Of a stretch of DNA of 64,000 bases, positions 1-64,000 are shown one piece after another. The stretch lies in assembly GCF_004364155.1 (NCBI RefSeq), contig NZ_SOAZ01000010.1:1-64000 (forward strand), written 5' to 3'. A program made the position numbers and the translations under genes. Origin of the DNA: Fonticella tunisiensis. GTDB lineage: Bacteria; Bacillota; Clostridia; Clostridiales; Caloramatoraceae. The notes below the pieces were generated by a model. It was not told the DNA's origin. It saw only the letters and a program-made list of their open reading frames with translations, and did not search any database. Every line of letters begins with the position of its first letter. The stretch's first letter is position 1.

Positions 1-597
<597 letters not shown>

Positions 598-1278
598 TTA
601 TTTGCAAAATACGTGTTTTCCTATCCTCTTTATTATAGGCCTTGACCATATCCACTTATTAGTTGTTTTAGCAGGATTATAATAGTATAACGCTCCCCCG
701 GATGGGTCCCACCCGTTTAGAGCGTCCTGAGCAGCTTTTTGGGACGTTGGAAGGATTCTAGCATGTATTTGGCCATCAACAATTGCTGTAAAAGCTCCAG
801 GCTGATAAATTACTCCTGGAATCGTGTTTGGAAACCTGGGATCCCTCACTCTGTTCATTATAACCCCACCTACTGCAACCTGACCGATATAAGGCTCCCC
901 TCTGGCCTCACCATTTATCAATCTTGCTAGAAGGTTTAGGTTCTGACTCCCAGCAGCTGTAGTTCTGCTAGATGCAGTTCTGCCTGGATTGATTCCAAGG
1001 GCTGCCAGGGTTCTGTTGCCTGCTATTCCATCTGCTCTAAGGCCATTCTTTCTTTGAAATGATTTAACCGCAAGATAGGTCCTATATCCGTATATGCCGT
1101 CAACTGAACCTTTATAGTATCCCCATCTTTTCAGCCTCGACTGAATTTCCCTTACAACCTGGCCCCTTGAACCGTATCTGTAGGCAATTGCTGATTGAAT
1201 TTGTGAATAGTAATTAACAGACAAAGCTGCAAAATAAATCATGCACATTGTCCAAGCAATTATAAATATCTTCTTCAT
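598..1278 (-). CDS. sleB: SleB-like spore cortex-lytic enzyme (PG-binding domain plus Hydrolase_2)
   Basis: Probable lytic transglycosylase that degrades spore cortex peptidoglycan during germination. The start at 1278 follows GGAGG at about 5-base spacing; an upstream in-frame ATG at 1311 has none. Of 226 residues, 1-30 form a signal peptide or membrane anchor, about 35-95 a PG_binding_1 domain, about 96-112 a Ser/Thr linker, and about 113-226 the SleB catalytic domain. The family's catalytic glutamate is probably E124 in INGEARGE, and the domain ends with the usual GKHVFC motif. No ypeB partner is beside it. The stop codon lies immediately next to an IS30 end, yet the C-terminus looks complete. 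Confidence 0.9.
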   Translation of the reverse strand: MKKIFIIAWTMCMIYFAALSVNYYSQIQSAIAYRYGSRGQVVREIQSRLKRWGYYKGSVDGIYGYRTYLAVKSFQRKNGLRADGIAGNRTLAALGINPGRTASSRTTAAGSQNLNLLARLINGEARGEPYIGQVAVGGVIMNRVRDPRFPNTIPGVIYQPGAFTAIVDGQIHARILPTSQKAAQDALNGWDPSGGALYYYNPAKTTNKWIWSRPIIKRIGKHVFCK

Positions 1279-1397
1279 ATTTCCTTCCTCCTTCATATAG
1301 TATTTTTTCAAATTATGTTTTTTTCATTCATATTTTACAGAATTAAAAGCACGCATATTAAAGGAATGGAAATATGAAATAACAATTAATTATAAGT

Positions 1398-1859
1398 TTA
1401 CTTTTCAAGGTCCAGGAGAAACTGTTTAAACTCCATTTTTACTCCCGAAATCTCACCTGCAAAACCACCACTCCATCCTTTCCCCACTACCCTGTGGCAG
1501 GGAACTATAACAGGTACAGGATTATGTTTCAATGCCTGCCCTACAGCCCTTGGGGAAGAACACCCGATTACCTTTGCCAGAGCCCCATAGGTTATGGTTG
1601 TTCCTCTTTTCGTATTCAATAATGCATCAAAAACCTTCCTTTGGAATTTTGTTACATTTATATTAAGGGAAGGCGTTTGAGGATTCCCCCCTGCAAAATA
1701 TTCATCGAAATAAGCCTTTACACTGTCATTCTCCATATAAATAGCATCCGGGATTTCTAAATCCTCAAATGGAAGGATTACCCTAACGATTCCATAATCA
1801 TCATATATTATTTTTATATCTCCCAGAGGAGATTTATATACTAAATAAAATCTCTGCAT
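1398..1859 (-). CDS. ogt: Methylated-DNA--protein-cysteine methyltransferase
   Basis: Suicidal repair protein that transfers the O6-methyl group of guanine (or O4-methyl of thymine) to its own cysteine. The 153 residues match the short Ogt/MGMT form: an N-terminal alpha/beta domain, then the DNA-binding domain with the active-site motif VPCHRV, acceptor C121. The GCSSPRAVGQAL segment (about 99-110) is the helix-turn-helix with its arginine finger. It stands alone between sleB and a divergent DedA gene. Confidence 0.95.
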   Translation of the reverse strand: MQRFYLVYKSPLGDIKIIYDDYGIVRVILPFEDLEIPDAIYMENDSVKAYFDEYFAGGNPQTPSLNINVTKFQRKVFDALLNTKRGTTITYGALAKVIGCSSPRAVGQALKHNPVPVIVPCHRVVGKGWSGGFAGEISGVKMEFKQFLLDLEK

Positions 1860-2001
1860 TCTTTTGTTCCTCCATCTTCATTGCATTATCATATTTTAAG
1901 ACTATCTTTAATTTCACAAAAAAGATCAATTTTAATAAAACAATATATTTTGCAAAATTTAATATTTTATATTATTCTATATTAGCAGGGAGTGTGATTA
2001 A

Positions 2002-2628
2002 ATGGAGCATGAAATATTAAAAATAGCAGGATATCTTGCCTCGTCTAATCCTATCATGGTATATGTTTTCTTTTTTTTAAACTCAACTTTACAAATACTT
2101 TTTCCTCCATATCCCGGTGATTCAATAATCGTACTTGGAGGATATTTAAGCAGCACGGGCATTTTAAATACACCTTTGTTTGTTTTATCAACACTTACCG
2201 CCACTTATCTCAGCAGCACGTTTTTATATCTTATAAGTTATAAATTTAGTTATAGGATCTTAGCAAATAAATTGATTTCAAAATTTTTTAAAGTAAAAAG
2301 AATATATTCATTGGAGTCCTGGTTTAGGAAATATGGTTCCTTCGCCATAATACTTAATAAATTTCTTCCCGGAATAGGTTCCTTAACTTTAATTGCAGCC
2401 GGAATATTCAAGCTAAGGCCTTTTTCTGCCTTTATCTCCATTGGCATCGCTTCTATATTACATAATATTTTTCTTATTATAGCAGGCAGAATAACAGGGG
2501 ATAATATCGTCTTAATAAAGCATTTTCTTGGTGAATATAACAAAATATTTATTGTATCAATGATAATAGTAATTCTTATTTATCTATATGTAAAATTTAT
2601 TTTTAAAAAACAAAATAGAAATAGATAA
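2002..2628 (+). CDS. DedA / VTT-domain membrane protein
   Basis: Integral membrane protein of 208 residues in the DedA (SNARE-associated, VTT) family, members of which act as polyprenyl-phosphate or phospholipid flippases and support proton-motive-force homeostasis. About five hydrophobic segments are visible. The family signature region lies about 118-140 as NKFLPGIGSLTLIAAGIF, matching the glycine-rich F-x-P-G/R motif; the arginine usual in this motif is not obvious. A GGGAGTGTG ribosome site precedes the ATG. It converges on the downstream lipid kinase gene through a shared terminator. Substrate unknown. Confidence 0.82.
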   Translation: MEHEILKIAGYLASSNPIMVYVFFFLNSTLQILFPPYPGDSIIVLGGYLSSTGILNTPLFVLSTLTATYLSSTFLYLISYKFSYRILANKLISKFFKVKRIYSLESWFRKYGSFAIILNKFLPGIGSLTLIAAGIFKLRPFSAFISIGIASILHNIFLIIAGRITGDNIVLIKHFLGEYNKIFIVSMIIVILIYLYVKFIFKKQNRNR

Positions 2629-2651
2629 ATGATATGTATAGTTACTAAAAT

Positions 2652-2705
2652 TAAGAACACCACATTAAAAAATGGTATAAAATATTTCTTAATGTGGTGT
2701 TCTTA
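2652..2705. terminator. Bidirectional terminator between DedA and lipid kinase genes
   Basis: A perfect 17-base inverted repeat (2652-2668 and 2689-2705) flanks a 20-base loop between two converging genes. A-rich and T-rich flanks suit termination on both strands. Confidence 0.85.
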
Positions 2706-2709
2706 ATCC

Positions 2710-3582
2710 TTACGGTACAAATATCCTCAATCTTTGGGGAGAAACTGTAATATTAAGTGGGAATGAAGGACCTGTTTCTCCGTCGATATCCGTTTCAATA
2801 TCATCACTACACTCTATTGTGAATTCCTTTCCCTTAAGATAGATGATGTTGTTACTTCCTAAATGTTCTCCCTTCAACATTCTGATAAAAAGGTTAAAAA
2901 GTTCAACGATATTGCAGGCTTTTATGGCTATAAGATTTAGCATGCCATCATTTGCCGTTGAGTCTGGAGCTAGCTTAAATCCTCCTGCAGTTGATCCATT
3001 AAGTATTAAGAATAAGTATATCATTTCTTCAATAATTTTTCCTTCATGCCTTATTTTAATTGGGATAGCCCTAAAATTAGGAATTTGTTCTATGCCTTTT
3101 ATATAATATGCCAGTTTTCCGAGTGTATTTTTCATATTGATATCTATTTTCTGGGAAACATCTGTAAGAAGCCCTGCGGAAGCTACATTAACAAAGTATC
3201 TATCGTTAATTATGCCAAGGTCAATCCTGGAAATTTTCCCACCAGTTATTATATCACAGGCTTTGCCAATGTTTTTAGGTATACCAATATGGCCTCCAAA
3301 ATCGTTGGCCGTTCCAGAGGGTAGTATTCCAACGGGTAAATCAACACCATTTTTTAACATAGCATTTATAACATGATTTATAGTTCCATCTCCACCCGAA
3401 GCTAATATACAATCATAATCGTTGGATACTTTTAACGTATTATAAATGTCCTCAACAGACATGGTTCTGTGAATTGTTAATTCATATCCTCCAGCCTGCA
3501 TTCTTTCAAGTACCTGATCAAGCTCATAGCGAAAGGATCTGTCTCCTGAATATGGGTTATAAATAAGTTTTGCACGTTTCAT
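2710..3582 (-). CDS. YegS/DagK-type diacylglycerol (lipid) kinase
   Basis: Soluble lipid kinase of 290 residues from the diacylglycerol kinase catalytic family (DagK/YegS/BmrU). It would phosphorylate diacylglycerol or a related lipid, recycling it to phosphatidic acid. The nucleotide-binding GGDGT motif is at residues 63-67. A second glycine-rich segment, GILPSGTANDFG, follows near residue 85, and the C-terminal beta domain holds the DGMLNL and DIDGE motifs. It is separated from the upstream CBS gene by a terminator, so it probably has its own promoter. Substrate preference cannot be read from the sequence. Confidence 0.9.
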   Translation of the reverse strand: MKRAKLIYNPYSGDRSFRYELDQVLERMQAGGYELTIHRTMSVEDIYNTLKVSNDYDCILASGGDGTINHVINAMLKNGVDLPVGILPSGTANDFGGHIGIPKNIGKACDIITGGKISRIDLGIINDRYFVNVASAGLLTDVSQKIDINMKNTLGKLAYYIKGIEQIPNFRAIPIKIRHEGKIIEEMIYLFLILNGSTAGGFKLAPDSTANDGMLNLIAIKACNIVELFNLFIRMLKGEHLGSNNIIYLKGKEFTIECSDDIETDIDGETGPSFPLNITVSPQRLRIFVP

Positions 3583-3618
3583 AATATCCCTCCAGGATAT
3601 TAATTCTACAGCATTAAA

Positions 3619-3648
3619 AATGTTCCTGCAAGTGCAGGAACAAAATAT
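3619..3648 (-). terminator. Rho-independent terminator of the CBS gene
   Basis: A 10-base stem TGTTCCTGCA/TGCAGGAACA with a two-base centre is followed on the minus strand by a T run. Confidence 0.85.
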
Positions 3649-3663
3649 TATCGTCTCTTTTAA

Positions 3664-4092
3664 TTATAACAAGGTATGTGTGGGTTTTGATATATCACTT
3701 AAAGCCTCTCCTGCATTATCTTCAAGCTTTTCTCTAACTGCTAAATCTCCTATGGCAAGGATTCCAACCAGTTTGCCATTATCAACAACCGGAAGTCTCC
3801 TTATCTGCTTATCGGCCATCATTTTAGCAGCTTCATGTATATCTGTTTCGGGAGTGGTAACTGAAAGACCTGTGGACATAACATCCCTGGCTTTCACGTT
3901 ATTTAATCCCTTTCCCATAGCCACATCCCTTATAACTATATCCCTGTCGGTTACTATTCCAACTGCCCTTTTGTTTTCGCAAACCGGAACAGAACCAATA
4001 TTCTTTTCCTTCATTATCCTGGCTATCTCTGTAACCGGCGTATCGGGGCTAACATATGCAACGTCGCTGCTCATTACATCTTTGACCTTCAT
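3664..4092 (-). CDS. Tandem CBS-domain protein
   Basis: Small stand-alone protein of 142 residues made of two CBS domains, at about 7-60 and 72-125. Each has the V-T-D-R-D or G-I-L-A-I-G-D signature that ends a CBS repeat. CBS pairs bind adenosine nucleotides (AMP, ATP or SAM) and sense energy state. No effector domain is attached. A short tail of about 17 residues follows the second repeat. Start chosen at the ATG after GGGAGGATGAT. The target is unknown. Confidence 0.9.
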   Translation of the reverse strand: MKVKDVMSSDVAYVSPDTPVTEIARIMKEKNIGSVPVCENKRAVGIVTDRDIVIRDVAMGKGLNNVKARDVMSTGLSVTTPETDIHEAAKMMADKQIRRLPVVDNGKLVGILAIGDLAVREKLEDNAGEALSDISKPTHTLL

Positions 4093-4326
4093 TCATATCA
4101 TCCTCCCTATTTATATTTTATCCATCAGTACCTTTATAATTCATAAACTAATTATAAATTTTTAGAGATATAACTGTCATGGCGATCAAATCAGTACCTT
4201 CCTCTTAATAAACTATATACCTGTGAAGTCCATGAAACCACGAAGTCTTAGTAAATCCTTGTAAAAGCATATATTTTTGTTTATAATAACTGTATTGACT
4301 TAATATAATTAAAAGGAGAAGTGTTT

Positions 4327-4959
4327 ATGGCTAGAATACCCATTCGAAAGGAAAGTACTCCGTACATAGTCTTTCTCGCTGCAATAGTTTTGATTTTATA
4401 CTTTCTATTACCAGTACTAGCAATTATACCTTTTATTCTATTATTGTTTGTTTTATTTTTCTTCAGGGATCCGGATAGGATAATTAATTACAGTAAGGAT
4501 ACCTTTTTATCGCCAGCAGACGGTACTATAATGGATGTTTCAGATATTGTAGAAGAAGCTTTTATAGGTGGAAAGGCAAAAAAAGTTACTATCTTTTTGT
4601 CACTATTTAATGTTCATGTCAATAGAAGCCCCATAGATGGCAAAGTAACTTATGCTGCCTATAGACCCGGTAAATATCTTCCTGCTTTTAAAAGCCATGC
4701 TTCGGAGCTTAATGAACGTAATTCAATAGGAATAGAAAACGATGTAACTAAAGCCCTTGTTCACCAAATTACAGGATTCGTTGCGCGCCGGATAGTTTGC
4801 TGGTCTAAAAAGGGTGACGTATTAAAGCAGGGTGAACGTTTTGGTCTTATAAAGTTTGGCTCCTGCACAGAGCTTATTGTTCCTGATAACGTAGAGATAA
4901 AGGTGAAAAAAGGAGATGTTGTTAGGGGTGGCATAACAGTAATAGGGGTGGTTAAATGA
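4327..4959 (+). CDS. psd: Phosphatidylserine decarboxylase proenzyme
   Basis: Makes phosphatidylethanolamine from phosphatidylserine, the last step of the pathway whose previous enzyme is encoded next door. It is the short Psd type (210 residues): a membrane hairpin at about 12-46, then the catalytic domain with PADG (about 63-66) and FNVHVNR (about 94-100). The self-cleavage site is FGS at 177-179, where S179 should become the pyruvoyl group. The ATG at 4327 sits 7 bases from AAGGAGA; the GTG at 4321 is too close to it. It overlaps pssA by 4 bases (ATGA), indicating translational coupling. Confidence 0.95.
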   Translation: MARIPIRKESTPYIVFLAAIVLILYFLLPVLAIIPFILLLFVLFFFRDPDRIINYSKDTFLSPADGTIMDVSDIVEEAFIGGKAKKVTIFLSLFNVHVNRSPIDGKVTYAAYRPGKYLPAFKSHASELNERNSIGIENDVTKALVHQITGFVARRIVCWSKKGDVLKQGERFGLIKFGSCTELIVPDNVEIKVKKGDVVRGGITVIGVVK

Positions 4960-5465
4960 GACGAAGCATGATACCTAATTTTTTAACTTTTTTAAATTTA
5001 TCCTTCGGAATGTTGTCAATATTGCTTACATTGACTGACAAGCCAAATATGGCAGCACTTATGATCGTCTGTGCAGCTTTAGTTGACAGATATGATGGAA
5101 GAATAGCGAGGCTGTTTAATGCTGAAAGCCCTTTAGGTAAAGAGCTGGACTCGCTTGCAGACCTTGTTTCTTTCGGAGCTGCTCCTGCTGTTCTTACCTG
5201 GAATACTTTTTTAAAGAATTTTGGAATTATTGGTTATATAATAGCAATCATATTTCCAATATCAGGTGCTTTCAGGCTTGCAAGGTATAATGTAACGAAG
5301 TTTGAAAATGTGTTCACAGGTGTTCCAATCACCATGGCAGGGTCATTAATGGCATTTGATAACTTAATTGCTTACTATTATAAAGAACATTCAATTGTCT
5401 CTATAGCCTTTATGCTTATTTTAAGCTGTCTTATGGTTAGTAAACTAAAAGTCAAAAAAATATAA
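4956..5465 (+). CDS. pssA: CDP-diacylglycerol--serine O-phosphatidyltransferase
   Basis: Membrane enzyme that condenses CDP-diacylglycerol with serine to phosphatidylserine, the substrate of Psd. The CDP-alcohol phosphatidyltransferase motif is complete: D47, G48, A51, R52, G61, D65 and D69. About five membrane helices fit within 169 residues, as in other short clostridial PssA proteins. The start codon overlaps the psd stop, and the two form an operon closed by a terminator. Confidence 0.95.
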   Translation: MRRSMIPNFLTFLNLSFGMLSILLTLTDKPNMAALMIVCAALVDRYDGRIARLFNAESPLGKELDSLADLVSFGAAPAVLTWNTFLKNFGIIGYIIAIIFPISGAFRLARYNVTKFENVFTGVPITMAGSLMAFDNLIAYYYKEHSIVSIAFMLILSCLMVSKLKVKKI

Positions 5466-5495
5466 ATAAACCCATAAAATTATGGGTTTATTTTT
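5465..5495. terminator. Bidirectional terminator between pssA and sdaAA
   Basis: A 13-base stem around AAACCCATAA/TTATGGGTTT is followed by a T tract on the plus strand. The two flanking genes converge here. Confidence 0.85.
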
Positions 5496-6367
5496 TATTC
5501 TCCGAGTATCTGTTTTCTCAACCTTATTCCAGTAGGTGTTGCCGCCAGCCCTCCCAAGGCAGTTTCCCTGAGGGATTCCGGCAAAGCCTTACCAACTCTA
5601 TACATGGCCTCTACTACCTCATCAAAGGGTATAATACTTTTAACTCCAGCCAAGGCTAAATCAGCCGATGTCAAGGCATTTATGCTTCCTGATGAGTTTC
5701 TCTTAGCACAGGGCGCTTCAACGAGCCCTGCAATAGGGTCGCATACAAGCCCGAGTATATTCTTAATAGCTATGGAAGCAGCATGAAGTGCCATTTCTGG
5801 AGTGCCTCCAGCCATTTCCACTACAGCAGCTGCAGCCATTGCTGCAGCTGAACCACACTCAGCCTGACAACCTCCCTCTGCACCTGAGACGGTAGCATTT
5901 TTTGCAATTATCTGCCCAATACCTGAGGCAGTAAAAAGTCCATCTACTATACCTTCTTCATCTATTTCCAACACCTCTGCTGCAGTTATAATTACAGCTG
6001 GGACTATTCCATTAGAACCCGCTGTTGGTGCAGCAACAATCCTTCCCATTGCTGCATTTACCTCAGAACAGGATAGCGCCCTGGCCATTGCCCTTAAGAC
6101 GGCATCTCCGCATAAAGTCCTACCCTTTTTCCTGTATTCTTCAACTTTCTTAGCATCTCCGCCTGTAATTCCACTAACGGATTTTGTTTCTCTTTCAAGC
6201 CCATAATTTGCCGCTTCAGTCATGACCTTCAGTATTTCCTTCATTCTATTTCTAATCACCTCAACAGGCTGTTCTGACAGTTCACATTCATTTTCAATCA
6301 CTATGTCGCAAATTCGTAAACCTCTTTCATTTGCCAATCTTAATAATTCCTGTCCACTGTTGTACAT
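5495..6367 (-). CDS. sdaAA: L-serine dehydratase, iron-sulfur-dependent, alpha subunit
   Basis: Catalytic subunit of the oxygen-sensitive [4Fe-4S] L-serine ammonia-lyase, which converts serine to pyruvate and ammonia. The 290 residues carry the SDH_alpha core: APTAGSNGIVPAV (about 150-163), SGAEGGCQAECGSA (about 196-209) and CDPIAGLVEAPC (about 251-262), together supplying the cluster cysteines. It lies 12 bases downstream of the beta subunit gene in one operon. The split two-subunit form is typical of Firmicutes. Confidence 0.96.
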   Translation of the reverse strand: MYNSGQELLRLANERGLRICDIVIENECELSEQPVEVIRNRMKEILKVMTEAANYGLERETKSVSGITGGDAKKVEEYRKKGRTLCGDAVLRAMARALSCSEVNAAMGRIVAAPTAGSNGIVPAVIITAAEVLEIDEEGIVDGLFTASGIGQIIAKNATVSGAEGGCQAECGSAAAMAAAAVVEMAGGTPEMALHAASIAIKNILGLVCDPIAGLVEAPCAKRNSSGSINALTSADLALAGVKSIIPFDEVVEAMYRVGKALPESLRETALGGLAATPTGIRLRKQILGE

Positions 6368-6379
6368 TCAAACACCTCT

Positions 6380-7048
6380 TTACACTGGATTAATAAATCT
6401 TGCAGACAGCACCTGTTCAAGTTTTGAAAGCTTCTCTACAACTTCTGAAGATATGACATTGTCACATTCAATAACCGTCAGCGCCTCTTTCCCTTTACCT
6501 TTTCGATTTACTTTCATTGTAGCAATATTTATTTCATTTTTAGCAAGCTCAGAAGTTATTTTGCTTACCATTCCCTTTGTGTCTACATGTTTTACAATAA
6601 GTGTAGGAAGTGTACCGGTAAACTCAACATTATCCTCATTGATTTTAGTGATGATTATATTCCCTCCACCTATGGAAGATCCAGTAACCTCAACTTCAGT
6701 TCCATCCTTCTTTTTAAATACTATTTTCACTGTATTTGGATGTTCATCTCCCAGATCAGTTTCCACAAAATTTATCTTTATGTTTCTTTGACTTGCCATT
6801 TCAATAGAATTCCTTAGCCTGCTATCATCGGCGTTCAATCCCAGTATACCTGCAACAAGGGCTCTGTCGGTTCCATGCCCTCTATAGGTTTTTGCAAAGG
6901 AACCATGAAGATAAAAAGTAACAGAAGTAAAATCTTTTCCTGCGATACTCATAGCCACTTTGCCAAGTCTGGCTGCACCGGCAGTGTGCGAACTTGATGG
7001 TCCAATCATAACAGGCCCTAATATATCAAACACACTATAATTTTTCAC
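6380..7048 (-). CDS. sdaAB: L-serine dehydratase, iron-sulfur-dependent, beta subunit
   Basis: Partner of the downstream alpha subunit. The N-terminal SDH_beta domain (about 1-140) opens with the family motif GPSSSHTAGA. An ACT domain (about 147-222), with LPTLIVKHVDTKGMVSKI, probably senses serine or another amino acid. First gene of the sdaAB-sdaAA operon. The 200 bases upstream contain a repeat fragment (7156-7248) rather than a clear operator. Confidence 0.96.
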   Translation of the reverse strand: MKNYSVFDILGPVMIGPSSSHTAGAARLGKVAMSIAGKDFTSVTFYLHGSFAKTYRGHGTDRALVAGILGLNADDSRLRNSIEMASQRNIKINFVETDLGDEHPNTVKIVFKKKDGTEVEVTGSSIGGGNIIITKINEDNVEFTGTLPTLIVKHVDTKGMVSKITSELAKNEINIATMKVNRKGKGKEALTVIECDNVISSEVVEKLSKLEQVLSARFINPV

Positions 7049-7155
7049 GCTGCTCTTTCCTTCCCATAGAAAAACATATTAGATTTATTGCATTTCGACA
7101 TTTTTAACATTATTTTATCACCGCATTAAATTTTTAACAATACTAATAATTTAAT

Positions 7156-7248
7156 ATATTGTGATACTCTGAAAAGCCCATTGAATAAAGCAAAAAATGT
7201 CTACCGACTGGCGCTGCGATAAAAAATATTTTCATTCAAAGGCTTTGC
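7156..7248 (+). repeat. Interspersed palindromic repeat, isolated L-end
   Basis: This stretch repeats the left end of the full copy at 59343: TACTCTGAAAAG, a YCCATTG-like block, GCAxAAA, then CGCTGCGATAAAAAATAT and TTTCATTCA. Only one end is present, so it is a solo or decayed copy between yitT-like and sdaAB genes. The rest of this 200-base gap shows nothing else. Confidence 0.75.
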
Positions 7249-7249
7249 A

Positions 7250-8104
7250 TCAAATATCAGGCTTTTTAAATCCCTTTCCATGGACTTCTGCAGCATCTAG
7301 TATTGACATGAATGCTGACGGATCGATATCTTCCACTATCTTTTTCATCCTTGTAAGCTGATTAAGAGTAACTATACAATAAAGTATTTTCTTTCTCTCA
7401 CCTGTGTAAGCCCCCTCTCCATACAGGAAAGTTACTCCTCTTCCAAGATTTTTTAATATGTATTCGCTCACTTCCTTCTCCTTTGATGTCACTATAAGTA
7501 AAAGCCTTTTTCTATCGAAACCTTCAATTACCCTTCCCATGACCACAGAAGAAATATACATGGAAATTAACGTATATAGCACAACCTCAATTCCACTTAT
7601 AAAAGCACCAGAAAGAACAACCAGTGCGTTTAATGTAAATGAAATCGTTGCGATGCTGATTCCCGATTTCTTTTTCAACACAACTGCAATTATATCCGTT
7701 CCTCCAAGGGAAGCCCTATTCTTAAAAACGAGCCCCACACCAAGTCCCCCTATAACCCCGGCATATATACTTGAAAGAAGAGGGTCATGTGATGCATTAC
7801 CAAATAAGTTCATATTCGATGTTAATATTAGAAAAAGCGACAGTGAAAACATGCCTATAAGGCTTAATATCATGAATTCCTTGTCTGCTTCTTTCATTCC
7901 AAGTATAAAAATTGGAATGTTAAGAATAAACATAATAAATCCTGATGAAATAGAAGTTATATAGTGAATAATGATTGCAAGGCCTGCCACTCCTCCACTT
8001 AAAAATTTATTTGGTATAATAAACATATTAATAGCCACAGCGTTTATAAAGCTTCCTAAAAAAATAAAAAATATTCTTTTGATCATACCCTTTCCATTTT
8101 CCAT
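7250..8104 (-). CDS. YitT family membrane protein (DUF161 plus DUF2179)
   Basis: Polytopic membrane protein of 284 residues. Five or six hydrophobic segments fill about residues 8-200 (YitT membrane domain with the SGGVAGLAIIIHY and RASLGGTDIIAVV repeats). A soluble DUF2179 domain follows (about 205-284) with GRGVTFLYGEGAYTGERKKIL, the typical signature. Function is not established for the family. Single gene with a GGTGGCTTAAA upstream region. Confidence 0.9.
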   Translation of the reverse strand: MENGKGMIKRIFFIFLGSFINAVAINMFIIPNKFLSGGVAGLAIIIHYITSISSGFIMFILNIPIFILGMKEADKEFMILSLIGMFSLSLFLILTSNMNLFGNASHDPLLSSIYAGVIGGLGVGLVFKNRASLGGTDIIAVVLKKKSGISIATISFTLNALVVLSGAFISGIEVVLYTLISMYISSVVMGRVIEGFDRKRLLLIVTSKEKEVSEYILKNLGRGVTFLYGEGAYTGERKKILYCIVTLNQLTRMKKIVEDIDPSAFMSILDAAEVHGKGFKKPDI

Positions 8105-8235
8105 TTTAAGCCACCTCTGTTCTTTAGCTTACCCATTTTGCTAAAAAAATAACAGCCTATCCAGGCTGCAAGGATTTTATTAATGTTTCCTTAACTATTA
8201 TGCGTAACATTCAAATTTTCTATGTTTTTAAAATG

Positions 8236-8286
8236 GTTGTTCTGTATACTGCCGCGCCATAAAAAACTTTTCTAAATGCGCCAAAT
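8236..8286 (+). repeat. Possible decayed end of the interspersed repeat
   Basis: CTGTATACTGCCGCGCCATAAAAAAC resembles the repeat L-end (TACAGGCCGACGCTGCGATAAAAAAT) at reduced identity. It lies in the 180-base gap between the YitT gene and the nucleoside kinase. Weak on its own; supported only by the better copies elsewhere. Confidence 0.35.
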
Positions 8287-9942
8287 CTATGATTCAAAAC
8301 AACTGCCGCCAATAAACTCCCGTATAATTGACGTATTAGGTATTATATCCTCCTTTGTATCCTTAAAATAGCTTAAGAAGATTATAAGCCTTTTTGCCTC
8401 TAAATATGCGCGGCTTTCCTTCTTTATTTGCTTTAAAAGTGGTTCGGCGTGCTTTTTTAAGACGCTCATTTCATATACAAGTGTAGAATTGAACATTATG
8501 TCAGCCTCCTCCTGGTAAGGGAATATATTGAGTTCTTCCCCTGCCCTTACCTGAGGCCATGTAAGTATGGTAGCTTCAGCAGACCTTCCCCTGTACATAT
8601 TATCCCTGACAATGCGTCTTAAAATTCTAACATCTGTAGTAGGTATTCTATTATGGTCATCTATGTTAAGCTGTGTAAGGGCGCTTACGTATATCTTATA
8701 TTTATTTTCACGCTGGACGGAGCCTGTAAGCATTTCATTCAATCCGTGTATTCCCTCTATTACAAGTATTGAATCGTCATCCATTCTGTATTTTTTTCCT
8801 GTCCATTCTCTTTTTCCTGTAATGAAATTAAACCTTGGCAGTTCAATCTCTTCTCCTTTAAGCAAGTTGATAAGATGCTTGTTAAAAAGCTCTATGTCAA
8901 GGGCATAAATAGATTCAAAATCATATTCTCCCTTATCATTTTTGGGCGTAAACTTCCTGTCCACGAAGTAATTATCCAGGGATATTGGATGTGGTTTAAG
9001 CCCTAGAACCCTTAACTGTATAGAGAGCCTTCTAGAAAATGTTGTTTTACCTGATGATGATGGTCCTGCTATCAATACAATCTTTATTTTATTCTTGTTT
9101 TCGTATATTTTATCTGCAATATTAGCTATTTTCTTTTCATGAAATCCTTCAGCAACCAGTATTATATCCTTAATCTCACCAGTATCAACCTTATCATTTA
9201 AAGCTCCCACATCAGCCACATCCATAATCCTTGCCCAATTTTCAGTTTCTTTAAACACCCTTGCAAGTTTTGGCAAATCTTTGAATCCCGGTATTTCATA
9301 GGGGCTCTCATCATCAGGGTACATCAGTATGAAACCTGGTTTATAGTATTTAAGGTCAAACATCTTTAAATAACCTGTAGACGGTACCATGGGACCATAA
9401 AAATAATCATAAAGGTATCCACATTTATATAAGTTTATATAATCCATATCGATGTGCTTAAAAAGCCTGAGCTTATCCTTCATGCCATAACTTTCAAAAA
9501 TTTTAATAGCTTCTTGTTTATTCATTTTAAGCTTTTCAATTGGTTCATCCTTATTCGCCAGTTCAACCATTCTTTTTTTGATTAAACCAATATCCTTTTC
9601 TGTTATACTCCTATTATAATGTATCTCTCCATAAAGCCCCTTTCCAAGGGAGTGTTCTATTGTTATTCTCGCACCTTGATAAATGTCTTTTACAGCTCTT
9701 ATAAGTAAAAAAGTAAGACTCCTGACATATGTTCTAACTCCAAGTTGGCTTTTAATGTTGACAGGAATTATATGAACATCATCGTAAATTCTCTTAGACA
9801 ATTCTTCGAATTCCCCATCCACAATTGCAAGAAGAGGTTCACCAGGTTCTTTGCCCCCTCCTAATATTTCAAGAATTGTACTTCCTTTTTTACATTGTTT
9901 TTCTATTCCCTCCGGAAGAGTAACCTTTATCTTCTCTGCCAT
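8287..9942 (-). CDS. Nucleoside kinase (uridine kinase-like) with N-terminal TGS and ThrRS-like domains
   Basis: Large uridine-kinase-family protein of the clostridial type. From the chosen start it has a TGS-like domain (about 1-65), a region resembling the second domain of threonyl- and alanyl-tRNA synthetases (about 66-260), then a P-loop kinase domain with the Walker A segment GPSSSGKTTFSRRL and SLDNYFVDR, typical of uridine and phosphoribulokinase folds. ATGs at 9942, 9948 and 9957 are all near a GGGGGG site; 9942 gives the best spacing. An ATG at 10005 has no ribosome site. Likely phosphorylates a nucleoside; the substrate is not certain. Confidence 0.85.
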   Translation of the reverse strand: MAEKIKVTLPEGIEKQCKKGSTILEILGGGKEPGEPLLAIVDGEFEELSKRIYDDVHIIPVNIKSQLGVRTYVRSLTFLLIRAVKDIYQGARITIEHSLGKGLYGEIHYNRSITEKDIGLIKKRMVELANKDEPIEKLKMNKQEAIKIFESYGMKDKLRLFKHIDMDYINLYKCGYLYDYFYGPMVPSTGYLKMFDLKYYKPGFILMYPDDESPYEIPGFKDLPKLARVFKETENWARIMDVADVGALNDKVDTGEIKDIILVAEGFHEKKIANIADKIYENKNKIKIVLIAGPSSSGKTTFSRRLSIQLRVLGLKPHPISLDNYFVDRKFTPKNDKGEYDFESIYALDIELFNKHLINLLKGEEIELPRFNFITGKREWTGKKYRMDDDSILVIEGIHGLNEMLTGSVQRENKYKIYVSALTQLNIDDHNRIPTTDVRILRRIVRDNMYRGRSAEATILTWPQVRAGEELNIFPYQEEADIMFNSTLVYEMSVLKKHAEPLLKQIKKESRAYLEAKRLIIFLSYFKDTKEDIIPNTSIIREFIGGSCFES

Positions 9943-10079
9943 CGCCATCCCCCCCATCTTCGAAGCAGAATAAAGAGCGTATTTCATTATATGCAAATAA
10001 GACATGTTCAGTTACGTATATTATTTTTTCAATGTGTTGATGATTTTTATTCATTTAATCAAACAATAAATCCACATAA

Positions 10080-10110
10080 AAATAGAGAAAGGCATTACCT
10101 TTCTCTATTT
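10080..10110 (-). terminator. Terminator of gltX
   Basis: The stem AAATAGAGAAAGG/CCTTTCTCTATTT overlaps the gltX stop codon and is followed by T-rich sequence on the minus strand. Confidence 0.8.
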
Positions 10111-11571
10111 CTGCTCAAGCTGCTTTTTACATCTTTCGAGCCTTCGAAGCGTCGATTCTTTTCCAATTATTTCAAATGTGTCGAATAGTGGTGGCGAAAC
10201 CTTTGAACCGGTTTCCGCAATTCTTAAAAGCATAAAAAGTATTTTAGGCTTGGTACCTAACTTTTCACAGAGAAGCCTCATTCTCTCTTCCAAGTAATCC
10301 TTATCCCAGTTTTCTATTGTATTCAGCTCCTCAATGGAAGCACTGATAAGCTCTGCCATTTGAGCCAAATCTACTTTCTTGACACTTTCCTTAAGTAAAT
10401 CTATATCATACTCCTGAGGTTCAACATAGAATGGCTTAAATGCATCCTTTGCTTCGTCAAGCCTCTTTAACCTTTCCTGCTCAACAGCCGCAACTTTTTT
10501 CAGTATTTCAAGATGTTCCTCAGTTCCCTTAAAATAATCTGTCTGCTCAAGAAATGGCTTTATACGTTCTGCAAGGTCATCAACGGATATTCTTCTTATA
10601 TAGTTTCCGTTAAACCATTCAAGCTTCTTGAAATCGAATACTACATTTGAGTTGTTAATCCTATCCAGGGAAAACTTTTCAATCATATCATCTATGGTCA
10701 TAAACTCATCTCCGTCACCTGGATTCCATCCCAGAAGAGCGATGAAGTTGGTGACAGCTTCGCGGAGATATCCCATATCCCTGTATTCTCCAATGAATAA
10801 TGCACCATCCCTTTTGGAAATCTTGGTTCTGTCTTCATTAAGCAATAGAGGAAAATGGACAAACTCCGGGACTTCAGCTCCAAATGCTTCAAAAATCAGC
10901 ACCTGGTTATAGGTATTTGGTATATGTTCCTGACTTCTCATTACATGGCTTATTTTCATCTGCCAATCATCAATGGCACTTGCAAAGTTGTAAGTTGGAA
11001 GTCCATCTGATTTTCTTATAACAAAATCTCCTATAAGCCTTCCATCCCATGCAAGCTCACCTCTAACTGCATCATGGAATTTTATTATCTTATCTGGAAC
11101 CTTAAACCTGACCGTCGCCTTCATTCCGGCTTCAAGTTTCTCTTTAATCTCTTCAGGGCTTAAATTTCTGCATTTACCTGAATACTTTGGTGCTTCCTTC
11201 CTGGCAAGCTGTTCTTTTCTTTCTCTTTCCAGCTCGTCCTCGGTACAGAAGCAGTAGTATGCCTTACCTTCCTGAATTAGCTGGTCAATGTATTTATTGT
11301 ATATTTCAAGCCTCTCTGATTGTCTGTATGGTCCATAGGGTCCCCCAACATCAGGACCTTCATCCCAATCAATGCCTATCCACTTTAACCCCTCAAAAAT
11401 TCCCCTTTCAGATTCCTCTGTGTTTCTTCTCATGTCAGTATCATCTATTCTTACAATCATTTTGCCTCCATGCTTTCTGGCAAATATGTAATTATAAAGT
11501 GCATTTCTGGCAGTTCCTACATGAAAATTCCCTGTAGGGCTTGGTGCGATTCTTACTCTAACTTCCTTCAC
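10105..11571 (-). CDS. gltX: Glutamyl-tRNA synthetase
   Basis: Class I aminoacyl-tRNA synthetase of 488 residues that charges tRNA-Glu, and in many clostridia also mischarges tRNA-Gln for later amidation. The HIGH-type motif is HVGT at residues 17-20 after APSPTGNF. The KMSKS-type motif is KISKR near residue 250. The C-terminal helical anticodon-binding region is full length. Zinc-ligand-like cysteines are present in the YCFCTEDE segment. It follows the SUKH-like gene by only 14 bases, so they are probably cotranscribed. Confidence 0.97.
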   Translation of the reverse strand: MKEVRVRIAPSPTGNFHVGTARNALYNYIFARKHGGKMIVRIDDTDMRRNTEESERGIFEGLKWIGIDWDEGPDVGGPYGPYRQSERLEIYNKYIDQLIQEGKAYYCFCTEDELERERKEQLARKEAPKYSGKCRNLSPEEIKEKLEAGMKATVRFKVPDKIIKFHDAVRGELAWDGRLIGDFVIRKSDGLPTYNFASAIDDWQMKISHVMRSQEHIPNTYNQVLIFEAFGAEVPEFVHFPLLLNEDRTKISKRDGALFIGEYRDMGYLREAVTNFIALLGWNPGDGDEFMTIDDMIEKFSLDRINNSNVVFDFKKLEWFNGNYIRRISVDDLAERIKPFLEQTDYFKGTEEHLEILKKVAAVEQERLKRLDEAKDAFKPFYVEPQEYDIDLLKESVKKVDLAQMAELISASIEELNTIENWDKDYLEERMRLLCEKLGTKPKILFMLLRIAETGSKVSPPLFDTFEIIGKESTLRRLERCKKQLEQK

Positions 11572-11585
11572 ATAACCATCCCTTT

Positions 11586-12656
11586 CTATCGTAGAATTCT
11601 TATATCGTGCTCTATAATATTTATTAAATAATGCATACCTGCTTCTTTTGCATCCACCAAAGCTTCCTTTAAGATAGCCTTTGAGATTTTTTTATCCTCA
11701 GAGCAGAATATGGCATTATTATATTCAATCATCGCCCAATCATAATTTCTTTTTCTCATATAATATTTTGCCATTTCATATCTTAGCTCATAATCGTAAG
11801 GATCACGCCCTCTATACAGCTCCCGTTCAAAATAGTCATCTGAATTTTCCAGGTATCTATCAAGCAAAAGAGCTACTTCTCTATGTACGCCCTCAGGTAT
11901 CTCAAGGTAGTCCTCCTGCCAGTAGCTGTACCCTGTGCACACCAGAGAAGTTTTCAGTGCCTTTTTAAGATATTCCCTGCCGCCTCTTCCTATGTTTAAA
12001 AGAGTTTTCCCTGCCAGATAATAGGGAGCAGTATAAAAATAACAAATATCCTTGGCTGAATCTAAAATATCAAAACCCCTTATATCTTTTTTCTTTAATA
12101 ATTCTTTCCCCATAAAGCAGAGGCTTTGAAGCGCTTTTTCATCATATTCGATCATAAGCCTGTGATAATCAAATTCACTTTTCATGTTTTTCACTTTTTC
12201 AAAATCAAAACCAAATTCTTCACTCAGCACTCTGCACCTTTCAATACTCTCTGCTGAGGCTTCTGCGTATTCTATATCTGAAATATCTTCATTTGGTATT
12301 ACTGTTGATAGATAATCATCCAGCAAACATTTATACATAAAGCTTTTAAAATTGGATGCAAGTATAACAAAGTTTCTTGTTTCATGAAGCCATATACCAA
12401 CAAAATAATCGTTTATATTACTGCCATATCTATAGAAACAATAATAGTCGCCATTTCCAACATCACCAAAGGGGATAAGGTGAAAATCCATATACCCCGG
12501 AACCCTTAACAGATTGCTGATGATATTTTCAGGATATTCAAAACGACAGCTTCCAAATTGAGTATCTCCGCCATATTTATACATAAAATTTTTAAATTCA
12601 ACTGGAAAAAAATAGCCATACTTCATTTCAAACTTCTCAAACCTGGGTACATACAT
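11586..12656 (-). CDS. SMI1/KNR4 (SUKH)-like protein with C-terminal TPR-like helices
   Basis: Of 356 residues, the first 120 look like a SUKH domain: a short P-x-E-F-K-x-F helix, KYGG, then a beta-rich stretch with IPFGDVGNGDYYCFY, the usual SUKH core. The remainder is helical with two TPR-like pairs (around 190-220 and 290-330). SUKH proteins are often immunity proteins for contact-dependent toxins, but some are housekeeping; no toxin gene is nearby. It sits directly upstream of gltX. Function unknown. Confidence 0.65.
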   Translation of the reverse strand: MYVPRFEKFEMKYGYFFPVEFKNFMYKYGGDTQFGSCRFEYPENIISNLLRVPGYMDFHLIPFGDVGNGDYYCFYRYGSNINDYFVGIWLHETRNFVILASNFKSFMYKCLLDDYLSTVIPNEDISDIEYAEASAESIERCRVLSEEFGFDFEKVKNMKSEFDYHRLMIEYDEKALQSLCFMGKELLKKKDIRGFDILDSAKDICYFYTAPYYLAGKTLLNIGRGGREYLKKALKTSLVCTGYSYWQEDYLEIPEGVHREVALLLDRYLENSDDYFERELYRGRDPYDYELRYEMAKYYMRKRNYDWAMIEYNNAIFCSEDKKISKAILKEALVDAKEAGMHYLINIIEHDIRILR

Positions 12657-12784
12657 GTCGCTTTTCCTTTCTTTATTGTTTACTATTGAAATTATACCCT
12701 TAAAAACTCATTACTACAAGAGTATTACGTCATGGAGTGTTTATAAATCTTCTCTGCGTGAAATAATAGCTTTGAGGTGATATA

Positions 12785-13453
12785 ATGGTTGTGTTCATAA
12801 GGACGATTATCCTGTACGCCTTTGTAGTTATAGTTATGCGAGTTATGGGTAAACGCCAGATCGGCGAACTTCAGCCCTTTGAACTTGTTATAGCAATCAT
12901 GCTGTCAGAACTGGCAGCCGTGCCCATGCAGGATACAGGAATTCCTCTCCTCCATGGTATAATACCAATACTCACCCTTATGCTTCTTGAAATTGTTATT
13001 TCTTTTCTAACACTCAAATTTCATTTTTTAAGGAAAATTTTTTGTGGAACTCCAAGTATGGTAATTCGACACGGCAGGCTAATAGAAGATGAGTTGAGAA
13101 GGCAGAGATTTAACCTTAACGATTTAATGGAAGAATTAAGATTCAATGGCTATCTTAATATATCAGATATTGAATTTGCTATACTAGAAAATGGAGGTAA
13201 GCTATCTATAATCCCTAAATCAAATAAAGCACCTTTAACCCGTGAAGATATGAACATTGTAAAACCGGAGGAGGAGCTTCCAATCACACTAATCATGGAT
13301 GGAAAGGTAAATAAGCATAACCTCAATGTTATAAAAAAGGACCTGGAATGGCTAAACTCCATTTTAAGGGATAACAATATTTCAAACGTTGATGAAGTAT
13401 TTCTTGCCATGATTGACTCCAATGGAAAAATTTTTATTCAGAGGAGGAGTTGA
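12785..13453 (+). CDS. YetF/DUF421 family membrane protein
   Basis: Protein of 222 residues with three N-terminal membrane helices (about 1-75, including VMRVMGKRQIGELQPFELVIAIM, the hallmark) and a cytoplasmic alpha/beta domain (about 80-222) with the RQRFNLNDLMEELR motif. B. subtilis YetF, YdfS and related proteins belong here; some act in spores. It shares an operon with the DUF4363 gene that overlaps its end, an arrangement common in clostridia. Confidence 0.88.
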   Translation: MVVFIRTIILYAFVVIVMRVMGKRQIGELQPFELVIAIMLSELAAVPMQDTGIPLLHGIIPILTLMLLEIVISFLTLKFHFLRKIFCGTPSMVIRHGRLIEDELRRQRFNLNDLMEELRFNGYLNISDIEFAILENGGKLSIIPKSNKAPLTREDMNIVKPEEELPITLIMDGKVNKHNLNVIKKDLEWLNSILRDNNISNVDEVFLAMIDSNGKIFIQRRS

Positions 13454-13455
13454 GG

Positions 13456-13845
13456 TTGAAGGGAGCAAAAATACTTATACTTTCTTCAATGGTGTTTACT
13501 ATAATTCTTGTAACGGGTTTATTAATAAGATATTACCTCGAAAAGACCACCTCAAGGCTGCTTACTGATATAAAAAAGGCCGAGGATTTTATAAAAAATG
13601 ACAACTGGATTGAGGCTCAAAACGCCATCGTACGATTGAATAAAGATTGGGATAATCTTAAAAGTAAGTGGGCCATATTCATAAACCATCATGAAATTGA
13701 TGACATTACAGTATATTTTAAAACTTCTGAGGAATTTATCATGTGTAGAGATAAGGCTGAAGCACTTGCTTCTTTAGCTTCCCTTTCCCATTATATAAGC
13801 CATATACCTATTATGGAGAAATTATCTCTTGAAAATATTTTATAA
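13456..13845 (+). CDS. DUF4363-like membrane-anchored protein
   Basis: Small protein (about 129 residues) with one N-terminal membrane helix (about 6-26) and an extracytoplasmic helical domain containing the motif WIEAQNAIVRLNKDWDNLKSKWAIF. The TTG at 13456 lies 8 bases from GGAGG; a TTG at 13450 overlapping the previous stop is too close. Clostridial DUF4363 genes usually follow DUF421 genes, as here, which suggests a joint membrane function. Role unknown. Confidence 0.8.
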   Translation: MKGAKILILSSMVFTIILVTGLLIRYYLEKTTSRLLTDIKKAEDFIKNDNWIEAQNAIVRLNKDWDNLKSKWAIFINHHEIDDITVYFKTSEEFIMCRDKAEALASLASLSHYISHIPIMEKLSLENIL

Positions 13846-13849
13846 TAAA

Positions 13850-13881
13850 TTGTTTTCAATAGAAATAAAATATACTATAAT
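13850..13881 (+). promoter_or_regulatory. Possible sigma-A promoter upstream of fba
   Basis: TTGTTT (13850-13855) and TACTAT (13873-13878) are separated by 17 bases, about 150 bases before the fba start. It is a plausible housekeeping promoter; in AT-rich DNA such matches are frequent. Confidence 0.3.
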
Positions 13882-14011
13882 TGATTTGCCGATTACTTCA
13901 TGTCCCTATGGGACACAAAAAGTCCCTTAATTTAATTTTGATTTATAATTGTTAAAATGTTACAATTATATTAGCATCATCGTTTTAACTCTTAATTATA
14001 TTTATATATAA

Positions 14012-14959
<948 letters not shown>

Positions 14960-14960
14960 T

Positions 14961-14999
14961 GAAAAACTCTATACTGCTTCATGCAGTATAGAGTTTTTC
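14961..14999. terminator. Bidirectional terminator between fba and REC-GGDEF gene
   Basis: A perfect 17-base stem (14961-14977 and 14983-14999) with a 5-base loop is followed by T residues. The stop codon of the converging gene lies inside it. Confidence 0.9.
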
Positions 15000-15911
15000 T
15001 ATACTTACTTTGTTCTTTCCTGAATTCTTTGATATGTAAAGCATTTTGTCAGCAATTTTTATAGCTTCCTGCAAATCCACTAATGCATTATCCCTTCGTA
15101 TTTGAAATATGCAAACGCCTGCACTTATTGTAAATTGAAAACCACAGCACATATTCTCTTCACTTTGTTTTCTTATGTTTTCCATCATATCTGCAACTTC
15201 CTCATACTCCGGATTATTAATTAGAACAAGAAACTCTTCCCCTCCGAACCTAATTACAGCACCTCTATCTTTGACATTGTTCCTGCATATATTCGAAAGG
15301 TTTTTCAAAACTATATCACCTGTTAAATGCCCAAAGGTGTCATTTATTTTTTTGAAATTGTCTATATCAATCATTGCACAGCCTATATAAAAATTATCAT
15401 CAGGGCTTTCATCTAAAAGCTTAGCCATATAGTCCTTAATGTATGATCTGTTATATGCTCCTGTAAGTACATCGGTTATAGCAAGTTTTTTTATTGTATT
15501 ATAGGCCTTTTGAAGTTCCTCATTTTTATTTGTTAACTCCAATTGAAGCCTTCTAGTTCTCAGCTGCACTTTTATCCTTGCCAAAAGTTCATCCACATTA
15601 TAGGGTTTTTTTAAGTAGTCGTCAGCTCCTGAATTCAATGCTTTTATGACGCTTTTTTCATCATCCATTGATGTTAGTATGATAACCGGTATAAGGGAAT
15701 TATTTTTCTTTATTATTTCACAGAATTCATAACCACTTATACCTGGAAGCACGACATCCAAGAGAACAATGTCATACTGTTCGTACATATTAGTTTTCAT
15801 GGCATCTTCTGCAGATTCTACACAGGTTACGCTATAACCATTTTTTGTAAGTATATCCTTCGTAATAAAAGCCTGGAATTTGCTGTCCTCAACAACTAAA
15901 ATTCTTTCCAT
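14979..15911 (-). CDS. Response regulator with GGDEF output (PleD-like diguanylate cyclase)
   Basis: Protein of 310 residues: a receiver domain (1-118) with phospho-acceptor D52 and the conserved K102-P103 pair, a short coiled-coil linker (about 120-145), and a GGDEF domain (about 146-310). The active-site motif is GGEEF at 223-227, so it should make cyclic di-GMP. The inhibitory RxxD site nine residues before GGEEF reads KDRG and appears absent, suggesting no product inhibition. No histidine kinase gene is adjacent. Confidence 0.93.
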   Translation of the reverse strand: MERILVVEDSKFQAFITKDILTKNGYSVTCVESAEDAMKTNMYEQYDIVLLDVVLPGISGYEFCEIIKKNNSLIPVIILTSMDDEKSVIKALNSGADDYLKKPYNVDELLARIKVQLRTRRLQLELTNKNEELQKAYNTIKKLAITDVLTGAYNRSYIKDYMAKLLDESPDDNFYIGCAMIDIDNFKKINDTFGHLTGDIVLKNLSNICRNNVKDRGAVIRFGGEEFLVLINNPEYEEVADMMENIRKQSEENMCCGFQFTISAGVCIFQIRRDNALVDLQEAIKIADKMLYISKNSGKNKVSIEKLYTA

Positions 15912-16014
15912 TCCTATACTATTCCCCCATGTTACCCTCTAATTAATCCATTTAATTGAATATAATCCAGTTTATATTTTAGTGCTTCCATTAATTACAA
16001 TTATACAACATTTC

Positions 16015-17049
16015 CTATTGCTTTTCTATGTAATTTCTAATGTGTTTTATAACTATATTGATTGTTCCATCGCCATTCCTCTTTATTTCAAACCTGTCTG
16101 AATCTTCATAAACACTGGAGTTAATATATATTTCTATATCTTTGTCTATTTTAAGCCTTTTCCTCTTCAGCTTCTTATCAGCCCATTCCCTGTCAATTGG
16201 AACTTCCCTATCTTCAAAACCCACGTCCCTTAATGTATTAAGATAGTCTTCTTTTAACTCAGGATGATCATCAAAGGCGTAGTGTGCCATGGTTTCTATA
16301 TTAATTACATCGTCGGATTTTAATGTTCTAGAGACGACGTTTCTTACCTTTTCGGCCTTGTCTGCGTCCTCTTTAAGATTTTCTCTTATCCATTTTTCAG
16401 AGGTTTTAAGAAGGGTTCTTGTCCTCTCCCTTCTATCACTCAATACAATACAATTTAAAAGATCATTGAGCAGATATGCTGCTATTCCACTCTCATTGTC
16501 TTTGCTAGACTGCCTGTCAAGTACAAGCAGGTTGTAATTCTCCTGCAAAAAATTTATAAAGGCGCACTTTTGTAGTTTCTGACCACCGCCAGGCAGCCCT
16601 ATCATTTGAGGAAGTACAGATATGATCATTTTATCATCCTTATAATCTATGCTGTGAATATAGGTCTTATTGTAATCAAGTTTAAGAATTCCAAGGGTTA
16701 TACCATATTCACAGTTAAAAAGGCAGATAACCAGATCTCCTGAAGGAATATTTGAATTACTCTTCATAGATCTAAAAAAATACTTCGCTATCTCTCTAGA
16801 GTTTTCTAAGAAGGTATCCTGCCTGTTAATGGTATCCTCTGCAATTTCCTTTATTACGTTTCTTCCTTCGTTAAAAACAGCACATTTTGCCTCATCGTCA
16901 GATGATGTTTTCATAATGTGTCTTATTAGGAACTCACTTATATCATCGTTAATCTCCAGCTCTGCCTCGCTTAGTACGGGCTCATCCATATTATTGTCCA
17001 GAATATGAATAACAGCCTTTTTTATATCTATATTCTTAATATTCCGCAT
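16015..17049 (-). CDS. Nucleoid-associated protein (NdpA/YejK family)
   Basis: Protein of 344 residues in the 37-kDa nucleoid-associated family (PF04245). Recognisable parts are the opening AVIHILDNN segment, the central SGDLVICLFNCEYGITLGILKLDY block and the LPGGGQKLQKCAFI segment. Members in proteobacteria bind DNA; in clostridia the role is untested. It is monocistronic, with a repeat fragment just upstream at 17070-17110. Confidence 0.82.
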   Translation of the reverse strand: MRNIKNIDIKKAVIHILDNNMDEPVLSEAELEINDDISEFLIRHIMKTSSDDEAKCAVFNEGRNVIKEIAEDTINRQDTFLENSREIAKYFFRSMKSNSNIPSGDLVICLFNCEYGITLGILKLDYNKTYIHSIDYKDDKMIISVLPQMIGLPGGGQKLQKCAFINFLQENYNLLVLDRQSSKDNESGIAAYLLNDLLNCIVLSDRRERTRTLLKTSEKWIRENLKEDADKAEKVRNVVSRTLKSDDVINIETMAHYAFDDHPELKEDYLNTLRDVGFEDREVPIDREWADKKLKRKRLKIDKDIEIYINSSVYEDSDRFEIKRNGDGTINIVIKHIRNYIEKQ

Positions 17050-17069
17050 TTTGACCTCCTTTCAATATG

Positions 17070-17110
17070 GGATACACTTTTTATCGCAGCGTTGGTGTAT
17101 AAATCACATT
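17070..17110 (-). repeat. Interspersed repeat, decayed L-end fragment
   Basis: On the minus strand this reads CAACGCTGCGATAAAAAGTG, close to the repeat core CGACGCTGCGATAAAAAATA. Only about 30 bases match. It lies in the gap between the LCP and nucleoid-protein genes. Confidence 0.5.
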
Positions 17111-17190
17111 GTAATATATATTTTGTATTATAAAGAAAGGAACTTTATATGACAAGCTTCAAACTCAACCTCTTATTTTTAAAGTTTAAA

Positions 17191-17239
17191 AAATGTGTTA
17201 AAAGCAGGAAAAGCATCCAATACTGCTTTTAACACATTT
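17191..17239 (-). terminator. Terminator of the LCP gene
   Basis: A 16-base stem built on AAATGTGTTAAAAGCA/TGCTTTTAACACATTT, followed by T-rich sequence on the minus strand. Confidence 0.85.
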
Positions 17240-17251
17240 GCCTATTGTTTT

Positions 17252-18622
17252 TTATTGTGTTGGCTGTTGTGGTTCCGTTGGAACGGTATTTACCTCAGGG
17301 CTGGTTTCGCCATTTTGTCTGTCTGTTTGTCCTTCACCATTTGTATTTTCTCCATTTGGTGTTTGGCCAGTTTCATTACCCGTTCCTCCGTTAGTTTTTC
17401 CTCCTGTTTCAGTTGTTCCAGTTGAAGCTTTTTTATCTGTAGATGAATTGTTACCCGTATTTTGTTCTTGCTTTGGCTGTGTTACATCATGTTTTTCAGT
17501 TTCCTTCGGCTGCTGCTGTACTTCAGGTTTTTCCGTTTCCTTAGGCTTAGGCTTTGGTATCTCAATCTTCATTATACTTCGTTTTTTGCCTCTATTATCC
17601 AGAGCAATATCCTTGGAATGAAAGTTGTTAACCATATAGGATGGCATATTCGATGCAACCGTGCCACCGCTTGAATAAATAAATTTATTTAGCATGGCGA
17701 CATTTTTCGCTAGATCCGGTACAAGGATATCCATCGGAACTCCATTATTTTCTATTACCATATTCTGAAACATCCCATCACCGGGTATTCTTAAATTTTG
17801 TATTGCTCCATCGCTAAATTTGTACACTGTATATCCAAGGCTCATCAGTTTTGTTGTAGGCACATTCGTTTTTATATGCGGAAGCAGAGTTGAAAACAGA
17901 TCAGGAAGTTTCAAAAGGCTTGTTTTTTTTGCTTTATCTATTAGAAGGGAAATAACCCTTCTCTGTCTCTCAGTTCTTTCGTAGTCTCCATTTCCTACCT
18001 TCCTTATCCTGCTGTAGGAAAGTGCCTGTTGACCATTTAAATGCTGCATTCCAGCCGATTTGATAAGTGTCGCATTTTTTCCATTAACTTCAATAATGTA
18101 TTTATTTATTTCATTTACTTCGTAATCTTTAATCTCCAGGTCAATACCGCCAAGCTTATCAACAACGTCCTGAAAGGCTTTGAAATCTATAGAGGCAAAA
18201 TATTGTATATTGAGCCCAAAATCCTGATTTAATGTCTTTATAAGAAGTTCTGGACCTCCTAACGTATAGGCAGCATTAATTCTGTTGTTTCCATGTCCAG
18301 GAATAGGCACATACATATCCCTCATAAATGATGTTAATTTAACCTTTCTGTTATTTGCGTCGATGGTTGCAAGTATTATAGAGTCGGTTCTTCCAGTTTT
18401 CTCACCTTCCCTCGAGTCAACTCCTATAAGAAGGATATTGGTTAAGCCCTTTTCCTCCTCAATCTTTGCCTGTTCCTGTTCTTCAGGATTATCAAAAATT
18501 TCTTCTAATTGTGTTTTAACGTGAATTTTATTATTAACATAGAAAAAGGTGCCTGAAGCTACCCCTACAATTATCATTACGGGGATTATTATAATAAGCA
18601 GTTTTTTTCTCATAGTTTTCAA
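17252..18622 (-). CDS. LytR-CpsA-Psr (LCP) family cell wall glycopolymer ligase
   Basis: Membrane-anchored enzyme of the LCP family, which attaches teichoic acid or capsule polymers to peptidoglycan. There is a cytoplasmic stub, one membrane helix (about 8-28), then the LCP domain (about 60-220) with NILLIGVDSRE, the arginine-rich SFMRDMYVPIPG, HGNNRINAAY and YSRIRKVGNGDYERTERQR. The last 110 residues are Pro, Thr, Gln, Glu and Gly rich and probably disordered. TTG at 18622 has the best spacing from GAGGTGG; GTG at 18631 and ATG at 18613 are alternatives. Confidence 0.92.
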   Translation of the reverse strand: MKTMRKKLLIIIIPVMIIVGVASGTFFYVNNKIHVKTQLEEIFDNPEEQEQAKIEEEKGLTNILLIGVDSREGEKTGRTDSIILATIDANNRKVKLTSFMRDMYVPIPGHGNNRINAAYTLGGPELLIKTLNQDFGLNIQYFASIDFKAFQDVVDKLGGIDLEIKDYEVNEINKYIIEVNGKNATLIKSAGMQHLNGQQALSYSRIRKVGNGDYERTERQRRVISLLIDKAKKTSLLKLPDLFSTLLPHIKTNVPTTKLMSLGYTVYKFSDGAIQNLRIPGDGMFQNMVIENNGVPMDILVPDLAKNVAMLNKFIYSSGGTVASNMPSYMVNNFHSKDIALDNRGKKRSIMKIEIPKPKPKETEKPEVQQQPKETEKHDVTQPKQEQNTGNNSSTDKKASTGTTETGGKTNGGTGNETGQTPNGENTNGEGQTDRQNGETSPEVNTVPTEPQQPTQ

Positions 18623-18736
18623 ATCTACCACCTCAATCCAAACAAAAGGTAAATGTTAAAAATTTACTCAAAAGAATTTCAATTTATTATCTCATAAATA
18701 TAGACGTTTCTCAATATGCAAAAGTTACTATGATAC

Positions 18737-19006
18737 AAATTTAATTTAACTCGTTTTGCTAGATAAATTTACAGATTGACGCTGCGATAAAAAAATATTT
18801 CATTCATCAGTACACTTAGCAAAGAAGTTCTAAGGCTTTTGATTTAAAAAATCAAGAACTTTCGTTAAACTCGCCTTACTTAAGTCACGAAAGTTCTAGG
18901 ATTTTTCTGCATCCCTTCGCCTAGAACTTCTAGCTCTTAGCTTTATTTGAATTTCATATATTCTTTATCGGACCTCGGCCCCTGAACTGGCACAACACGT
19001 TAATTT
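18737..19006 (+). repeat. Interspersed palindromic repeat, full copy B
   Basis: About 270 bases of non-coding nested palindrome nearly collinear with the copy at 59343-59652. Order: TIR-like TTAACTCGTTTTGC, TACAGATTG, CGCTGCGATAAAAAAATATTTC, GAAGTTCTAAGGC, the 12-base hairpin arms AGAACTTTCGTT/ACGAAAGTTCT, CTTCGCCTAGAACTTC, TTTCATATATTCTTTATC, and GAACTGGCACAACACGTTAATTT. It fills most of the 570-base gap between the LCP gene and the small membrane protein gene. A terminator follows directly. Confidence 0.85.
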
Positions 19007-19050
19007 AAAAGCCGTATACACCTTCTGTCTATATGAGTATACGGCTTTTT
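19007..19050. terminator. Strong hairpin terminator beside repeat copy B
   Basis: AAAAGCCGTATAC (19007-19019) pairs with GTATACGGCTTTT (19037-19049), with T runs on both strands. It would end transcription of the minus-strand 19.2-21.2 kb genes, and perhaps isolates the repeat. Confidence 0.8.
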
Positions 19051-19201
19051 ATATAATTAATATAACTATTTCACTTTCATACGGATATGCTGTACTTTAG
19101 ATCAAACAGAACATAATAATCGTTTTCCTTCATTTTTAAAAGCTGTTCACAAAATTTATTCATATTACTGCCCGCTGCAAATCCTCCTGTATATGGATTG
19201 T

Positions 19202-19714
19202 CTATATTATTTTCCTTATTATTTTATCCTCCAGGAATATTATTACTTTTGTAAACAAATAATCATAAATAAGAAAAAATACCTGCATAGATATAATTAT
19301 TATTATAATAGCCTTTGAGTTTAATATGCTTTGATTTAAATAAATTGCATTTTTAAATAAAAGATATAAAATAGTTAGCGTTAGGTTAAACCATATATAT
19401 TTATAAATGAATTCATTAAGGGTTCCAAACCTTTCACACACAAGTTTAATTAGTGGATATATTCCTAAAAAAACATACCCAGCAGCGTAAAATTTATTAG
19501 GAATTAATATAAAACTCAGTATAAAACTTGATAAATACACTATAATTCCCTGTTTAATTCCACCTGTTAAATAGGGAATTACCGATATATAGGTTGCTGC
19601 CGTCATAAAAAACAGCTTATTGTTCATTACCAGCGTTCCACCATAAAGACTGAGGACTACAAAGGCAGTGGTAATTCCTCCAATCGCTATATTAAACCCG
19701 GTTCTGGAGTTCAT
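19202..19714 (-). CDS. Small polytopic membrane protein, unknown function
   Basis: Not recognised with certainty. The 170 residues hold five or so hydrophobic segments with few charges, starting with a conserved-looking NIAIGGITTAFVVLSLYGG segment resembling the first helix of ECF-type substrate-binding (S) components. It follows the DnaJ-like gene by 10 bases and may be cotranscribed with it. It could be a vitamin or precursor uptake subunit, but that is inference. Confidence 0.6.
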   Translation of the reverse strand: MNSRTGFNIAIGGITTAFVVLSLYGGTLVMNNKLFFMTAATYISVIPYLTGGIKQGIIVYLSSFILSFILIPNKFYAAGYVFLGIYPLIKLVCERFGTLNEFIYKYIWFNLTLTILYLLFKNAIYLNQSILNSKAIIIIIISMQVFFLIYDYLFTKVIIFLEDKIIRKII

Positions 19715-19724
19715 GTTATACCTC

Positions 19725-20345
19725 CTAACAGCAGGATATTAAATCCCCTCCAAGACATTCACAGCATTGATCTCCACAGCAAAGGCAGGCACAGGTAGTA
19801 CATAGGTCATTATCTGTGCTTCCTCTTCTTTTATATGAATAATTCGTATAACTCCTATTGCTGTTCACTACTCTATTAAGCACATCCCTGTATTCATAGT
19901 TTGAAGGATCCATTTCAACCGCCCTTCGCAAATCGTCATATGCCTGACTGTACCAACCCTTCCTTAAGGAAATAAGACCTCTCAAAAAGTACCATTCTGC
20001 ATTTCTTAAATCTATACTATTGAGTTCATATTCTGCAGCCCTTAAATCATTTCTGCTGATATGTTCCCTTACCCTTCGGAATGCATCATTACTTCCTCTA
20101 CGTGTCCCATTATCTGAATACCCCCAGCTGCTCCTATATCCATAGTTATGGGAAGTTGGAGCCTCTCGCATCAAATACTGATAAGCCTCATTTATTTCCC
20201 TCATTTTCTCCTCAGCCAAATCCCTTAAGGGATTATCGTTGTACTTATCGGGGTGATATTTCTTCACAAGTTCCCTGTATGCTTGCTTTATTTCCTCCTC
20301 CGATGCGCCTTCTCTTATACCTAAAACCTCGTAAGGATTTTTCAT
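19725..20345 (-). CDS. J-domain protein with TPR-like region and cysteine-rich tail
   Basis: Protein of 206 residues from the ATG at 20345, which follows AAGGAGG. An N-terminal J domain (about 3-65) carries the HPD motif at 31-33, so it should stimulate a DnaK-type ATPase. Residues about 95-165 form two helix pairs like TPR units. The last 25 residues are cysteine-rich with repeated CC pairs ([12 protein letters not shown] and a final CC), possibly a metal site. It overlaps the end of the DUF5685 gene by 101 bases. Partner of that gene in many clostridia. Confidence 0.85.
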
Positions 20346-21180
20346 CTTTACATCCTCCTTCAAATGCAGCCATAGTTCTTCGTTCCATGCCAAGATAAAC
20401 TATATTTTCAATAATACCACCATTCTTCTTCATTTTCAGAAGCTCAAAGGACTTTGACATTTCATCAAGGCATTTTATGAGTGTAAACTGAATGTTTTCT
20501 TTTATCCTGCTCTTAAAATCCCATGGATTTTCTCCCTTATAATTAAAAGCGTAAATACATGGATTATATCTTTTCTTCTGGATATCTTCTATAAGATCAT
20601 CAAATGCATCAAGTATGTATACCCATTTCCCAATGTTATAGCCCATCACCTTTAAAATTCTACTTTTATCCCCTATAGAGAAAATTTCTGAAGTGATGCA
20701 GGCAAAATAATGAGATACTTCATCAATGCTGCTGCATCTTTTCTTTTCAAGAATACTTAATTCCCTCAAATAAAAATCTACCTCTTGTACCTTTTTAGCA
20801 GCCAAATCCGATAGATTTTTTGTGTTAACAAACCTTGACAACACCAGTGAAACGTAATTTTTATCATCATTATAGTCGTCCATCAACTTTCTGTTACTTA
20901 ATATAATGTTCATATCAGCGGCATATTCGATGTATGGATTTGATTTCATTGTAAGAACCTTTTTCATTTTAAAGGGACAAAAACTTTTTACTCCTATTTC
21001 CTTATCAAGATATGTAGAAGACAGAAGCACAGCCAGAAAAGCCATGTCATATGTAAGTGTGAACTTTGATACATATGATTTTCTTCCTATCTCACTACAA
21101 AGTCCGCAGTAATAGGCCCTAAATACATCATATTCTTTTATTTTCAACTCTCCCTTTAATGGTGTAACATAACCAAACAT
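20245..21180 (-). CDS. DUF5685 family protein
   Basis: Helical protein of 311 residues with the family opening [28 protein letters not shown]. It has paired cysteines early (YYCGLC), a CPFKMKK segment near 90 and [17 protein letters not shown] near 200, the last reminiscent of the aspartate-rich helices of prenyl-transfer enzymes. The reading frame continues 101 bases into the J-domain gene; the final 33 residues may be a non-homologous extension caused by loss of an earlier stop. Role unknown. Confidence 0.78.
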
Positions 21181-21244
21181 ATAAGCGGTTCCCCCTATAA
21201 CGATATTTTACATTAAAAAATCCATAGTTAAAAGAATATTTTAA

Positions 21245-21706
21245 TTATTCATTCCCCATTTTAAAGCCCCTCTGTCTAAGTGCCTCGTATAGGAGCACTG
21301 CGGCAGAAGTTGAAAGGTTTAGGGATTCAACCCTTTTATCCATTGGTATGTATACAGTTTCATCACACATGGCCATTTTCCCCTTTGAAAGCCCAGTAGC
21401 TTCATTACCAAACACAAAAACAGTAGGTCTGGTGTAATCTATTTCTGTATAGAGGTATTTTGCATAGGGGGAGGTTCCAATTATTTGTTTGTCTTCTGAT
21501 TTTAATTTTTTAATCAGCCCTTCAAAATCTTCAACATATTCTATTTCTGTAATTTCTTCATATCCTACTGCTGATAGCCTTGCCTTTCTATTTGTATGTT
21601 TTATACTGTTTCCTGTGAAATAAATTTTAGAATTTGTTGCACAGGCAAGTCTAATGATTACGCCTACATTAATAGGTTTTTTTATGTTGTCCAGTATAAT
21701 CTCCAA
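21245..21706 (-). CDS. SpoU/TrmH-type RNA 2'-O-methyltransferase (TrmL-like)
   Basis: SAM-dependent RNA ribose methyltransferase of the SPOUT class, 153 residues, about TrmL size. The three family motifs are visible: a motif 1-like segment KPINVGVIIRLACAT (about 10-24), motif 2 VFGNEATGLSK (about 97-107), and motif 3 IPMDKRVESLNLSTSAAVLLYEALRQ (about 120-145), which forms the knot. The substrate RNA cannot be named; the N-terminus differs from typical TrmL. Monocistronic, followed by DUF5685 on the same strand. Confidence 0.85.
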   Translation of the reverse strand: MEIILDNIKKPINVGVIIRLACATNSKIYFTGNSIKHTNRKARLSAVGYEEITEIEYVEDFEGLIKKLKSEDKQIIGTSPYAKYLYTEIDYTRPTVFVFGNEATGLSKGKMAMCDETVYIPMDKRVESLNLSTSAAVLLYEALRQRGFKMGNE

Positions 21707-21904
21707 TTAAAAAAACCTCCTTATCTTTTGTTTTAAATTTCTATAATGGTATAATCAATGTTACATTAAAAAACAACTCTGTTAACTTCCTGTTGAGTTC
21801 TTTGTTTATTATTTCTTTTTTTCTCCAAAATAACCTATAACTATTATTAAAAAGCCTTTGTATCTGATTCAATAGCTAATTAAACTTCATTTTATCCCTC
21901 CATC

Positions 21905-21932
21905 TATGCTTTATAATATATTATAAAGCATA
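21905..21932. repeat. Perfect 28-base palindrome
   Basis: A perfect palindrome with half-site TATGCTTTATAATA lies in the gap between the SpoU methylase and HMA genes. An A6T6 run follows it. It contains no GC-rich stem, so it is a weak terminator; it could be an operator for a dimeric regulator or part of the neighbouring repeat. Confidence 0.7.
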
Positions 21933-21959
21933 AAAAATTTTTTAACATCAAAAAATCAA

Positions 21960-22180
21960 GGTTAACGCATTACGCTAGTTTTATTTTCAAAAAACGCTTT
22001 AATAAAAAATATATTTCGCTCGCAATTACGTTTACACACAGAGGTCTATTGCTAGCTAAAACAGTTCGCTTCATATATTTTTTATCACAGCGCCTAACTG
22101 TATATTTTTCTGCTTTTATTCCAATTGGCTTTTCAGAGTAGCTCTGCATGAAACAAAATTCACCACAATATTATGAAAAA
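21960..22180 (-). repeat. Interspersed palindromic repeat, compact copy C1
   Basis: About 220 bases with repeat ends on both sides but lacking most of the central hairpin. On the minus strand the right side reads AGCTACTCTGAAAAGCCAAT, then GGAATAAAAGCAGAAA and GGCGCTGTGATAAAAAATAT, closely matching the L-end at 59343. The left side has TTAACGCATTACGCTAG and TAATAAAAAATATATTTCGC. It adjoins copy C2 in the same gap. Confidence 0.75.
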
Positions 22181-22189
22181 AGTTTATAA

Positions 22190-22470
22190 ATTAATCCGCT
22201 TTTCAGTTCAAGAACTAAAGCAGAGATAAAAAATATATGCAGGTGGCATTTTAGCGAGCAATTAGAAGTTCTTGGCACACAGAATGAAGCAGAGCCTTAG
22301 AATGGTTCGTGGTGTTTGAGCGAGAGGGAGTTCACAAACCTTCTTATGCTGTGCGAATTCGGTGCCTTAGAACTTCTTTGCGAAGCGTAGCAGCGACCGA
22401 AATATATTTTTTATCGCAACGCAATCTGTAAATTTATCTAGCACAACAAGTAAAACTGGTAAAAAGCTTT
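22190..22470 (-). repeat. Interspersed palindromic repeat, full copy C2
   Basis: Inverted relative to copies at 18737 and 59343. On the plus strand it runs AATTAATCCGCTTTTCAGTT, CAAGAACTAAAGC, GAGATAAAAAATATATG, AGAAGTTCTTGGCAC, a central hairpin with loop GTTTGAGCGAGAGGGAGTT, GTGCCTTAGAACTTCTTTGC, and GAAATATATTTTTTATCGCA. Its last 90 bases match the first 90 of copy B very closely. The central stem differs in sequence from the other full copies but still pairs. Together with C1 and the palindrome it accounts for the 826-base gap 21707-22532. Confidence 0.85.
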
Positions 22471-22492
22471 AGTTTAAACGAATGCAAAATAA

Positions 22493-22524
22493 AGCTTACA
22501 ACCCTTCCTTCTGGATTGTAAGCT
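22493..22524 (-). terminator. Terminator of the HMA-domain gene
   Basis: The stem AGCTTACAACCC/GGATTGTAAGCT, followed on the minus strand by TTTATTTT. Confidence 0.8.
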
Positions 22525-22532
22525 CATTGACA

Positions 22533-22745
22533 CTATAGATTTTTTACCTTGAAACCTTTTTTTTCTATTACATATTTTATCTTGTCCTCAACAACCTGAT
22601 TTTGATCAAAATAAACGTTTACACTGCCGTCTTCATAGTTTACATCTACATCTTCAATGCCTCTCATACCAACAATAGCACTTCTTATTTCTTTGGCTGA
22701 AGCCTCATCATGCATGGATGGAACCTTAAAAGAATATTCTTTCAT
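22533..22745 (-). CDS. HMA-fold protein lacking the CxxC metal site
   Basis: Seventy residues with the ferredoxin-like heavy-metal-associated fold (beta-alpha-beta-beta-alpha-beta). The usual GMxCxxC loop reads VPSMHDEAS, so both metal-binding cysteines are missing. The rest, with IVGMRGIEDVDVNYEDGSVNVYF, is typical of CopZ/MerP relatives. It cannot bind copper in the standard way; it may be a sensor or adaptor domain. The ATG at 22745 has 7-base spacing from GGAGGG; the ATG at 22751 is too close. Confidence 0.8.
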   Translation of the reverse strand: MKEYSFKVPSMHDEASAKEIRSAIVGMRGIEDVDVNYEDGSVNVYFDQNQVVEDKIKYVIEKKGFKVKNL

Positions 22746-22782
22746 GTTCATCCCTCCTGCATTTATCTTTTGCTCTTTTATA

Positions 22783-23463
22783 TCATAATATCCTCACCGG
22801 GTCGAAGTTAATTATGTCAGCGGAGGTACATATATACTGTATTTCATTGTATATGCCATTTATACATATGTCCCTGGAATCATAATGTATATGGCCATAT
22901 ATAACCTTCTCGACGGGATATGTAGAAAGAAGATTTAAAAACTCTTCACTTCTGCTTATTTTTGTCACAGGAGGATAATGCAGCATAACTATAAGCTTGT
23001 TCTTTCCTTGCTTCAATGCATCATCCATTGACATTTTAAGCCTTAAAATTTCTCTCTTATATATCTTCTCATCGTGTTCCTCCTGGCCATCGATGTTAAC
23101 CCATCCCCGGGTTCCGCAAATACCATAATCCATATACCCATAGGAGGTATTTTGAATAAAATACATATCATTATATAGAGAATTTAATTTCTTTATTGAA
23201 CCCCACCAATAGTCGTGATTTCCCTTAATAAATATTTTTTTACCATTAAGATTATGTATAAATTCCAGATCAGGCAGTGCTTCATCAAGCTTCATAGCCC
23301 ATGAAATATCCCCGGCTATTAGCACTACATCTTCCTCAGAAATTTTATTATTCCAGTTTCCCATTATCCTTATATGATGTTCCTTCCATCTATCTCCAAA
23401 AACATCCATAGGTTTGTTAGTTCCTAGAGAAAAATGAAGGTCCGATATTGCAAACAATGCCAT
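22783..23463 (-). CDS. Calcineurin-like metallophosphoesterase
   Basis: Protein of 226 residues with the complete metallophosphoesterase set: SDLHFS (about 7-12), AGDISW (about 50-55), KGNHDYWW (about 79-86), MLHYPP (about 160-165) and YGHIHYD (about 190-196). It would bind two metal ions and hydrolyse a phosphodiester or phosphomonoester. Clostridia carry this cytosolic form widely without a known substrate. It lies divergent to the YlqG-like gene, 38 bases downstream of the HMA gene on the same strand. Confidence 0.9.
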   Translation of the reverse strand: MALFAISDLHFSLGTNKPMDVFGDRWKEHHIRIMGNWNNKISEEDVVLIAGDISWAMKLDEALPDLEFIHNLNGKKIFIKGNHDYWWGSIKKLNSLYNDMYFIQNTSYGYMDYGICGTRGWVNIDGQEEHDEKIYKREILRLKMSMDDALKQGKNKLIVMLHYPPVTKISRSEEFLNLLSTYPVEKVIYGHIHYDSRDICINGIYNEIQYICTSADIINFDPVRIL

Positions 23464-23538
23464 TTTATCACATCCTGTATTTTTATTCCTTCACTTTATT
23501 TTATTATATTTTTACCGATAATTTAATAGGTGATGTCT

Positions 23539-24761
23539 ATGTACATAAAAAATATTGAGCAGCTCAGTAATAAAAGCTTCTCATCTTCCTTAAATCTATC
23601 TCCAGGCGGTACAATATACGGAAAAGTTATTTTCTCATGTGATGGCAGAGAATATTTAAGGTTGTTTAACGGTACCATACTGCCTGTAGAATTTGCTTCA
23701 AAAAACAATATTGTGATGGATAAATATATTAAATACAGAATTGAACAGGTTAAAAATGATATCATAATTATAAAAGCCCTCTCAACAAACATAGAAGAAA
23801 AAAACATCTTAAAGCATTCATACAACCACATTCTTCAAAAACTAAATATACCATACGCGGAAGGAAAGGGCATAATAGATAGCCTTATAAAATTTAATCT
23901 ACCTGCGACCGATGAAAATATTTTAAAATATACAAAAATATTTCATTCATAAACAGGCTCAGAGATATTTCAAGGGATGATATTATATCCTTACTAAAGA
24001 ACTATAATCTTGATAAGGAGAATTTCAGTACAGTAATGAATATTATCTCATCCCTTAAAGAAATGGATACAGATTTTCTTGCTTTTCTCATTGAAAACAA
24101 TATACCATATAATATAGATAAAATGTTAATGGTTCAAAATCACATAAAATATAATTTTTCTATTAATGATATTCTGGAATTGATAAATATTTCTCTCAGA
24201 AAAAATGGTAGAGAAAATACAAGTGATGATTCAAGTAGCAAAAGTTTTCTTATAAACAAAAAGGAGCTATTTAACGAATATGAGATTGATCTTGCTAAAG
24301 AAATTATAAGTAAAATTCCTTATGATGAATTAAAAAAACTAATTGATGATGTTGACGTATTAAATCATTTGAAGGATAACTACATAATCTATAATTTCAA
24401 TACATTACACAAAGATAGTGTTTTTAAACATAAAATATTAATTAAAAATAAATATAAAAATTCCAGGTCCATAGATATAAACGATATAAAACTCTTTATA
24501 TCAGTCCAGACGCCAAACATTGGCCTCATAGAAGGATATATCACTAAAAAACACGACGATATATCCATTCTCTTTAAAGTTGAACAGAAGTTTTTAAAGG
24601 TTTTTGAAAAAGATATCGATATTTTAAAGAATACTTTAATTCAAAAAGGATATAACCCTATTAGTTTATCCGTTGAAAAAATCGTGATACCCAGTAATAT
24701 AGTTAATCTTTCATCATTTTTTAACAGTAATTCTACAAAGGAATTGGATGTGATGGTGTGA
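23539..24761 (+). pseudogene. YlqG-like (FliK-related?) protein gene interrupted by a frameshift
   Basis: Two adjacent open frames read as one protein. The first (from ATG 23539, 6 bases after AGGTGA) ends at the TAA at 23950-23952 after KYTKIFHS. The second frame is open upstream of its first ATG (24036) and reads INRLRDISRDDIISLL across the junction, so a one-base shift near 23940-23950 in an A/T-rich tract joins them to about 410 residues. The position before a YlqH-like FlhB domain matches the ylqG-ylqH pair of B. subtilis, possibly a relict hook-length control protein. It may be a true mutation or a sequencing error. Confidence 0.75.
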
Positions 24762-25018
24762 AAAAAAAAGCTGCAGCGTTAAGATATGAGAAAGGCTATA
24801 TAGCTCCCAAAGTAACTGCTATTGGCTTTGGACATATTGCAGAGAAAATTATTGAAGAGGCCAACAGGAACAACGTGCCTGTAATTTCAAATGAAAAACT
24901 GGCTGAAAGCCTGTCATCCCTGACAATAGATCAGGAAATACCTTCTGAATTATACGAGGCCGTTGCTGCAGTCATTGCCTACATATACAGTGTTAATGAT
25001 AAAGCTAAAACTATTTAA
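24758..25018 (+). CDS. Stand-alone FlhB C-terminal-domain protein (YlqH/FlhX-like)
   Basis: Eighty-six residues equal to the cytoplasmic export-gate switch domain of FlhB. Recognisable are ALRYEKGYIAPKVTAIGFGHIAEKI and NVPVISNEKLAE. The usual autocleavage motif NPTH is absent; RYEKGYIAP stands in its place, as in FlhB-like YlqH. GTG start overlaps the previous stop by 4 bases, so it is translationally coupled to the frameshifted gene. No other flagellar gene is in the window. Confidence 0.85.
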   Translation: MKKKAAALRYEKGYIAPKVTAIGFGHIAEKIIEEANRNNVPVISNEKLAESLSSLTIDQEIPSELYEAVAAVIAYIYSVNDKAKTI

Positions 25019-25043
25019 AATTTACTCGAAGGGACTGACAACC

Positions 25044-25739
25044 ATGGATAATGTTAATATAAGTAAAGAATTTCTATATGATAAAACGTATAAATGTCCT
25101 GTATGTGAATCATACTTTAAGGCTAAAGCTGTTAGATCAGGAAAGGCACGCCTCATTTCAAAGGATTCAGATTTCATGCCGAGGTACCAGAATATTAACC
25201 CACTTTACTATGATGTTATTATATGCCCTAAATGTGGATACGGAGCATTAATTAAATATTTTGATAAGATTAAAAGCTCCCAGTGTCAACTTATAAGAGA
25301 AAAAGTAACTTCTAAATTTAAGCCAAGGATATACCCCGACGTCTATGATGTTGATATAGCAATTGAAAGGCATAAGCTTGCACTGGTAAATACCATTGTT
25401 AAAAACGCAAGGGTGAGCGAAGAGGCTTATACATGCCTTAAAATAGCGTGGTTATACAGAATCAAAGGGGATAACTTAAATGAATTAAAATTTTTAATGC
25501 AGTCCTTAACAAAATTTAAGGAGGCATATGAAAAGGAACCTCATCCTATATGCGGTATGAACACCTTTACACTAACCTATCTTATTGGCGAACTTGAAAG
25601 AAGGTGCGGCAATAACGAGAATGCCCTTCAATGGTTTGGAAAGGTTATAGTAAATCCTGGAGTTAATTCAAGATTAAAGGAGCTTGCAAGGGATCAAAAG
25701 GATTTAATAAAAGAAAATACCTTAAATAGAGACAAATAA
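25044..25739 (+). CDS. DUF2225 family protein
   Basis: Cytosolic protein of 231 residues with a zinc-ribbon-like start: YKCPVCESYF (about 10-19) and IICPKCGYGAL (about 51-61), two CxxC pairs. The rest is helical with TPR-like repeats (about 125-215), including CLKIAWLYRIKGD and ALQWFGKVI. The start at 25044 is preferred because the upstream extension overlaps the FlhB-like gene in another frame and lacks a ribosome site. Function unknown. Confidence 0.85.
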   Translation: MDNVNISKEFLYDKTYKCPVCESYFKAKAVRSGKARLISKDSDFMPRYQNINPLYYDVIICPKCGYGALIKYFDKIKSSQCQLIREKVTSKFKPRIYPDVYDVDIAIERHKLALVNTIVKNARVSEEAYTCLKIAWLYRIKGDNLNELKFLMQSLTKFKEAYEKEPHPICGMNTFTLTYLIGELERRCGNNENALQWFGKVIVNPGVNSRLKELARDQKDLIKENTLNRDK

Positions 25740-25764
25740 AAGGACTTCAAAGAGCCCTTTTATT
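25735..25764. terminator. Bidirectional terminator after DUF2225
   Basis: AATAAAAGG/CCTTTTATT stem between two converging genes. Confidence 0.7.
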
Positions 25765-25774
25765 CTAAAAAAAA

Positions 25775-26056
25775 TTAAATTGACGATGTTACTGCACTAA
25801 TAAATGCACTACATGCAATTAATGCAATTACAAATAGTGCCAGAGATATTATGCTGAGCACAACCCCCGTGGTTGCCATTCCAGCACCTCCAAGAGTTCC
25901 ATTTGATTCATTGATTTTCTTCTTTGCATTGATTCCAAGTATTAGTCCTACGATTGCACAGGCAAGCCCTACCCAGTAAAGTCCTGGAATGATTGAAAGA
26001 ACAATTGCTACAATCCCAAGTACCATTGATGCAATAGCGGTTCCTTCATTTTTCAT
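25775..26056 (-). CDS. DUF4190-domain membrane protein
   Basis: Small membrane protein of 93 residues with three hydrophobic segments. The GIVAIVLSIIPGLYWVGLACAIVG and GLILGINAKKK block is the DUF4190 signature. ATG at 26056 follows GGGAGGG. Function unknown. Confidence 0.82.
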   Translation of the reverse strand: MKNEGTAIASMVLGIVAIVLSIIPGLYWVGLACAIVGLILGINAKKKINESNGTLGGAGMATTGVVLSIISLALFVIALIACSAFISAVTSSI

Positions 26057-26086
26057 GGTTAACCCTCCCACCCAGTAATTTAATTA

Positions 26087-26104
26087 AAATACCCTTAGGT
26101 ATTT
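26087..26104. promoter_or_regulatory. Inverted repeat AAATACC-N4-GGTATTT upstream of DUF4190
   Basis: A perfect 7-base inverted repeat with 4-base spacer, about 30 bases before the DUF4190 start. It resembles the ATACC...GGTAT site at 28869-28885, though the spacing differs. It is a candidate operator, not proven. Confidence 0.35.
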
Positions 26105-26228
26105 TTAAACTTTTTATTAATACATTATTAATTTATTATAACGACTGGATTTATATGACAATTTTTTTAAAGATCCTGATTGAAAAGTTATCTTCAGGTA
26201 AAGGTTTAAACTAACATACCTCTAAAGA

Positions 26229-26275
26229 AATATGAAGCACCATCAAACTCAAATGTTTTAATGGTACTTCATATT
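26229..26275 (-). terminator. Terminator of the CoA-disulfide reductase fusion gene
   Basis: The stem AATATGAAGCACCAT/ATGGTACTTCATATT with one mismatch, just beyond the stop codon. Confidence 0.75.
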
Positions 26276-26291
26276 GATTGTCAAATTATTA

Positions 26292-28787
26292 TTATATAAA
26301 CAGACTCATATTCGATTGTTCGGCTTCTCCAAGGAAGGTTGCAACTCCACCAATTTCCACTCCATCAATTAGCTCTTCCTTCTTAATCCCCATAACATCC
26401 ATGGACATCGAACATGCCACAAGCCTAACTCCGTTTTCCTTTGCCTGTTTAATAAGCTCTTCCAGTGAGGATATATTCTTCCTCCTCATTATTCCTCTTA
26501 TCATTCTAGGTCCTATACCTCCCATATTCATCTTTGACAGCCTTAGCTTTTTGCTTCCCCTTGGCATCATTCTGCCAAACATTCTTTCTATAAAATTCTT
26601 GTTAACCTTTGGAGCAACATCCTTTCTCAGAATATTTAATCCCCAGAAGGTAAAGAACATAGTGACGGGCCTTCCCATAGCAGCAGCTCCGTTTGCAATG
26701 ATAAATGAAGCTATTGCCTTATCGAGGTCACCGCTGAAAACCACCATTGTTTTTCCTTGAGGAAGCTCAACATATGCAGATGGTTGTAATGTTGAACATC
26801 TGTTTGAGGTAAGGCTTCCTGAATCACTATCCTTTCTTATATATGCAACAAAGTCACAGGAGGTTTTTTCAACTCCTATCAATGTGTTTCCCGTCCTCTG
26901 ACACCAAGACTTAATGTCATTTGAAAAGGCAGGATCTGTTACGTGTACTTCAAGGACGTCTCCCACATTTATTTTTTCAATTTCTTTATATACCTTCATG
27001 ATGGGTCCAGGGCACTGAAGTCCACAGGCATCAACCTTCACTGTTTTGACGTTTGGGTTTATTTCAGACTTTTTTTTACTTTCCTTATAATCTGGCTTTT
27101 CCATATGTGTCATCTCATCATTCATCTTTACACCTTCACCATAATGAAAGTTTACCGCCTGATATATATCGTATCCTCCACTGAGATTATAAACGTCAAA
27201 TCCTTTTTGCGCCAGTATCCTGTAAGCTATATATCCTCTAAGTCCTACTTTACAGTAAACAAGAACTTTCCTATCCTTTGGGATTTCTCTTATTCTCCTT
27301 CTTAAATCATCCACAGGTATATTTACGGCTCCCTCAATATGCCCGCCTTCATATTCTATATCTGTCCTTACATCAACTATGAAGAAGCCTTCTTTCTTAA
27401 TTTCATCCAGTTCATCCCAGTGTTTTATCTTCATATCCCCTCGGAGGATATTTGAAGCTGTAAATCCCGCCATATTTACAGGGTCCTTTGCGGATGAATA
27501 TGGAGGAGCATAGGCCAGTTCAAGCTCTTCAAGATCATACACTGTAAGTCCATGCCTTATGGCCGTTGCAAGAACATCTATACGTTTATCCACTCCATCC
27601 CTTCCGACTATTTGAGCCCCAAGAAGCTTACCATCCTCAGACGAGAACAGTATCTTAATCGTCATGATAAATGCTCCCGGGTAGTAACTGGCATGCGAAC
27701 CTGAGTGGGTATAGGATTTAATGTATGGTATTCCGGCCCTCTTCAGCGCCTTTTCATTGTTTCCTGTAGATGCAGCAGTTAGATCAAATACCTTTAATAT
27801 TGAAGTGCCCTGTGAACCTTTATACTTGACGTTTCTTCCACATATATTGTCAGCTGCTATTCTTCCCTGCTTATTTGCAGGACCTGCAAGAGGTATAGTG
27901 TTGCTTGTTCCGTTAACAAAATCCTTAAATTCTATCGCGTCTCCAACTGCATATATCGAAGGATCGGAGGTTTTTAAGGTTTCATCCACCTTAATTCCAC
28001 CTCTTTCTCCTATTTCAAGTCCTGCTTCCCTGGCAAGCTTTATTTCCGGCCTTACACCTATTGACATTATAACCATATCAACGTCGAGGGTCTTTCCACT
28101 CTTTAATGTAATTTTAATGTTTTCATTTCCTTCAAACTTTGTAACTGCATCTCCTGTTATAATTGACACACCATTGTCAACCAAGTGTTTTTCTAGAATT
28201 TTTGCCATCTCCACATCAAATGGTCCCATTATCTGTTCCATTGCTTCAATAATTGTAACATCCAAGCCAGCATCCTTAAGATTTTCAGCCATTTCAACAC
28301 CTATAAAACCTGCTCCTATAACGGCAGCTTTCTTTGGCTTTTTATTATCAATAAAAGACTTTATAGCATCTAAATCCGTCATATTTCTTAAGGTAAATAT
28401 GCCATCCCTGTTTACCCCTTCAATAGGCGGGACAAATGGTGCTGCTCCCGGTGATAAAATTATATAATCATATTTTTCTCTATACACTTTTCCATCAGCA
28501 GATAAAACTTCTACCTCTTTAGCTTCTCTATCAATCTTAGTAACCTCTGTTTTTACCCTTATATCAATATTAAATCTCGCTTCCATTCCCTCTTCAGTTT
28601 GAACAAGAAGCTTTTCTCTATCATCTATAGTACCTCCAATATAATATGGAAGACCACAATTTGCAAAGGATATATATTCTCCTCTTTCAAACATGATAAT
28701 TTCAACTGTTTCATCAAGCCTCCTGAGCCTTGCTGCTGCACTGGCCCCTCCAGCTACCCCACCTATGATAATGACCCTTTTTCCCAT
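26292..28787 (-). CDS. CoA-disulfide reductase-like FAD/NAD(P) oxidoreductase fused to rhodanese, TusA and DsrE-like domains
   Basis: An 831-residue sulfur-handling fusion. Residues 1-445 form the flavoprotein disulfide reductase with FAD motif GGVAGGASAAARLR and single active cysteine C44 in SFANCGLPYY, as in CoA-disulfide reductases. Residues about 455-550 are a rhodanese with C512. Residues about 582-652 are a TusA/SirA domain with the CPGP motif (C592). Residues about 670-831 are a DsrE-like domain with C792. Together they could reduce CoA persulfide or polysulfide and pass sulfur between cysteines. All key cysteines are present. Start follows AAGGAGATGAGCTT. Confidence 0.93.
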   Translation of the reverse strand: MGKRVIIIGGVAGGASAAARLRRLDETVEIIMFERGEYISFANCGLPYYIGGTIDDREKLLVQTEEGMEARFNIDIRVKTEVTKIDREAKEVEVLSADGKVYREKYDYIILSPGAAPFVPPIEGVNRDGIFTLRNMTDLDAIKSFIDNKKPKKAAVIGAGFIGVEMAENLKDAGLDVTIIEAMEQIMGPFDVEMAKILEKHLVDNGVSIITGDAVTKFEGNENIKITLKSGKTLDVDMVIMSIGVRPEIKLAREAGLEIGERGGIKVDETLKTSDPSIYAVGDAIEFKDFVNGTSNTIPLAGPANKQGRIAADNICGRNVKYKGSQGTSILKVFDLTAASTGNNEKALKRAGIPYIKSYTHSGSHASYYPGAFIMTIKILFSSEDGKLLGAQIVGRDGVDKRIDVLATAIRHGLTVYDLEELELAYAPPYSSAKDPVNMAGFTASNILRGDMKIKHWDELDEIKKEGFFIVDVRTDIEYEGGHIEGAVNIPVDDLRRRIREIPKDRKVLVYCKVGLRGYIAYRILAQKGFDVYNLSGGYDIYQAVNFHYGEGVKMNDEMTHMEKPDYKESKKKSEINPNVKTVKVDACGLQCPGPIMKVYKEIEKINVGDVLEVHVTDPAFSNDIKSWCQRTGNTLIGVEKTSCDFVAYIRKDSDSGSLTSNRCSTLQPSAYVELPQGKTMVVFSGDLDKAIASFIIANGAAAMGRPVTMFFTFWGLNILRKDVAPKVNKNFIERMFGRMMPRGSKKLRLSKMNMGGIGPRMIRGIMRRKNISSLEELIKQAKENGVRLVACSMSMDVMGIKKEELIDGVEIGGVATFLGEAEQSNMSLFI

Positions 28788-28868
28788 AAGCTCATCTCCT
28801 TATATATTTATATTACAATATTCAAATTCTACAATTTAATGATATGACAAATATTACACAATGTCAAT

Positions 28869-28885
28869 ATACCCTGTATAGGTAT
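28869..28885. promoter_or_regulatory. Candidate CsoR/CstR-type operator upstream of the CoA-disulfide reductase fusion
   Basis: ATACC (28869-28873) and GGTAT (28881-28885) form an inverted repeat about 82 bases before the fusion gene's start. CsoR-family repressors, including the persulfide sensor CstR that controls rhodanese and TusA genes, bind ATACC...GGTAT-type sites. The link is inference; no csoR or cstR gene lies in the window. Confidence 0.35.
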
Positions 28886-28978
28886 TTAAATTTATTTTTA
28901 TTTACAACATCTTTTATTGACTTATAAATCAGTTTTAGTATATCCTTAATTATGTTATTTATAAAACGAGGTGGTTAT

Positions 28979-29638
28979 ATGATAAGAGAAATAGAAGCTG
29001 TTATATTCGATATGGATGGAACATTAATAGATTCTATGTGGGTCTGGAAACAGGTGGATATCGATTTTTTAAAGAGAAGGGGCATAGAGCTTCCATCTGA
29101 CCTTCAAAAGTCAATTGAAGGCCTCAGTTTTACTGAGACAGCTATATACTTTAAAAACAGGTTCAACCTTCATGAATCCATAGATGAAATAAAGCAGGAA
29201 TGGACTGATATGGTAAGGGAATACTATACCTCAGTAATTGAGGCTAAAAGAGGTGTTAAAGAATTTTTGAACTATCTTAAGAAAAAGGGCTATAAAATAG
29301 GAATGGCAACAAGCAATTACATGGAGCTGGTTGAAGCAGTGCTTAAAAGAAACGATATTTATAAATACTTTGATGTTATAGTTACAACATGCGAAGTACC
29401 CAGGGATAAATCATTTCCAGATGTATTTATTGAAACTGCCAAAAGGCTAAATGTATCTCCTGAAAAATGCCTTGTTTTCGAAGATACACCTTCGGCTATA
29501 TTAGGTGCAAGGGCAGCCGGCATGAAGGTTATAGGCGTATATGACTGCCATGGCACATGTGCTCCAAAGGAACTTCAGGAGATTGCAGAACATATCATCG
29601 AGGATTTTAACGATATCGTTGAACATATGAACATATAA
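28979..29638 (+). CDS. HAD-superfamily phosphatase/phosphoglucomutase-like hydrolase
   Basis: Protein of 219 residues with HAD motif I FDMDGTLIDS, motif II ATSN, a motif III lysine (RDKSFPD) and motif IV VFEDTPSAILGARAAGMKVIG. The helical cap is of the beta-phosphoglucomutase type. It could be a sugar-phosphate phosphatase; the substrate is not readable from sequence. ATG at 28979 follows GAGGTGG; the upstream in-frame ATG at 28952 lacks a site. Confidence 0.9.
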   Translation: MIREIEAVIFDMDGTLIDSMWVWKQVDIDFLKRRGIELPSDLQKSIEGLSFTETAIYFKNRFNLHESIDEIKQEWTDMVREYYTSVIEAKRGVKEFLNYLKKKGYKIGMATSNYMELVEAVLKRNDIYKYFDVIVTTCEVPRDKSFPDVFIETAKRLNVSPEKCLVFEDTPSAILGARAAGMKVIGVYDCHGTCAPKELQEIAEHIIEDFNDIVEHMNI

Positions 29639-29659
29639 AGACAGGCAATGCCTGTCTTT
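29637..29659. terminator. Bidirectional terminator
   Basis: AAAGACAGGC/GCCTGTCTTT hairpin between converging genes. Confidence 0.85.
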
Positions 29660-30812
29660 ATATGTTCATATACCTTTCAAGGTATGGATTGATGTTTAGC
29701 GTTTCCTTGAGCCTTTTGTATTCCTCTATAGCCTTATGATTTTTGTCAGCTACCTTGACGGCCCTTATAAGAATGTTTTTCGGAGTTTCAAGGGGGGATA
29801 TATATTCTACTACCGAAACCCTGTATCCCTGCGTTTCCAGAAGAAGAGATCTTATTCCATCGGTAAGCAAATCTGCAAATCTTGCCCTTAATATCCCATG
29901 CTTTAATATTGGCTGAAGTTCATCGAACCTGTATTGGCTTAAAAGCTCTCTGTGGCAGCAGGGCACACACATAATAGCTCTTGCATTAACACGAACAGCC
30001 TGGCCAAGGGCCATATCAGTTGCTATATCGCAGGCATGGAGGCTTATTACTATATCTATCCTTCTGTCAGGTTTATACTCGTTTAAATCTCCTTCTATGA
30101 ATTCCATATTTCTATAACCCAGATTTCTTGCCATTTTTCTCGATGCATCAATTACGTTTTTAGAGCGATCAATTCCTATAAAATAGCAATTTTTCTTCTT
30201 TTTCTCTTTTATGTAATAGTTCAGCACAAACGTCAGATACGATTTACCGCAGGCACAGTCCAGTATGTTTATGGTGTCTACGTCTGATATTTCATCAATC
30301 ATTGAATCTATAAGCTCCACGAAATGATCTATCTGATTATACTTTCTTATCATATCGTTTTTAATCTTGCCATCCTTTGTAAGAATACCAATTTCCTTAA
30401 GAAGCTCATTTGCCTCCCCAACCTTTACATAATACTCCCTCTTTAAAATTTTAGAGGTTGAAGTTACATGGTCACTCATTTCTTCATCCACTCTGTCAAC
30501 CTGCCTGGTTTTTACATTTTTATTATCTGCATTCAGTATTGTAGCCCTGCCCCTTTCCTCTAAAATAAATTCAAGGGATTCATAATTCAAAGCTTCCCCT
30601 GCGATAAAATCCGGAACTTCATCAACTTCCAACTTTACATTCCTGCCATTAAAATTTAATATACTTTCTTCAGCCTCATATTCGCCTTCATAAACCTTAA
30701 GTCCCGACTTAAACTTAAAATTAATTGATTTTATGAAATCCCTGTTCTCTTTTATTCTAGAAATTAGCCCCCAGAGCATAAATTTAATCTTGTCACACGT
30801 CTGCTTATTCAT
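29658..30812 (-). CDS. SAM-dependent methyltransferase (Methyltransf_32 / GSTCD-like)
   Basis: Protein of 384 residues. The first 150 form an uncharacterised domain. The C-terminal part has the SAM-binding motif ILDCACGKSYLTFVLNYY (about 183-200), GIDRSKNVI, and an acidic-loop segment DIVISLHACDIATD. The CxC-type segment VPCCHRELL (about 290-298) is typical of this family, which includes eukaryotic GSTCD. Probable RNA or protein methyltransferase; target unknown. Confidence 0.85.
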   Translation of the reverse strand: MNKQTCDKIKFMLWGLISRIKENRDFIKSINFKFKSGLKVYEGEYEAEESILNFNGRNVKLEVDEVPDFIAGEALNYESLEFILEERGRATILNADNKNVKTRQVDRVDEEMSDHVTSTSKILKREYYVKVGEANELLKEIGILTKDGKIKNDMIRKYNQIDHFVELIDSMIDEISDVDTINILDCACGKSYLTFVLNYYIKEKKKKNCYFIGIDRSKNVIDASRKMARNLGYRNMEFIEGDLNEYKPDRRIDIVISLHACDIATDMALGQAVRVNARAIMCVPCCHRELLSQYRFDELQPILKHGILRARFADLLTDGIRSLLLETQGYRVSVVEYISPLETPKNILIRAVKVADKNHKAIEEYKRLKETLNINPYLERYMNI

Positions 30813-30865
30813 ACTTCGTCTCCTTCCTGATTTGCTGCAAGCATATTATAACATAAAAAAATTAA

Positions 30866-30886
30866 ATGGGGGATTCGCTCCCCCAT
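30866..30886 (-). terminator. Terminator of the P-loop gene
   Basis: GGGGGA-TTCG-CTCCCCC-type hairpin followed by T-rich sequence on the minus strand. Confidence 0.85.
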
Positions 30887-30892
30887 AATATA

Positions 30893-31306
30893 TTAAACTG
30901 CAATATATTCCGCTTCAATGTCCTTCAAAGCTTCACTCCTGCCTTTAACCCCGAGTATAAGCTTTATACCATAGTCATCGCTTACTTTTTTTGCGAAGCT
31001 TAAGAATTTAAACAAAGCTTCACGATCTTCATTTAAAATGCTGGTAAGGTTATCAATCAAAATAACTTCAATATCATAATCCTGGGAAATCACACCGAAG
31101 ATAAAACCCGTAAAAGAATCATAGGATGAAATGGGGAACTGAGAGGTATCAATAAGACGAACCAATGGACTGAGTTCAAAAATGCCTTCTGAATTATTAC
31201 TGATGTAAACAAGATGACCCTTTGACTGCTGGGAAAGCTCGTTTGCAATAGAAAAGAGCTTTTTGGTCTTTCCGGCTCCTTTTTCACCGGCTAATACCTG
31301 AATCAT
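30893..31306 (-). CDS. P-loop ATP-binding protein of unknown role
   Basis: Compact 137-residue protein with Walker A GEKGAGKT (7-14) and Walker B VILIDNL (about 83-89), lacking any other recognised domain. The layout resembles a minimal RecA-like or ATPase core. The ATG at 31306 follows GGGGTGATT. Possibly a nucleotide-dependent regulator; no partner is adjacent. Confidence 0.7.
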   Translation of the reverse strand: MIQVLAGEKGAGKTKKLFSIANELSQQSKGHLVYISNNSEGIFELSPLVRLIDTSQFPISSYDSFTGFIFGVISQDYDIEVILIDNLTSILNEDREALFKFLSFAKKVSDDYGIKLILGVKGRSEALKDIEAEYIAV

Positions 31307-31490
31307 TTTAATCACCCCATTTTGTTTATTGTACCTTATTATAAGAGTACTATATTCAGAATTTTTTTTCAACTAAAATCCGTACAATATTTTCCTCTCT
31401 TTTAGTAGTATTTACCTGTATATTCTTTTTATTCACCTTTATATATAAAAATATAATTATTTTTCAACGTTTCCATATAAGTTAAATATA

Positions 31491-31530
31491 AAAGCAGAGG
31501 AACAGCATTTCGACTTATTCCCCTGCTTCT
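31491..31530 (-). terminator. Terminator of the Usp gene
   Basis: AGCAGAGGAA/TTCCCCTGCT stem with one mismatch, followed by T-rich sequence on the minus strand. Confidence 0.7.
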
Positions 31531-31536
31531 ATATTA

Positions 31537-31932
31537 CTATTCGAGCTCCTCTGACGGAATTATATAAAATTTTCTATCCGGAAGCTTACTTTTTAATTCA
31601 TAAATTATCCCCGCATCCTTACAATCTTTTGGAGGTTCGCCCAGTATAATATGATCTATTTTTTTGTCCTTTGCAAAATCTATAATCGCCCCGCTTACGT
31701 CCTTTGATCTCAATACAGTCATGTCAGCTCCTACTTCCTTTGATTTGTCAAAAAGGTACTCAAGAGCTTCTGCTTCTTTATGATTCCCAAGAAAATTTAC
31801 TCCATCCCTGGCAACATGAATAACGAAAAGCTCTCCATTTATTTTCTCCTTCAAAATAGCCCCTCTTTTTATAAGACGTCCACATGTTTTTTGTTGTGTA
31901 ACACAAACCATAATATTGCCTGTATTATTCAC
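31537..31932 (-). CDS. Universal stress protein (Usp-fold, KdpD-like)
   Basis: Protein of 131 residues with a Usp alpha/beta fold. The start NIMVCVTQQKTCGRLI resembles the Usp domain inside sensor kinase KdpD more than free UspA. The nucleotide-binding glycines of UspA (GxxGxxG) are replaced by GEPPKDC, so ATP binding is doubtful. No kdp genes are nearby. Single gene. Confidence 0.8.
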   Translation of the reverse strand: MNNTGNIMVCVTQQKTCGRLIKRGAILKEKINGELFVIHVARDGVNFLGNHKEAEALEYLFDKSKEVGADMTVLRSKDVSGAIIDFAKDKKIDHIILGEPPKDCKDAGIIYELKSKLPDRKFYIIPSEELE

Positions 31933-32154
31933 ACCTATTACCCCTTTCTGGGTATATTATTTCATCTATATTATACTTTATCTTTCTCTTACAGTTACAT
32001 ATTTTATCAGATAATTATACCTTTTACAAATTAATAAATTATGTCTAAAAACCTGCTTTACTATATAAAGTATTGTTTATAGTAAATTCGTGTTTTAAAA
32101 AGCGAAGGCCTAACTCCATACTCCACTTCATCTCATCTCTCAATTATTACATCC

Positions 32155-32445
32155 TCAAACTTTGTCCTGCCAAGGGGGCTTAAATTCATTCCAAGTATGT
32201 TTTCTCTTACTGCTTGAGTCCATCTGTATTTCCACATGCTTTGACATATTGTTTATGGTTCCAATTAGATTTTCGGTAGCAAATATCGTATCTTCAACTT
32301 TCCTTGATATCTTGTCCACAATACACTTCTGATTATGCTTTAGCAGCCCAAGATGCTCTTTTTTAGTGTCTGCAGCATCTATAGACACGGCTGTTTCTTC
32401 CTGATTCTGTATTTGTTTAAGTTTCTTATTTTTCCATATAAGCAT
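32155..32445 (-). CDS. Hypothetical protein with amphipathic helix
   Basis: Not recognised. Ninety-six residues from ATG at 32445 (after GGGGAGGGG). The middle, DKISRKVEDTIFATENLIGTINNMSKHVEIQM, is a long amphipathic helix with the heptad look of a chemoreceptor or cyclase signalling helix. No membrane segment. The neighbouring gaps (31933-32154 and 32446-32642) show nothing further. Confidence 0.55.
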   Translation of the reverse strand: MLIWKNKKLKQIQNQEETAVSIDAADTKKEHLGLLKHNQKCIVDKISRKVEDTIFATENLIGTINNMSKHVEIQMDSSSKRKHTWNEFKPPWQDKV

Positions 32446-32642
32446 ATAACCCCTCCCCAAAAATATTATTGTTTACACATCGAACATATTTGAGTTTTAT
32501 TAACGGACAAATATATTTTTCTTGATAAAAAATTATTAATATTATTTTACCAGATTTGACTTAAAATTTAAAATATTGATTTTAAACCCCATTGTTTTAT
32601 GCAATTTTTTATTTCAAAATATATAATATAAATGTAAGAGCA

Positions 32643-33803
32643 ATGATAGATAAGGTGAAACATTTGGATACACAAAAAGTATTACTGCTTCTATCCCGAG
32701 ATGAGGGCCCTAAACTTGATTTCAAGCTAAAATTAAATATAGAAACCGAAGGCAGCAAAAAGGAGCTGGCAAAGGATATATGTGCAATTGCCAACTCCCG
32801 GGGAGGAAGAGGATATATTTTATTTGGCGTAGAGGATAAAACCAAAAAACTAGTAGGCATCAACAGACATGAGTTTCTTGAGGAACAAATACAACAGATT
32901 GTAAGTACAAGGCTGGATCCTCCTGTTCCGATTTCAGTATCAATAGCAAACATTCACGGTAAGGATATAGGAATTATAACAATATATAATACTGATCAAA
33001 AATCTCATCAGATGAGGGAAAATGGTGCTTTTTATACAAGACGAGGCTCCACTACGGATATAATGCACAAGGAAGAAATTGCTTCGATGCTTCAGGAAAC
33101 GGGCCTTTTAAGCTATGAACTCCTTCCTGTCGTAAGAGCATCAAAAATGGACCTGGATTTTGACAAAATAAAAAAATTCCTTATAAAATCAGGGCTATCA
33201 TCGGAAGTAGATGATTCCATACTTTTAAATTCAGGGATAATTTCTATGGAAAAGGACTCTAGCGAATTTCATCCAACATGTGGAGGAATTCTTCTTTTTG
33301 GAAATCAACCTCAAAATTTTTTACCCCATTCCATAATCAAGATCATAAACATGATAAATAATGACCTTCCCAGGCATTTTATAGCTAAGGGCACTATATT
33401 GGATATGCTGAATGATTCTATTGAATTTATAAAAAACTGTATAAATGAAATTATTGACTTTCCCATTGAAATCATGGAGGATCTTCTTGGAAAAGCTGTC
33501 ATACACAGGGACTATTTTGATATAAACAATTCCATTGAGATTTATCTCGGCAATGATAAATTTGAAATAACAAACCCAGGAGCCGCAGGAAAAAATGAAA
33601 TCACAAACAGAAACAGGTATATAAGGAGGAATATGTGGCTTTACCTTAAATTGCTGACCATCGACATAAGCAACAGGTATTTCCATAAATCCATAAACCT
33701 TTCAAAGCTTATAAAAAAATACGGAAAAATTAAATATTTCAATATACCCTCTAAAAATATTTTTAAAGTTGTGATTAAACCTAAACTTAAAATAAAGAAG
33801 TAG
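32643..33803 (+). CDS. AlbA_2 (Schlafen-type, divergent AAA_4) ATP-binding protein
   Basis: Protein of about 386 residues. The N-terminal AlbA_2 domain (about 10-140) has EGPKLDFKL, the family glutamate/aspartate motif, CAIANSRGGRGYILFGVED and FYTRRGSTTD. The C-terminal half resembles the conserved helicase-like and HATPase-like region of COG2865 proteins, which may be regulators. Start is ambiguous: ATG at 32643 has no good site, whereas TTG at 32664 follows AAGGTGA and matches the usual beginning of homologues (MDTxKxL). Role unknown. Confidence 0.82.
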   Translation: MIDKVKHLDTQKVLLLLSRDEGPKLDFKLKLNIETEGSKKELAKDICAIANSRGGRGYILFGVEDKTKKLVGINRHEFLEEQIQQIVSTRLDPPVPISVSIANIHGKDIGIITIYNTDQKSHQMRENGAFYTRRGSTTDIMHKEEIASMLQETGLLSYELLPVVRASKMDLDFDKIKKFLIKSGLSSEVDDSILLNSGIISMEKDSSEFHPTCGGILLFGNQPQNFLPHSIIKIINMINNDLPRHFIAKGTILDMLNDSIEFIKNCINEIIDFPIEIMEDLLGKAVIHRDYFDINNSIEIYLGNDKFEITNPGAAGKNEITNRNRYIRRNMWLYLKLLTIDISNRYFHKSINLSKLIKKYGKIKYFNIPSKNIFKVVIKPKLKIKK

Positions 33804-33842
33804 AGTTTGGCCTTTCGCCAACTCGAATATACAATTACTGTA

Positions 33843-33872
33843 AAAAAGGGTGGACGTAAAAAACCACCCCTT
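33843..33872. terminator. Bidirectional terminator
   Basis: AAGGGTGG/CCACCCCTT stem with A/T-rich flanks between converging genes. Confidence 0.75.
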
Positions 33873-33876
33873 CAAC

Positions 33877-34251
33877 TTATTTCTTAATCTCATTGTAAAT
33901 TCTTTTGATTTCTCCTTCATGAAAGCTTATTATCTCATTCAGTGTATCTTCCATAGGCTGATATTCCTCTGTGTATTCAAATTTAATGCACCATACGGGA
34001 TTGAATTCATCCTCTACTTCTTCAATATCGTATCCTTTATCGGCAATATATTTCATATTATAATTATCGAATATCTCATTATACTCGTTGTCGTCTACAT
34101 CCCTGTCGGTAGTTAAAAAAAGATTAACTATACCATCTTCAACATATGCCTTATATACAAATTCAAGCCCTCTTTCAATTTGATAACTTCCAAGTTCATT
34201 TGTCAGCATTCCGTCTTCCTTCTCCATGAGTACAAGGCTGGATGCCTCCAT
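33877..34251 (-). CDS. Conserved small acidic protein (clostridial hypothetical, DUF6762-like)
   Basis: Acidic 124-residue protein that begins MEASSLVLMEKEDG and contains GLEFVYKAYVEDGIVNLFLTT, features I associate with a clostridial family of unknown function (DUF6762); that assignment is from memory. No membrane segment or catalytic motif. It is monocistronic next to the glyQS gene. Confidence 0.65.
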   Translation of the reverse strand: MEASSLVLMEKEDGMLTNELGSYQIERGLEFVYKAYVEDGIVNLFLTTDRDVDDNEYNEIFDNYNMKYIADKGYDIEEVEDEFNPVWCIKFEYTEEYQPMEDTLNEIISFHEGEIKRIYNEIKK

Positions 34252-34339
34252 AAAATACCTCCTTTTCCAGACTTATTTTTCTTTAAATCCCCTAAATTAC
34301 TCTTATAAAATATTTGTGCTTTAAAAGAATAGATCAAAA

Positions 34340-35731
34340 CTAAAACTCTATCTTTTCTTCAATATACTTTACAAGCTCATCTATAGGAATTCTCACCTGC
34401 TCCATAGAATCCCTTTCCCTCACTGTAACCATATTGTCATTTACAGAGTCAAAGTCATAGGTTACGCAGAAAGGAGTGCCTATTTCGTCCTGTCTCCTAT
34501 ATCGCTTTCCTATGCTTCCGGTTTCATCATAGTCAACCATAAACTTCTTTGACAGCATGCCATATACCCTCTGAGCGCCTTCGGAAAGCTTCTTGGAAAG
34601 AGGGAGAACCGCTGCCTTAAATGGTGCAAGTGCAGGATGAAGCCTTAAAACTGTTCTCACGTCCCCGCCTTCAAGGTCCTCTTCGTCATATGCATCAACG
34701 AGAAATGCAAGTGCAACTCTGTCCGCACCAACTGAAGGCTCTATACAGTATGGTACAACCTTTTCATTTGTTTGGGGATCAAGATATACAAGCTCCTCAC
34801 CGGAATGCTTAATATGCTGTTTTAAATCAAAGTCTGTCCTGTCTGCTATTCCCCAGAGCTCACCCCATCCAAAGGGGAAGTTATATTCTATATCTGTAGT
34901 AGCATTGCTATAGTGGGAAAGCTCTTCCTTCTCATGATCCCTCAGTCTTATATTTTCTTCCTTCAAACCAAGTTTTAAAAGCCAATCCCTGCAAAAGTTT
35001 TTCCAGTAGTTAAACCATTCCAGGTCTTCACCTGGCTTACAGAAAAACTCAAGCTCCATCTGCTCAAATTCCCTGGTTCTAAAGGTGAAGTTTCCTGGTG
35101 TAATTTCGTTTCTAAAGGATTTTCCTATCTGGGCTATACCAAATGGAAGTTTCTTTCTTGATGTTCTGAGTACATTTTTAAAGTTTACAAATATACCCTG
35201 GGCAGTTTCGGGTCTTAGGTATACAAGGGCCTTTGAATCCTCGGTAACACCCTGATAGGTTTTAAACATCAGGTTAAACTTCCTTATATCGGTAAAGTTC
35301 TGACTGCCACATTCAGGACATTTAATGTTATGCTCCCTAATATAGTCGAGCATCTTCTCATTATTCCAGCCATCTACCCCCGCTACTTCAATTCCATGCT
35401 CGTGCATATAATCCTCTATCAGCTTATCAGCTCTAAATCTTGATTTACACTCTTTGCAGTCCATAAGAGGGTCGCTGAAACCTCCAACATGCCCGGATGC
35501 AACCCATACCTCAGGGTTCATTAAAATTGCACAGTCCACACCAACATTATACGGTGATTCCTGCACGAACTTTTTCCACCATGCCCTCTTTACATTATTC
35601 TTAAATTCAACGCCTAAGGGACCATAATCCCAGGTATTTGCAAGACCTCCATATATTTCAGAGCCCGGAAATATAAAACCTCTACTTTTACATAAGGATA
35701 CTATCTTATCCATTGTTTTCTCAACAGCCAT
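34340..35731 (-). CDS. glyQS: Glycyl-tRNA synthetase (single-chain, alpha2 type)
   Basis: Class II synthetase of 463 residues charging tRNA-Gly. Motifs: [18 protein letters not shown] near the start, motif 2 [27 protein letters not shown], and motif 3 [15 protein letters not shown] zinc-type CKECKSRF...CPECGSQNF pair lies at about 92-150. ATG at 35731 is 7 bases after GGAGG. Expression is controlled by the T-box leader just upstream. Confidence 0.97.
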
Positions 35732-35756
35732 ATTCAAACCTCCTTATACAAATATA

Positions 35757-35962
35757 AAAAACCCTTCATCCCGTAAAGGGACGAAAGGTTTACTTCCGCG
35801 GTTCCACCCTTATTGGCTTAAAGCCCTCTTTTATTAAAGTGCTCCGAGACGCCCTTCACTGAGATTCAATACCGGATTCCCACCATCACCGGCTCTCTTA
35901 AATTGAACTTGTCAGCTACTCCTTCTCATCACTGCACTCATATTAACTTTTAATGATAATAA
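35757..35962 (-). ncRNA. T-box leader (tRNA-Gly-responsive riboswitch) of glyQS
   Basis: On the minus strand the T-box sequence GGGTGGAACCGCGG lies at 35796-35809, directly before a terminator helix (35757-35791). That helix can compete with an antiterminator containing the T-box. Upstream is a Stem I with the AGTGATGAGAAGGAG start and a GAAGGGCGTCTCGGAGC segment, where GGC is the likely specifier codon for glycine. Unacylated tRNA-Gly would bind and allow read-through into glyQS. The leader fills most of the gap between glyQS and the HesB-like gene. Confidence 0.93.
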
Positions 35963-35989
35963 TACCAAATTATAAGTATTTGTCAAGCA

Positions 35990-36346
35990 TCAACTATTGT
36001 TTTTTAGGCCGCATCCCGTGCACCCCCTTCGGCTCCCGCATCCCCCTCCGCAACCTGAGGTAACTGATCTGAGTGACTTTATTATAAAACCTTCCTTTGG
36101 ATTTGTTACATAATCGATGCTTATTCCATCTGAATACCTTGGCATATATTCACTATCAGTTATAAACTGAATTCCGTTAACCTCTGTAATTTCATCTCCC
36201 TCCCTTATATAGTCAAATGCAATTCCAAATCTTGCACCTGAGCAAAATGCTCTTTCAACGTATATCCTTAAAACCGGAACTTCATTGTGAAGTTCAACGA
36301 CCTCTTTAATCTTTCTTTCAGCCAAAGCCGTAACCTTAAATTCCAC
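35990..36346 (-). CDS. HesB/IscA-like protein with C-terminal cysteine cluster
   Basis: Protein of 118 residues with the Fe-S biosynthesis (HesB/IscA) fold: VTALAERKIKEVV, the early cysteine in RAFCSGARFG (C35) and a C-terminal cluster CGGGCGSRRGCTGC, which holds the two usual cysteines plus extras. It may assemble or carry iron-sulfur clusters. It is not the canonical IscA length or ending. Separated from the similar-fold selenoprotein at 47432 by 11 kb. Monocistronic. Confidence 0.85.
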   Translation of the reverse strand: MEFKVTALAERKIKEVVELHNEVPVLRIYVERAFCSGARFGIAFDYIREGDEITEVNGIQFITDSEYMPRYSDGISIDYVTNPKEGFIIKSLRSVTSGCGGGCGSRRGCTGCGLKNNS

Positions 36347-36485
36347 AGCATGCCCCCCTTATTAATCTATGGTAATGTATAGTATACCCCTTCAAAGCCA
36401 TGTAATCAACCGATGGTATTAAATTTTATTTGTAAGATAATATGTTTTTTTGATATACTTATTTTACTATACAATTAAAAGGGTG

Positions 36486-36758
36486 ATGAAAGTGATTCGT
36501 CTCTGGGGAAAGATTATTAAAGATAACAAGATAATGGAGCAGCAAGAATATACCTGCTCTGAAGAAATGAACTATCAGCAGCAGCTTAAAAGATGCATTA
36601 CAGAAATATGCTATAAACTTGATATTCAAAAACCCTACTGGCTTCCTAAGAACCTTGAGGAATACAACAAATATAAAAAAACCTCCTTCTATCAGGATAA
36701 CTTCATAGAAGAAATAGATTTTGATCGATTTGAAATAATTGTCCTGGAGGAAAAATAA
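36486..36758 (+). CDS. Small hypothetical protein (clostridial)
   Basis: Not assigned to a named family. Ninety residues, starting MKVIRLWGKIIKDNKI; contains YKLDIQKPYWLPKNLEEYNKYKK. Soluble and charged. The ATG at 36486 is near GGGTG; GTG at 36492 is possible. It converges on pgi through a strong terminator. Confidence 0.65.
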   Translation: MKVIRLWGKIIKDNKIMEQQEYTCSEEMNYQQQLKRCITEICYKLDIQKPYWLPKNLEEYNKYKKTSFYQDNFIEEIDFDRFEIIVLEEK

Positions 36759-36790
36759 AGGTGTAGAATCTCTTTGAATTCTACACCTTT
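36757..36790. terminator. Bidirectional terminator between hypothetical gene and pgi
   Basis: Perfect 13-base stem AAAGGTGTAGAAT/ATTCTACACCTTT, 8-base loop. Confidence 0.9.
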
Positions 36791-36794
36791 AATG

Positions 36795-38147
36795 CTATCT
36801 TCCAAGCCTTCTTTCAAGTTCCTCCCTCTGTGCCTCAAAGCCCGGCTTTCCAAGAAGTGCAAACATGTTCTTCTTATATGCTTCAACTCCAGGCTGATCA
36901 AATGGATTAACACCATTTAGGTGGCCGCTAATACCGCATGCCTTTTCAAACATATATACAAGCTTACCAAAGTAGAATGGGTTCATTTCAGGTACGTTTA
37001 TTATAATATTTGGAACTCCTCCATCGTTGTGTGCTAGAACAGTTCCTTCCATAGCCTTTTTGTTTACGAAGTCCATTGTCTTTCCAGCAAGGAAATTAAG
37101 ACCATCTATGTTGTCCTTATCCTCTTTTATTTCAACATCATATCTAACCTTCTCTATATTAATAACGGTTTCAAAGATATTTCTCATACCCTCCTGTATA
37201 TACTGTCCCATAGAGTGGAGGTCTGTTGAGAAATCAACTGCTGCAGGGAAAATTCCCTTATTGTCCTTTCCTTCGCTCTCTCCGTAAAGCTGCTTCCACC
37301 ATTCTGCAAAATAATGCATAGATGGTTCATAGTTAACAAGTATTTCTGTTGTCTTGCCCTTTCTATAAAGTATGTTCCTTACTGCTGCATATGTATAGGC
37401 TGTATTCTTTAGTACATCGATTGTGGAATACTCCTCCATGCCGCTTTGAGCACCCTTCATCATCTCAACTATATCTACTCCGCTGACAGCAATAGGAAGA
37501 AGCCCAACAGCCGTTAAAACTGAATATCTTCCTCCAACGTCATCCGGTATAACAAATGTTTCATATCCTTCTGCATCTGCAAGCTTCTTTAAAGCACCCT
37601 TTGCCCTATCAGTGGTAGCGTATATTCTTTCTCTTGTCCCGTCTTTTCCGTATTTGTTTTCCATGTAATCCTTGAATATCCTGAAAGCTATTGCCGGCTC
37701 TGTGGTTGTTCCTGACTTGGATATTACGTTTACCGAAATATCCTTTCCCTCTATAAGAGTTAATAAATCCCTCATATATACAGGGCTTATGTTGTTTCCA
37801 ACGAAGTATATTTCAGGAGTCTTTCTCTTATCCTTTGGAAGTATATTATAGAAATTGTGATTCAAAGCTTCTATGGCTGCTCTAGCCCCTAGGTATGACC
37901 CTCCTATACCTATAACAATAAGAACGTCTGAATTGGATTTAATTTTATCTGCTGCCTTTAATATTCTTTCAAACTCATCCTTATCATAATTTACAGGCAA
38001 ATCTATCCATCCTAAAAAATCGCTTCCAGGCCCAGTTTTGTTATGTAGCTTTTCATGTGCATCAGTTATTTGTCCCTGAAGATACTTGATTTCATGTTCA
38101 TTCATAAAATCCAGCACTTTTGAGTAGTCTATTGTTATATTTGCCAT
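36795..38147 (-). CDS. pgi: Glucose-6-phosphate isomerase
   Basis: Glycolytic isomerase of 450 residues of the short bacterial type. Characteristic segments: [16 protein letters not shown] (about 80-95), [16 protein letters not shown] (about 140-155), the catalytic-region [16 protein letters not shown], and [13 protein letters not shown] at 38147 follows GGAGGG by 6 bases; the ATG at 38165 lacks a proper site. Pairs functionally with fba elsewhere in the window. Confidence 0.97.
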
Positions 38148-38315
38148 AACATACCCTCCAATCATTTCTATAATTCATATTCCATTTTATATTATATATC
38201 TTAACACTACAATAACAAAAAAGGTAAAATATTTAAACAAAATAAAAATATTTGTTTTATATACTATATATCATTTGCATAGGCAACAATAATATGCCTA
38301 TTATTTCTATACAAA

Positions 38316-38573
38316 TTACAAATATCTAGTAATAATATACAATTGAATAATCATAATAACTGGAATACCTATAATAAATTTTAAATGTTTGGTTTTATGT
38401 CTAAAACAGTACATTCCAGCAAGTATTCCAAGACTTCCTAATAATACAGCTAAAATAACTAGGGTGTTTTCTGATATTCTCCACCTGTTTTTTATTGCCT
38501 TCTGCTTGTCTATATACATGATAACAAATGCAATAATATTTACAAGTAATAAATAATAAACAAATATGTTCAT
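38316..38573 (-). CDS. DUF1294 small membrane protein
   Basis: Eighty-five residues with three membrane helices and the family motif YIDKQKAIKNRWRISENTLVILAVLLGSLG followed by FRHKTKHLKF. ATG at 38573 follows AAAGGAGA by 7 bases. Function unknown. The 150 bases upstream of pgi (38148-38315) show nothing beyond AT-rich sequence. Confidence 0.88.
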   Translation of the reverse strand: MNIFVYYLLLVNIIAFVIMYIDKQKAIKNRWRISENTLVILAVLLGSLGILAGMYCFRHKTKHLKFIIGIPVIMIIQLYIITRYL

Positions 38574-38666
38574 GCTCATTCTCCTTTTAAAAAATTCATT
38601 TCAAATCAATTATAATTTTGTTATAGATGGGAATAACTATAATAGAAATTTTAAGGAGGTATGCAC

Positions 38667-39164
38667 ATGGTAAAAATCGGATTAAAGGCACCGGACTTTA
38701 CTCTTGAAAGCACCAAGGGTAAAATATCCCTTAAGGATTACCTTGGAAAATACATTGTACTATTCTTCTATCCACTGGACTTTACGCCGGTTTGAAGTAC
38801 CGAGGTACCAGAATTTAACCGTAGGTTAAAGGAATTTGAAAAATACAATGCAGCGGTACTTGGTGTAAGCACTGACAGCGTACCAACACATCAAGCATGG
38901 GCTAAATCACTTGGTGGAGTTGATTATCCCCTCATTGCAGACTATAACAAAACCCTTGCAAGAGAATATGGCGTTTTACTGGAAGAGCCCGGCATTGCAC
39001 TCAGAGGAACTTTTATAATAGATCCTGAGGGTATTGTTCAATATATAAATATTAACAATACAAATGTAGGAAGAAATGTAAACGAGTATCTAAGAATTCT
39101 TGCAGCCCTTCAAACAAAGCATGCATGTCCTGTAAACTGGGAAGAGGGTAATCCTACACTATAA
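38667..39164 (+). CDS. Selenocysteine-containing 2-Cys-type peroxiredoxin (in-frame UGA read as Sec)
   Basis: A 165-residue thiol peroxidase (AhpC/BCP type) whose single in-frame TGA (38793-38795) falls at residue 43, exactly where the peroxidatic cysteine belongs: [17 protein letters not shown]40 and R113 of the active site are present, and C154 in KHACPVNW is in the position of a resolving cysteine. An ATG follows AAGGAGG. Eighteen bases after the TGA a perfect 7-base stem with a GTA loop (38814-38830) looks like a bacterial SECIS. Clostridial PrxU-type selenoproteins are known. It would reduce peroxides, probably with thioredoxin. Missed by standard ORF calling. Confidence 0.93.
38814..38830 (+). 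promoter_or_regulatory. Candidate bSECIS hairpin of the peroxiredoxin gene
   Basis: TTTAACC-GTA-GGTTAAA, a perfect stem whose loop starts 25 bases after the UGA, within the range used by bacterial SelB. Confidence 0.6.
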
Positions 39165-39198
39165 TGAAAATGGCTTGCATTTACAAGCCATTTTCATA
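39164..39198. terminator. Bidirectional terminator
   Basis: ATGAAAATGGCTTG/CAAGCCATTTTCAT stem between converging genes. Confidence 0.9.
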
Positions 39199-39745
39199 TA
39201 TTTAAACCACTTTGATATGCAATATTTAATATATTATCATCTATACTTTCAGTATTTCTATCAATTCCTGCAGCTATAATCCTGCCTACCGTATTTATTC
39301 CGTAGCTGTTGAATATGTTTATAACTTCATCTGCAACCCTTCTATAGGCATCCTCCCTCTGATGAGATTGAGTTAAAATAAGTACAGATCTCTTTCCGGA
39401 AGGTAGGTTTAAATCATAATGTCCCTTTGAAAAAGCAAACATTCTCTCCAAGAAGCTTTTTCCAATTCCTGTTATGTAACCCATATAAATCGGTGATGCA
39501 AACAATATAACATCTGCATCATATATATCCCTGTATATCACCTGCATATCATCTCTCTGGACACATCCTTTTTCGCTTTTACACCCATAGCAACCCATAC
39601 ATCCATTAATCTTCATATTAGCGACTTTGTATTTGTCTATGCTTACTTCCTTATGCCCATCCCTTACTCCGCGCAGAAACTCATCAACTAAAATATCACA
39701 ACTCCCGCCAACCCTCGGGCTGCAGGAAACGGCAACAACCTTCAT
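39194..39745 (-). CDS. NADPH-dependent FMN reductase / flavodoxin-like protein
   Basis: Flavodoxin-fold protein of 183 residues. FMN phosphate loop SCSPRVGGSCDILVDEF (about 8-24), FMN-ring loop ASPIYMGYITGIGKSFLERM, and a cysteine-bearing insert KINGCMGCYGCKSEKGCVQRDDM (about 46-68) typical of the clostridial iron-sulfur flavoprotein relatives. The four cysteines could hold a cluster. Electron donor and partner unknown. Confidence 0.85.
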   Translation of the reverse strand: MKVVAVSCSPRVGGSCDILVDEFLRGVRDGHKEVSIDKYKVANMKINGCMGCYGCKSEKGCVQRDDMQVIYRDIYDADVILFASPIYMGYITGIGKSFLERMFAFSKGHYDLNLPSGKRSVLILTQSHQREDAYRRVADEVINIFNSYGINTVGRIIAAGIDRNTESIDDNILNIAYQSGLNI

Positions 39746-39830
39746 AAAATAATCACCCCATTTATAAATTTACCCATTTTTTATATTATAGCACGGGCAT
39801 GGTAATTTTACTATTATAAAAAACACTAAA

Positions 39831-40625
39831 TTAACCGTTTGCTTCCAAATGCTTTATAATAACGGCTGCCGTGTCCTCTATGGCTCTATTTGTAATGTCT
39901 ATAACCTTGCATCTGAGCTTTTTCATAGTCTTATCAGCATACTCAAACTCCGTTAATATCCTTTCCGTATTTGCATATTCTATTCCTCCAAGGCCTCCTA
40001 TCCTTGATATTCTATTTTGCCTTATTTCTATAAGCCTCACTGGATCTATTGTCAGCCCTATTATCTTTTTCCTGTCTATTTCAAAAAGCTCCTTTGGAAT
40101 GGGAACCTCCGGCACCAGAGGAACGTTGGCAGCCTTTATGCCCTTATTTGCAAGATAAACGCTAAGGGGGGTCTTTGAGGTCCTTGAAAGCCCTATCAAA
40201 ACTACATCAGCATTTTTTATACCCCTGTCGTCCTTGCTGTCATCATATTTTATTGCAAACTCCATAGCTTCTATCTTTTTATAATAATCTTCATCAAGCT
40301 TTCTTACTGCACCTGGCTTAAAGCTTGGAGTTTCACCAGTAATTCGTGCAATAGAACTTATACAGGGTCCAAGTATGTTAACAATGTGAATACCCCTTTC
40401 CACCGCCATCTGCATAAGAAAGTCCCTGATGTCAGCCATGACTATTGTTGAAATAATCATGTTATCTTTACCCTGGATTGAATTAATAAAGTTTAAGACC
40501 TCTTCTCTATCCTTTAAATAGGGAACTCTCTTAATCTTTATATCCTGATTAAACTGGCTTACTGCCGCTTTTGCAACCTGTTCAGCCGTCTCACCAATTG
40601 AGTCTGAAACTGCGTAAATTATCAC
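39831..40625 (-). CDS. ppsR: Pyruvate,phosphate dikinase / PEP synthase regulatory protein (kinase-phosphorylase)
   Basis: DUF299-family bifunctional enzyme that inactivates PPDK by ADP-dependent threonine phosphorylation and reactivates it by phosphorolysis. Recognisable parts are YAVSDSIGETAEQVAKAA at the start and the P-loop-like GLSRTSKTPLSVYLANKG (about 150-167). GTG at 40625 fits the GAGGAG site better than ATG at 40634, which directly abuts it. No ppdK is in the window. Confidence 0.92.
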   Translation of the reverse strand: MIIYAVSDSIGETAEQVAKAAVSQFNQDIKIKRVPYLKDREEVLNFINSIQGKDNMIISTIVMADIRDFLMQMAVERGIHIVNILGPCISSIARITGETPSFKPGAVRKLDEDYYKKIEAMEFAIKYDDSKDDRGIKNADVVLIGLSRTSKTPLSVYLANKGIKAANVPLVPEVPIPKELFEIDRKKIIGLTIDPVRLIEIRQNRISRIGGLGGIEYANTERILTEFEYADKTMKKLRCKVIDITNRAIEDTAAVIIKHLEANG

Positions 40626-40924
40626 TTTTATCATCTCCTCTGCTGAAACCTGATGCAACTATTATAGAACATATCATGTGTGATTTAAAACGTTTTTTTA
40701 CTATCTATACTCTATTTTTATTTGTATAAATTAATTACTATTTTTTCCGATATCGATATTAAACTTACCATAATTTCATCTCGATATGAACTAGAACCAC
40801 CATTTTTTATTATAAATCATTAGAATATTTAATCGTTGATATTCTCCCTCGAAGATATAATCATCCTATCTATGATAGATTATAACCATTAACCGTGTAA
40901 TTAAACTTATATCATATAAAATAA

Positions 40925-40966
40925 GTAAATCATTGAATGAAATATATTATTTTATCGCAGTATCTT
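40925..40966 (-). repeat. Interspersed repeat, decayed L-end fragment
   Basis: On the minus strand this reads ACTGCGATAAAATAATATAT and then TTCATTCAATG, close to the repeat core. It lies in the 385-base gap 40626-41010 between ppsR and the patatin gene; the rest of that gap is AT-rich with only a terminator at its end. Confidence 0.55.
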
Positions 40967-40981
40967 TTAGCTACTGGTCTA

Positions 40982-41018
40982 AAAAATAGAACAGGGACTT
41001 ACCCCCTGTTCTATTTTT
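40982..41018 (-). terminator. Terminator of the patatin gene
   Basis: AAAAATAGAACAGGG/CCCTGTTCTATTTTT hairpin. Confidence 0.9.
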
Positions 41019-41907
41019 CAACGTACCATTTTTTAAGAAATTTTTCTGCACTTCTATATCCTGAATTAAATAGTATTCTGCTTCTTTCTTTCGTAATATC
41101 GAATTCAGTCGTTTTTATTCCCATTGTTGGAATCGGTATAGTCCTTATAAAATCCCTCTTTCTTATATATCTTTCATCGTCCTTTTCTATCATAGTGCTT
41201 ATTATATCAAGCCCATAGGAAATAACATCGGTTTTTCCAAGTGACGTAAAGCTCGTATCAGGTTCAACAAGCTTAAAACCCAGTGTAGGCATGCTAACAG
41301 TTTTTCCTTCGTCAAATATCCATATAGGATAGAGGCTGAGTATTCCACCATCAACAATATAGCTTGTTCCATATTTATAACGAAGTTTTATCGGTTTAAA
41401 GTAAAAAGGTATGGCCGTGCTCATTCTTACTGCCCTTGCGATAGGAAATTCTCCTCCGTTTATGCCATAATCTTTAAGGTCATCGGGAATAACAAGCATC
41501 TTTTTTCGAGTTATATCTGAGGCTATAATTTTTAATAAGGATTTATTCTTAAACATTATATGTTTGAATTTCGTTTTCCCCTTTGCATCCAGAAGTTTTT
41601 GCAGCCATTTTTCAAAAAAATCACCGCTATATAACCCCTTTTCCAGTAAAAAGCCAAGGGATTTTCCTATAAGGGGAAGGGACTGCAATCCATCCCTGTC
41701 CTGAAACTTTCGATAATCTAAGCTCATCAATATGTTTTTTATTTCATTTCCACTATATCCTGCTGCAAGCAAAGCTGCAATAGTTGCCCCTGCTGACGTT
41801 CCTGCAAAACAGTTCCACGTAAATCCATTATCCTCCAGACAACATACAGCACCTACAAGACCAATTCCTTTTACTCCACCACCTTCAAATACGGCATTAA
41901 CCTTCAT
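41011..41907 (-). CDS. Patatin-like phospholipase (RssA type)
   Basis: Serine lipase of 298 residues with the patatin catalytic pair: oxyanion loop GGGVKG (9-14), nucleophile GTSAG (36-40, S38) and the catalytic aspartate in VDGGILSLYPI (about 195-205). Probably cleaves membrane phospholipids or acyl-lipids in the cytosol. ATG at 41907 with GGAGGGATG upstream. Possible secreted or membrane targeting is not visible. Confidence 0.9.
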   Translation of the reverse strand: MKVNAVFEGGGVKGIGLVGAVCCLEDNGFTWNCFAGTSAGATIAALLAAGYSGNEIKNILMSLDYRKFQDRDGLQSLPLIGKSLGFLLEKGLYSGDFFEKWLQKLLDAKGKTKFKHIMFKNKSLLKIIASDITRKKMLVIPDDLKDYGINGGEFPIARAVRMSTAIPFYFKPIKLRYKYGTSYIVDGGILSLYPIWIFDEGKTVSMPTLGFKLVEPDTSFTSLGKTDVISYGLDIISTMIEKDDERYIRKRDFIRTIPIPTMGIKTTEFDITKERSRILFNSGYRSAEKFLKKWYVEK

Positions 41908-41969
41908 CATCATCCCTCCATGAATCTCTTATATAGATTATGGAGGGATGAGCAAAATTGTGAAAACCA

Positions 41970-42959
41970 CTAAAAGCCCCTATATTCTTCAAGTGCCTTT
42001 ACAAGAAGTTCAATAGCTCCATTAACATCTTTTATATCAACCATTTCCTGTGGACTGTGAATATATCTGGTTGGAATTGATATTGCACCTGTTGGCACCC
42101 CCGCCCTTGATACATGTATTTCAGCCCCATCAGTTGCGCCACCCTCAAGAACCTCAAGCTGGTACTTGATGTTGTGATTTTTTGCGATATCTATAAGGAA
42201 ATTCTTAACTTTTGGATGGCTTATCATACCTCTGTCCATAATCTTAATTGCAGCGCCCTCCCCAAGTTTAAGGGCCATGGGATGGCAGTTAGGCGTATCT
42301 CCTGTATCAGTTACATCAATTACTATTGCACAGTCAGGTTCGATGGCATAGGCTGAGGTTGCTGCACCGCTTAAATAACTTTCTTCTTGAACAGTGAATA
42401 CGAAGTATACATCGGCATGTGTTTCCTTTAACCTCTTTGCGGCTTCTATAGCAGCATAACATCCAACTCTGTCATCAAGAGCTCCTGTGGATATTCTGTC
42501 TCCATTTACAACGAAGTTTGACTTAAACACGCCAAAATCTCCTATGTTAACTCTCTGAAGAGCCTCCTCCTTGCTGGAAGCTCCTATATCTATATACATA
42601 TCTCCAAGCTTTACATCCTTTATTTCCTTCTTCTCTTCCCTTGAAACTATACCCTCTACTCCATTTTTAAATACAACTGTCTGGGATACTGAAGTGTAGG
42701 GGCTTACATAGCCAATATCAGTAAACCTCAAAAATCCATTTTTGTCTATGCTGGTTACCATAACTCCTATCTGATCCATATGAGCTGAAACCATTATTTT
42801 CCCAATTCCTTTGCCTTTTTTAATTGCAATTACGTTGCCAAGCCTGTCTCTTCTTATCTGGTCCACATAATTCTTTATTTCGCCTATTATAACCTCCGCT
42901 ATTTCATCTTCATTTCCTGATGGCCCAAAGGCTTCTGTTAATTTCTTTAAAAGTTCCAT
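41970..42959 (-). CDS. M42 family metallopeptidase, copy 1
   Basis: Zinc aminopeptidase of the M42 (glutamyl aminopeptidase/FrvX/TET) family, 329 residues. Metal ligands: H in SAHMDQIG (about 59-66), D in LDDRVGCYAA, EE in VQEES, D in VIDVTD and the final H in TRYIHSPQE. Third and last gene of a tandem M42 cluster; ATG overlaps the preceding stop (TAATG). Forms large dodecameric particles in relatives and trims peptides. Confidence 0.93.
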   Translation of the reverse strand: MELLKKLTEAFGPSGNEDEIAEVIIGEIKNYVDQIRRDRLGNVIAIKKGKGIGKIMVSAHMDQIGVMVTSIDKNGFLRFTDIGYVSPYTSVSQTVVFKNGVEGIVSREEKKEIKDVKLGDMYIDIGASSKEEALQRVNIGDFGVFKSNFVVNGDRISTGALDDRVGCYAAIEAAKRLKETHADVYFVFTVQEESYLSGAATSAYAIEPDCAIVIDVTDTGDTPNCHPMALKLGEGAAIKIMDRGMISHPKVKNFLIDIAKNHNIKYQLEVLEGGATDGAEIHVSRAGVPTGAISIPTRYIHSPQEMVDIKDVNGAIELLVKALEEYRGF

Positions 42960-43963
42960 TATAAATCCTCCTCCTCAAGGCTCCTTAATACAAGTTTTAC
43001 CAGGTTAATGGTGTTTTCATAATCCTCTTTATTGATCATGCTTATAGGCGAATGGATATATCTTGTTGGGACTGAAATGGTGGCAGTTAAACATCCTTCC
43101 TTTGTCCTGTGTATCCTCCCAGCATCATTTCCTCCAAACTTACCTCTTCTATACTGATATGGTATATTATTTTTTTCAGCTATCTCGACTATTCTTTTTA
43201 AAAGCTTTCCATTTGCTGAGGATGTCCTATCCATCAATGATATTGCCGGTCCTTCTCCTGGAGTTGTAACGTAATCCTTTTCGTCCTTTGCTATATCTGC
43301 ACAGGTTGTGCCTTCAAAAATAAGTGCTATTTCAGGCTCTATTGCAAAGGCCGCAACTCCAGCGCCCCTAAGGCCAACCTCTTCCTGAACAGTAAAGGTA
43401 CCGTAAATGTCAAGATTAAAATCATCCTTAAGCATCTCGGTGACAACAGCGCATCCAACTCTGTCATCGAGTGCTTTGGCTTTTATGTATTTTCCCATAT
43501 CCACATACTGACTTTCAAATGTTGCATAGTCTCCAGGCTTTACATACTTCTGTACCTCATCCTTACTTGTTGCACCTATATCTATAAAAAGTTCCTTTAT
43601 GTCAACGGGTGAATTCCTTTCAGAAGGACTTTGAAGATGTATTGGCTTTGATCCTATAACGCCAACTGTTTTGGTCCTTCCAAAAACAACTCTTTTTGAT
43701 ATTAAAATTCTTGGGTCTATCCCTCCAACTGGCCTAAATATTATTCTGCCGTCATCCTTAATTTTTGTTACTATAAACCCAACCTCATCCATATGGGCTG
43801 CAAGCATTACCCTTTTTCCATTTCCCTTTTTGTGCACTATGAGATTTCCAAGCTTATCCACTCTGGTTTCCCCTAATTCCTGAACCTTGGATTTTATAAT
43901 CTCCCTTATTTCCTTTTCACAACCTGATACACCAAAGGCATCGGTATATTCCTTAAGCATCAT
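42959..43963 (-). CDS. M42 family metallopeptidase, copy 2
   Basis: Second of three tandem paralogues, about 334 residues. Metal ligands visible in AAHMDEVG, LDDRVGCAV, VQEEVGLRGAG, FEGTTCAD and TRYIHSPIS. ATG at 43963 is 6 bases from GGAGGG; it overlaps the end of copy 3 by 11 bases, and its own stop overlaps copy 1. Sequence differences from the other copies suggest distinct substrate preferences and possible mixed oligomers, which is inference. Confidence 0.93.
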   Translation of the reverse strand: MMLKEYTDAFGVSGCEKEIREIIKSKVQELGETRVDKLGNLIVHKKGNGKRVMLAAHMDEVGFIVTKIKDDGRIIFRPVGGIDPRILISKRVVFGRTKTVGVIGSKPIHLQSPSERNSPVDIKELFIDIGATSKDEVQKYVKPGDYATFESQYVDMGKYIKAKALDDRVGCAVVTEMLKDDFNLDIYGTFTVQEEVGLRGAGVAAFAIEPEIALIFEGTTCADIAKDEKDYVTTPGEGPAISLMDRTSSANGKLLKRIVEIAEKNNIPYQYRRGKFGGNDAGRIHRTKEGCLTATISVPTRYIHSPISMINKEDYENTINLVKLVLRSLEEEDL

Positions 43964-44996
43964 ATACATCCCTCCAATCCTCAAACCAGGATATAAAGTG
44001 GGCTAAAAGCTTTCCAGCCTTTTCAACATCCTTATAATTTAAAACCTCTGTAGATGTATGCATATATTTAACAGGAATTGAAACAAGCAACGTAGGTATC
44101 CCTTCCCTTACAGTCTGTATATTCCATGCGTCAGTTCCCGTATGTCCCGGTGCTACGTCTAAAAAATATGGAATGTTGTTCTCATCTGCAATTGCTCTTA
44201 GCCTATCCGAAAGCTCAGGATGTATATTAGGTCCAACTGTTATTTCAATACCCTTTCCACACTCGGATGTAATGTTGTCGCTTGCATATTTGTCCCCAAA
44301 TGTAACATCTATTGCTATTGCAATGTCGGGATTTATCTCATATGTAGGTGGAATAACTCCTCCAAAGCCGGTTTCTTCATTGGTTGATGAAACAAAATAG
44401 ACGTCTGCGGAGTGCCTCATCTTCTGGAGATATTTTGCACATTCAAACAGTGAGCAAATGCCAGCCCTGTCATCCAGTGCTTTACCCGTAATGTAATCGC
44501 CAAGAAGCTTTGTGCAGTTTATTTTTATGGTTATAAAATCTCCAACTGTTACAAGTTCTGAAATTTCTTCCTTAGTCATTCCTGCATCGATTACCATGTC
44601 ATCCATTGAGATAGCCTTTTTCATATCTTCAGCTGAGAGTACATGCGGCGGCTTTGCACCAATTACGCCATAAACCTCCCTTTTTCCATGTATAATTACC
44701 TCCTGTGCCGGAAGAGTCTTAGGATCAACACCTGCTACCCTTGTAAAATGTACAAATCCCCTTTCATCGATATCCTTAACAATTAATCCTATTTCGTCTG
44801 CATGGGCCTGAACCATTATTTTATACTTTCCGTTTGAGGTTCCTCTTTTTATTGCAGTAAAGTCCCCCAGTTTACCGATTTTTATTTCATCGGTGTATTT
44901 TTTAAAGTATTCTGAGAGTATATTATGTAGATTGTGTTCATTTCCGGATATGCCAAAACTGTCGCTTAACTTAGAAAGCAGTTCCCTTCCTTCCAT
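43953..44996 (-). CDS. M42 family metallopeptidase, copy 3 (first in the operon)
   Basis: First gene of the trio, 347 residues. Metal ligands: QAHADEIGL (about 63-71), LDDRAGICSL, TNEETGFGG, IDVTFGDKYA and VKYMHTSTE. The HTGTDAWN segment contributes to the active site in place of the GGTDA-type loop of copy 1. AAGGAGG lies before the ATG. The three genes overlap or abut, so they are one transcript. Confidence 0.93.
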   Translation of the reverse strand: MEGRELLSKLSDSFGISGNEHNLHNILSEYFKKYTDEIKIGKLGDFTAIKRGTSNGKYKIMVQAHADEIGLIVKDIDERGFVHFTRVAGVDPKTLPAQEVIIHGKREVYGVIGAKPPHVLSAEDMKKAISMDDMVIDAGMTKEEISELVTVGDFITIKINCTKLLGDYITGKALDDRAGICSLFECAKYLQKMRHSADVYFVSSTNEETGFGGVIPPTYEINPDIAIAIDVTFGDKYASDNITSECGKGIEITVGPNIHPELSDRLRAIADENNIPYFLDVAPGHTGTDAWNIQTVREGIPTLLVSIPVKYMHTSTEVLNYKDVEKAGKLLAHFISWFEDWRDVYDA

Positions 44997-45066
44997 CTAA
45001 TACCCTCCTTTTTATCAGATAACATAATTATACCATTAAAGAAAAAAAACAACATAAAAATTATAA

Positions 45067-45094
45067 AAGAGAGAGGAAAATTATCCTCTCTCCC
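45067..45094 (-). terminator. Terminator of ddl
   Basis: GAGAGAGGA/TCCTCTCTC stem overlapping the ddl stop codon, followed by T-rich sequence on the minus strand. Confidence 0.75.
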
Positions 45095-45983
45095 TTAATG
45101 AATATTCAATTATAAGATCAAGCAATCTAGCAAAGGATATTCCCGCAGCTTTGGCACTCTTTGGAAAAAGGCTGTTCTTTGTCATGCCAGGAAGTGTATT
45201 AACTTCAAGAACGTAGGGCTCCCCATCTTTCACTATCATATCTACCCTTGAATAAACGCTGCATTTTAAAAGCTCATAGCATTTTACAGCCATATTTTCA
45301 ACCTTTTTATGAAGTGTTTCTTCAAGCTCAACGACGAACTCATCTGCTCCTCCATCGGTATATTTTGATGTATAGTCAAAGAAGGATGACTTCGGCTTTA
45401 TCGCAAGAACAGGCAGCATCTTTCCATCGAGTATGGGGCAAGTTATTTCATCTCCCTTTATATACTGCTCTATCATAACTTCCCTGTCATACTTTAAGGC
45501 TTCGATTACAGATTCCTTTATTTTCTCTCTGCTGCTGACTATTGTTGTTGCAACACTTGAACCGCCTGAATTTGGCTTTACTACTACAGGATAGCCTAAC
45601 TTTTCAATGGCATCATAATCAATTTCATCTGCATTTCTAACCATGATCCAGTCAGCTGTATTTATGCCATTCATTCTAAGTATCCTCTTTGTCATATCCT
45701 TGTCCATACATATGGCACTGGATAATATTCCACATCCAGTATATGGTATGTTCAATGTTTCAAGAACCCCCTGAACGGTTCCATCCTCTCCAAAATGTCC
45801 ATGAAGTGCAATAAAAGCAAAATCTACACCCTCCGTCTTTTCCATAAGGTCCTTTTTATCATCTATCACTACAGGAACAACTGAATACTTCGTTTTATCA
45901 AGATTGTTTAATATTTCCATGCCAGTATTTAAAGAAACTTCCCTCTCTGAGGAAATTCCACCCATAATAACTCCTATTTTCAT
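45081..45983 (-). CDS. ddl: D-alanine--D-alanine ligase
   Basis: ATP-grasp ligase of 300 residues that makes the D-Ala-D-Ala dipeptide of peptidoglycan. Visible: [14 protein letters not shown] (about 8-21), [16 protein letters not shown] (about 57-72), [14 protein letters not shown] (about 137-150), and [18 protein letters not shown] (about 262-279). It lies upstream of the M42 cluster on the same strand but is separated by its own terminator. Confidence 0.96.
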
Positions 45984-46021
45984 TTTAAACCCTCCATATT
46001 CTTCAATGCTTTTCCTATCAT

Positions 46022-46130
46022 TTAAAATTCCTTTTCAACATCTTCAATCTCACCATAAAAATCCAGTCCATGTGGTGTCTTGCCTGTCATTGTCTACAAA
46101 GAAAACGTCTGTCTTTGTAAAAACCTCCCC
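46022..46130 (-). pseudogene. Possible small gene remnant with one frameshift
   Basis: On the minus strand a GGGGAGG site is followed by an open frame reading FTKTDVFFVDNDRQDTTWTGF. A shift of one base at a five-T run (about 46055-46060) would continue it into [11 protein letters not shown] and a TAA. No start codon is visible in the right place. It might be a relic, a misread small gene, or coincidence. The rest of the 410-base gap 45984-46393 holds only a repeat fragment. Confidence 0.3.
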
Positions 46131-46184
46131 TTTATTATAACATTCTCAATGCATTTTTCCAGCGTTTATTTTACTATCCATTCA

Positions 46185-46265
46185 CATTCAACTCTATTCA
46201 TTCCATATACTTTTTTTCGCAACGTCTTTGAAGGCCAAAACTGGCACAAGAAGCCAATTTATATT
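46185..46265 (+). repeat. Interspersed repeat, decayed R-end
   Basis: CATATACTTTTTTTCGCAAC and AAAACTGGCACAAGAAGCCA match the right end of copy B (CATATATTCTTTATC... GAACTGGCACAACACG). Only this end is present. It lies between ddl and the first DUF378 gene. Confidence 0.6.
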
Positions 46266-46393
46266 TTTAAGCAAAGATAAAACAAATAAAAAAGCCCATC
46301 ACGTGTATTTTTACTTCCATATGATTATAGAATATTAAAAATCCTGAATAATACTACTTGTATATGGAACAATAATTTTAGAGGTGGTTTAAT

Positions 46394-46621
46394 ATGGAAA
46401 GAAGGAATTTTTTAAATATGATGAGTCTGACCCTCGTGGTAATAGGAGGGGTTAACTGGGGATTCGTTTCTCTGTTTGGTTTTGATCCCCTTGCCCTTCT
46501 CCTTGGAGGATATAATACTCTTCTTGCAAAACTGGTATATGGAGCAGTTGGACTTGGTGCCCTGTGGGTATTTTATGCGTATATGCTAACACCGGGCAAT
46601 AATGCAAGAAAGATGGATTAA
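46394..46621 (+). CDS. DUF378 membrane protein, copy 1
   Basis: Seventy-five residues with two membrane helices; contains VVIGGVNWGFVSLFGFDPLALLLGG, the DUF378 signature. ATG follows GAGGTGG. Function unknown. A second DUF378 gene follows 74 bases downstream. Confidence 0.9.
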   Translation: MERRNFLNMMSLTLVVIGGVNWGFVSLFGFDPLALLLGGYNTLLAKLVYGAVGLGALWVFYAYMLTPGNNARKMD

Positions 46622-46694
46622 TAATTTAATCATAATTTCTAACACTCAAAAATATATTTATACTGTAACCGTATATTATATAGGGGGGTTAACC

Positions 46695-46889
46695 TTGAAG
46701 CTATTGAATAAAATAGCGTTAATCCTTATAATCATCGGGGCTGTTAACTGGGGACTTATTGGTTTATTTAAACTTGACCTTGTTGCAGAACTGTTTGGTG
46801 GAATGAAAAGTATACTTTCAAGAATTGTTTACTCCCTTATAGGTCTTTCAGGACTCTATATCATATATGAGAGTCTAAAAAGGAAATAG
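46695..46889 (+). CDS. DUF378 membrane protein, copy 2
   Basis: Sixty-four residues from TTG at 46695, which is 6 bases after GGGGGG. The core IIIGAVNWGLIGLFKLDLVAELFGG aligns with copy 1. An in-frame extension to 46602 overlaps copy 1 and lacks a ribosome site. The two are likely cotranscribed and derive from a duplication. Confidence 0.88.
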   Translation: MKLLNKIALILIIIGAVNWGLIGLFKLDLVAELFGGMKSILSRIVYSLIGLSGLYIIYESLKRK

Positions 46890-46914
46890 AGAGAAGGAAG
46901 CTTCTCTCTTTTTT
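46888..46914 (+). terminator. Terminator after the DUF378 pair
   Basis: AGAGAGAAG-GAAG-CTTCTCTCT followed by a T tract. Confidence 0.85.
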
Positions 46915-47024
46915 ATATTTCAGCACCTGTTCAAGTCCTCAACATCCTGCATTTTCAGCCATATATTATACAAACATATTTTTACTGTAAAGGATAATTT
47001 CAAAACATAATTTTTATTTGTTGT

Positions 47025-47092
47025 GCGCACTATATTTTTCATCACAACAACTTTTAAAGCTAAAACTAACGAAGCAAGTAAAGTTTAATTTC
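47025..47092 (-). repeat. Interspersed repeat, decayed L-end
   Basis: On the minus strand: ACTTGCTTCGTTAGTTTTAG, then AAAGTTGTTGTGATGAAAAATATAGTGCGC. This parallels the end of copy C2 (ACTTGTTGTGCTAGATAAATTTACAGATTGCG, then TTGCGATAAAAAATATA). Weak identity but same order of blocks. Confidence 0.45.
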
Positions 47093-47115
47093 TATAAATA
47101 CCTATGAAGAAAATT

Positions 47116-47286
47116 TTAATTGAAATTTTCTTCAAAGAAGATTTCAGATTCGGTTTCCCTGCACCACCTTGTAATGATGCACATGCCCATGTTTCGGGGG
47201 CAATTTCTGCATATACATTGACTATCTTCACCACCGCATTTTCCGTTTTTAAACTCAGGACACTTTGTACAATTTTTACCTGCCAT
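47116..47286 (-). CDS. Small cysteine-rich protein next to a HesB-like selenoprotein
   Basis: Fifty-six residues with seven or more cysteines arranged as CTKCPEFKNGKCGG, CICRNCPRNMGMC and WCRETES. The frame used by a longer overlapping ORF (to 47309) gives a protein without this pattern; this frame has a GGAGG site 10 bases before its ATG. The spacing suggests a small metal or iron-sulfur protein. It lies downstream of the selenoprotein on the same strand (145-base gap), perhaps in one operon. Not recognised; may be conserved in clostridia. Confidence 0.65.
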   Translation of the reverse strand: MAGKNCTKCPEFKNGKCGGEDSQCICRNCPRNMGMCIITRWCRETESEIFFEENFN

Positions 47287-47431
47287 TTACCCTGCACCTC
47301 CCTGGCCATTTATCCTGCCAAATTTTATTATACCAATTTGTTGTACCGGTTCTTTTGTAAAATTTCTGCCTCTAAATATGATTAAACTGTAACAAAGGGA
47401 GGTTCAATTAACCCGCCTTTAGATGAAAATA

Positions 47432-47704
47432 TCAACATCCACCCTGGTTGGCGATCTTAAATCCTGTTCCAAACCTTACTATATCGAATCCTTCTATAAG
47501 GAATGAAAACTCCTTATCTGCAACAAACTTTACACCGTCTAATTCGTATACTTCATCGTTTTCCCTTTGTTCATCCAGAACAACATCAAAGGTTGGCCCT
47601 CCTCATCCAAAACCTCCAAGGTCTATTCTTACAGCACTTTTGTTTCTACTTTTTAAAGCTTCCTTTATGGCATTCAAGACGTCCATCTCTACATTTACTC
47701 TCAT
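47432..47704 (-). CDS. HesB-like selenoprotein (in-frame UGA)
   Basis: Ninety residues in the HesB/IscA-like fold. The TGA at 47603-47605 lies at residue 34 in LGGFG-U-GGPTFDVVLDEQ; GF-G-U-GGP is the signature of the known HesB-like selenoprotein family. The C-terminus ends NQGGC. ATG at 47704 follows GGAGG. A hairpin TTGTTC-TGGAT-GAACAA starts 20 bases after the UGA and may be the SECIS. The protein may act in iron-sulfur or selenium metabolism; the true role is unknown. Annotation pipelines would end it at the UGA. Confidence 0.9.
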
Positions 47705-47849
47705 TGTTAACCTCCAAATTAAAAATCTTTCAAATTCTACAACAGGTCATATCCGTTTGAATTCCCGTTGTAGAAATGAAAATCTATATTTATCTTTTAC
47801 ACTATAATCTTTTTTTAATTATATTTGCACATAAAAAATAATTATTAGA

Positions 47850-48608
47850 TCAACCCAGCATCACATCAAATATCATCATAACTACAAACCCTATAAGAAC
47901 TCCAAAGGTTGCGCTTCTTGCAGTTGCCTTTGAGTGGGTTTCGGGTATTATTTCGTCACTTATTACAAAGAGCATTGCACCTGCTGCAAAGGCCAGGGCA
48001 AATGGGAGTACTGGCCTTGCGATCCTAACGATACCAGCGCCTATAATTCCTCCAACAGGCTCTACTATGCCTGTAAGAAGGGTTATTAAAAATGCCTTCT
48101 TCTTACTTGCTCCTCCCCCTAAAAGAGGCAGCGCTACGGCAAAACCTTCAGGTATGTTTTGAAGTCCTATTCCAACGGCAATAGCAATTCCATCCTTCAC
48201 ACTTCCTCCTCCAAAGCTTACGCCAACTGCAAGCCCTTCCGGGAAGTTATGAATAGTTATGGCAATAATAAAAAGCATTAGCTTTGACAATCTTGAATTC
48301 CTTCCTTCATATCCGCCTATTGTATGAAAATGGGGTATGTTTTTATCAATTAAATCAATAAAAACTCCTCCAATGATTATCCCTAAAGAAACGATTATAA
48401 CTGTAAAGAGCTTATTCTCTCCCATTTCAATGGCAGGCAGTATTAGACTGAAGGAGGTGGCCGCAAGCATTACTCCTGCCGCGAATCCTAAAATAGAATC
48501 AAGAAATTTTTCATCCACCTTTTTTGTAAAAAATACAGGTATAGCTCCCAATGAGGTTGACAATCCTGCAAGAAGGCTGGCTAAAGCTCCTATCCCAAAT
48601 ATTCCCAT
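47850..48608 (-). CDS. ZIP family metal transporter
   Basis: Eight-helix transporter of 252 residues importing divalent metals such as zinc or iron. The ZIP signature HNFPEGLAVGVSFGG (helix 4) and IPEGFAVALPLLGGG (helix 5) carry the metal-binding His, Asn, Pro and Glu residues. ATG at 48608 follows GGAGG and lies one base past the thiI stop, so it is the last gene of the desulfurase-thiI-zip operon. Confidence 0.92.
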   Translation of the reverse strand: MGIFGIGALASLLAGLSTSLGAIPVFFTKKVDEKFLDSILGFAAGVMLAATSFSLILPAIEMGENKLFTVIIVSLGIIIGGVFIDLIDKNIPHFHTIGGYEGRNSRLSKLMLFIIAITIHNFPEGLAVGVSFGGGSVKDGIAIAVGIGLQNIPEGFAVALPLLGGGASKKKAFLITLLTGIVEPVGGIIGAGIVRIARPVLPFALAFAAGAMLFVISDEIIPETHSKATARSATFGVLIGFVVMMIFDVMLG

Positions 48609-48609
48609 G

Positions 48610-49767
48610 TCACTCCTCCCTTCCAATTTGAACGTTTATAACTTCTGCCCCCTCAATTGCTTCCTTTATTAAGCCTTCCTTATCAAGGGCCTGTTCCGAG
48701 GCTTCAATGTCATTTAGCCTTGGTTTCGTTTTTGGATGTTTTGGAACGAAAATCGTACAGCAGTCCTCGTAGGGCAGTATGGAAATATCATATGTACCTA
48801 TCTGTCTTGATATATCCATTATATCAACCTTATCCATTCCCGCAAGGGGCCTGAATACGGGCATCGATATGCCGCTGTTTGTAACATACATGCTTTCAAG
48901 TGTCTGACTTGCAACCTGGCCGAGGCTTTCTCCCGTGATGATAGAAAGAGCGCCCTCATTTATGGCAATCTGCTCCGCTATCTTCATCATAAACCTTCTC
49001 ATTATAATTGTAAGTTCATCTTCCCTGCATTTTTCGATTATCTCCATCTGGATCTTTGTAAATGGAATAACGTACAACTTCATAGAACCTGTATATTCAG
49101 CAAGCTTTCCTGCAAGATCTATCACCTTCTCCTTTGCCCTCTCACTGGTATACGGGTGGCTGTGGTAGTATACCGAAATTATTTCAAGGCCTCTTTTAGC
49201 CATCATATAACCTGCAACGGGGCTGTCTATTCCACCTGAGAGAAGTAAAACTCCCTTTCCAGACGTTCTATAAGGCATACCTGCCACACCTTTATATTCC
49301 TTTGAATATACATATGCCATATCCCTTATCTCAACGTTTACAACTACATCTGGATTATGAACATCAACTCTGATATCAGGAATATTCCTTAAAATAATTC
49401 CTCCAATTTTTCTTGAAAGTTCCATGGAATTTAAAGGAAAGTTTTTATCTGCTCTTTTACTTTCAACCTTAAAGGTCTTAATTCCTTCAATTTCTTTTAA
49501 CTGCTCTACCGCAGCTGCTCCTATTTTATCTATATCCTTTTCAACCACATCGGCAGGAGCAACTGAAAGTACTCCAAAGACCTTTGTAACCTTATCGATT
49601 AATTCATGGGAACAGTCGCCTATAAAAAGCCTTCCAGATCCTTTTTGTACAGTGTATTCCTTTCCGATTCTTTCCCTGATGTTTTTAACAAGGGCATCTT
49701 CAAAATTTTTTCTATTTAACCCTTTAAGTGTAATTTCACTTGAAAATTTTATAAGCAATTTTTTCAT
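48610..49767 (-). CDS. thiI: tRNA 4-thiouridine synthetase ThiI
   Basis: Enzyme of 385 residues for 4-thiouridine in tRNA, and often for thiamin thiazole sulfur transfer. Ferredoxin-like and THUMP domains occupy about 1-165, then the PP-loop SGGIDSPVAGYM (177-188). No C-terminal rhodanese domain is present, as in most Firmicutes. A CC pair lies in YEDCCTIFVPK near residue 346. It overlaps the cysteine desulfurase gene by 4 bases, and that enzyme probably supplies its sulfur. Confidence 0.95.
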   Translation of the reverse strand: MKKLLIKFSSEITLKGLNRKNFEDALVKNIRERIGKEYTVQKGSGRLFIGDCSHELIDKVTKVFGVLSVAPADVVEKDIDKIGAAAVEQLKEIEGIKTFKVESKRADKNFPLNSMELSRKIGGIILRNIPDIRVDVHNPDVVVNVEIRDMAYVYSKEYKGVAGMPYRTSGKGVLLLSGGIDSPVAGYMMAKRGLEIISVYYHSHPYTSERAKEKVIDLAGKLAEYTGSMKLYVIPFTKIQMEIIEKCREDELTIIMRRFMMKIAEQIAINEGALSIITGESLGQVASQTLESMYVTNSGISMPVFRPLAGMDKVDIMDISRQIGTYDISILPYEDCCTIFVPKHPKTKPRLNDIEASEQALDKEGLIKEAIEGAEVINVQIGREE

Positions 49768-50909
49768 TTCTTTAACCTCCTTAAAAAGGATAAACTTTTC
49801 TTAAGTGCCTCTATGGTATAGTCTACCTCATCAACAGTATTAATATATGAAAAGCTAAATCGTATTGCCCCCTCCACATGGCACTCCTTAAGTCCTATGG
49901 ATGGAAGGACATAGTTTTTTTCAGAAACCTTTTTAGATGAACAGGCTGAACCCGTTGACACAAATATATTATAATCCTCAAGAGCATGCAACAGCACCTC
50001 TCCCCTTACTCCCTCAAAGGAAACGTTCAATATGTTTCCAATATGGTTATCATCATAGGGGCTGTTTATAACAATATTATCTATTTCCTTCAATCTCTCT
50101 ATAAAGTGTTTTTTTATGCCTTTTACATGTTCTATCTTTTCGTTTAAATTCGACGATATTATTTCAGCTGCAACGCCAAAGCCTGAAATTCCTGGAAGGT
50201 TTTCCGTTCCTGACCTTACCTCCCACTCCTGTCCTCCTCCAAGTATAAGTGGCTCAAGTTTTATTCCCTTTCTAACGTAAAGCGCCCCAACTCCCTTTGG
50301 TCCGTGTATTTTATGGGCACTTAAAGACATAAGGTCCACATCCAGTTTTTTAATATCTATTGGAATCTTTCCCGCGGCCTGCACTGCATCTATATGCACT
50401 TTAACTCTTTTATTTTTTTTCCTAACTATTTCTACTATTTTATCTACAGGTTGAATTGAACCTATTTCATTGTTAACGTACATTATGGTAACAAGCTTTG
50501 TGTTATCTTTGATGGAGTTTTCAAGCTCTTCCAGCTTTATTATTCCTCTGCTGTCAACGCTTAAATATGTAACTTCATAACCGCTTTTCTCAAGTTTTTG
50601 CAGAACCCTTAATACGCTGGGGTGTTCAATCTTTGATGTTATTATGTGACACCCTGGCGTTATAACCCCTTTTATTGCTGTATTGTTTGCCTCACTACCA
50701 CCTGATGTAAATATTATTTCCTGTGGTAATGCCCCTATCAGCCTTGCTACCTTTTCCCTTGCCTGCTTCATTTTCTTTTCTGCCCCCAGTCCCAGCCTGT
50801 GGGCAGACGAAGGATTCCCAAAATAGTTTTCCATGCAGTCAGATACTTCCTTTACAACTTCCCTATGTGGTCTTGTTGTTGCACTATTATCAAAATATAC
50901 TAATTTCAT
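49764..50909 (-). CDS. Cysteine desulfurase (NifS/IscS-like)
   Basis: PLP enzyme of 381 residues that removes sulfur from cysteine. PLP-lysine K200 in SLSAHKIHGPKG; SGGSEANNTAIK near 70; acceptor cysteine in STGSACSSKKVSEKN (about 328-340). Its coupling to thiI points to a NifZ-type role for tRNA thiolation rather than general iron-sulfur assembly; no iscU follows. First gene of the operon. Confidence 0.95.
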   Translation of the reverse strand: MKLVYFDNSATTRPHREVVKEVSDCMENYFGNPSSAHRLGLGAEKKMKQAREKVARLIGALPQEIIFTSGGSEANNTAIKGVITPGCHIITSKIEHPSVLRVLQKLEKSGYEVTYLSVDSRGIIKLEELENSIKDNTKLVTIMYVNNEIGSIQPVDKIVEIVRKKNKRVKVHIDAVQAAGKIPIDIKKLDVDLMSLSAHKIHGPKGVGALYVRKGIKLEPLILGGGQEWEVRSGTENLPGISGFGVAAEIISSNLNEKIEHVKGIKKHFIERLKEIDNIVINSPYDDNHIGNILNVSFEGVRGEVLLHALEDYNIFVSTGSACSSKKVSEKNYVLPSIGLKECHVEGAIRFSFSYINTVDEVDYTIEALKKSLSFLRRLKK

Positions 50910-51079
50910 TTGATACCCTCCTGAAAGTAACTTAACAAAAATTTATTTTAGCATAAAATACTATACATTTTGCAATAGTTTATATTATTTTTTATAAATT
51001 TATTTTTTACTTTGAAGTGATGAAATAATCAATAATCAACTCACATGTCATAGGAAATTTGTTTATTTGAGAAGGAGAA

Positions 51080-51165
51080 GATTTACAAAAGTTCTTGTTT
51101 TTCAAATCTCAGGCATTTGAACTTCCTTGGGAGGTTGCAGTGAATATAATGTTTTTAAAGCGGTG
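51080..51165 (-). repeat. Interspersed repeat, decayed core plus L-end
   Basis: On the plus strand: AAAAGTTCTTG, TTTTTCAAATC, a GGCATTTGAACTTCCTTGGG block and GTGAATATAATGTTTTT. These correspond in order to the minus strand of copy A (GAAAGTTCTTGATTTTTCAAATC, GCCTTAGAACTTCATTGC, GGTGAATGAAATATATTTTTT). It lies in the 345-base gap 50910-51255 between the desulfurase and NUDIX genes; nothing else was found there. Confidence 0.6.
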
Positions 51166-51255
51166 TTATGTAAATTCGATTTATAGCGTACACATAACAA
51201 TAAAAAAACTTACCACAGGGCTGATATCCCCTGAAGGTAAGTCATAATATAACTT

Positions 51256-51750
51256 TTATAAATTCAGTTCTTCAATACTTTCAATTGTGCAATTCTTCTG
51301 TTCATCGTAAGAAAGGTATATTAAATATTTTTTATTCGAAAAAACATAGGGAAGCAAGTCCTTATCGATTTTATTTAACCTTTCCTCATCTAACCTATCT
51401 ATATCTACCCATACAAGCTTTCCCTCATTGCTCTCCTTTACCTCTCCGGTAAACTTATCACATATAAATATATACAATATCCAGTTATAATTATCAGGCC
51501 CTATTTCAGTCGTTACCACCTTAAGTTCCGGCTCTTTAATATCAATCCCCGTTTCCTCATACATTTCCCTTTTGATACAGCTTAAAATGTCCTCATTATT
51601 TTCCTTTTTTCCGCCGGGTGCAACCAGGTACCCTGAAAACGGCTCCTTTACTCTATCGAGCATGAGTGTTTTGCCATATTTAACAATGTAACATATGGCA
51701 GCAACCTTCTGAATGCTGCTTCTTCTAATAGTTTCTATCAATCTATCCAA
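51256..51750 (-). CDS. NUDIX hydrolase (MutT-like)
   Basis: Protein of 164 residues with the Nudix box GGKKENNEDILSCIKREMYEETGI (about 47-70), complete with REMYEE. Likely hydrolyses a damaged nucleoside triphosphate (8-oxo-dGTP-like) or another NDP-X. The N-terminus QKVAAICYIVKYGKTLMLDR is typical of the MutT branch. Confidence 0.92.
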   Translation of the reverse strand: MDRLIETIRRSSIQKVAAICYIVKYGKTLMLDRVKEPFSGYLVAPGGKKENNEDILSCIKREMYEETGIDIKEPELKVVTTEIGPDNYNWILYIFICDKFTGEVKESNEGKLVWVDIDRLDEERLNKIDKDLLPYVFSNKKYLIYLSYDEQKNCTIESIEELNL

Positions 51751-51805
51751 GCCACTTCCCCCCTTTAATATTCTACACGAAACTTAAAAATACTTTTCAT
51801 TTTAA

Positions 51806-52765
51806 TCAAATAGCTATTTTATTGCTCCACTTGCCGCACCTGTCCCCAAAGCAGCCTACTGTCTCTTTATTATCCTCAATCCTCACAACTTCACATCGGT
51901 TAGAACATCCTTCGCATTCAAAGCTTTTTGAAACAAAGTTATTTTCTGCTATTACAAGACCTTTAAAATTAGTACTTCCTTTTTTGACCGCTGCATCCCT
52001 TGCTATTATAGCAGCTCCTATTGCTCCCATCATATTATAATGCCTGGGTACGAAAATCTCATGTCCTATAGCGCTTTCAAAGGCAGTTCGCATTCCCCTG
52101 TTTGCTGCAACGCCGCCCTGGAAAAATATTTTTGGCTCTATATCCTTTCCTTTTGCAACGTTATTTAAGTAGTTTCTAACAAGGGCCTCGCAGAGCCCTC
52201 CTATTATATCCTCCTGATTGTATCCAAGCTGCTGCTTATGAATCATATCCGATTCAGCAAAAACTGCACACCTTCCTGCAATCCTTACAGGATTTTTAGA
52301 TTTTAAAGCATACTCCCCAAAATCTTCAATTCCTATACCAAGCCTTTCAGCCTGTCTGTCAAGAAAGGACCCTGTTCCTGCGGCACATACCGTATTCATT
52401 GCAAAGTCGCTTACTACCCCATCTTTGAGTATAATTATTTTTGAATCTTGTCCCCCTATTTCTATTATTGTCCTTACATCCTTATCTATCTCAAGGGCTG
52501 CAACAGCATGGGCCGTTATTTCATTCTTTACAGCGTCAGCACCTATAAGTGCTGATGCAATCTGCCTTCCACTTCCTGTTGTCCCCGCTGCCCCTATCTC
52601 TATTTCTCCATATTTATCCTTAAGCATCTTAAGCCCTTCCTGCACTGCCGCAATCGGTTTGCCTCTGGTCCTTAAATAAAGTCCCTCAACTACATTCATG
52701 CTTTCATCCAGCAAAACTACATCGGTGCTCACTGAGCCAACATCAACACCCAGATAATACATTTT
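51806..52765 (-). CDS. Acyl-CoA dehydratase activase (HgdC/BcrA-type ATPase)
   Basis: ASKHA-fold ATPase of 319 residues with ATP motifs GVDVGSVSTDVVLLDE and TIIEIGGQDSKII and the cluster-bridging cysteine in VCAAGTGSFLDRQAERLG. The tail CEGCSNRCEVVRIEDNKETVGCFGDRCG adds four to five cysteines. Such proteins use ATP to send an electron to 2-hydroxyacyl-CoA dehydratases; short activase-like clusters without a dehydratase are common in clostridia and of unknown role. ATG at 52765 with GGAGAAG upstream. Confidence 0.9.
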   Translation of the reverse strand, partial: KMYYLGVDVGSVSTDVVLLDESMNVVEGLYLRTRGKPIAAVQEGLKMLKDKYGEIEIGAAGTTGSGRQIASALIGADAVKNEITAHAVAALEIDKDVRTIIEIGGQDSKIIILKDGVVSDFAMNTVCAAGTGSFLDRQAERLGIGIEDFGEYALKSKNPVRIAGRCAVFAESDMIHKQQLGYNQEDIIGGLCEALVRNYLNNVAKGKDIEPKIFFQGGVAANRGMRTAFESAIGHEIFVPRHYNMMGAIGAAIIARDAAVKKGSTNFKGLVIAENNFVSKSFECEGCSNRCEVVRIEDNKETVGCFGDRCGKWSNKIAI

Positions 52766-53234
52766 TTCTTCTCCTTTCAAGTAAATCTATAAATGCCTCA
52801 ATTCTGGTAACATACCCTGCTTCACCAGTCATCTCATCAACAACAAGGGGTCATAATTGGTTTGTATGAAATTCTGTTCAGCCTCCTGATTAGTTCATCA
52901 AAGCCTATATCCGATGGTGCATCCACTACAACAAAGTCTACATGATATCCTAGTTTTTTCAATATATTTATTTGAAATTCACAGTATTCTCCAAATCTAC
53001 ATGGACCACAGCTTCCAGTGATGATTACCGTATCCGCTCCTTGCTGTATACTATGTATGTAATTTCCAATCATAATTTTAAACGGAAGGCATATTTCTTC
53101 AGGAGAATAGAGGGAACCTATTTCAATCGCATCTCTGTTATTCAGGGAAGGGATTACATAATCTACCCTAAACCCTCAAAAAGAGCTTTTGCGGCAATGT
53201 ATACACTGCCAAGATGAGGAATAGCAACTACCAA
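52743..53234 (-). pseudogene. Decayed 2-hydroxyacyl-CoA dehydratase-related gene (frameshifts and internal deletion)
   Basis: From TTG at 53234 (after GAAAGGAG) the frame reads VVAIPHLGSVYIAAKALFEGLG, then stops. The next frame continues VDYVIPSLNNRDAIEIGSLY and on through ITGSCGPCRFGEYCEFQINI to a TGA at 52837. After that, a third frame gives LVVDEMTGEAGYVTRIEAF plus the DLLERRRK tail found at the end of the upstream paralogue. Two frameshifts and loss of roughly 200 middle residues are needed. The cysteine pair of the dehydratase family is still visible. Confidence 0.85.
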
Positions 53235-53235
53235 G

Positions 53236-54126
53236 CTAACATCTCCTTTCAAGCATATCGGTAAAGGCTTCTATTCTCGTGTCAAAACCCGCCTCTCCAG
53301 TATGTTCATCAATTTTCAGCACCAGCAGAGGAATATCAGGTATATTTTGTTTAATTAGTTCTGTAATTACTGAGTCTATTCCACATGCAAAGGAAGATAT
53401 ATATATTATTCCATTTACCTTTTTGTTTCTTGCCATATGGGAAGCAAATCCATAGGAATTCCTTGCAAATGTCCAGAAAGGCCTTTTAAAAAGTCTGGCA
53501 ACTTCCTCATCAATAAATCTGTCGTCTATGTTTTCCTCGGTAATAACCCCTACTCCAAGATTATTCAATTTTTTAACCAGGTTCATATTGACATAGTTGT
53601 CATATATGTTATATGGATGGCCGACAAGAGCTATATTTATCTTAAATCCTTCATCTTTTATGCCGTGTTTATATTCTCTCTGCCTGTTTATGGCCAACTC
53701 AAATGCTTTTTCGATTCTTCTCCTACTTGATGTTATCGCTCTTCCAACTTCCTCTGCCCACTCATAAAGCCTTTTAGGCGAATCTGCATATATCGGGGTT
53801 CTTGTTACTAAAGGTAAATCGGGTATACTGTTTATTACCATCTCTGGAAGGCCACAAAACTTTGGACAGATAAATTCTCTCTTCCTTATCCTCATAATTC
53901 TGGGAATCAAAATTAAGTCACATTTGCCCCTAAGATTCACTACATGACCATGAAAAATTTTAACAGGAAGGCATGCTTCATCTACACAGTATTTTACTCC
54001 ATCGTCAAGTATATTCTTGCTTGTATCCATTGAGTGCAGTGTTTCAGCACCAAGTTCGTTAAAAAAAGTTTCAAAAAAAGGATTATATTTATAATAAAGC
54101 AGCCCTTTGGGAATACCTACAATCAT
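53236..54126 (-). CDS. 2-hydroxyacyl-CoA dehydratase activase-related protein (DUF2229)
   Basis: Protein of 296 residues related to the dehydratase activator/subunit family COG3581. Features: GIPKGLLYYKYNPFFETFF at the start, cysteines in KYCVDEACLPVK, ICPKFCGLPEM, and SSFACGIDSVITELI, and the ending DEHTGEAGFDTRIEAFTDMLERR. The cysteines could carry an iron-sulfur cluster. It is cotranscribed with the decayed relative and the ATPase, in the order DUF2229, pseudogene, activase. Role unknown. Confidence 0.87.
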   Translation of the reverse strand: MIVGIPKGLLYYKYNPFFETFFNELGAETLHSMDTSKNILDDGVKYCVDEACLPVKIFHGHVVNLRGKCDLILIPRIMRIRKREFICPKFCGLPEMVINSIPDLPLVTRTPIYADSPKRLYEWAEEVGRAITSSRRRIEKAFELAINRQREYKHGIKDEGFKINIALVGHPYNIYDNYVNMNLVKKLNNLGVGVITEENIDDRFIDEEVARLFKRPFWTFARNSYGFASHMARNKKVNGIIYISSFACGIDSVITELIKQNIPDIPLLVLKIDEHTGEAGFDTRIEAFTDMLERRC

Positions 54127-54382
54127 GGCAACCTCCGTAATGAAAATTTTCCATTAATATATTCTGACCAAATAACAATATTAATATACATAAACGAATC
54201 GGTTTAACTTTTATCCTGATTCTTTTATTTATATTAAAATTAACTTGTTATGCTGATTTTGGCTTTAAAGGACGCAATAACCTTACATCCTTTAAAAATT
54301 TTTAAAAAGCCATATTATTTTGGAACATTTCATGGTCATCAAGTATATATTAATATTGATCGAGTCATAAAGAGGTGAAATC

Positions 54383-54826
54383 ATGCCCCTTTCAGCAAGG
54401 GAACTTTTGGCAAGGCTCATTCGCTGTGAAGCTGAGGGAGAAGGCGAAGCAGGCATGAAAGCAGTAGCCACCGTAGTAATGAATAGAGTTCATATAGGAT
54501 ATGGTGAATATGCAAGGGTAGGTCAAGGGAACCTGCGCCGAGTAATTCTTCAGCCAAGACAGTTTACCTGTGCAATGACTACAGTTTATGGCCAGCCAAA
54601 TCCTCAAAACATTTTTAATATTCCAGCAGAACCTTTACACTATCAAATTGCTGACTGGGCTCTTATTGGAAACAAGCTCCCGGGAATAGAACTTGCTTTA
54701 TGGTATTACAACCCCTTTGGCCCAATCTGCAGAACCTATTTCCCACCAAGCAGAACTGGAATTTATGTAACCAGGATAAGGGAGCATTGTTTCTATAATC
54801 CAACTTCTTTATATGCTAAAACATGA
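54383..54826 (+). CDS. cwlJ: Spore cortex hydrolase CwlJ
   Basis: Stand-alone Hydrolase_2 domain of 147 residues without signal peptide or PG-binding domain, as expected of coat-located CwlJ. The catalytic region RLIRCEAEGEGEAGMKAVATVVMNR resembles that of SleB. Followed 16 bases later by gerQ, which positions CwlJ in the coat of Bacillus spores; the pair supports a role in Ca-DPA-triggered germination. Confidence 0.93.
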   Translation: MPLSARELLARLIRCEAEGEGEAGMKAVATVVMNRVHIGYGEYARVGQGNLRRVILQPRQFTCAMTTVYGQPNPQNIFNIPAEPLHYQIADWALIGNKLPGIELALWYYNPFGPICRTYFPPSRTGIYVTRIREHCFYNPTSLYAKT

Positions 54827-54842
54827 TTTTAGGAGGTTATTT

Positions 54843-55313
54843 ATGTCAAAGAAGAACCAGTATGACAATGAGCCAGTTTTTGAACAGCCTACTTCCGGCT
54901 ACTATTTCCCCCCAATGTTCAGATGTCCCCCTGAAGATGAAAGAAATATAGAAGATATGGATATGCAGCCTCCAACACCAGGACCTATGCCTGACATGGC
55001 TCCAGAAGGTGCTGCTCCCTTCATGATGCCGGGTATGCTTGGAACTGACACAGGACCTATGGATGGCCCAATAGCAGAGGAACCTTATCCGATAGAACCT
55101 CCACTTACAAACATTGCTTATCTCCAGGCTTATTTAAGAACTCAAATAGGTAAGAGAGTAAGAATTGAATTTCTCATAGGCACAAACACTTTAACAGATA
55201 GATCCGGTACATTAACAGATGTCGGCATCAGCTACGTCATCCTCAGGGACCCATCAGGAGCAAGGGTCGTATGTGACCTATACTCAATTAAATTTGTTAA
55301 TATTTTTGATTAA
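54843..55313 (+). CDS. gerQ: Spore coat protein GerQ
   Basis: Protein of 156 residues with a proline- and methionine-rich, acidic disordered start (1-90) and a C-terminal core YLQAYLRTQIGKRVRIEFLIGTN...GISYVILRDPSG. The core matches GerQ, which is cross-linked into the coat and localises CwlJ. ATG at 54843 lies 7 bases from AGGAGG. Second gene of cwlJ-gerQ. Confidence 0.93.
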   Translation: MSKKNQYDNEPVFEQPTSGYYFPPMFRCPPEDERNIEDMDMQPPTPGPMPDMAPEGAAPFMMPGMLGTDTGPMDGPIAEEPYPIEPPLTNIAYLQAYLRTQIGKRVRIEFLIGTNTLTDRSGTLTDVGISYVILRDPSGARVVCDLYSIKFVNIFD

Positions 55314-55320
55314 TATTAAC

Positions 55321-55346
55321 AAAAGACTGCATTATGCAGTCTTTTT
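55321..55346 (+). terminator. Terminator of cwlJ-gerQ
   Basis: AAAAGACTGCA/TGCAGTCTTTTT stem with a short loop. Confidence 0.85.
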
Positions 55347-56286
55347 AATATCCCTTTTTAAAATCAATTACGTTTTTAAGCTCTTCGTTGTTTATGTATC
55401 TTCTCATATTCTCATAAATTATTTCAAACCTTCTATCGTTTCTTTTTTCAGAAATCCATGAGTTATGAGGTGTTATAATAACGTTATCCATATCCCACAG
55501 TGGGCTGTCACTACATAGGGGTTCCTGTTCAAAAACGTCAAGGGCAGCTCCACCTATTTTTCCACTTTTTAAATTATTAATTAATTCAATCTCATCTACA
55601 ATGGCACCTCTTGAAACATTTATTAAAAAGGAGCCCCTCTTCATTGCCTTAAATCTATCTTTATTTATAAGCCTGTGTGTCTTTGAAGTATACGGGATTG
55701 TAACAACTACGATATCGCATCTTCCCAAAACTTCATCTATTTTTTCTAAACTAAAGCACTCATCCAAGTCTCCAACAGTTCTTCCACTGGTGTTTATCCC
55801 TAAAAGCCTAACATCAAAACCTTTAAGCCGCTTTGCCGATTCTAAAGCTATATTACCTGTCCCTATAAATCCTACTGTCTTTCCATAAAGTTCTAATAAA
55901 GATGTATTAACCTTCCATATCTTTGTCTGCTGATTTCTATAAAAACTATAGCTTTGTTTTAGAAGCTCCAGAATTTTTAATACAACCCATTCACCAATTG
56001 GAATGCCGTATCCTCCTCTGTTATTGGTAAGTATTATTCCCTGCTTTTTAATGTATTCAATGGGAACTTGATCTATTCCAACGCTTGACAGTTGTATCCA
56101 TTTCAAATTTCTCATTTTTTGAATATCCAGAGTCTTAAATGGATTATAGCATACCATAATCTCTGCATCCCCTATTTCATCGCTGTATGTCAATCCATCC
56201 TCTTTTACCACCAAAATATCATACCCCAAACTTCTAAGTCTATCCATTTTCTCCTTACCATAATCATATGTAAAAAGAGCCTTCAT
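55345..56286 (-). CDS. D-2-hydroxyacid dehydrogenase (NAD-dependent)
   Basis: Protein of 313 residues in the D-isomer 2-hydroxyacid dehydrogenase family. NAD motif GFIGTGNIALES, catalytic arginine in NVSRGAIVDE, glutamate in VFEQEPL, and histidine in ITPHNSW. Substrate (2-ketoacid, phosphoglycerate or other) not determined. ATG at 56286 after AGGGGATA; the ATG at 56316 has no site. Confidence 0.9.
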   Translation of the reverse strand: MKALFTYDYGKEKMDRLRSLGYDILVVKEDGLTYSDEIGDAEIMVCYNPFKTLDIQKMRNLKWIQLSSVGIDQVPIEYIKKQGIILTNNRGGYGIPIGEWVVLKILELLKQSYSFYRNQQTKIWKVNTSLLELYGKTVGFIGTGNIALESAKRLKGFDVRLLGINTSGRTVGDLDECFSLEKIDEVLGRCDIVVVTIPYTSKTHRLINKDRFKAMKRGSFLINVSRGAIVDEIELINNLKSGKIGGAALDVFEQEPLCSDSPLWDMDNVIITPHNSWISEKRNDRRFEIIYENMRRYINNEELKNVIDFKKGY

Positions 56287-56341
56287 TCCCATATCCCCTT
56301 TCTTATTTTTAATCATAATAATTGTATGTCATCTTTATCTA

Positions 56342-57487
56342 TTATATATTAATGGAATTCCTCTTTGGAGGAAGGGGACCATAATATTGATAGTAATAGC
56401 ACAATATTCTTCCGTTGTAGAGCTTTCTATTTTTGTCCGCCTTTCTTCCAAAAAGTTTTTGAAAGTCCGGATGAGCTGTAAGAATAAAATATGACCAGCT
56501 TTCAAGCTTTGAGAAAACCCTCCCCATCTCTTTATAAAGCTTTTCTATCTCCTTTATTTCACCAAGCCTTTCGCCATAGGGAGGGTTGCATATTATACAT
56601 CCATATTTCTTTTTAGAGCTAAACTCCTCCACGGAAAGCTTTTGAAAGGCTATGTACTCTTCAACCCCGGCCTTTAGAGCATTTTTTCTCGCAGTTTTAA
56701 GTATCCTTCCATCTATATCTGATGCCAGTATTCTAAATTTTTCCTTATTTATTCTGTTCCTTGCATCCCTTCTAATATCCTCCCACACCTCCTTGGGAAT
56801 TTGAGGCCAATGCTCAGACACAAAGCTTCTATTGAGCCCAGGCGCAATATTTTTTCCTATAAGTGCAGCTTCTATTGCTATGGTTCCTGAACCGCAGAAT
56901 GGGTCTGCCAGTATCCTGGATGGGTCCCAGCGGCTTAGAAGAACCAAAGCTGCTGCCAGAGTCTCCTTAAGGGGAGCCTCCCCTGCAAGTTCCCTGTAGC
57001 CCCTTTTATGAAGACCTGGTCCTGATGTATCTATTGTAAGAGTAGCAATATCCTTTAGAAGTGCAACCTCTATTTTATAGACAGGACCATCCTCCGGAAA
57101 CCAGTCGACATTGTATTTTCTTTTCATAGATTCTACTATAGCCTTTTTTACTATAGCCTGACAGTCGGATACACTGAAGAGTGTAGATTTGACGGACTTC
57201 CCAACAACATGCATTTTCCCATTTTGAGGTATTATTTCACCCCAATTTATCTTAAGTGTATTCTGAAAAAGCTCTTCAAAGGTTTCCGCCCTGAATTCAT
57301 CTATTTTTATCAACACCCTGTCGGCTGTCCTTAGCCATATATTGCACAAAGCTATATCCATCTCATTCCCGGTGAAAGTTATTTTTCCATTTTCAACCTT
57401 TAAATTATCATACCCAAGGTTCCTCAGCTCCTGGGCTACAATAGATTCAAGTCCAAAGGTGGACGTTGCAATAAGAGTATAGTCCAT
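56342..57487 (-). CDS. THUMP-domain class I RNA methyltransferase (RlmL-like)
   Basis: Protein of 381 residues: THUMP domain (about 45-160), SAM motif ADPFCGSGTIAIEAAL (about 190-205) and catalytic motif NPPYGERLGE (about 302-311), the N-P-P-Y of N2-guanine methyltransferases. Probably modifies 23S rRNA (m2G2445-type) or tRNA. ATG at 57487 after GGAGAATGGAT. Confidence 0.92.
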   Translation of the reverse strand: MDYTLIATSTFGLESIVAQELRNLGYDNLKVENGKITFTGNEMDIALCNIWLRTADRVLIKIDEFRAETFEELFQNTLKINWGEIIPQNGKMHVVGKSVKSTLFSVSDCQAIVKKAIVESMKRKYNVDWFPEDGPVYKIEVALLKDIATLTIDTSGPGLHKRGYRELAGEAPLKETLAAALVLLSRWDPSRILADPFCGSGTIAIEAALIGKNIAPGLNRSFVSEHWPQIPKEVWEDIRRDARNRINKEKFRILASDIDGRILKTARKNALKAGVEEYIAFQKLSVEEFSSKKKYGCIICNPPYGERLGEIKEIEKLYKEMGRVFSKLESWSYFILTAHPDFQKLFGRKADKNRKLYNGRILCYYYQYYGPLPPKRNSINI

Positions 57488-57709
57488 ATCCATTCTCCAT
57501 TCTTAATCTTATTTTCTCTTTATTTTTTCCAGCATTTCCATTATATAATCCTATAATGAAGTTGGCAAATATACTTTACATATCTCACAACAGCACTTTG
57601 ATTTAACCTGTTTGCTGCCTCAGCCATTTATTTTTAAAACGTTTTAATTAAGTTTATTTCTATAGATTAATTTTCTAAAAAGTATTAAAATATCTTTGGA
57701 GGTGATTTT

Positions 57710-58534
57710 ATGGCAGAGGCTTTATTAGACTATTTTATATTTAATGGCAGAATTTATAGCGTAAATGAATTCAACGAAAAATATATCGATAAGCATCCTT
57801 CCATTTATGAAGTAATAAGAATCATTGAAGGAATTCCCCTTTTCCTTGAGGAACATTATGACAGACTTACAAATTCAGCTAAACTGCTGGGATATGATCT
57901 CAATATATCATTTGAAAACATAAAAAATAACATCGTTAAGGCAATCCTGTTAAATAAGGTTGATAATTATAACATTAAAATAGTTATTAACAATCTTGGT
58001 TTTGAAAGCCCTGACGAATATTTCTATTTTATAAAGAGCAGTTATCCTGATAAGGAAATGTATAAAAAAGGTGTAAACACAATACTCTATAAAGCCGTAA
58101 GAGAAAATCCAAATGCCAAGGTAATTAACCAGCGCTTAAGGGACGAAGTAAACAGGGTTTTAAATGAAACAGGATGCTATGAAGCTCTTCTCGTTAACCA
58201 TGAAGGATTCATAACTGAGGGAAGCCGTTCAAACGTCTTTTTTATAAAGGGAAGCAGTATTTTGACTGCACCTGAAAAGGATGTGCTCTCAGGCATCACA
58301 AGACAAAGAATAATTAACCTATGCAGAAAAAATGGTATAGAAGTTGTAGAAGCTCCTATAGCCTCAGACTCGATTAAGGATTTTCAGGCAGCTTTCATAA
58401 GCGGCACCTCGCCAAAGGTACTGCCCATTTCGAAAATTGACAATTTTACTTTGGATACACGCAATAATCTGCTTTTAAACATTATGCATATATATGATTT
58501 TGAAATTGAAAACTACATAAATGCTCACAAATAA
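57710..58534 (+). CDS. Class IV PLP aminotransferase (BCAT / aminodeoxychorismate lyase-like)
   Basis: Protein of 274 residues, with PLP lysine K137 in NPNAKVINQRLR and the family signature EALLVNHEGFITEGSRSNVFFIKG followed by TAPEKDVLSGITRQRI. Family members are branched-chain or D-amino acid aminotransferases and 4-amino-4-deoxychorismate lyase; which one is undecided. Single gene closed by a strong terminator. Confidence 0.88.
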   Translation: MAEALLDYFIFNGRIYSVNEFNEKYIDKHPSIYEVIRIIEGIPLFLEEHYDRLTNSAKLLGYDLNISFENIKNNIVKAILLNKVDNYNIKIVINNLGFESPDEYFYFIKSSYPDKEMYKKGVNTILYKAVRENPNAKVINQRLRDEVNRVLNETGCYEALLVNHEGFITEGSRSNVFFIKGSSILTAPEKDVLSGITRQRIINLCRKNGIEVVEAPIASDSIKDFQAAFISGTSPKVLPISKIDNFTLDTRNNLLLNIMHIYDFEIENYINAHK

Positions 58535-58580
58535 AAATGGCCCCTCTTTTTGAAAACTTTCATCAGAGGGGCATCTTTTT
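58535..58580. terminator. Bidirectional terminator
   Basis: GCCCCTCT/AGAGGGGC stem with T tracts between converging genes. Confidence 0.85.
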
Positions 58581-58963
58581 TACTTTGTTCTCCAGAGACC
58601 GTGAAGGTTACAGTATTCCCTAGCATATTGTATTTCTTCGTTATCCTGTAATTTAAAGAAAGCTTCCGGCTTTTCACCGGGTTTAAGATGCTGCCTGTAT
58701 ATCCTGCTTCCCGCATGAAGCTCAATCCATTCGATGTAATGAGTGTCCTGCATCGGATGCTCAACGCTCCCAACCTTAACTAAAACTCCACCATCAACCC
58801 TTTCAATAACTGGTACATGCTTTTCAGTTGCTGCATCAGTTGAATTTTCATCAAGCACTGCCATGGGTTTTTCACAGCAAATTAAAGTTGCATCCCCTCC
58901 GTGTAGCACTTCAACTATCACTCCGCATCCTTCACATTTGTAAACCTGCTTTACTTCAATCAT
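58580..58963 (-). CDS. Desulfoferrodoxin (superoxide reductase)
   Basis: Protein of 127 residues that reduces superoxide to hydrogen peroxide without making oxygen. The N-terminal desulforedoxin domain has C10, C13, C29 and C30 (CxxC...CC). The catalytic centre is built from H49, H69, H75, C118 and H121, in HVP, EHPM, THYIEW and [10 protein letters not shown]. Both iron centres are complete. It would act together with the Sec-peroxiredoxin in oxygen tolerance. Confidence 0.96.
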
Positions 58964-59266
58964 TCATAAATCCTCCTCGCATTTTAAATATAAGTTACTC
59001 TTTCTATAATATTTGTCATTTTCATAAATAAATTCATATTTAAACCATATTTAAAGTTTACCAGCTCGATTTCTTTAAACTCGGTATTTCTCCCTTATAC
59101 ACAAGTTCTCTAAAACATATTCTGCAAACTCCGAATTTACTAAGTACAGCATGGGGCCTTCCGCTCTATGAAATAAATTCCATTATTTTAAATCTTCTTT
59201 ACTTCCCCTTTCGAAGTCTACGAAATTACAATATGTACTTAAAGTCATGTTTTCCATAAAAAACTA

Positions 59267-59296
59267 TTGATTCCATTTTTAAAGATGTATTATATT
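59267..59296 (+). promoter_or_regulatory. Possible promoter and interrupted gene start ahead of repeat copy A
   Basis: TTGATT, 18 bases, TATATT, then a GAGGTGTG site and ATG at 59331 whose frame, MYQKIFYNLIRCATLKSPLE, stops at a TGA inside the repeat. It looks like the beginning of a gene cut by repeat copy A. Whether the promoter also serves fetAB 430 bases on is unknown. Confidence 0.4.
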
Positions 59297-59342
59297 CTTA
59301 TAAAAGAAATAATTCGAGGTGTGAATTAATATGTATCAAAAA

Positions 59343-59652
59343 ATTTTTTACAATTTAATTCGTTGTGCTACTCTGAAAAGTCCATTGGAATGAAAGCAGA
59401 AAGTTTCTACAGGCCGACGCTGCGATAAAAAATATATTTCATTCACCAGTACGCTTAGCAATGAAGTTCTAAGGCTCGGGATTTGAAAAATCAAGAACTT
59501 TCGTTAAACTCGCCTTGCTCAAACAAACGAAAGTTCTAGGATTTTTCTGCATCCCTTCGCCAAGAACTTCCAGTTGCCCGCTTTATGTGAATTTCATATA
59601 TTTTTTATCTCCGCTTTAGTTCTTGAACTGGAACAACGGATTAATTTACTTT
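59343..59652 (+). repeat. Interspersed palindromic repeat, full copy A (reference copy)
   Basis: About 310 bases. L-end: TTAATTCGTTGTGCTACTCT, GAAAAGTCCATTGGAATGAA, CCGACGCTGCGATAAAAAAT. Outer arms: GAAGTTCTAAGGC and GCCAAGAACTTC. Inner arms: AGAACTTTCGTT and AACGAAAGTTCT, a perfect 12-base stem. R-end: TTCATATATTTTTTATCTCC and GGAACAACGGATTAATTT. The ends form imperfect inverted repeats with each other. With the stretch 58964-59266, where nothing else was recognised, it fills the 800-base gap before fetAB. Confidence 0.88.
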
Positions 59653-59764
59653 CATTAAATAATTTCTAAGCTTAATTCAAATGAAGGGACTATTTTCTTT
59701 AATCTACTTGATAAAATGCTGTCATCCATAACTAATCCCGAAGACTTATTTAAGGAGTGATATA

Positions 59765-60415
59765 ATGAATATACTTTACCTTGAAAAAGTTAGCTATCAA
59801 AGGGAAAATAAAACAATACTTAAAAACGTAAATTTGACTGTAAATGAAAGTGACTTTATAATCGTTACAGGGCCCTCTGGGAGTGGAAAAAGTACATTGC
59901 TTAAACTCTTAAACAATCTTATATCCCCAACAAAAGGAAGAATAGTATACAGGGGTAAAAGCATGGAAGAATATAACCCTGTAGAACTTCGTCAAAACAT
60001 AAGCCTGTGCTTCCAGACACCATATTTATTCGGAAGGACAGTTTTTGAAAACATGGTTTTCCCCTTTAACATTCGCAGAAAAAATATTGATAAATCTATG
60101 ATTCATAGTTTACTTAAAAACCTTGACTTAAAAGAAGAAATCCTCCACAAAGATATTAAAAACCTGTCGGGTGGTGAAAAGCAGAGAGTTTCTCTGGCAA
60201 GAACACTTCTTTTTAAGCCTGATATACTTCTTCTGGATGAAATAACTTCAGCACTTGATGAGGAAAACACATTAAAAGTCGAAAATATTATTACCAAATT
60301 AAATAATGAGGGCGTTACAATTATATGGGTTACCCATAACAAGGAACAGGCAGAAAGGCTCGGAACAAGAAGAATTCATATAGCAGGCGGAACCGTAAGT
60401 GAGGTGAAAGCATGA
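59765..60415 (+). CDS. fetA: ABC transporter ATPase (FetA-like)
   Basis: ATPase of 216 residues with Walker A GPSGSGKST, signature LSGGEKQRVSLAR, Walker B ILLLDEITSALD and H-loop WVTHN. It partners with the overlapping permease. FetAB exports iron in E. coli and relieves oxidative stress, which would fit this anaerobe's peroxide and superoxide genes; other metals are possible. Confidence 0.9.
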   Translation: MNILYLEKVSYQRENKTILKNVNLTVNESDFIIVTGPSGSGKSTLLKLLNNLISPTKGRIVYRGKSMEEYNPVELRQNISLCFQTPYLFGRTVFENMVFPFNIRRKNIDKSMIHSLLKNLDLKEEILHKDIKNLSGGEKQRVSLARTLLFKPDILLLDEITSALDEENTLKVENIITKLNNEGVTIIWVTHNKEQAERLGTRRIHIAGGTVSEVKA

Positions 60416-61158
60416 AAATTACATCCCTTATGTTGGCATCATCCCTTGTGATGGTTTCAATAATATTTTCATATTCTCAAAAGCTCAAACTTGAAAAGGA
60501 TATAATAGTTGGCGTCCTAAGGGCAATAATACAGCTTATTGTCGTAGGATACATATTAAACTGGATTTTTGGGATTAAAAGCCCCATATTTACAACTATG
60601 CTCATTCTTGTGATGCTGTTCAATGCATCCTTAAATTCAGCAAAACGTGGCAGAAACATTGAGGGCACGCTCTGGATTTCCTATGTTGCAATTGGAGCAG
60701 GAACCTTTATAACCATTTTAATTCTCGTTCTTGCAGGTACTATAAGCTATTCAGCATATCAGATAATACCTGTAAGCGGCATGGTAATAAGCAATGCAAT
60801 GGTAGCCATAGGATTATGCTACAGACAGCTTACATCTGATTTTAAAAATAAATATATGGAAGTAGAAACCAAGCTGGCTCTCGGTGCTGATATTCTTCCT
60901 TCTTCCATTGAGATAATAAGGGACAGCATTCGAACAGGAATGCAGCCAACCATAGACTCCATGAAAACCCTTGGTGTTGTGGCACTGCCAGGTATGATGA
61001 CAGGACTGATACTGGCAGGTACAAGTCCTGTAGAAGCTATAAAATACCAGATAATGGTAACTTTTATGTTGCTGTCCTGTACTTCCATAGCATCCTTCTT
61101 AGCTTGCTATTTGAGCTATTCCAGATTCTTTAACAATAGAAAGCAGCTTATAAAGTAA
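60412..61158 (+). CDS. fetB: ABC transporter permease (FetB/UPF0014)
   Basis: Permease of 248 residues with about seven membrane helices and the UPF0014 (FetB) signature LALGADILPSSIEIIRDSIRTGMQPTIDSMKTLGVVALPGMMTGLILAG. ATG overlaps the fetA stop by 4 bases. Forms the exporter with FetA. Confidence 0.93.
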   Translation: MKITSLMLASSLVMVSIIFSYSQKLKLEKDIIVGVLRAIIQLIVVGYILNWIFGIKSPIFTTMLILVMLFNASLNSAKRGRNIEGTLWISYVAIGAGTFITILILVLAGTISYSAYQIIPVSGMVISNAMVAIGLCYRQLTSDFKNKYMEVETKLALGADILPSSIEIIRDSIRTGMQPTIDSMKTLGVVALPGMMTGLILAGTSPVEAIKYQIMVTFMLLSCTSIASFLACYLSYSRFFNNRKQLIK

Positions 61159-61187
61159 AAAATTCCTGTGAAACACAGGAATTTTTT
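61157..61187. terminator. Bidirectional terminator after fetAB
   Basis: AAAAAATTCCTGTG/CACAGGAATTTTTT perfect stem. Confidence 0.9.
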
Positions 61188-61383
61188 ACTCTTGATCAAG
61201 CCCCATCAGAACCTTGTCAAAAACATCAATATCGCATCTTGCTCCAGTCCAGTGATTACAGGTCTCACAGCTTCTACCCAAATTAACCATAGCCCCGGAT
61301 GTAAGACTTTCCCTCGGATCATAATCATGGCAGCTCGTTCCAACTAACTTTAGTTGTTCTCTACTTGCATAATTTTCTCCCAT
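61186..61383 (-). CDS. Small cysteine-containing hypothetical protein
   Basis: Not recognised. Sixty-five residues with SCHDYDPRESLTSGAMVNLG and a C-x2-C...C set (RSCETCNHWTGARCDIDVF), suggestive of a metal site. Converges on fetAB. The gap 61384-61612 contains only the GDPD terminator. Confidence 0.65.
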   Translation of the reverse strand: MGENYASREQLKLVGTSCHDYDPRESLTSGAMVNLGRSCETCNHWTGARCDIDVFDKVLMGLDQE

Positions 61384-61556
61384 AACAATCCTTCCTTTCT
61401 ATCACATTTATTTTTTGTTAAAGCTAAAATTTTATACAGGGCTTTTCGTTTAACTTGTTTATAAACCTAACGCTTTATTAAAATCCTGCTCATATAAGTT
61501 TTCCCGAAAAGGTACGTTTTTTATGCCTTTTATTTTTAACTGGCAAAGATTATAAA

Positions 61557-61596
61557 AAAATAAAAGCTGCTGCGTTTTAAAGCAACTTTTATTTTA
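61557..61596 (-). terminator. Terminator of the GDPD gene
   Basis: AAAATAAAAGCTGCT/AGCAACTTTTATTTT imperfect stem. Confidence 0.75.
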
Positions 61597-61612
61597 ATTT
61601 TATTTTTTATTA

Positions 61613-62335
61613 TTATCCACTAATTATTTTATTAAGCTTGTCAGGATAATTTGTAATTATTCCGTCAATCCCAAGCTCAATGAAATATCTCATGTAGCTA
61701 ACGTCATTAACAGTATAAGTATTAATAAGTATACCTTCTTTTTTTATTCTTTTTACAATATCCCTGTTTAATGTATAAAAATGGGGATGAAGTGCATCCG
61801 CCCCAACCATTTTTGCATACTGTTCAGGCTTATAAAGGCCTTCTGAGTACAATATCCCCGTTTTAATCTCGCCGGATATTTTCTTACATTTCACCAGAGA
61901 ATAATGATTAAAGCTTGACAATATAACCCTATTCTCCATATTATGCTCATATATTGTTTCTATCAATTTTTGCTCTATGTTTTCATATTGTATTACTCCA
62001 GATTTTATTTCAAAATTAATAATTATATCCTTATCCTTTGCAAACAAAAGCAGTTCTTCAACTGTTGGAATTTTAGCACCTTTAAATTCACCGGAAAACC
62101 ATGATCCTGCATCAAGCTTTGAAAGATCGATATAATTATAATCCTTTACAAACCCGATGCCATTGGTTGTTCTGTTAACCATTTCATCGTGTATTAATAC
62201 TAAAACACCATCTCTGGTCATATGAACATCCGTTTCAATACCGGTGCATCCCATCTCAACTGCCTTTTCAAAGGCCATCATCGTATTCTCAGGATAATAA
62301 CCGCTTGCACCCCTATGGGCGTAATTCACCACCAT
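61613..62335 (-). CDS. Glycerophosphodiester phosphodiesterase
   Basis: Protein of 240 residues without signal peptide (UgpQ-like). GDPD motifs: AHRGASGYYPENT (6-18, catalytic H7), GIETDVHMTRDGVLVLIHDE (about 36-55) and INFEIKSG. Releases glycerol-3-phosphate from deacylated phospholipids such as those made via psd-pssA lipids. Single gene. Confidence 0.94.
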   Translation of the reverse strand: MVVNYAHRGASGYYPENTMMAFEKAVEMGCTGIETDVHMTRDGVLVLIHDEMVNRTTNGIGFVKDYNYIDLSKLDAGSWFSGEFKGAKIPTVEELLLFAKDKDIIINFEIKSGVIQYENIEQKLIETIYEHNMENRVILSSFNHYSLVKCKKISGEIKTGILYSEGLYKPEQYAKMVGADALHPHFYTLNRDIVKRIKKEGILINTYTVNDVSYMRYFIELGIDGIITNYPDKLNKIISG

Positions 62336-62479
62336 ACAACCATCTCCATTAGCTTTTTTCTATGAAAAATATATTCTCCAAAAGTTGCTAAAATCCTTCA
62401 AAAACACTTCCATTCACTTTCACTTTTTTCATTCAAAAGCATATATTTATATTGTACCTATTTCAGGGAGGGTTTAATT

Positions 62480-62908
62480 TTGTATTGTTATGTCCATATT
62501 ACCAATTTACTTTGTGTTTTCAATGAATTAATCCTATGGACAGAAATCTCAAAGGAACATCCTGTATTTGTTAAAACCGTAGCTCAGCTAACAAATAAAA
62601 ACCTTTCAAAAAACATACTTGATAAGCTCGACGAAATCAATATAATCTTTTCAAGCCTCCAAAACAAATCCATGGAACTTAAAAAACGGATAACATATAG
62701 TATAAAAATTCACTGCAGCTATGTTGTCAAAACTGGAGATCTTATTGAGGAATTTTTAGCATATGACAAACGGAGCCTGTCAGTTTTACAAGAGGTTAAA
62801 GAATATGGCAAGGAGGATATGGTGTGGCAGACTCTTCTTCAGCACATAGGTGAAGAGCAAACTTTTATGTATAAACTTTTCACTGATCTTTTGAAACAGT
62901 TTAGATAA
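62480..62908 (+). CDS. Small helical protein (DUF2935-like?)
   Basis: All-helical 142-residue protein. Begins with TTG 7 bases after CAGGGAGGG. Its N-terminal ELILWTEISKEHPVFVKTV, with conserved E and H, resembles the first helix of DUF2935 metal-binding proteins, but the second half is divergent. Function unknown. Converges on the GH13 gene. Confidence 0.55.
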   Translation: MYCYVHITNLLCVFNELILWTEISKEHPVFVKTVAQLTNKNLSKNILDKLDEINIIFSSLQNKSMELKKRITYSIKIHCSYVVKTGDLIEEFLAYDKRSLSVLQEVKEYGKEDMVWQTLLQHIGEEQTFMYKLFTDLLKQFR

Positions 62909-62944
62909 AGAATAACGGCCTTATTTTAACGGCCGTTATTCTTT
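62907..62944. terminator. Bidirectional terminator
   Basis: AAAGAATAACGGCC/GGCCGTTATTCTTT perfect 14-base stem. Confidence 0.92.
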
Positions 62945-64000
62945 ACATTTTCAAAATCATTATTTCCCCTGGCTCAAACTCAGCGATTAAATCCCCATCT
63001 CTGTTAAGAGAGAAGGCTTCCGCTGCATTTAAATTCCGGTGTGAATATAGAATTTCAATCCTTTCTCCTACTTTTATGCCTCTTTCGTTAAAGGGCAAAA
63101 GGTCAACTGTAATAGTGTGATTATTATCAAAGTCAGTATTGGCTATAACTAAAATGATGCTTCCCCCTTCATTCTCCTCGCCTTTTATATCGAATGCGGT
63201 GCCAATACCCCATTTATCTTTAAAAGCAACAGGAATATATCTATTTTTATCGGTAATGGCATTTAAAAATCTTTTTCTTACAGCTGTAACCTTCTCAAGG
63301 ATATTCAACATCTCATCTTTGTTTTCACCGATCCAGTGAAGTGCATACCTGTCAAAAAAGGCAAGCTTTCCATATAACGGATCATCAGGTGAAAGAACAA
63401 ATCTTGATTCGGAGGTTGCGTCAAGCCCTATATTCATTGGCTGTATTTCATAGATTTCAAACCCTGAACTAATAAAAGGAACGCCATTTGGAAGAAAGTT
63501 ATTCAACACTGCAGCCAGTCTTGATAGCCTAATTCCTCCCTTTCTTGAAGCTGCTCTTGGAGAATCTGGGGTTTCTGCACAGGCGAATATCGGTACCTTG
63601 AGGTCTACCATTTGTTTTAATGTATTGTGGAATTCTCCTTCACTTATCCTCGGCTCTGACCACCATAAGTTTCCTATTATCATATTGTACCCGCTTTCTT
63701 TTGCCTTTTCTGCACCATCATTTTCCAGCACTTCTGCAATGAAGCAAAAATCCCTATCTATTTCTCTGGGTCTATTTAATATCATCTTCTCCAGATCGCC
63801 TGGAAGAGCATGCCCCATATCTATTCTGGCACCATCTATTCCAAACCTTCTCTGATAATTTGGAATTATATCGGCAATGAGGTTCCAGAGCTCTTCATTT
63901 ATAACTCTTCCCTGAAACTTGTTGGCTTTGATTATGTCAAATAATATATAAGGTGCCTGTCCTTCTTCAACATATCTCTGCGATTCAACAGGATAATCCA
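62943..64000 (-). CDS. GH13 (alpha-amylase family) enzyme, C-terminal part (runs off right edge)
   Basis: The minus-strand frame is open to the window edge, about 352 codons. Region II of GH13 is visible as FGIDGARIDMGHALP with the nucleophile aspartate of RID. Further on are CFIAEVLEN (acid/base glutamate) and a beta-sandwich C-terminal domain. It resembles glucan-acting enzymes such as maltosyltransferases or glucan-hydrolysing relatives more than starch debranching enzymes; the specificity is not determined. The start lies outside the window. Confidence 0.85.
   Translation of the reverse strand, partial: DYPVESQRYVEEGQAPYILFDIIKANKFQGRVINEELWNLIADIIPNYQRRFGIDGARIDMGHALPGDLEKMILNRPREIDRDFCFIAEVLENDGAEKAKESGYNMIIGNLWWSEPRISEGEFHNTLKQMVDLKVPIFACAETPDSPRAASRKGGIRLSRLAAVLNNFLPNGVPFISSGFEIYEIQPMNIGLDATSESRFVLSPDDPLYGKLAFFDRYALHWIGENKDEMLNILEKVTAVRKRFLNAITDKNRYIPVAFKDKWGIGTAFDIKGEENEGGSIILVIANTDFDNNHTITVDLLPFNERGIKVGERIEILYSHRNLNAAEAFSLNRDGDLIAEFEPGEIMILKM

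Follow-up and report, generated by a model that had tools for sequence, protein, structure and literature searches.

The window analysed here is the whole 64,000-nucleotide stretch at the start of contig NZ_SOAZ01000010.1 of Fonticella tunisiensis (assembly GCF_004364155.1, positions 1 to 64,000, forward strand). It holds copies A, B and C2 of a dispersed repeat with a long central hairpin, together with several partial copies, one of which adjoins C2 (Table 1). A T-box leader (35774-35941, minus strand; Rfam RF00230, 101 bits) also lies in the window.

Table 1. Copies of the repeat and their parts, in window coordinates.
Feature	Position	Strand	Basis or remark
Copy A, complete MITE, AB-type hairpin	18749..19000	-	terminal repeats ACTCGTTTTGCTAG .. 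ACGT end
Copy A, left target duplication TAATTTA, 7 bp	18742..18748	.	sequence
Copy A, right target duplication TAATTTA, 7 bp, exact match to left	19001..19007	.	sequence
Copy A, inner hairpin, loop variant GACTTAAG	18823..18932	-	CM hit with R1, 119.5 bits
Copy B, complete MITE, long right-arm subtype, AB-type hairpin, loop TGTTTGAGC	59358..59641	-	
Copy B, target duplication CAATTTA, 6/7 identical to other side	59351..59357	.	sequence
Copy B, target duplication TAATTTA	59642..59648	.	sequence
Copy B, inner hairpin	59462..59572	-	CM hit with R1, 134.5 bits
Copy C2, MITE, C-type inner stem, hybrid outer arms, without matching target duplication	22194..22451	+	
C2, inner hairpin region	22263..22377	+	
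C2, core hairpin, GATAAAAAATATAT .. ATATATTTTTTATC	22225..22415	+	
C2, apical stem-loop (subject of the earlier note)	22299..22344	+	sequence and covariation
C1, partial copy, right arm only, adjoins C2	22073..22142	+	BLAST hit
Partial copy, right arm	7148..7238	-	
Partial degraded copy, hairpin half	51048..51156	+	15 bits

An earlier, sequence-only reading of the window had described inner stems in copies A, B and C2 whose two arms change together around a constant loop. For copies B and C2 the description holds: the arms of copy B are AGAACTTTCGTT and AACGAAAGTTCT, enclosing the loop TGTTTGAGCAAGGCGAGTTT, and those of C2 are AGAATGGTTCGTG (22299-22311) and CACAAACCTTCT (22333-22344), enclosing GTTTGAGCGAGAGGGAGTT. 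The pairings then quoted (AGAA/TTCT, GG/CC, TT/AA and GTG/CAC) are all present, but the C2 stem contains, besides its complementary pairs, a bulged T and one C.A mismatch that had been omitted. Copy A was misdescribed, its distal arm ending in CACGAAAGTTCT so that the last stem pair is broken and its loop reading GACTTAAGTAAGGCGAGTTT instead of the claimed GTTTGAGC. The possibility that C2 arose as a lone recombination product can be set aside, since its C-type stem is also found in seven other copies of the genome and thus marks a subfamily rather than a single odd recombinant; the outer arms of C2 are nonetheless hybrid. Additional stem types are present elsewhere (L021, L092, L094-L103).

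About 70 hairpin-bearing loci (our own count, among the matches listed) were recovered from the 3.1-Mb genome when copies A, B and C2 and a covariance model built from 24 AB-type hairpins served as queries. The terminal repeats of the MITE are ACTYGTTGTGCTAG, and the corresponding pattern has 84 forward and 98 reverse matches, where the backward control has 7 and 5. The two 7-base flanks of a copy are more alike (identity 0.857) than flanks with shuffled partners (mean 0.751, maximum 0.788). On contig 36, a 1.15-kb element (G000:C36:1173-2325) that TAATTTA flanks at either end carries an open reading frame of 265 aa that is an IS982 transposase (NF033520, 262.7 bits at a cut-off of 130), and this element is the putative autonomous partner of the MITEs. 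The ends ACTCGTTGTGCTA..CTAGCACAACGAGT are common to the MITE and the genome's IS982 element, and the target duplication is 7 bp for both, being TAATTTA at the IS982 copy as well as at copy A. Judged by these sequence features, the window repeats are non-coding, non-autonomous MITEs of the IS982 family, and the combination of IS982-type ends, 7-bp duplications and a same-ended autonomous element suggests that the IS982 transposase disperses the copies here in trans. Beside the contig-36 element are two open reading frames on the minus strand (L328:2343-3549; 110 and 301 aa), which resemble a split IS110-type transposase.

Deletion forms of about 145 bp (L105-L108, L329-L334) have a single common junction, TTCACATTTTTCAAATCCC, at which the apical hairpin is removed. 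Several of these hairpin-less copies are flanked by exact duplications that differ from one another (TAAATTA, TAATTTA, TAAGTTA); IS982 mobility therefore does not need the hairpin.

The hairpin itself covaries beyond what phylogeny explains. The null placed the substitutions of every branch randomly on the fitted tree, preserving the tree as well as the substitution count, and was exceeded with z = 15.1 in this genome, z = 25.7 in this genome together with six related genomes, and z = 18.9 in genome G007 alone, the last from a structure-blind MAFFT alignment for which a single copy supplied the structure. A covariation test on collected copies was what the sequence-only reading had proposed, and its expectation was borne out. 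A MAFFT alignment of all stem types misplaced the inner stem, and a diverse alignment and covariance models were used instead; both-sided changes occur in 40 of the 49 pairs of the diverse alignment, to which the structure was itself fitted.

The mismatches are also asymmetric between strands. On the TGTTTGAG strand, G.T mismatches outnumber A.C mismatches by 121 to 73 across phyla (p = 7e-4) and by 192 to 122 within the family (p = 9e-5), and this excess suggests that it is the TGTTTGAG strand which folds, although strand-biased (transcription-linked) C-to-T mutation could contribute to the excess. Of 99 hairpins, 63 have a bulge of at least three bases, 6 to 14 bp below the loop, on the 5' side, and 8 have one on the 3' side. 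That folding of a single strand is selected and that the copies are not simply decaying, as had been suggested for those in the window, is supported by the tree-aware covariation and the G.T excess, and further by the one-sided bulge and by a loop that stays constant on unrelated stems across phyla. Arm complementarity might conceivably come about without selection, if template-switching during replication or repair within the hairpin copied one arm onto the other. Such copying would yield perfectly paired arms of arbitrary sequence, and very long, nearly perfect stems are indeed seen in some other genomes. However, it should erase the one-sided bulge that is kept, it is a strand-symmetric process from which no preference for G.T over A.C is expected, and it leaves the constant loop unexplained; we consider it very unlikely.

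The substitutions of the window genome were divided into private and shared ones. Private changes number 34 at paired and 13 at unpaired positions (74 and 37 columns, respectively), with no depletion in stems, whereas shared changes (11 paired, 14 unpaired) are depleted in stems relative to the private ones (Fisher p = 0.023). Since private changes are as frequent in stems as at unpaired positions, the resident copies of this genome are not visibly maintained, and the contrast suggests that filtering takes place when copies are amplified and not at every resident one.

The hairpin belongs to a structure-conserved family that is wider than the IS982 MITE. At the apex stands the motif TGTTTGAG-(mini-stem, usually GCGNAGC)-CGAGTTT; an A-rich bulge lies on the 5' side about 10 bp below it, and the stem varies freely with compensation. 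The usual apical core is a known stable DNA mini-hairpin, d(GCGNAGC) (PMC10527192, PMC4686876), which is a structural motif of 7 nt and not a repeat family; the core of the present element, moreover, varies with compensation in G007 (GCC..GGC, GGAT..ATCC), where every hairpin copy has its own paired stem. In six further genomes of the taxonomic family to which this genome belongs, the stems of the model hits share no sequence relationship but are paired all the same, under a nearly constant apical motif.

A search model built from 24 diverse hairpins matches 80 of the 225 genomes of the order, many of them with as many hits as the per-genome scoring limit allowed, so that these counts are minima. 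In an even sample of phyla, 13 of 299 genomes are positive, with multiple copies where the hairpin is present, so the family is both patchy and multi-copy. Exact matches to TGTTTGAGCGNAGCGAGTTT occur in at least 116 stretches, from Bacillota, Bacteroidota, Pseudomonadota, Desulfobacterota, Nitrospirota, Patescibacteria and a Gastranaerophilales genome, and a match in Ilyobacter adds Fusobacteriota, which brings the loop to at least eight phyla by our assignment from record titles. The arms are complementary at eight or more of nine positions at 87 of the 119 cross-phylum loci, compared with 1% when arms are swapped between loci, and these 119 loci have 98 distinct arm sequences. A loop variant searched for in E. 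coli genomes was absent there; viral contigs hold six.

A close counterpart of the window repeats, as far as their ends are concerned, is MITECca01 of Cardinium (PMC9769881), which is likewise small, non-coding and multi-copy and shares its inverted repeats with an IS982 element in its own genome (ISCca4), the parental transposase being intact. MITECca01, however, is described as derived from the parental ISCca4, whereas the interior of the present element is a covarying hairpin found also in other phyla without IS982. The view that the hairpin is nothing but the palindrome of an ordinary IS982 MITE, with the stem types as separate subfamilies, the loop as a leftover and no selection on folding, fits the IS982 ends and duplications, the spread of hairpin-less derivatives and the existence of IS982-derived MITEs such as MITECca01 (PMC9769881). 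Yet the hairpin is kept in relatives that have no IS982, covariation stands at z of 15-29 and the same loop recurs in other phyla, so that this view has only a very slight probability in our judgment.

The hairpins lie between genes in the named records and around the G007 copies, G.U is tolerated over A.C on one strand, and every G007 copy keeps a separate paired stem. These observations agree with a transcribed RNA element, such as one that stabilises or terminates neighbouring transcripts or marks where they are processed. Under this explanation selection would act on the RNA and spread would be incidental. It sits poorly with the patchy, multi-copy occurrence (13 of 299 genomes), with near-identical recent copies in G182 and several equal-scoring hits in other genomes, with stem changes that are not depleted after insertion in the window genome, and with the identity of the usual core to a stable mini-hairpin of DNA (PMC10527192, PMC4686876). 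We regard it as unlikely, while RNA and DNA as the form of the hairpin cannot be separated from sequence.

A factor recognising the hairpin was sought among neighbouring genes and candidate transposases. Around the cross-phylum loci the only recurrent reading frames were spurious ones of the hairpin itself, and no neighbouring gene is shared. IS982 exceeds the cut-off in 22 of the 225 genomes of the order, and only six of these are among the 80 hairpin-positive genomes; no hairpin was found near the IS982 loci examined, and IS982 was rejected as a general partner because few hairpin genomes carry it.

The sequence-only reading had raised hairpin-recognising transposition and named a Y1/REP-type or other transposase as a candidate. 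An enzyme of this type would be an HUH protein like TnpA-REP (RAYT) that recognises the hairpin as single-stranded DNA. Y1 genes, commonly of 300-320 aa, do exist in 16 of 17 genomes of the family, and the window genome has four of 300-311 aa (G000:C31:9632, C23:9176, C9:100224 and C41:10127), with no hairpin of this family near those examined; for Y1 subclasses 2.1 and 2.3 no REP partner is known (PMC6006769), which makes an unmatched hairpin attractive. However, Y1 genes occur whether or not hairpins are present, and G007, with at least 16 hairpins, has Y1 matches that are interrupted by stops or partial, none clearly intact. None of 11 loci with Y1 matches that were examined has an R2 hit nearby. 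What the window copies show instead is terminal inverted repeats with target duplications of 7 bp, their partner is an IS982 (DDE) element, and their hairpins lack a GTAG-type foot. A Y1 partner was rejected on co-occurrence and adjacency, and transposition of this type is highly doubtful.

REP and REPIN sequences with TnpA-REP resemble the present hairpins in being intergenic, high-copy, folded, bulged in some cases, patchy and without a gene of their own. REP hairpins, however, are about 20-65 nt long, stand on a GTAG/GTGG foot and have a Y1 gene close by (PMC6006769), whereas those described here measure about 110-250 nt and have the loop as their constant part; a GT[AG]G foot is absent from the window hairpins, whose foot is GCGGAGATAAAAAATATAT (window only), and 7-bp duplications are present where REP-type elements have no target duplication. 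The stem-loop families of Cozzuto et al. 2008 (PMC2267715) are similarly dispersed, intergenic and united by a common secondary structure, but were defined per species in 40 genomes by sequence clustering, while the present family extends across phyla by loop and fold, with stems that share no sequence. The hairpin family matched no RNA family or paper that we searched: no Rfam family scored above its gathering threshold, with only generic miRNA hairpins below the cut-off, and the loop sequence led to no relevant paper in a literature coverage that leaves out most subscription journals.

Taken together, the window repeats are probably non-autonomous IS982 elements, each full copy of which carries a hairpin of the wider structure-conserved family. 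IS982 transposase supplied in trans would spread the copies of the window genome, with the hairpin as a passenger inside the MITE. A putative trans-acting factor would bind the TGTTTGAG strand in its folded form, whether RNA or single-stranded DNA, at the loop and bulge and would select for pairing, and the hairpin may thereby persist and spread in lineages that have no IS982. Counted against this reading are the lack of a shared neighbour gene, the absence of hairpins near the Y1 and IS982 genes examined, the private stem changes of the window genome and the spread of hairpin-less forms. More tentatively, and with somewhat less than even confidence, we propose a pan-bacterial class of long hairpins, with a constant apical loop, a one-sided bulge and coevolving stems, that may be recognised as a folded single strand by a putative trans-acting enzyme, spread independently of adjacent genes and be captured by common insertion sequences, IS982 among them. 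If the hairpin layer is as described, many bacteria in several phyla share a structure-conserved repeat with a fixed loop and bulge and a changing stem, of a kind that standard sequence-similarity searches would overlook, and this genome offers an example of an IS982 MITE both carrying and losing it. The sharp question raised is what binds TGTTTGAG-GCGNAGC-CGAGTTT, for which the covarying stems provide a natural data set.

Some further observations concern the surroundings of the hairpin in other genomes. An additional inverted hairpin is present on a plasmid of Parabacteroides distasonis (L325) and missing from two related plasmids of that strain (L385, L386); a clean empty site was sought in the Parabacteroides plasmids, whose flanks are too diverged to define ends. 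The hairpins of G195 form a tandem array with a 271-bp period (L176, 37209-38130), and those of G297 are flanked by a repeat close to ACCAACCAAAGAGTCCGTCCCCGTGGTTGG (L371, L372, L373, L375). A second stem-loop often lies downstream of the hairpin (L200, L207, L226, L272), reading TTTCTTTGCTTACTTTCTTTTGGCGAAGCAAAAGAAAG in Burkholderiales and TTTTTTGGTTACTTTTGGATCAAGCCAAAAGTAAC in Bacteroidota, and its mirror symmetry resembles that of intrastrand triplex motifs (PMC4666352).
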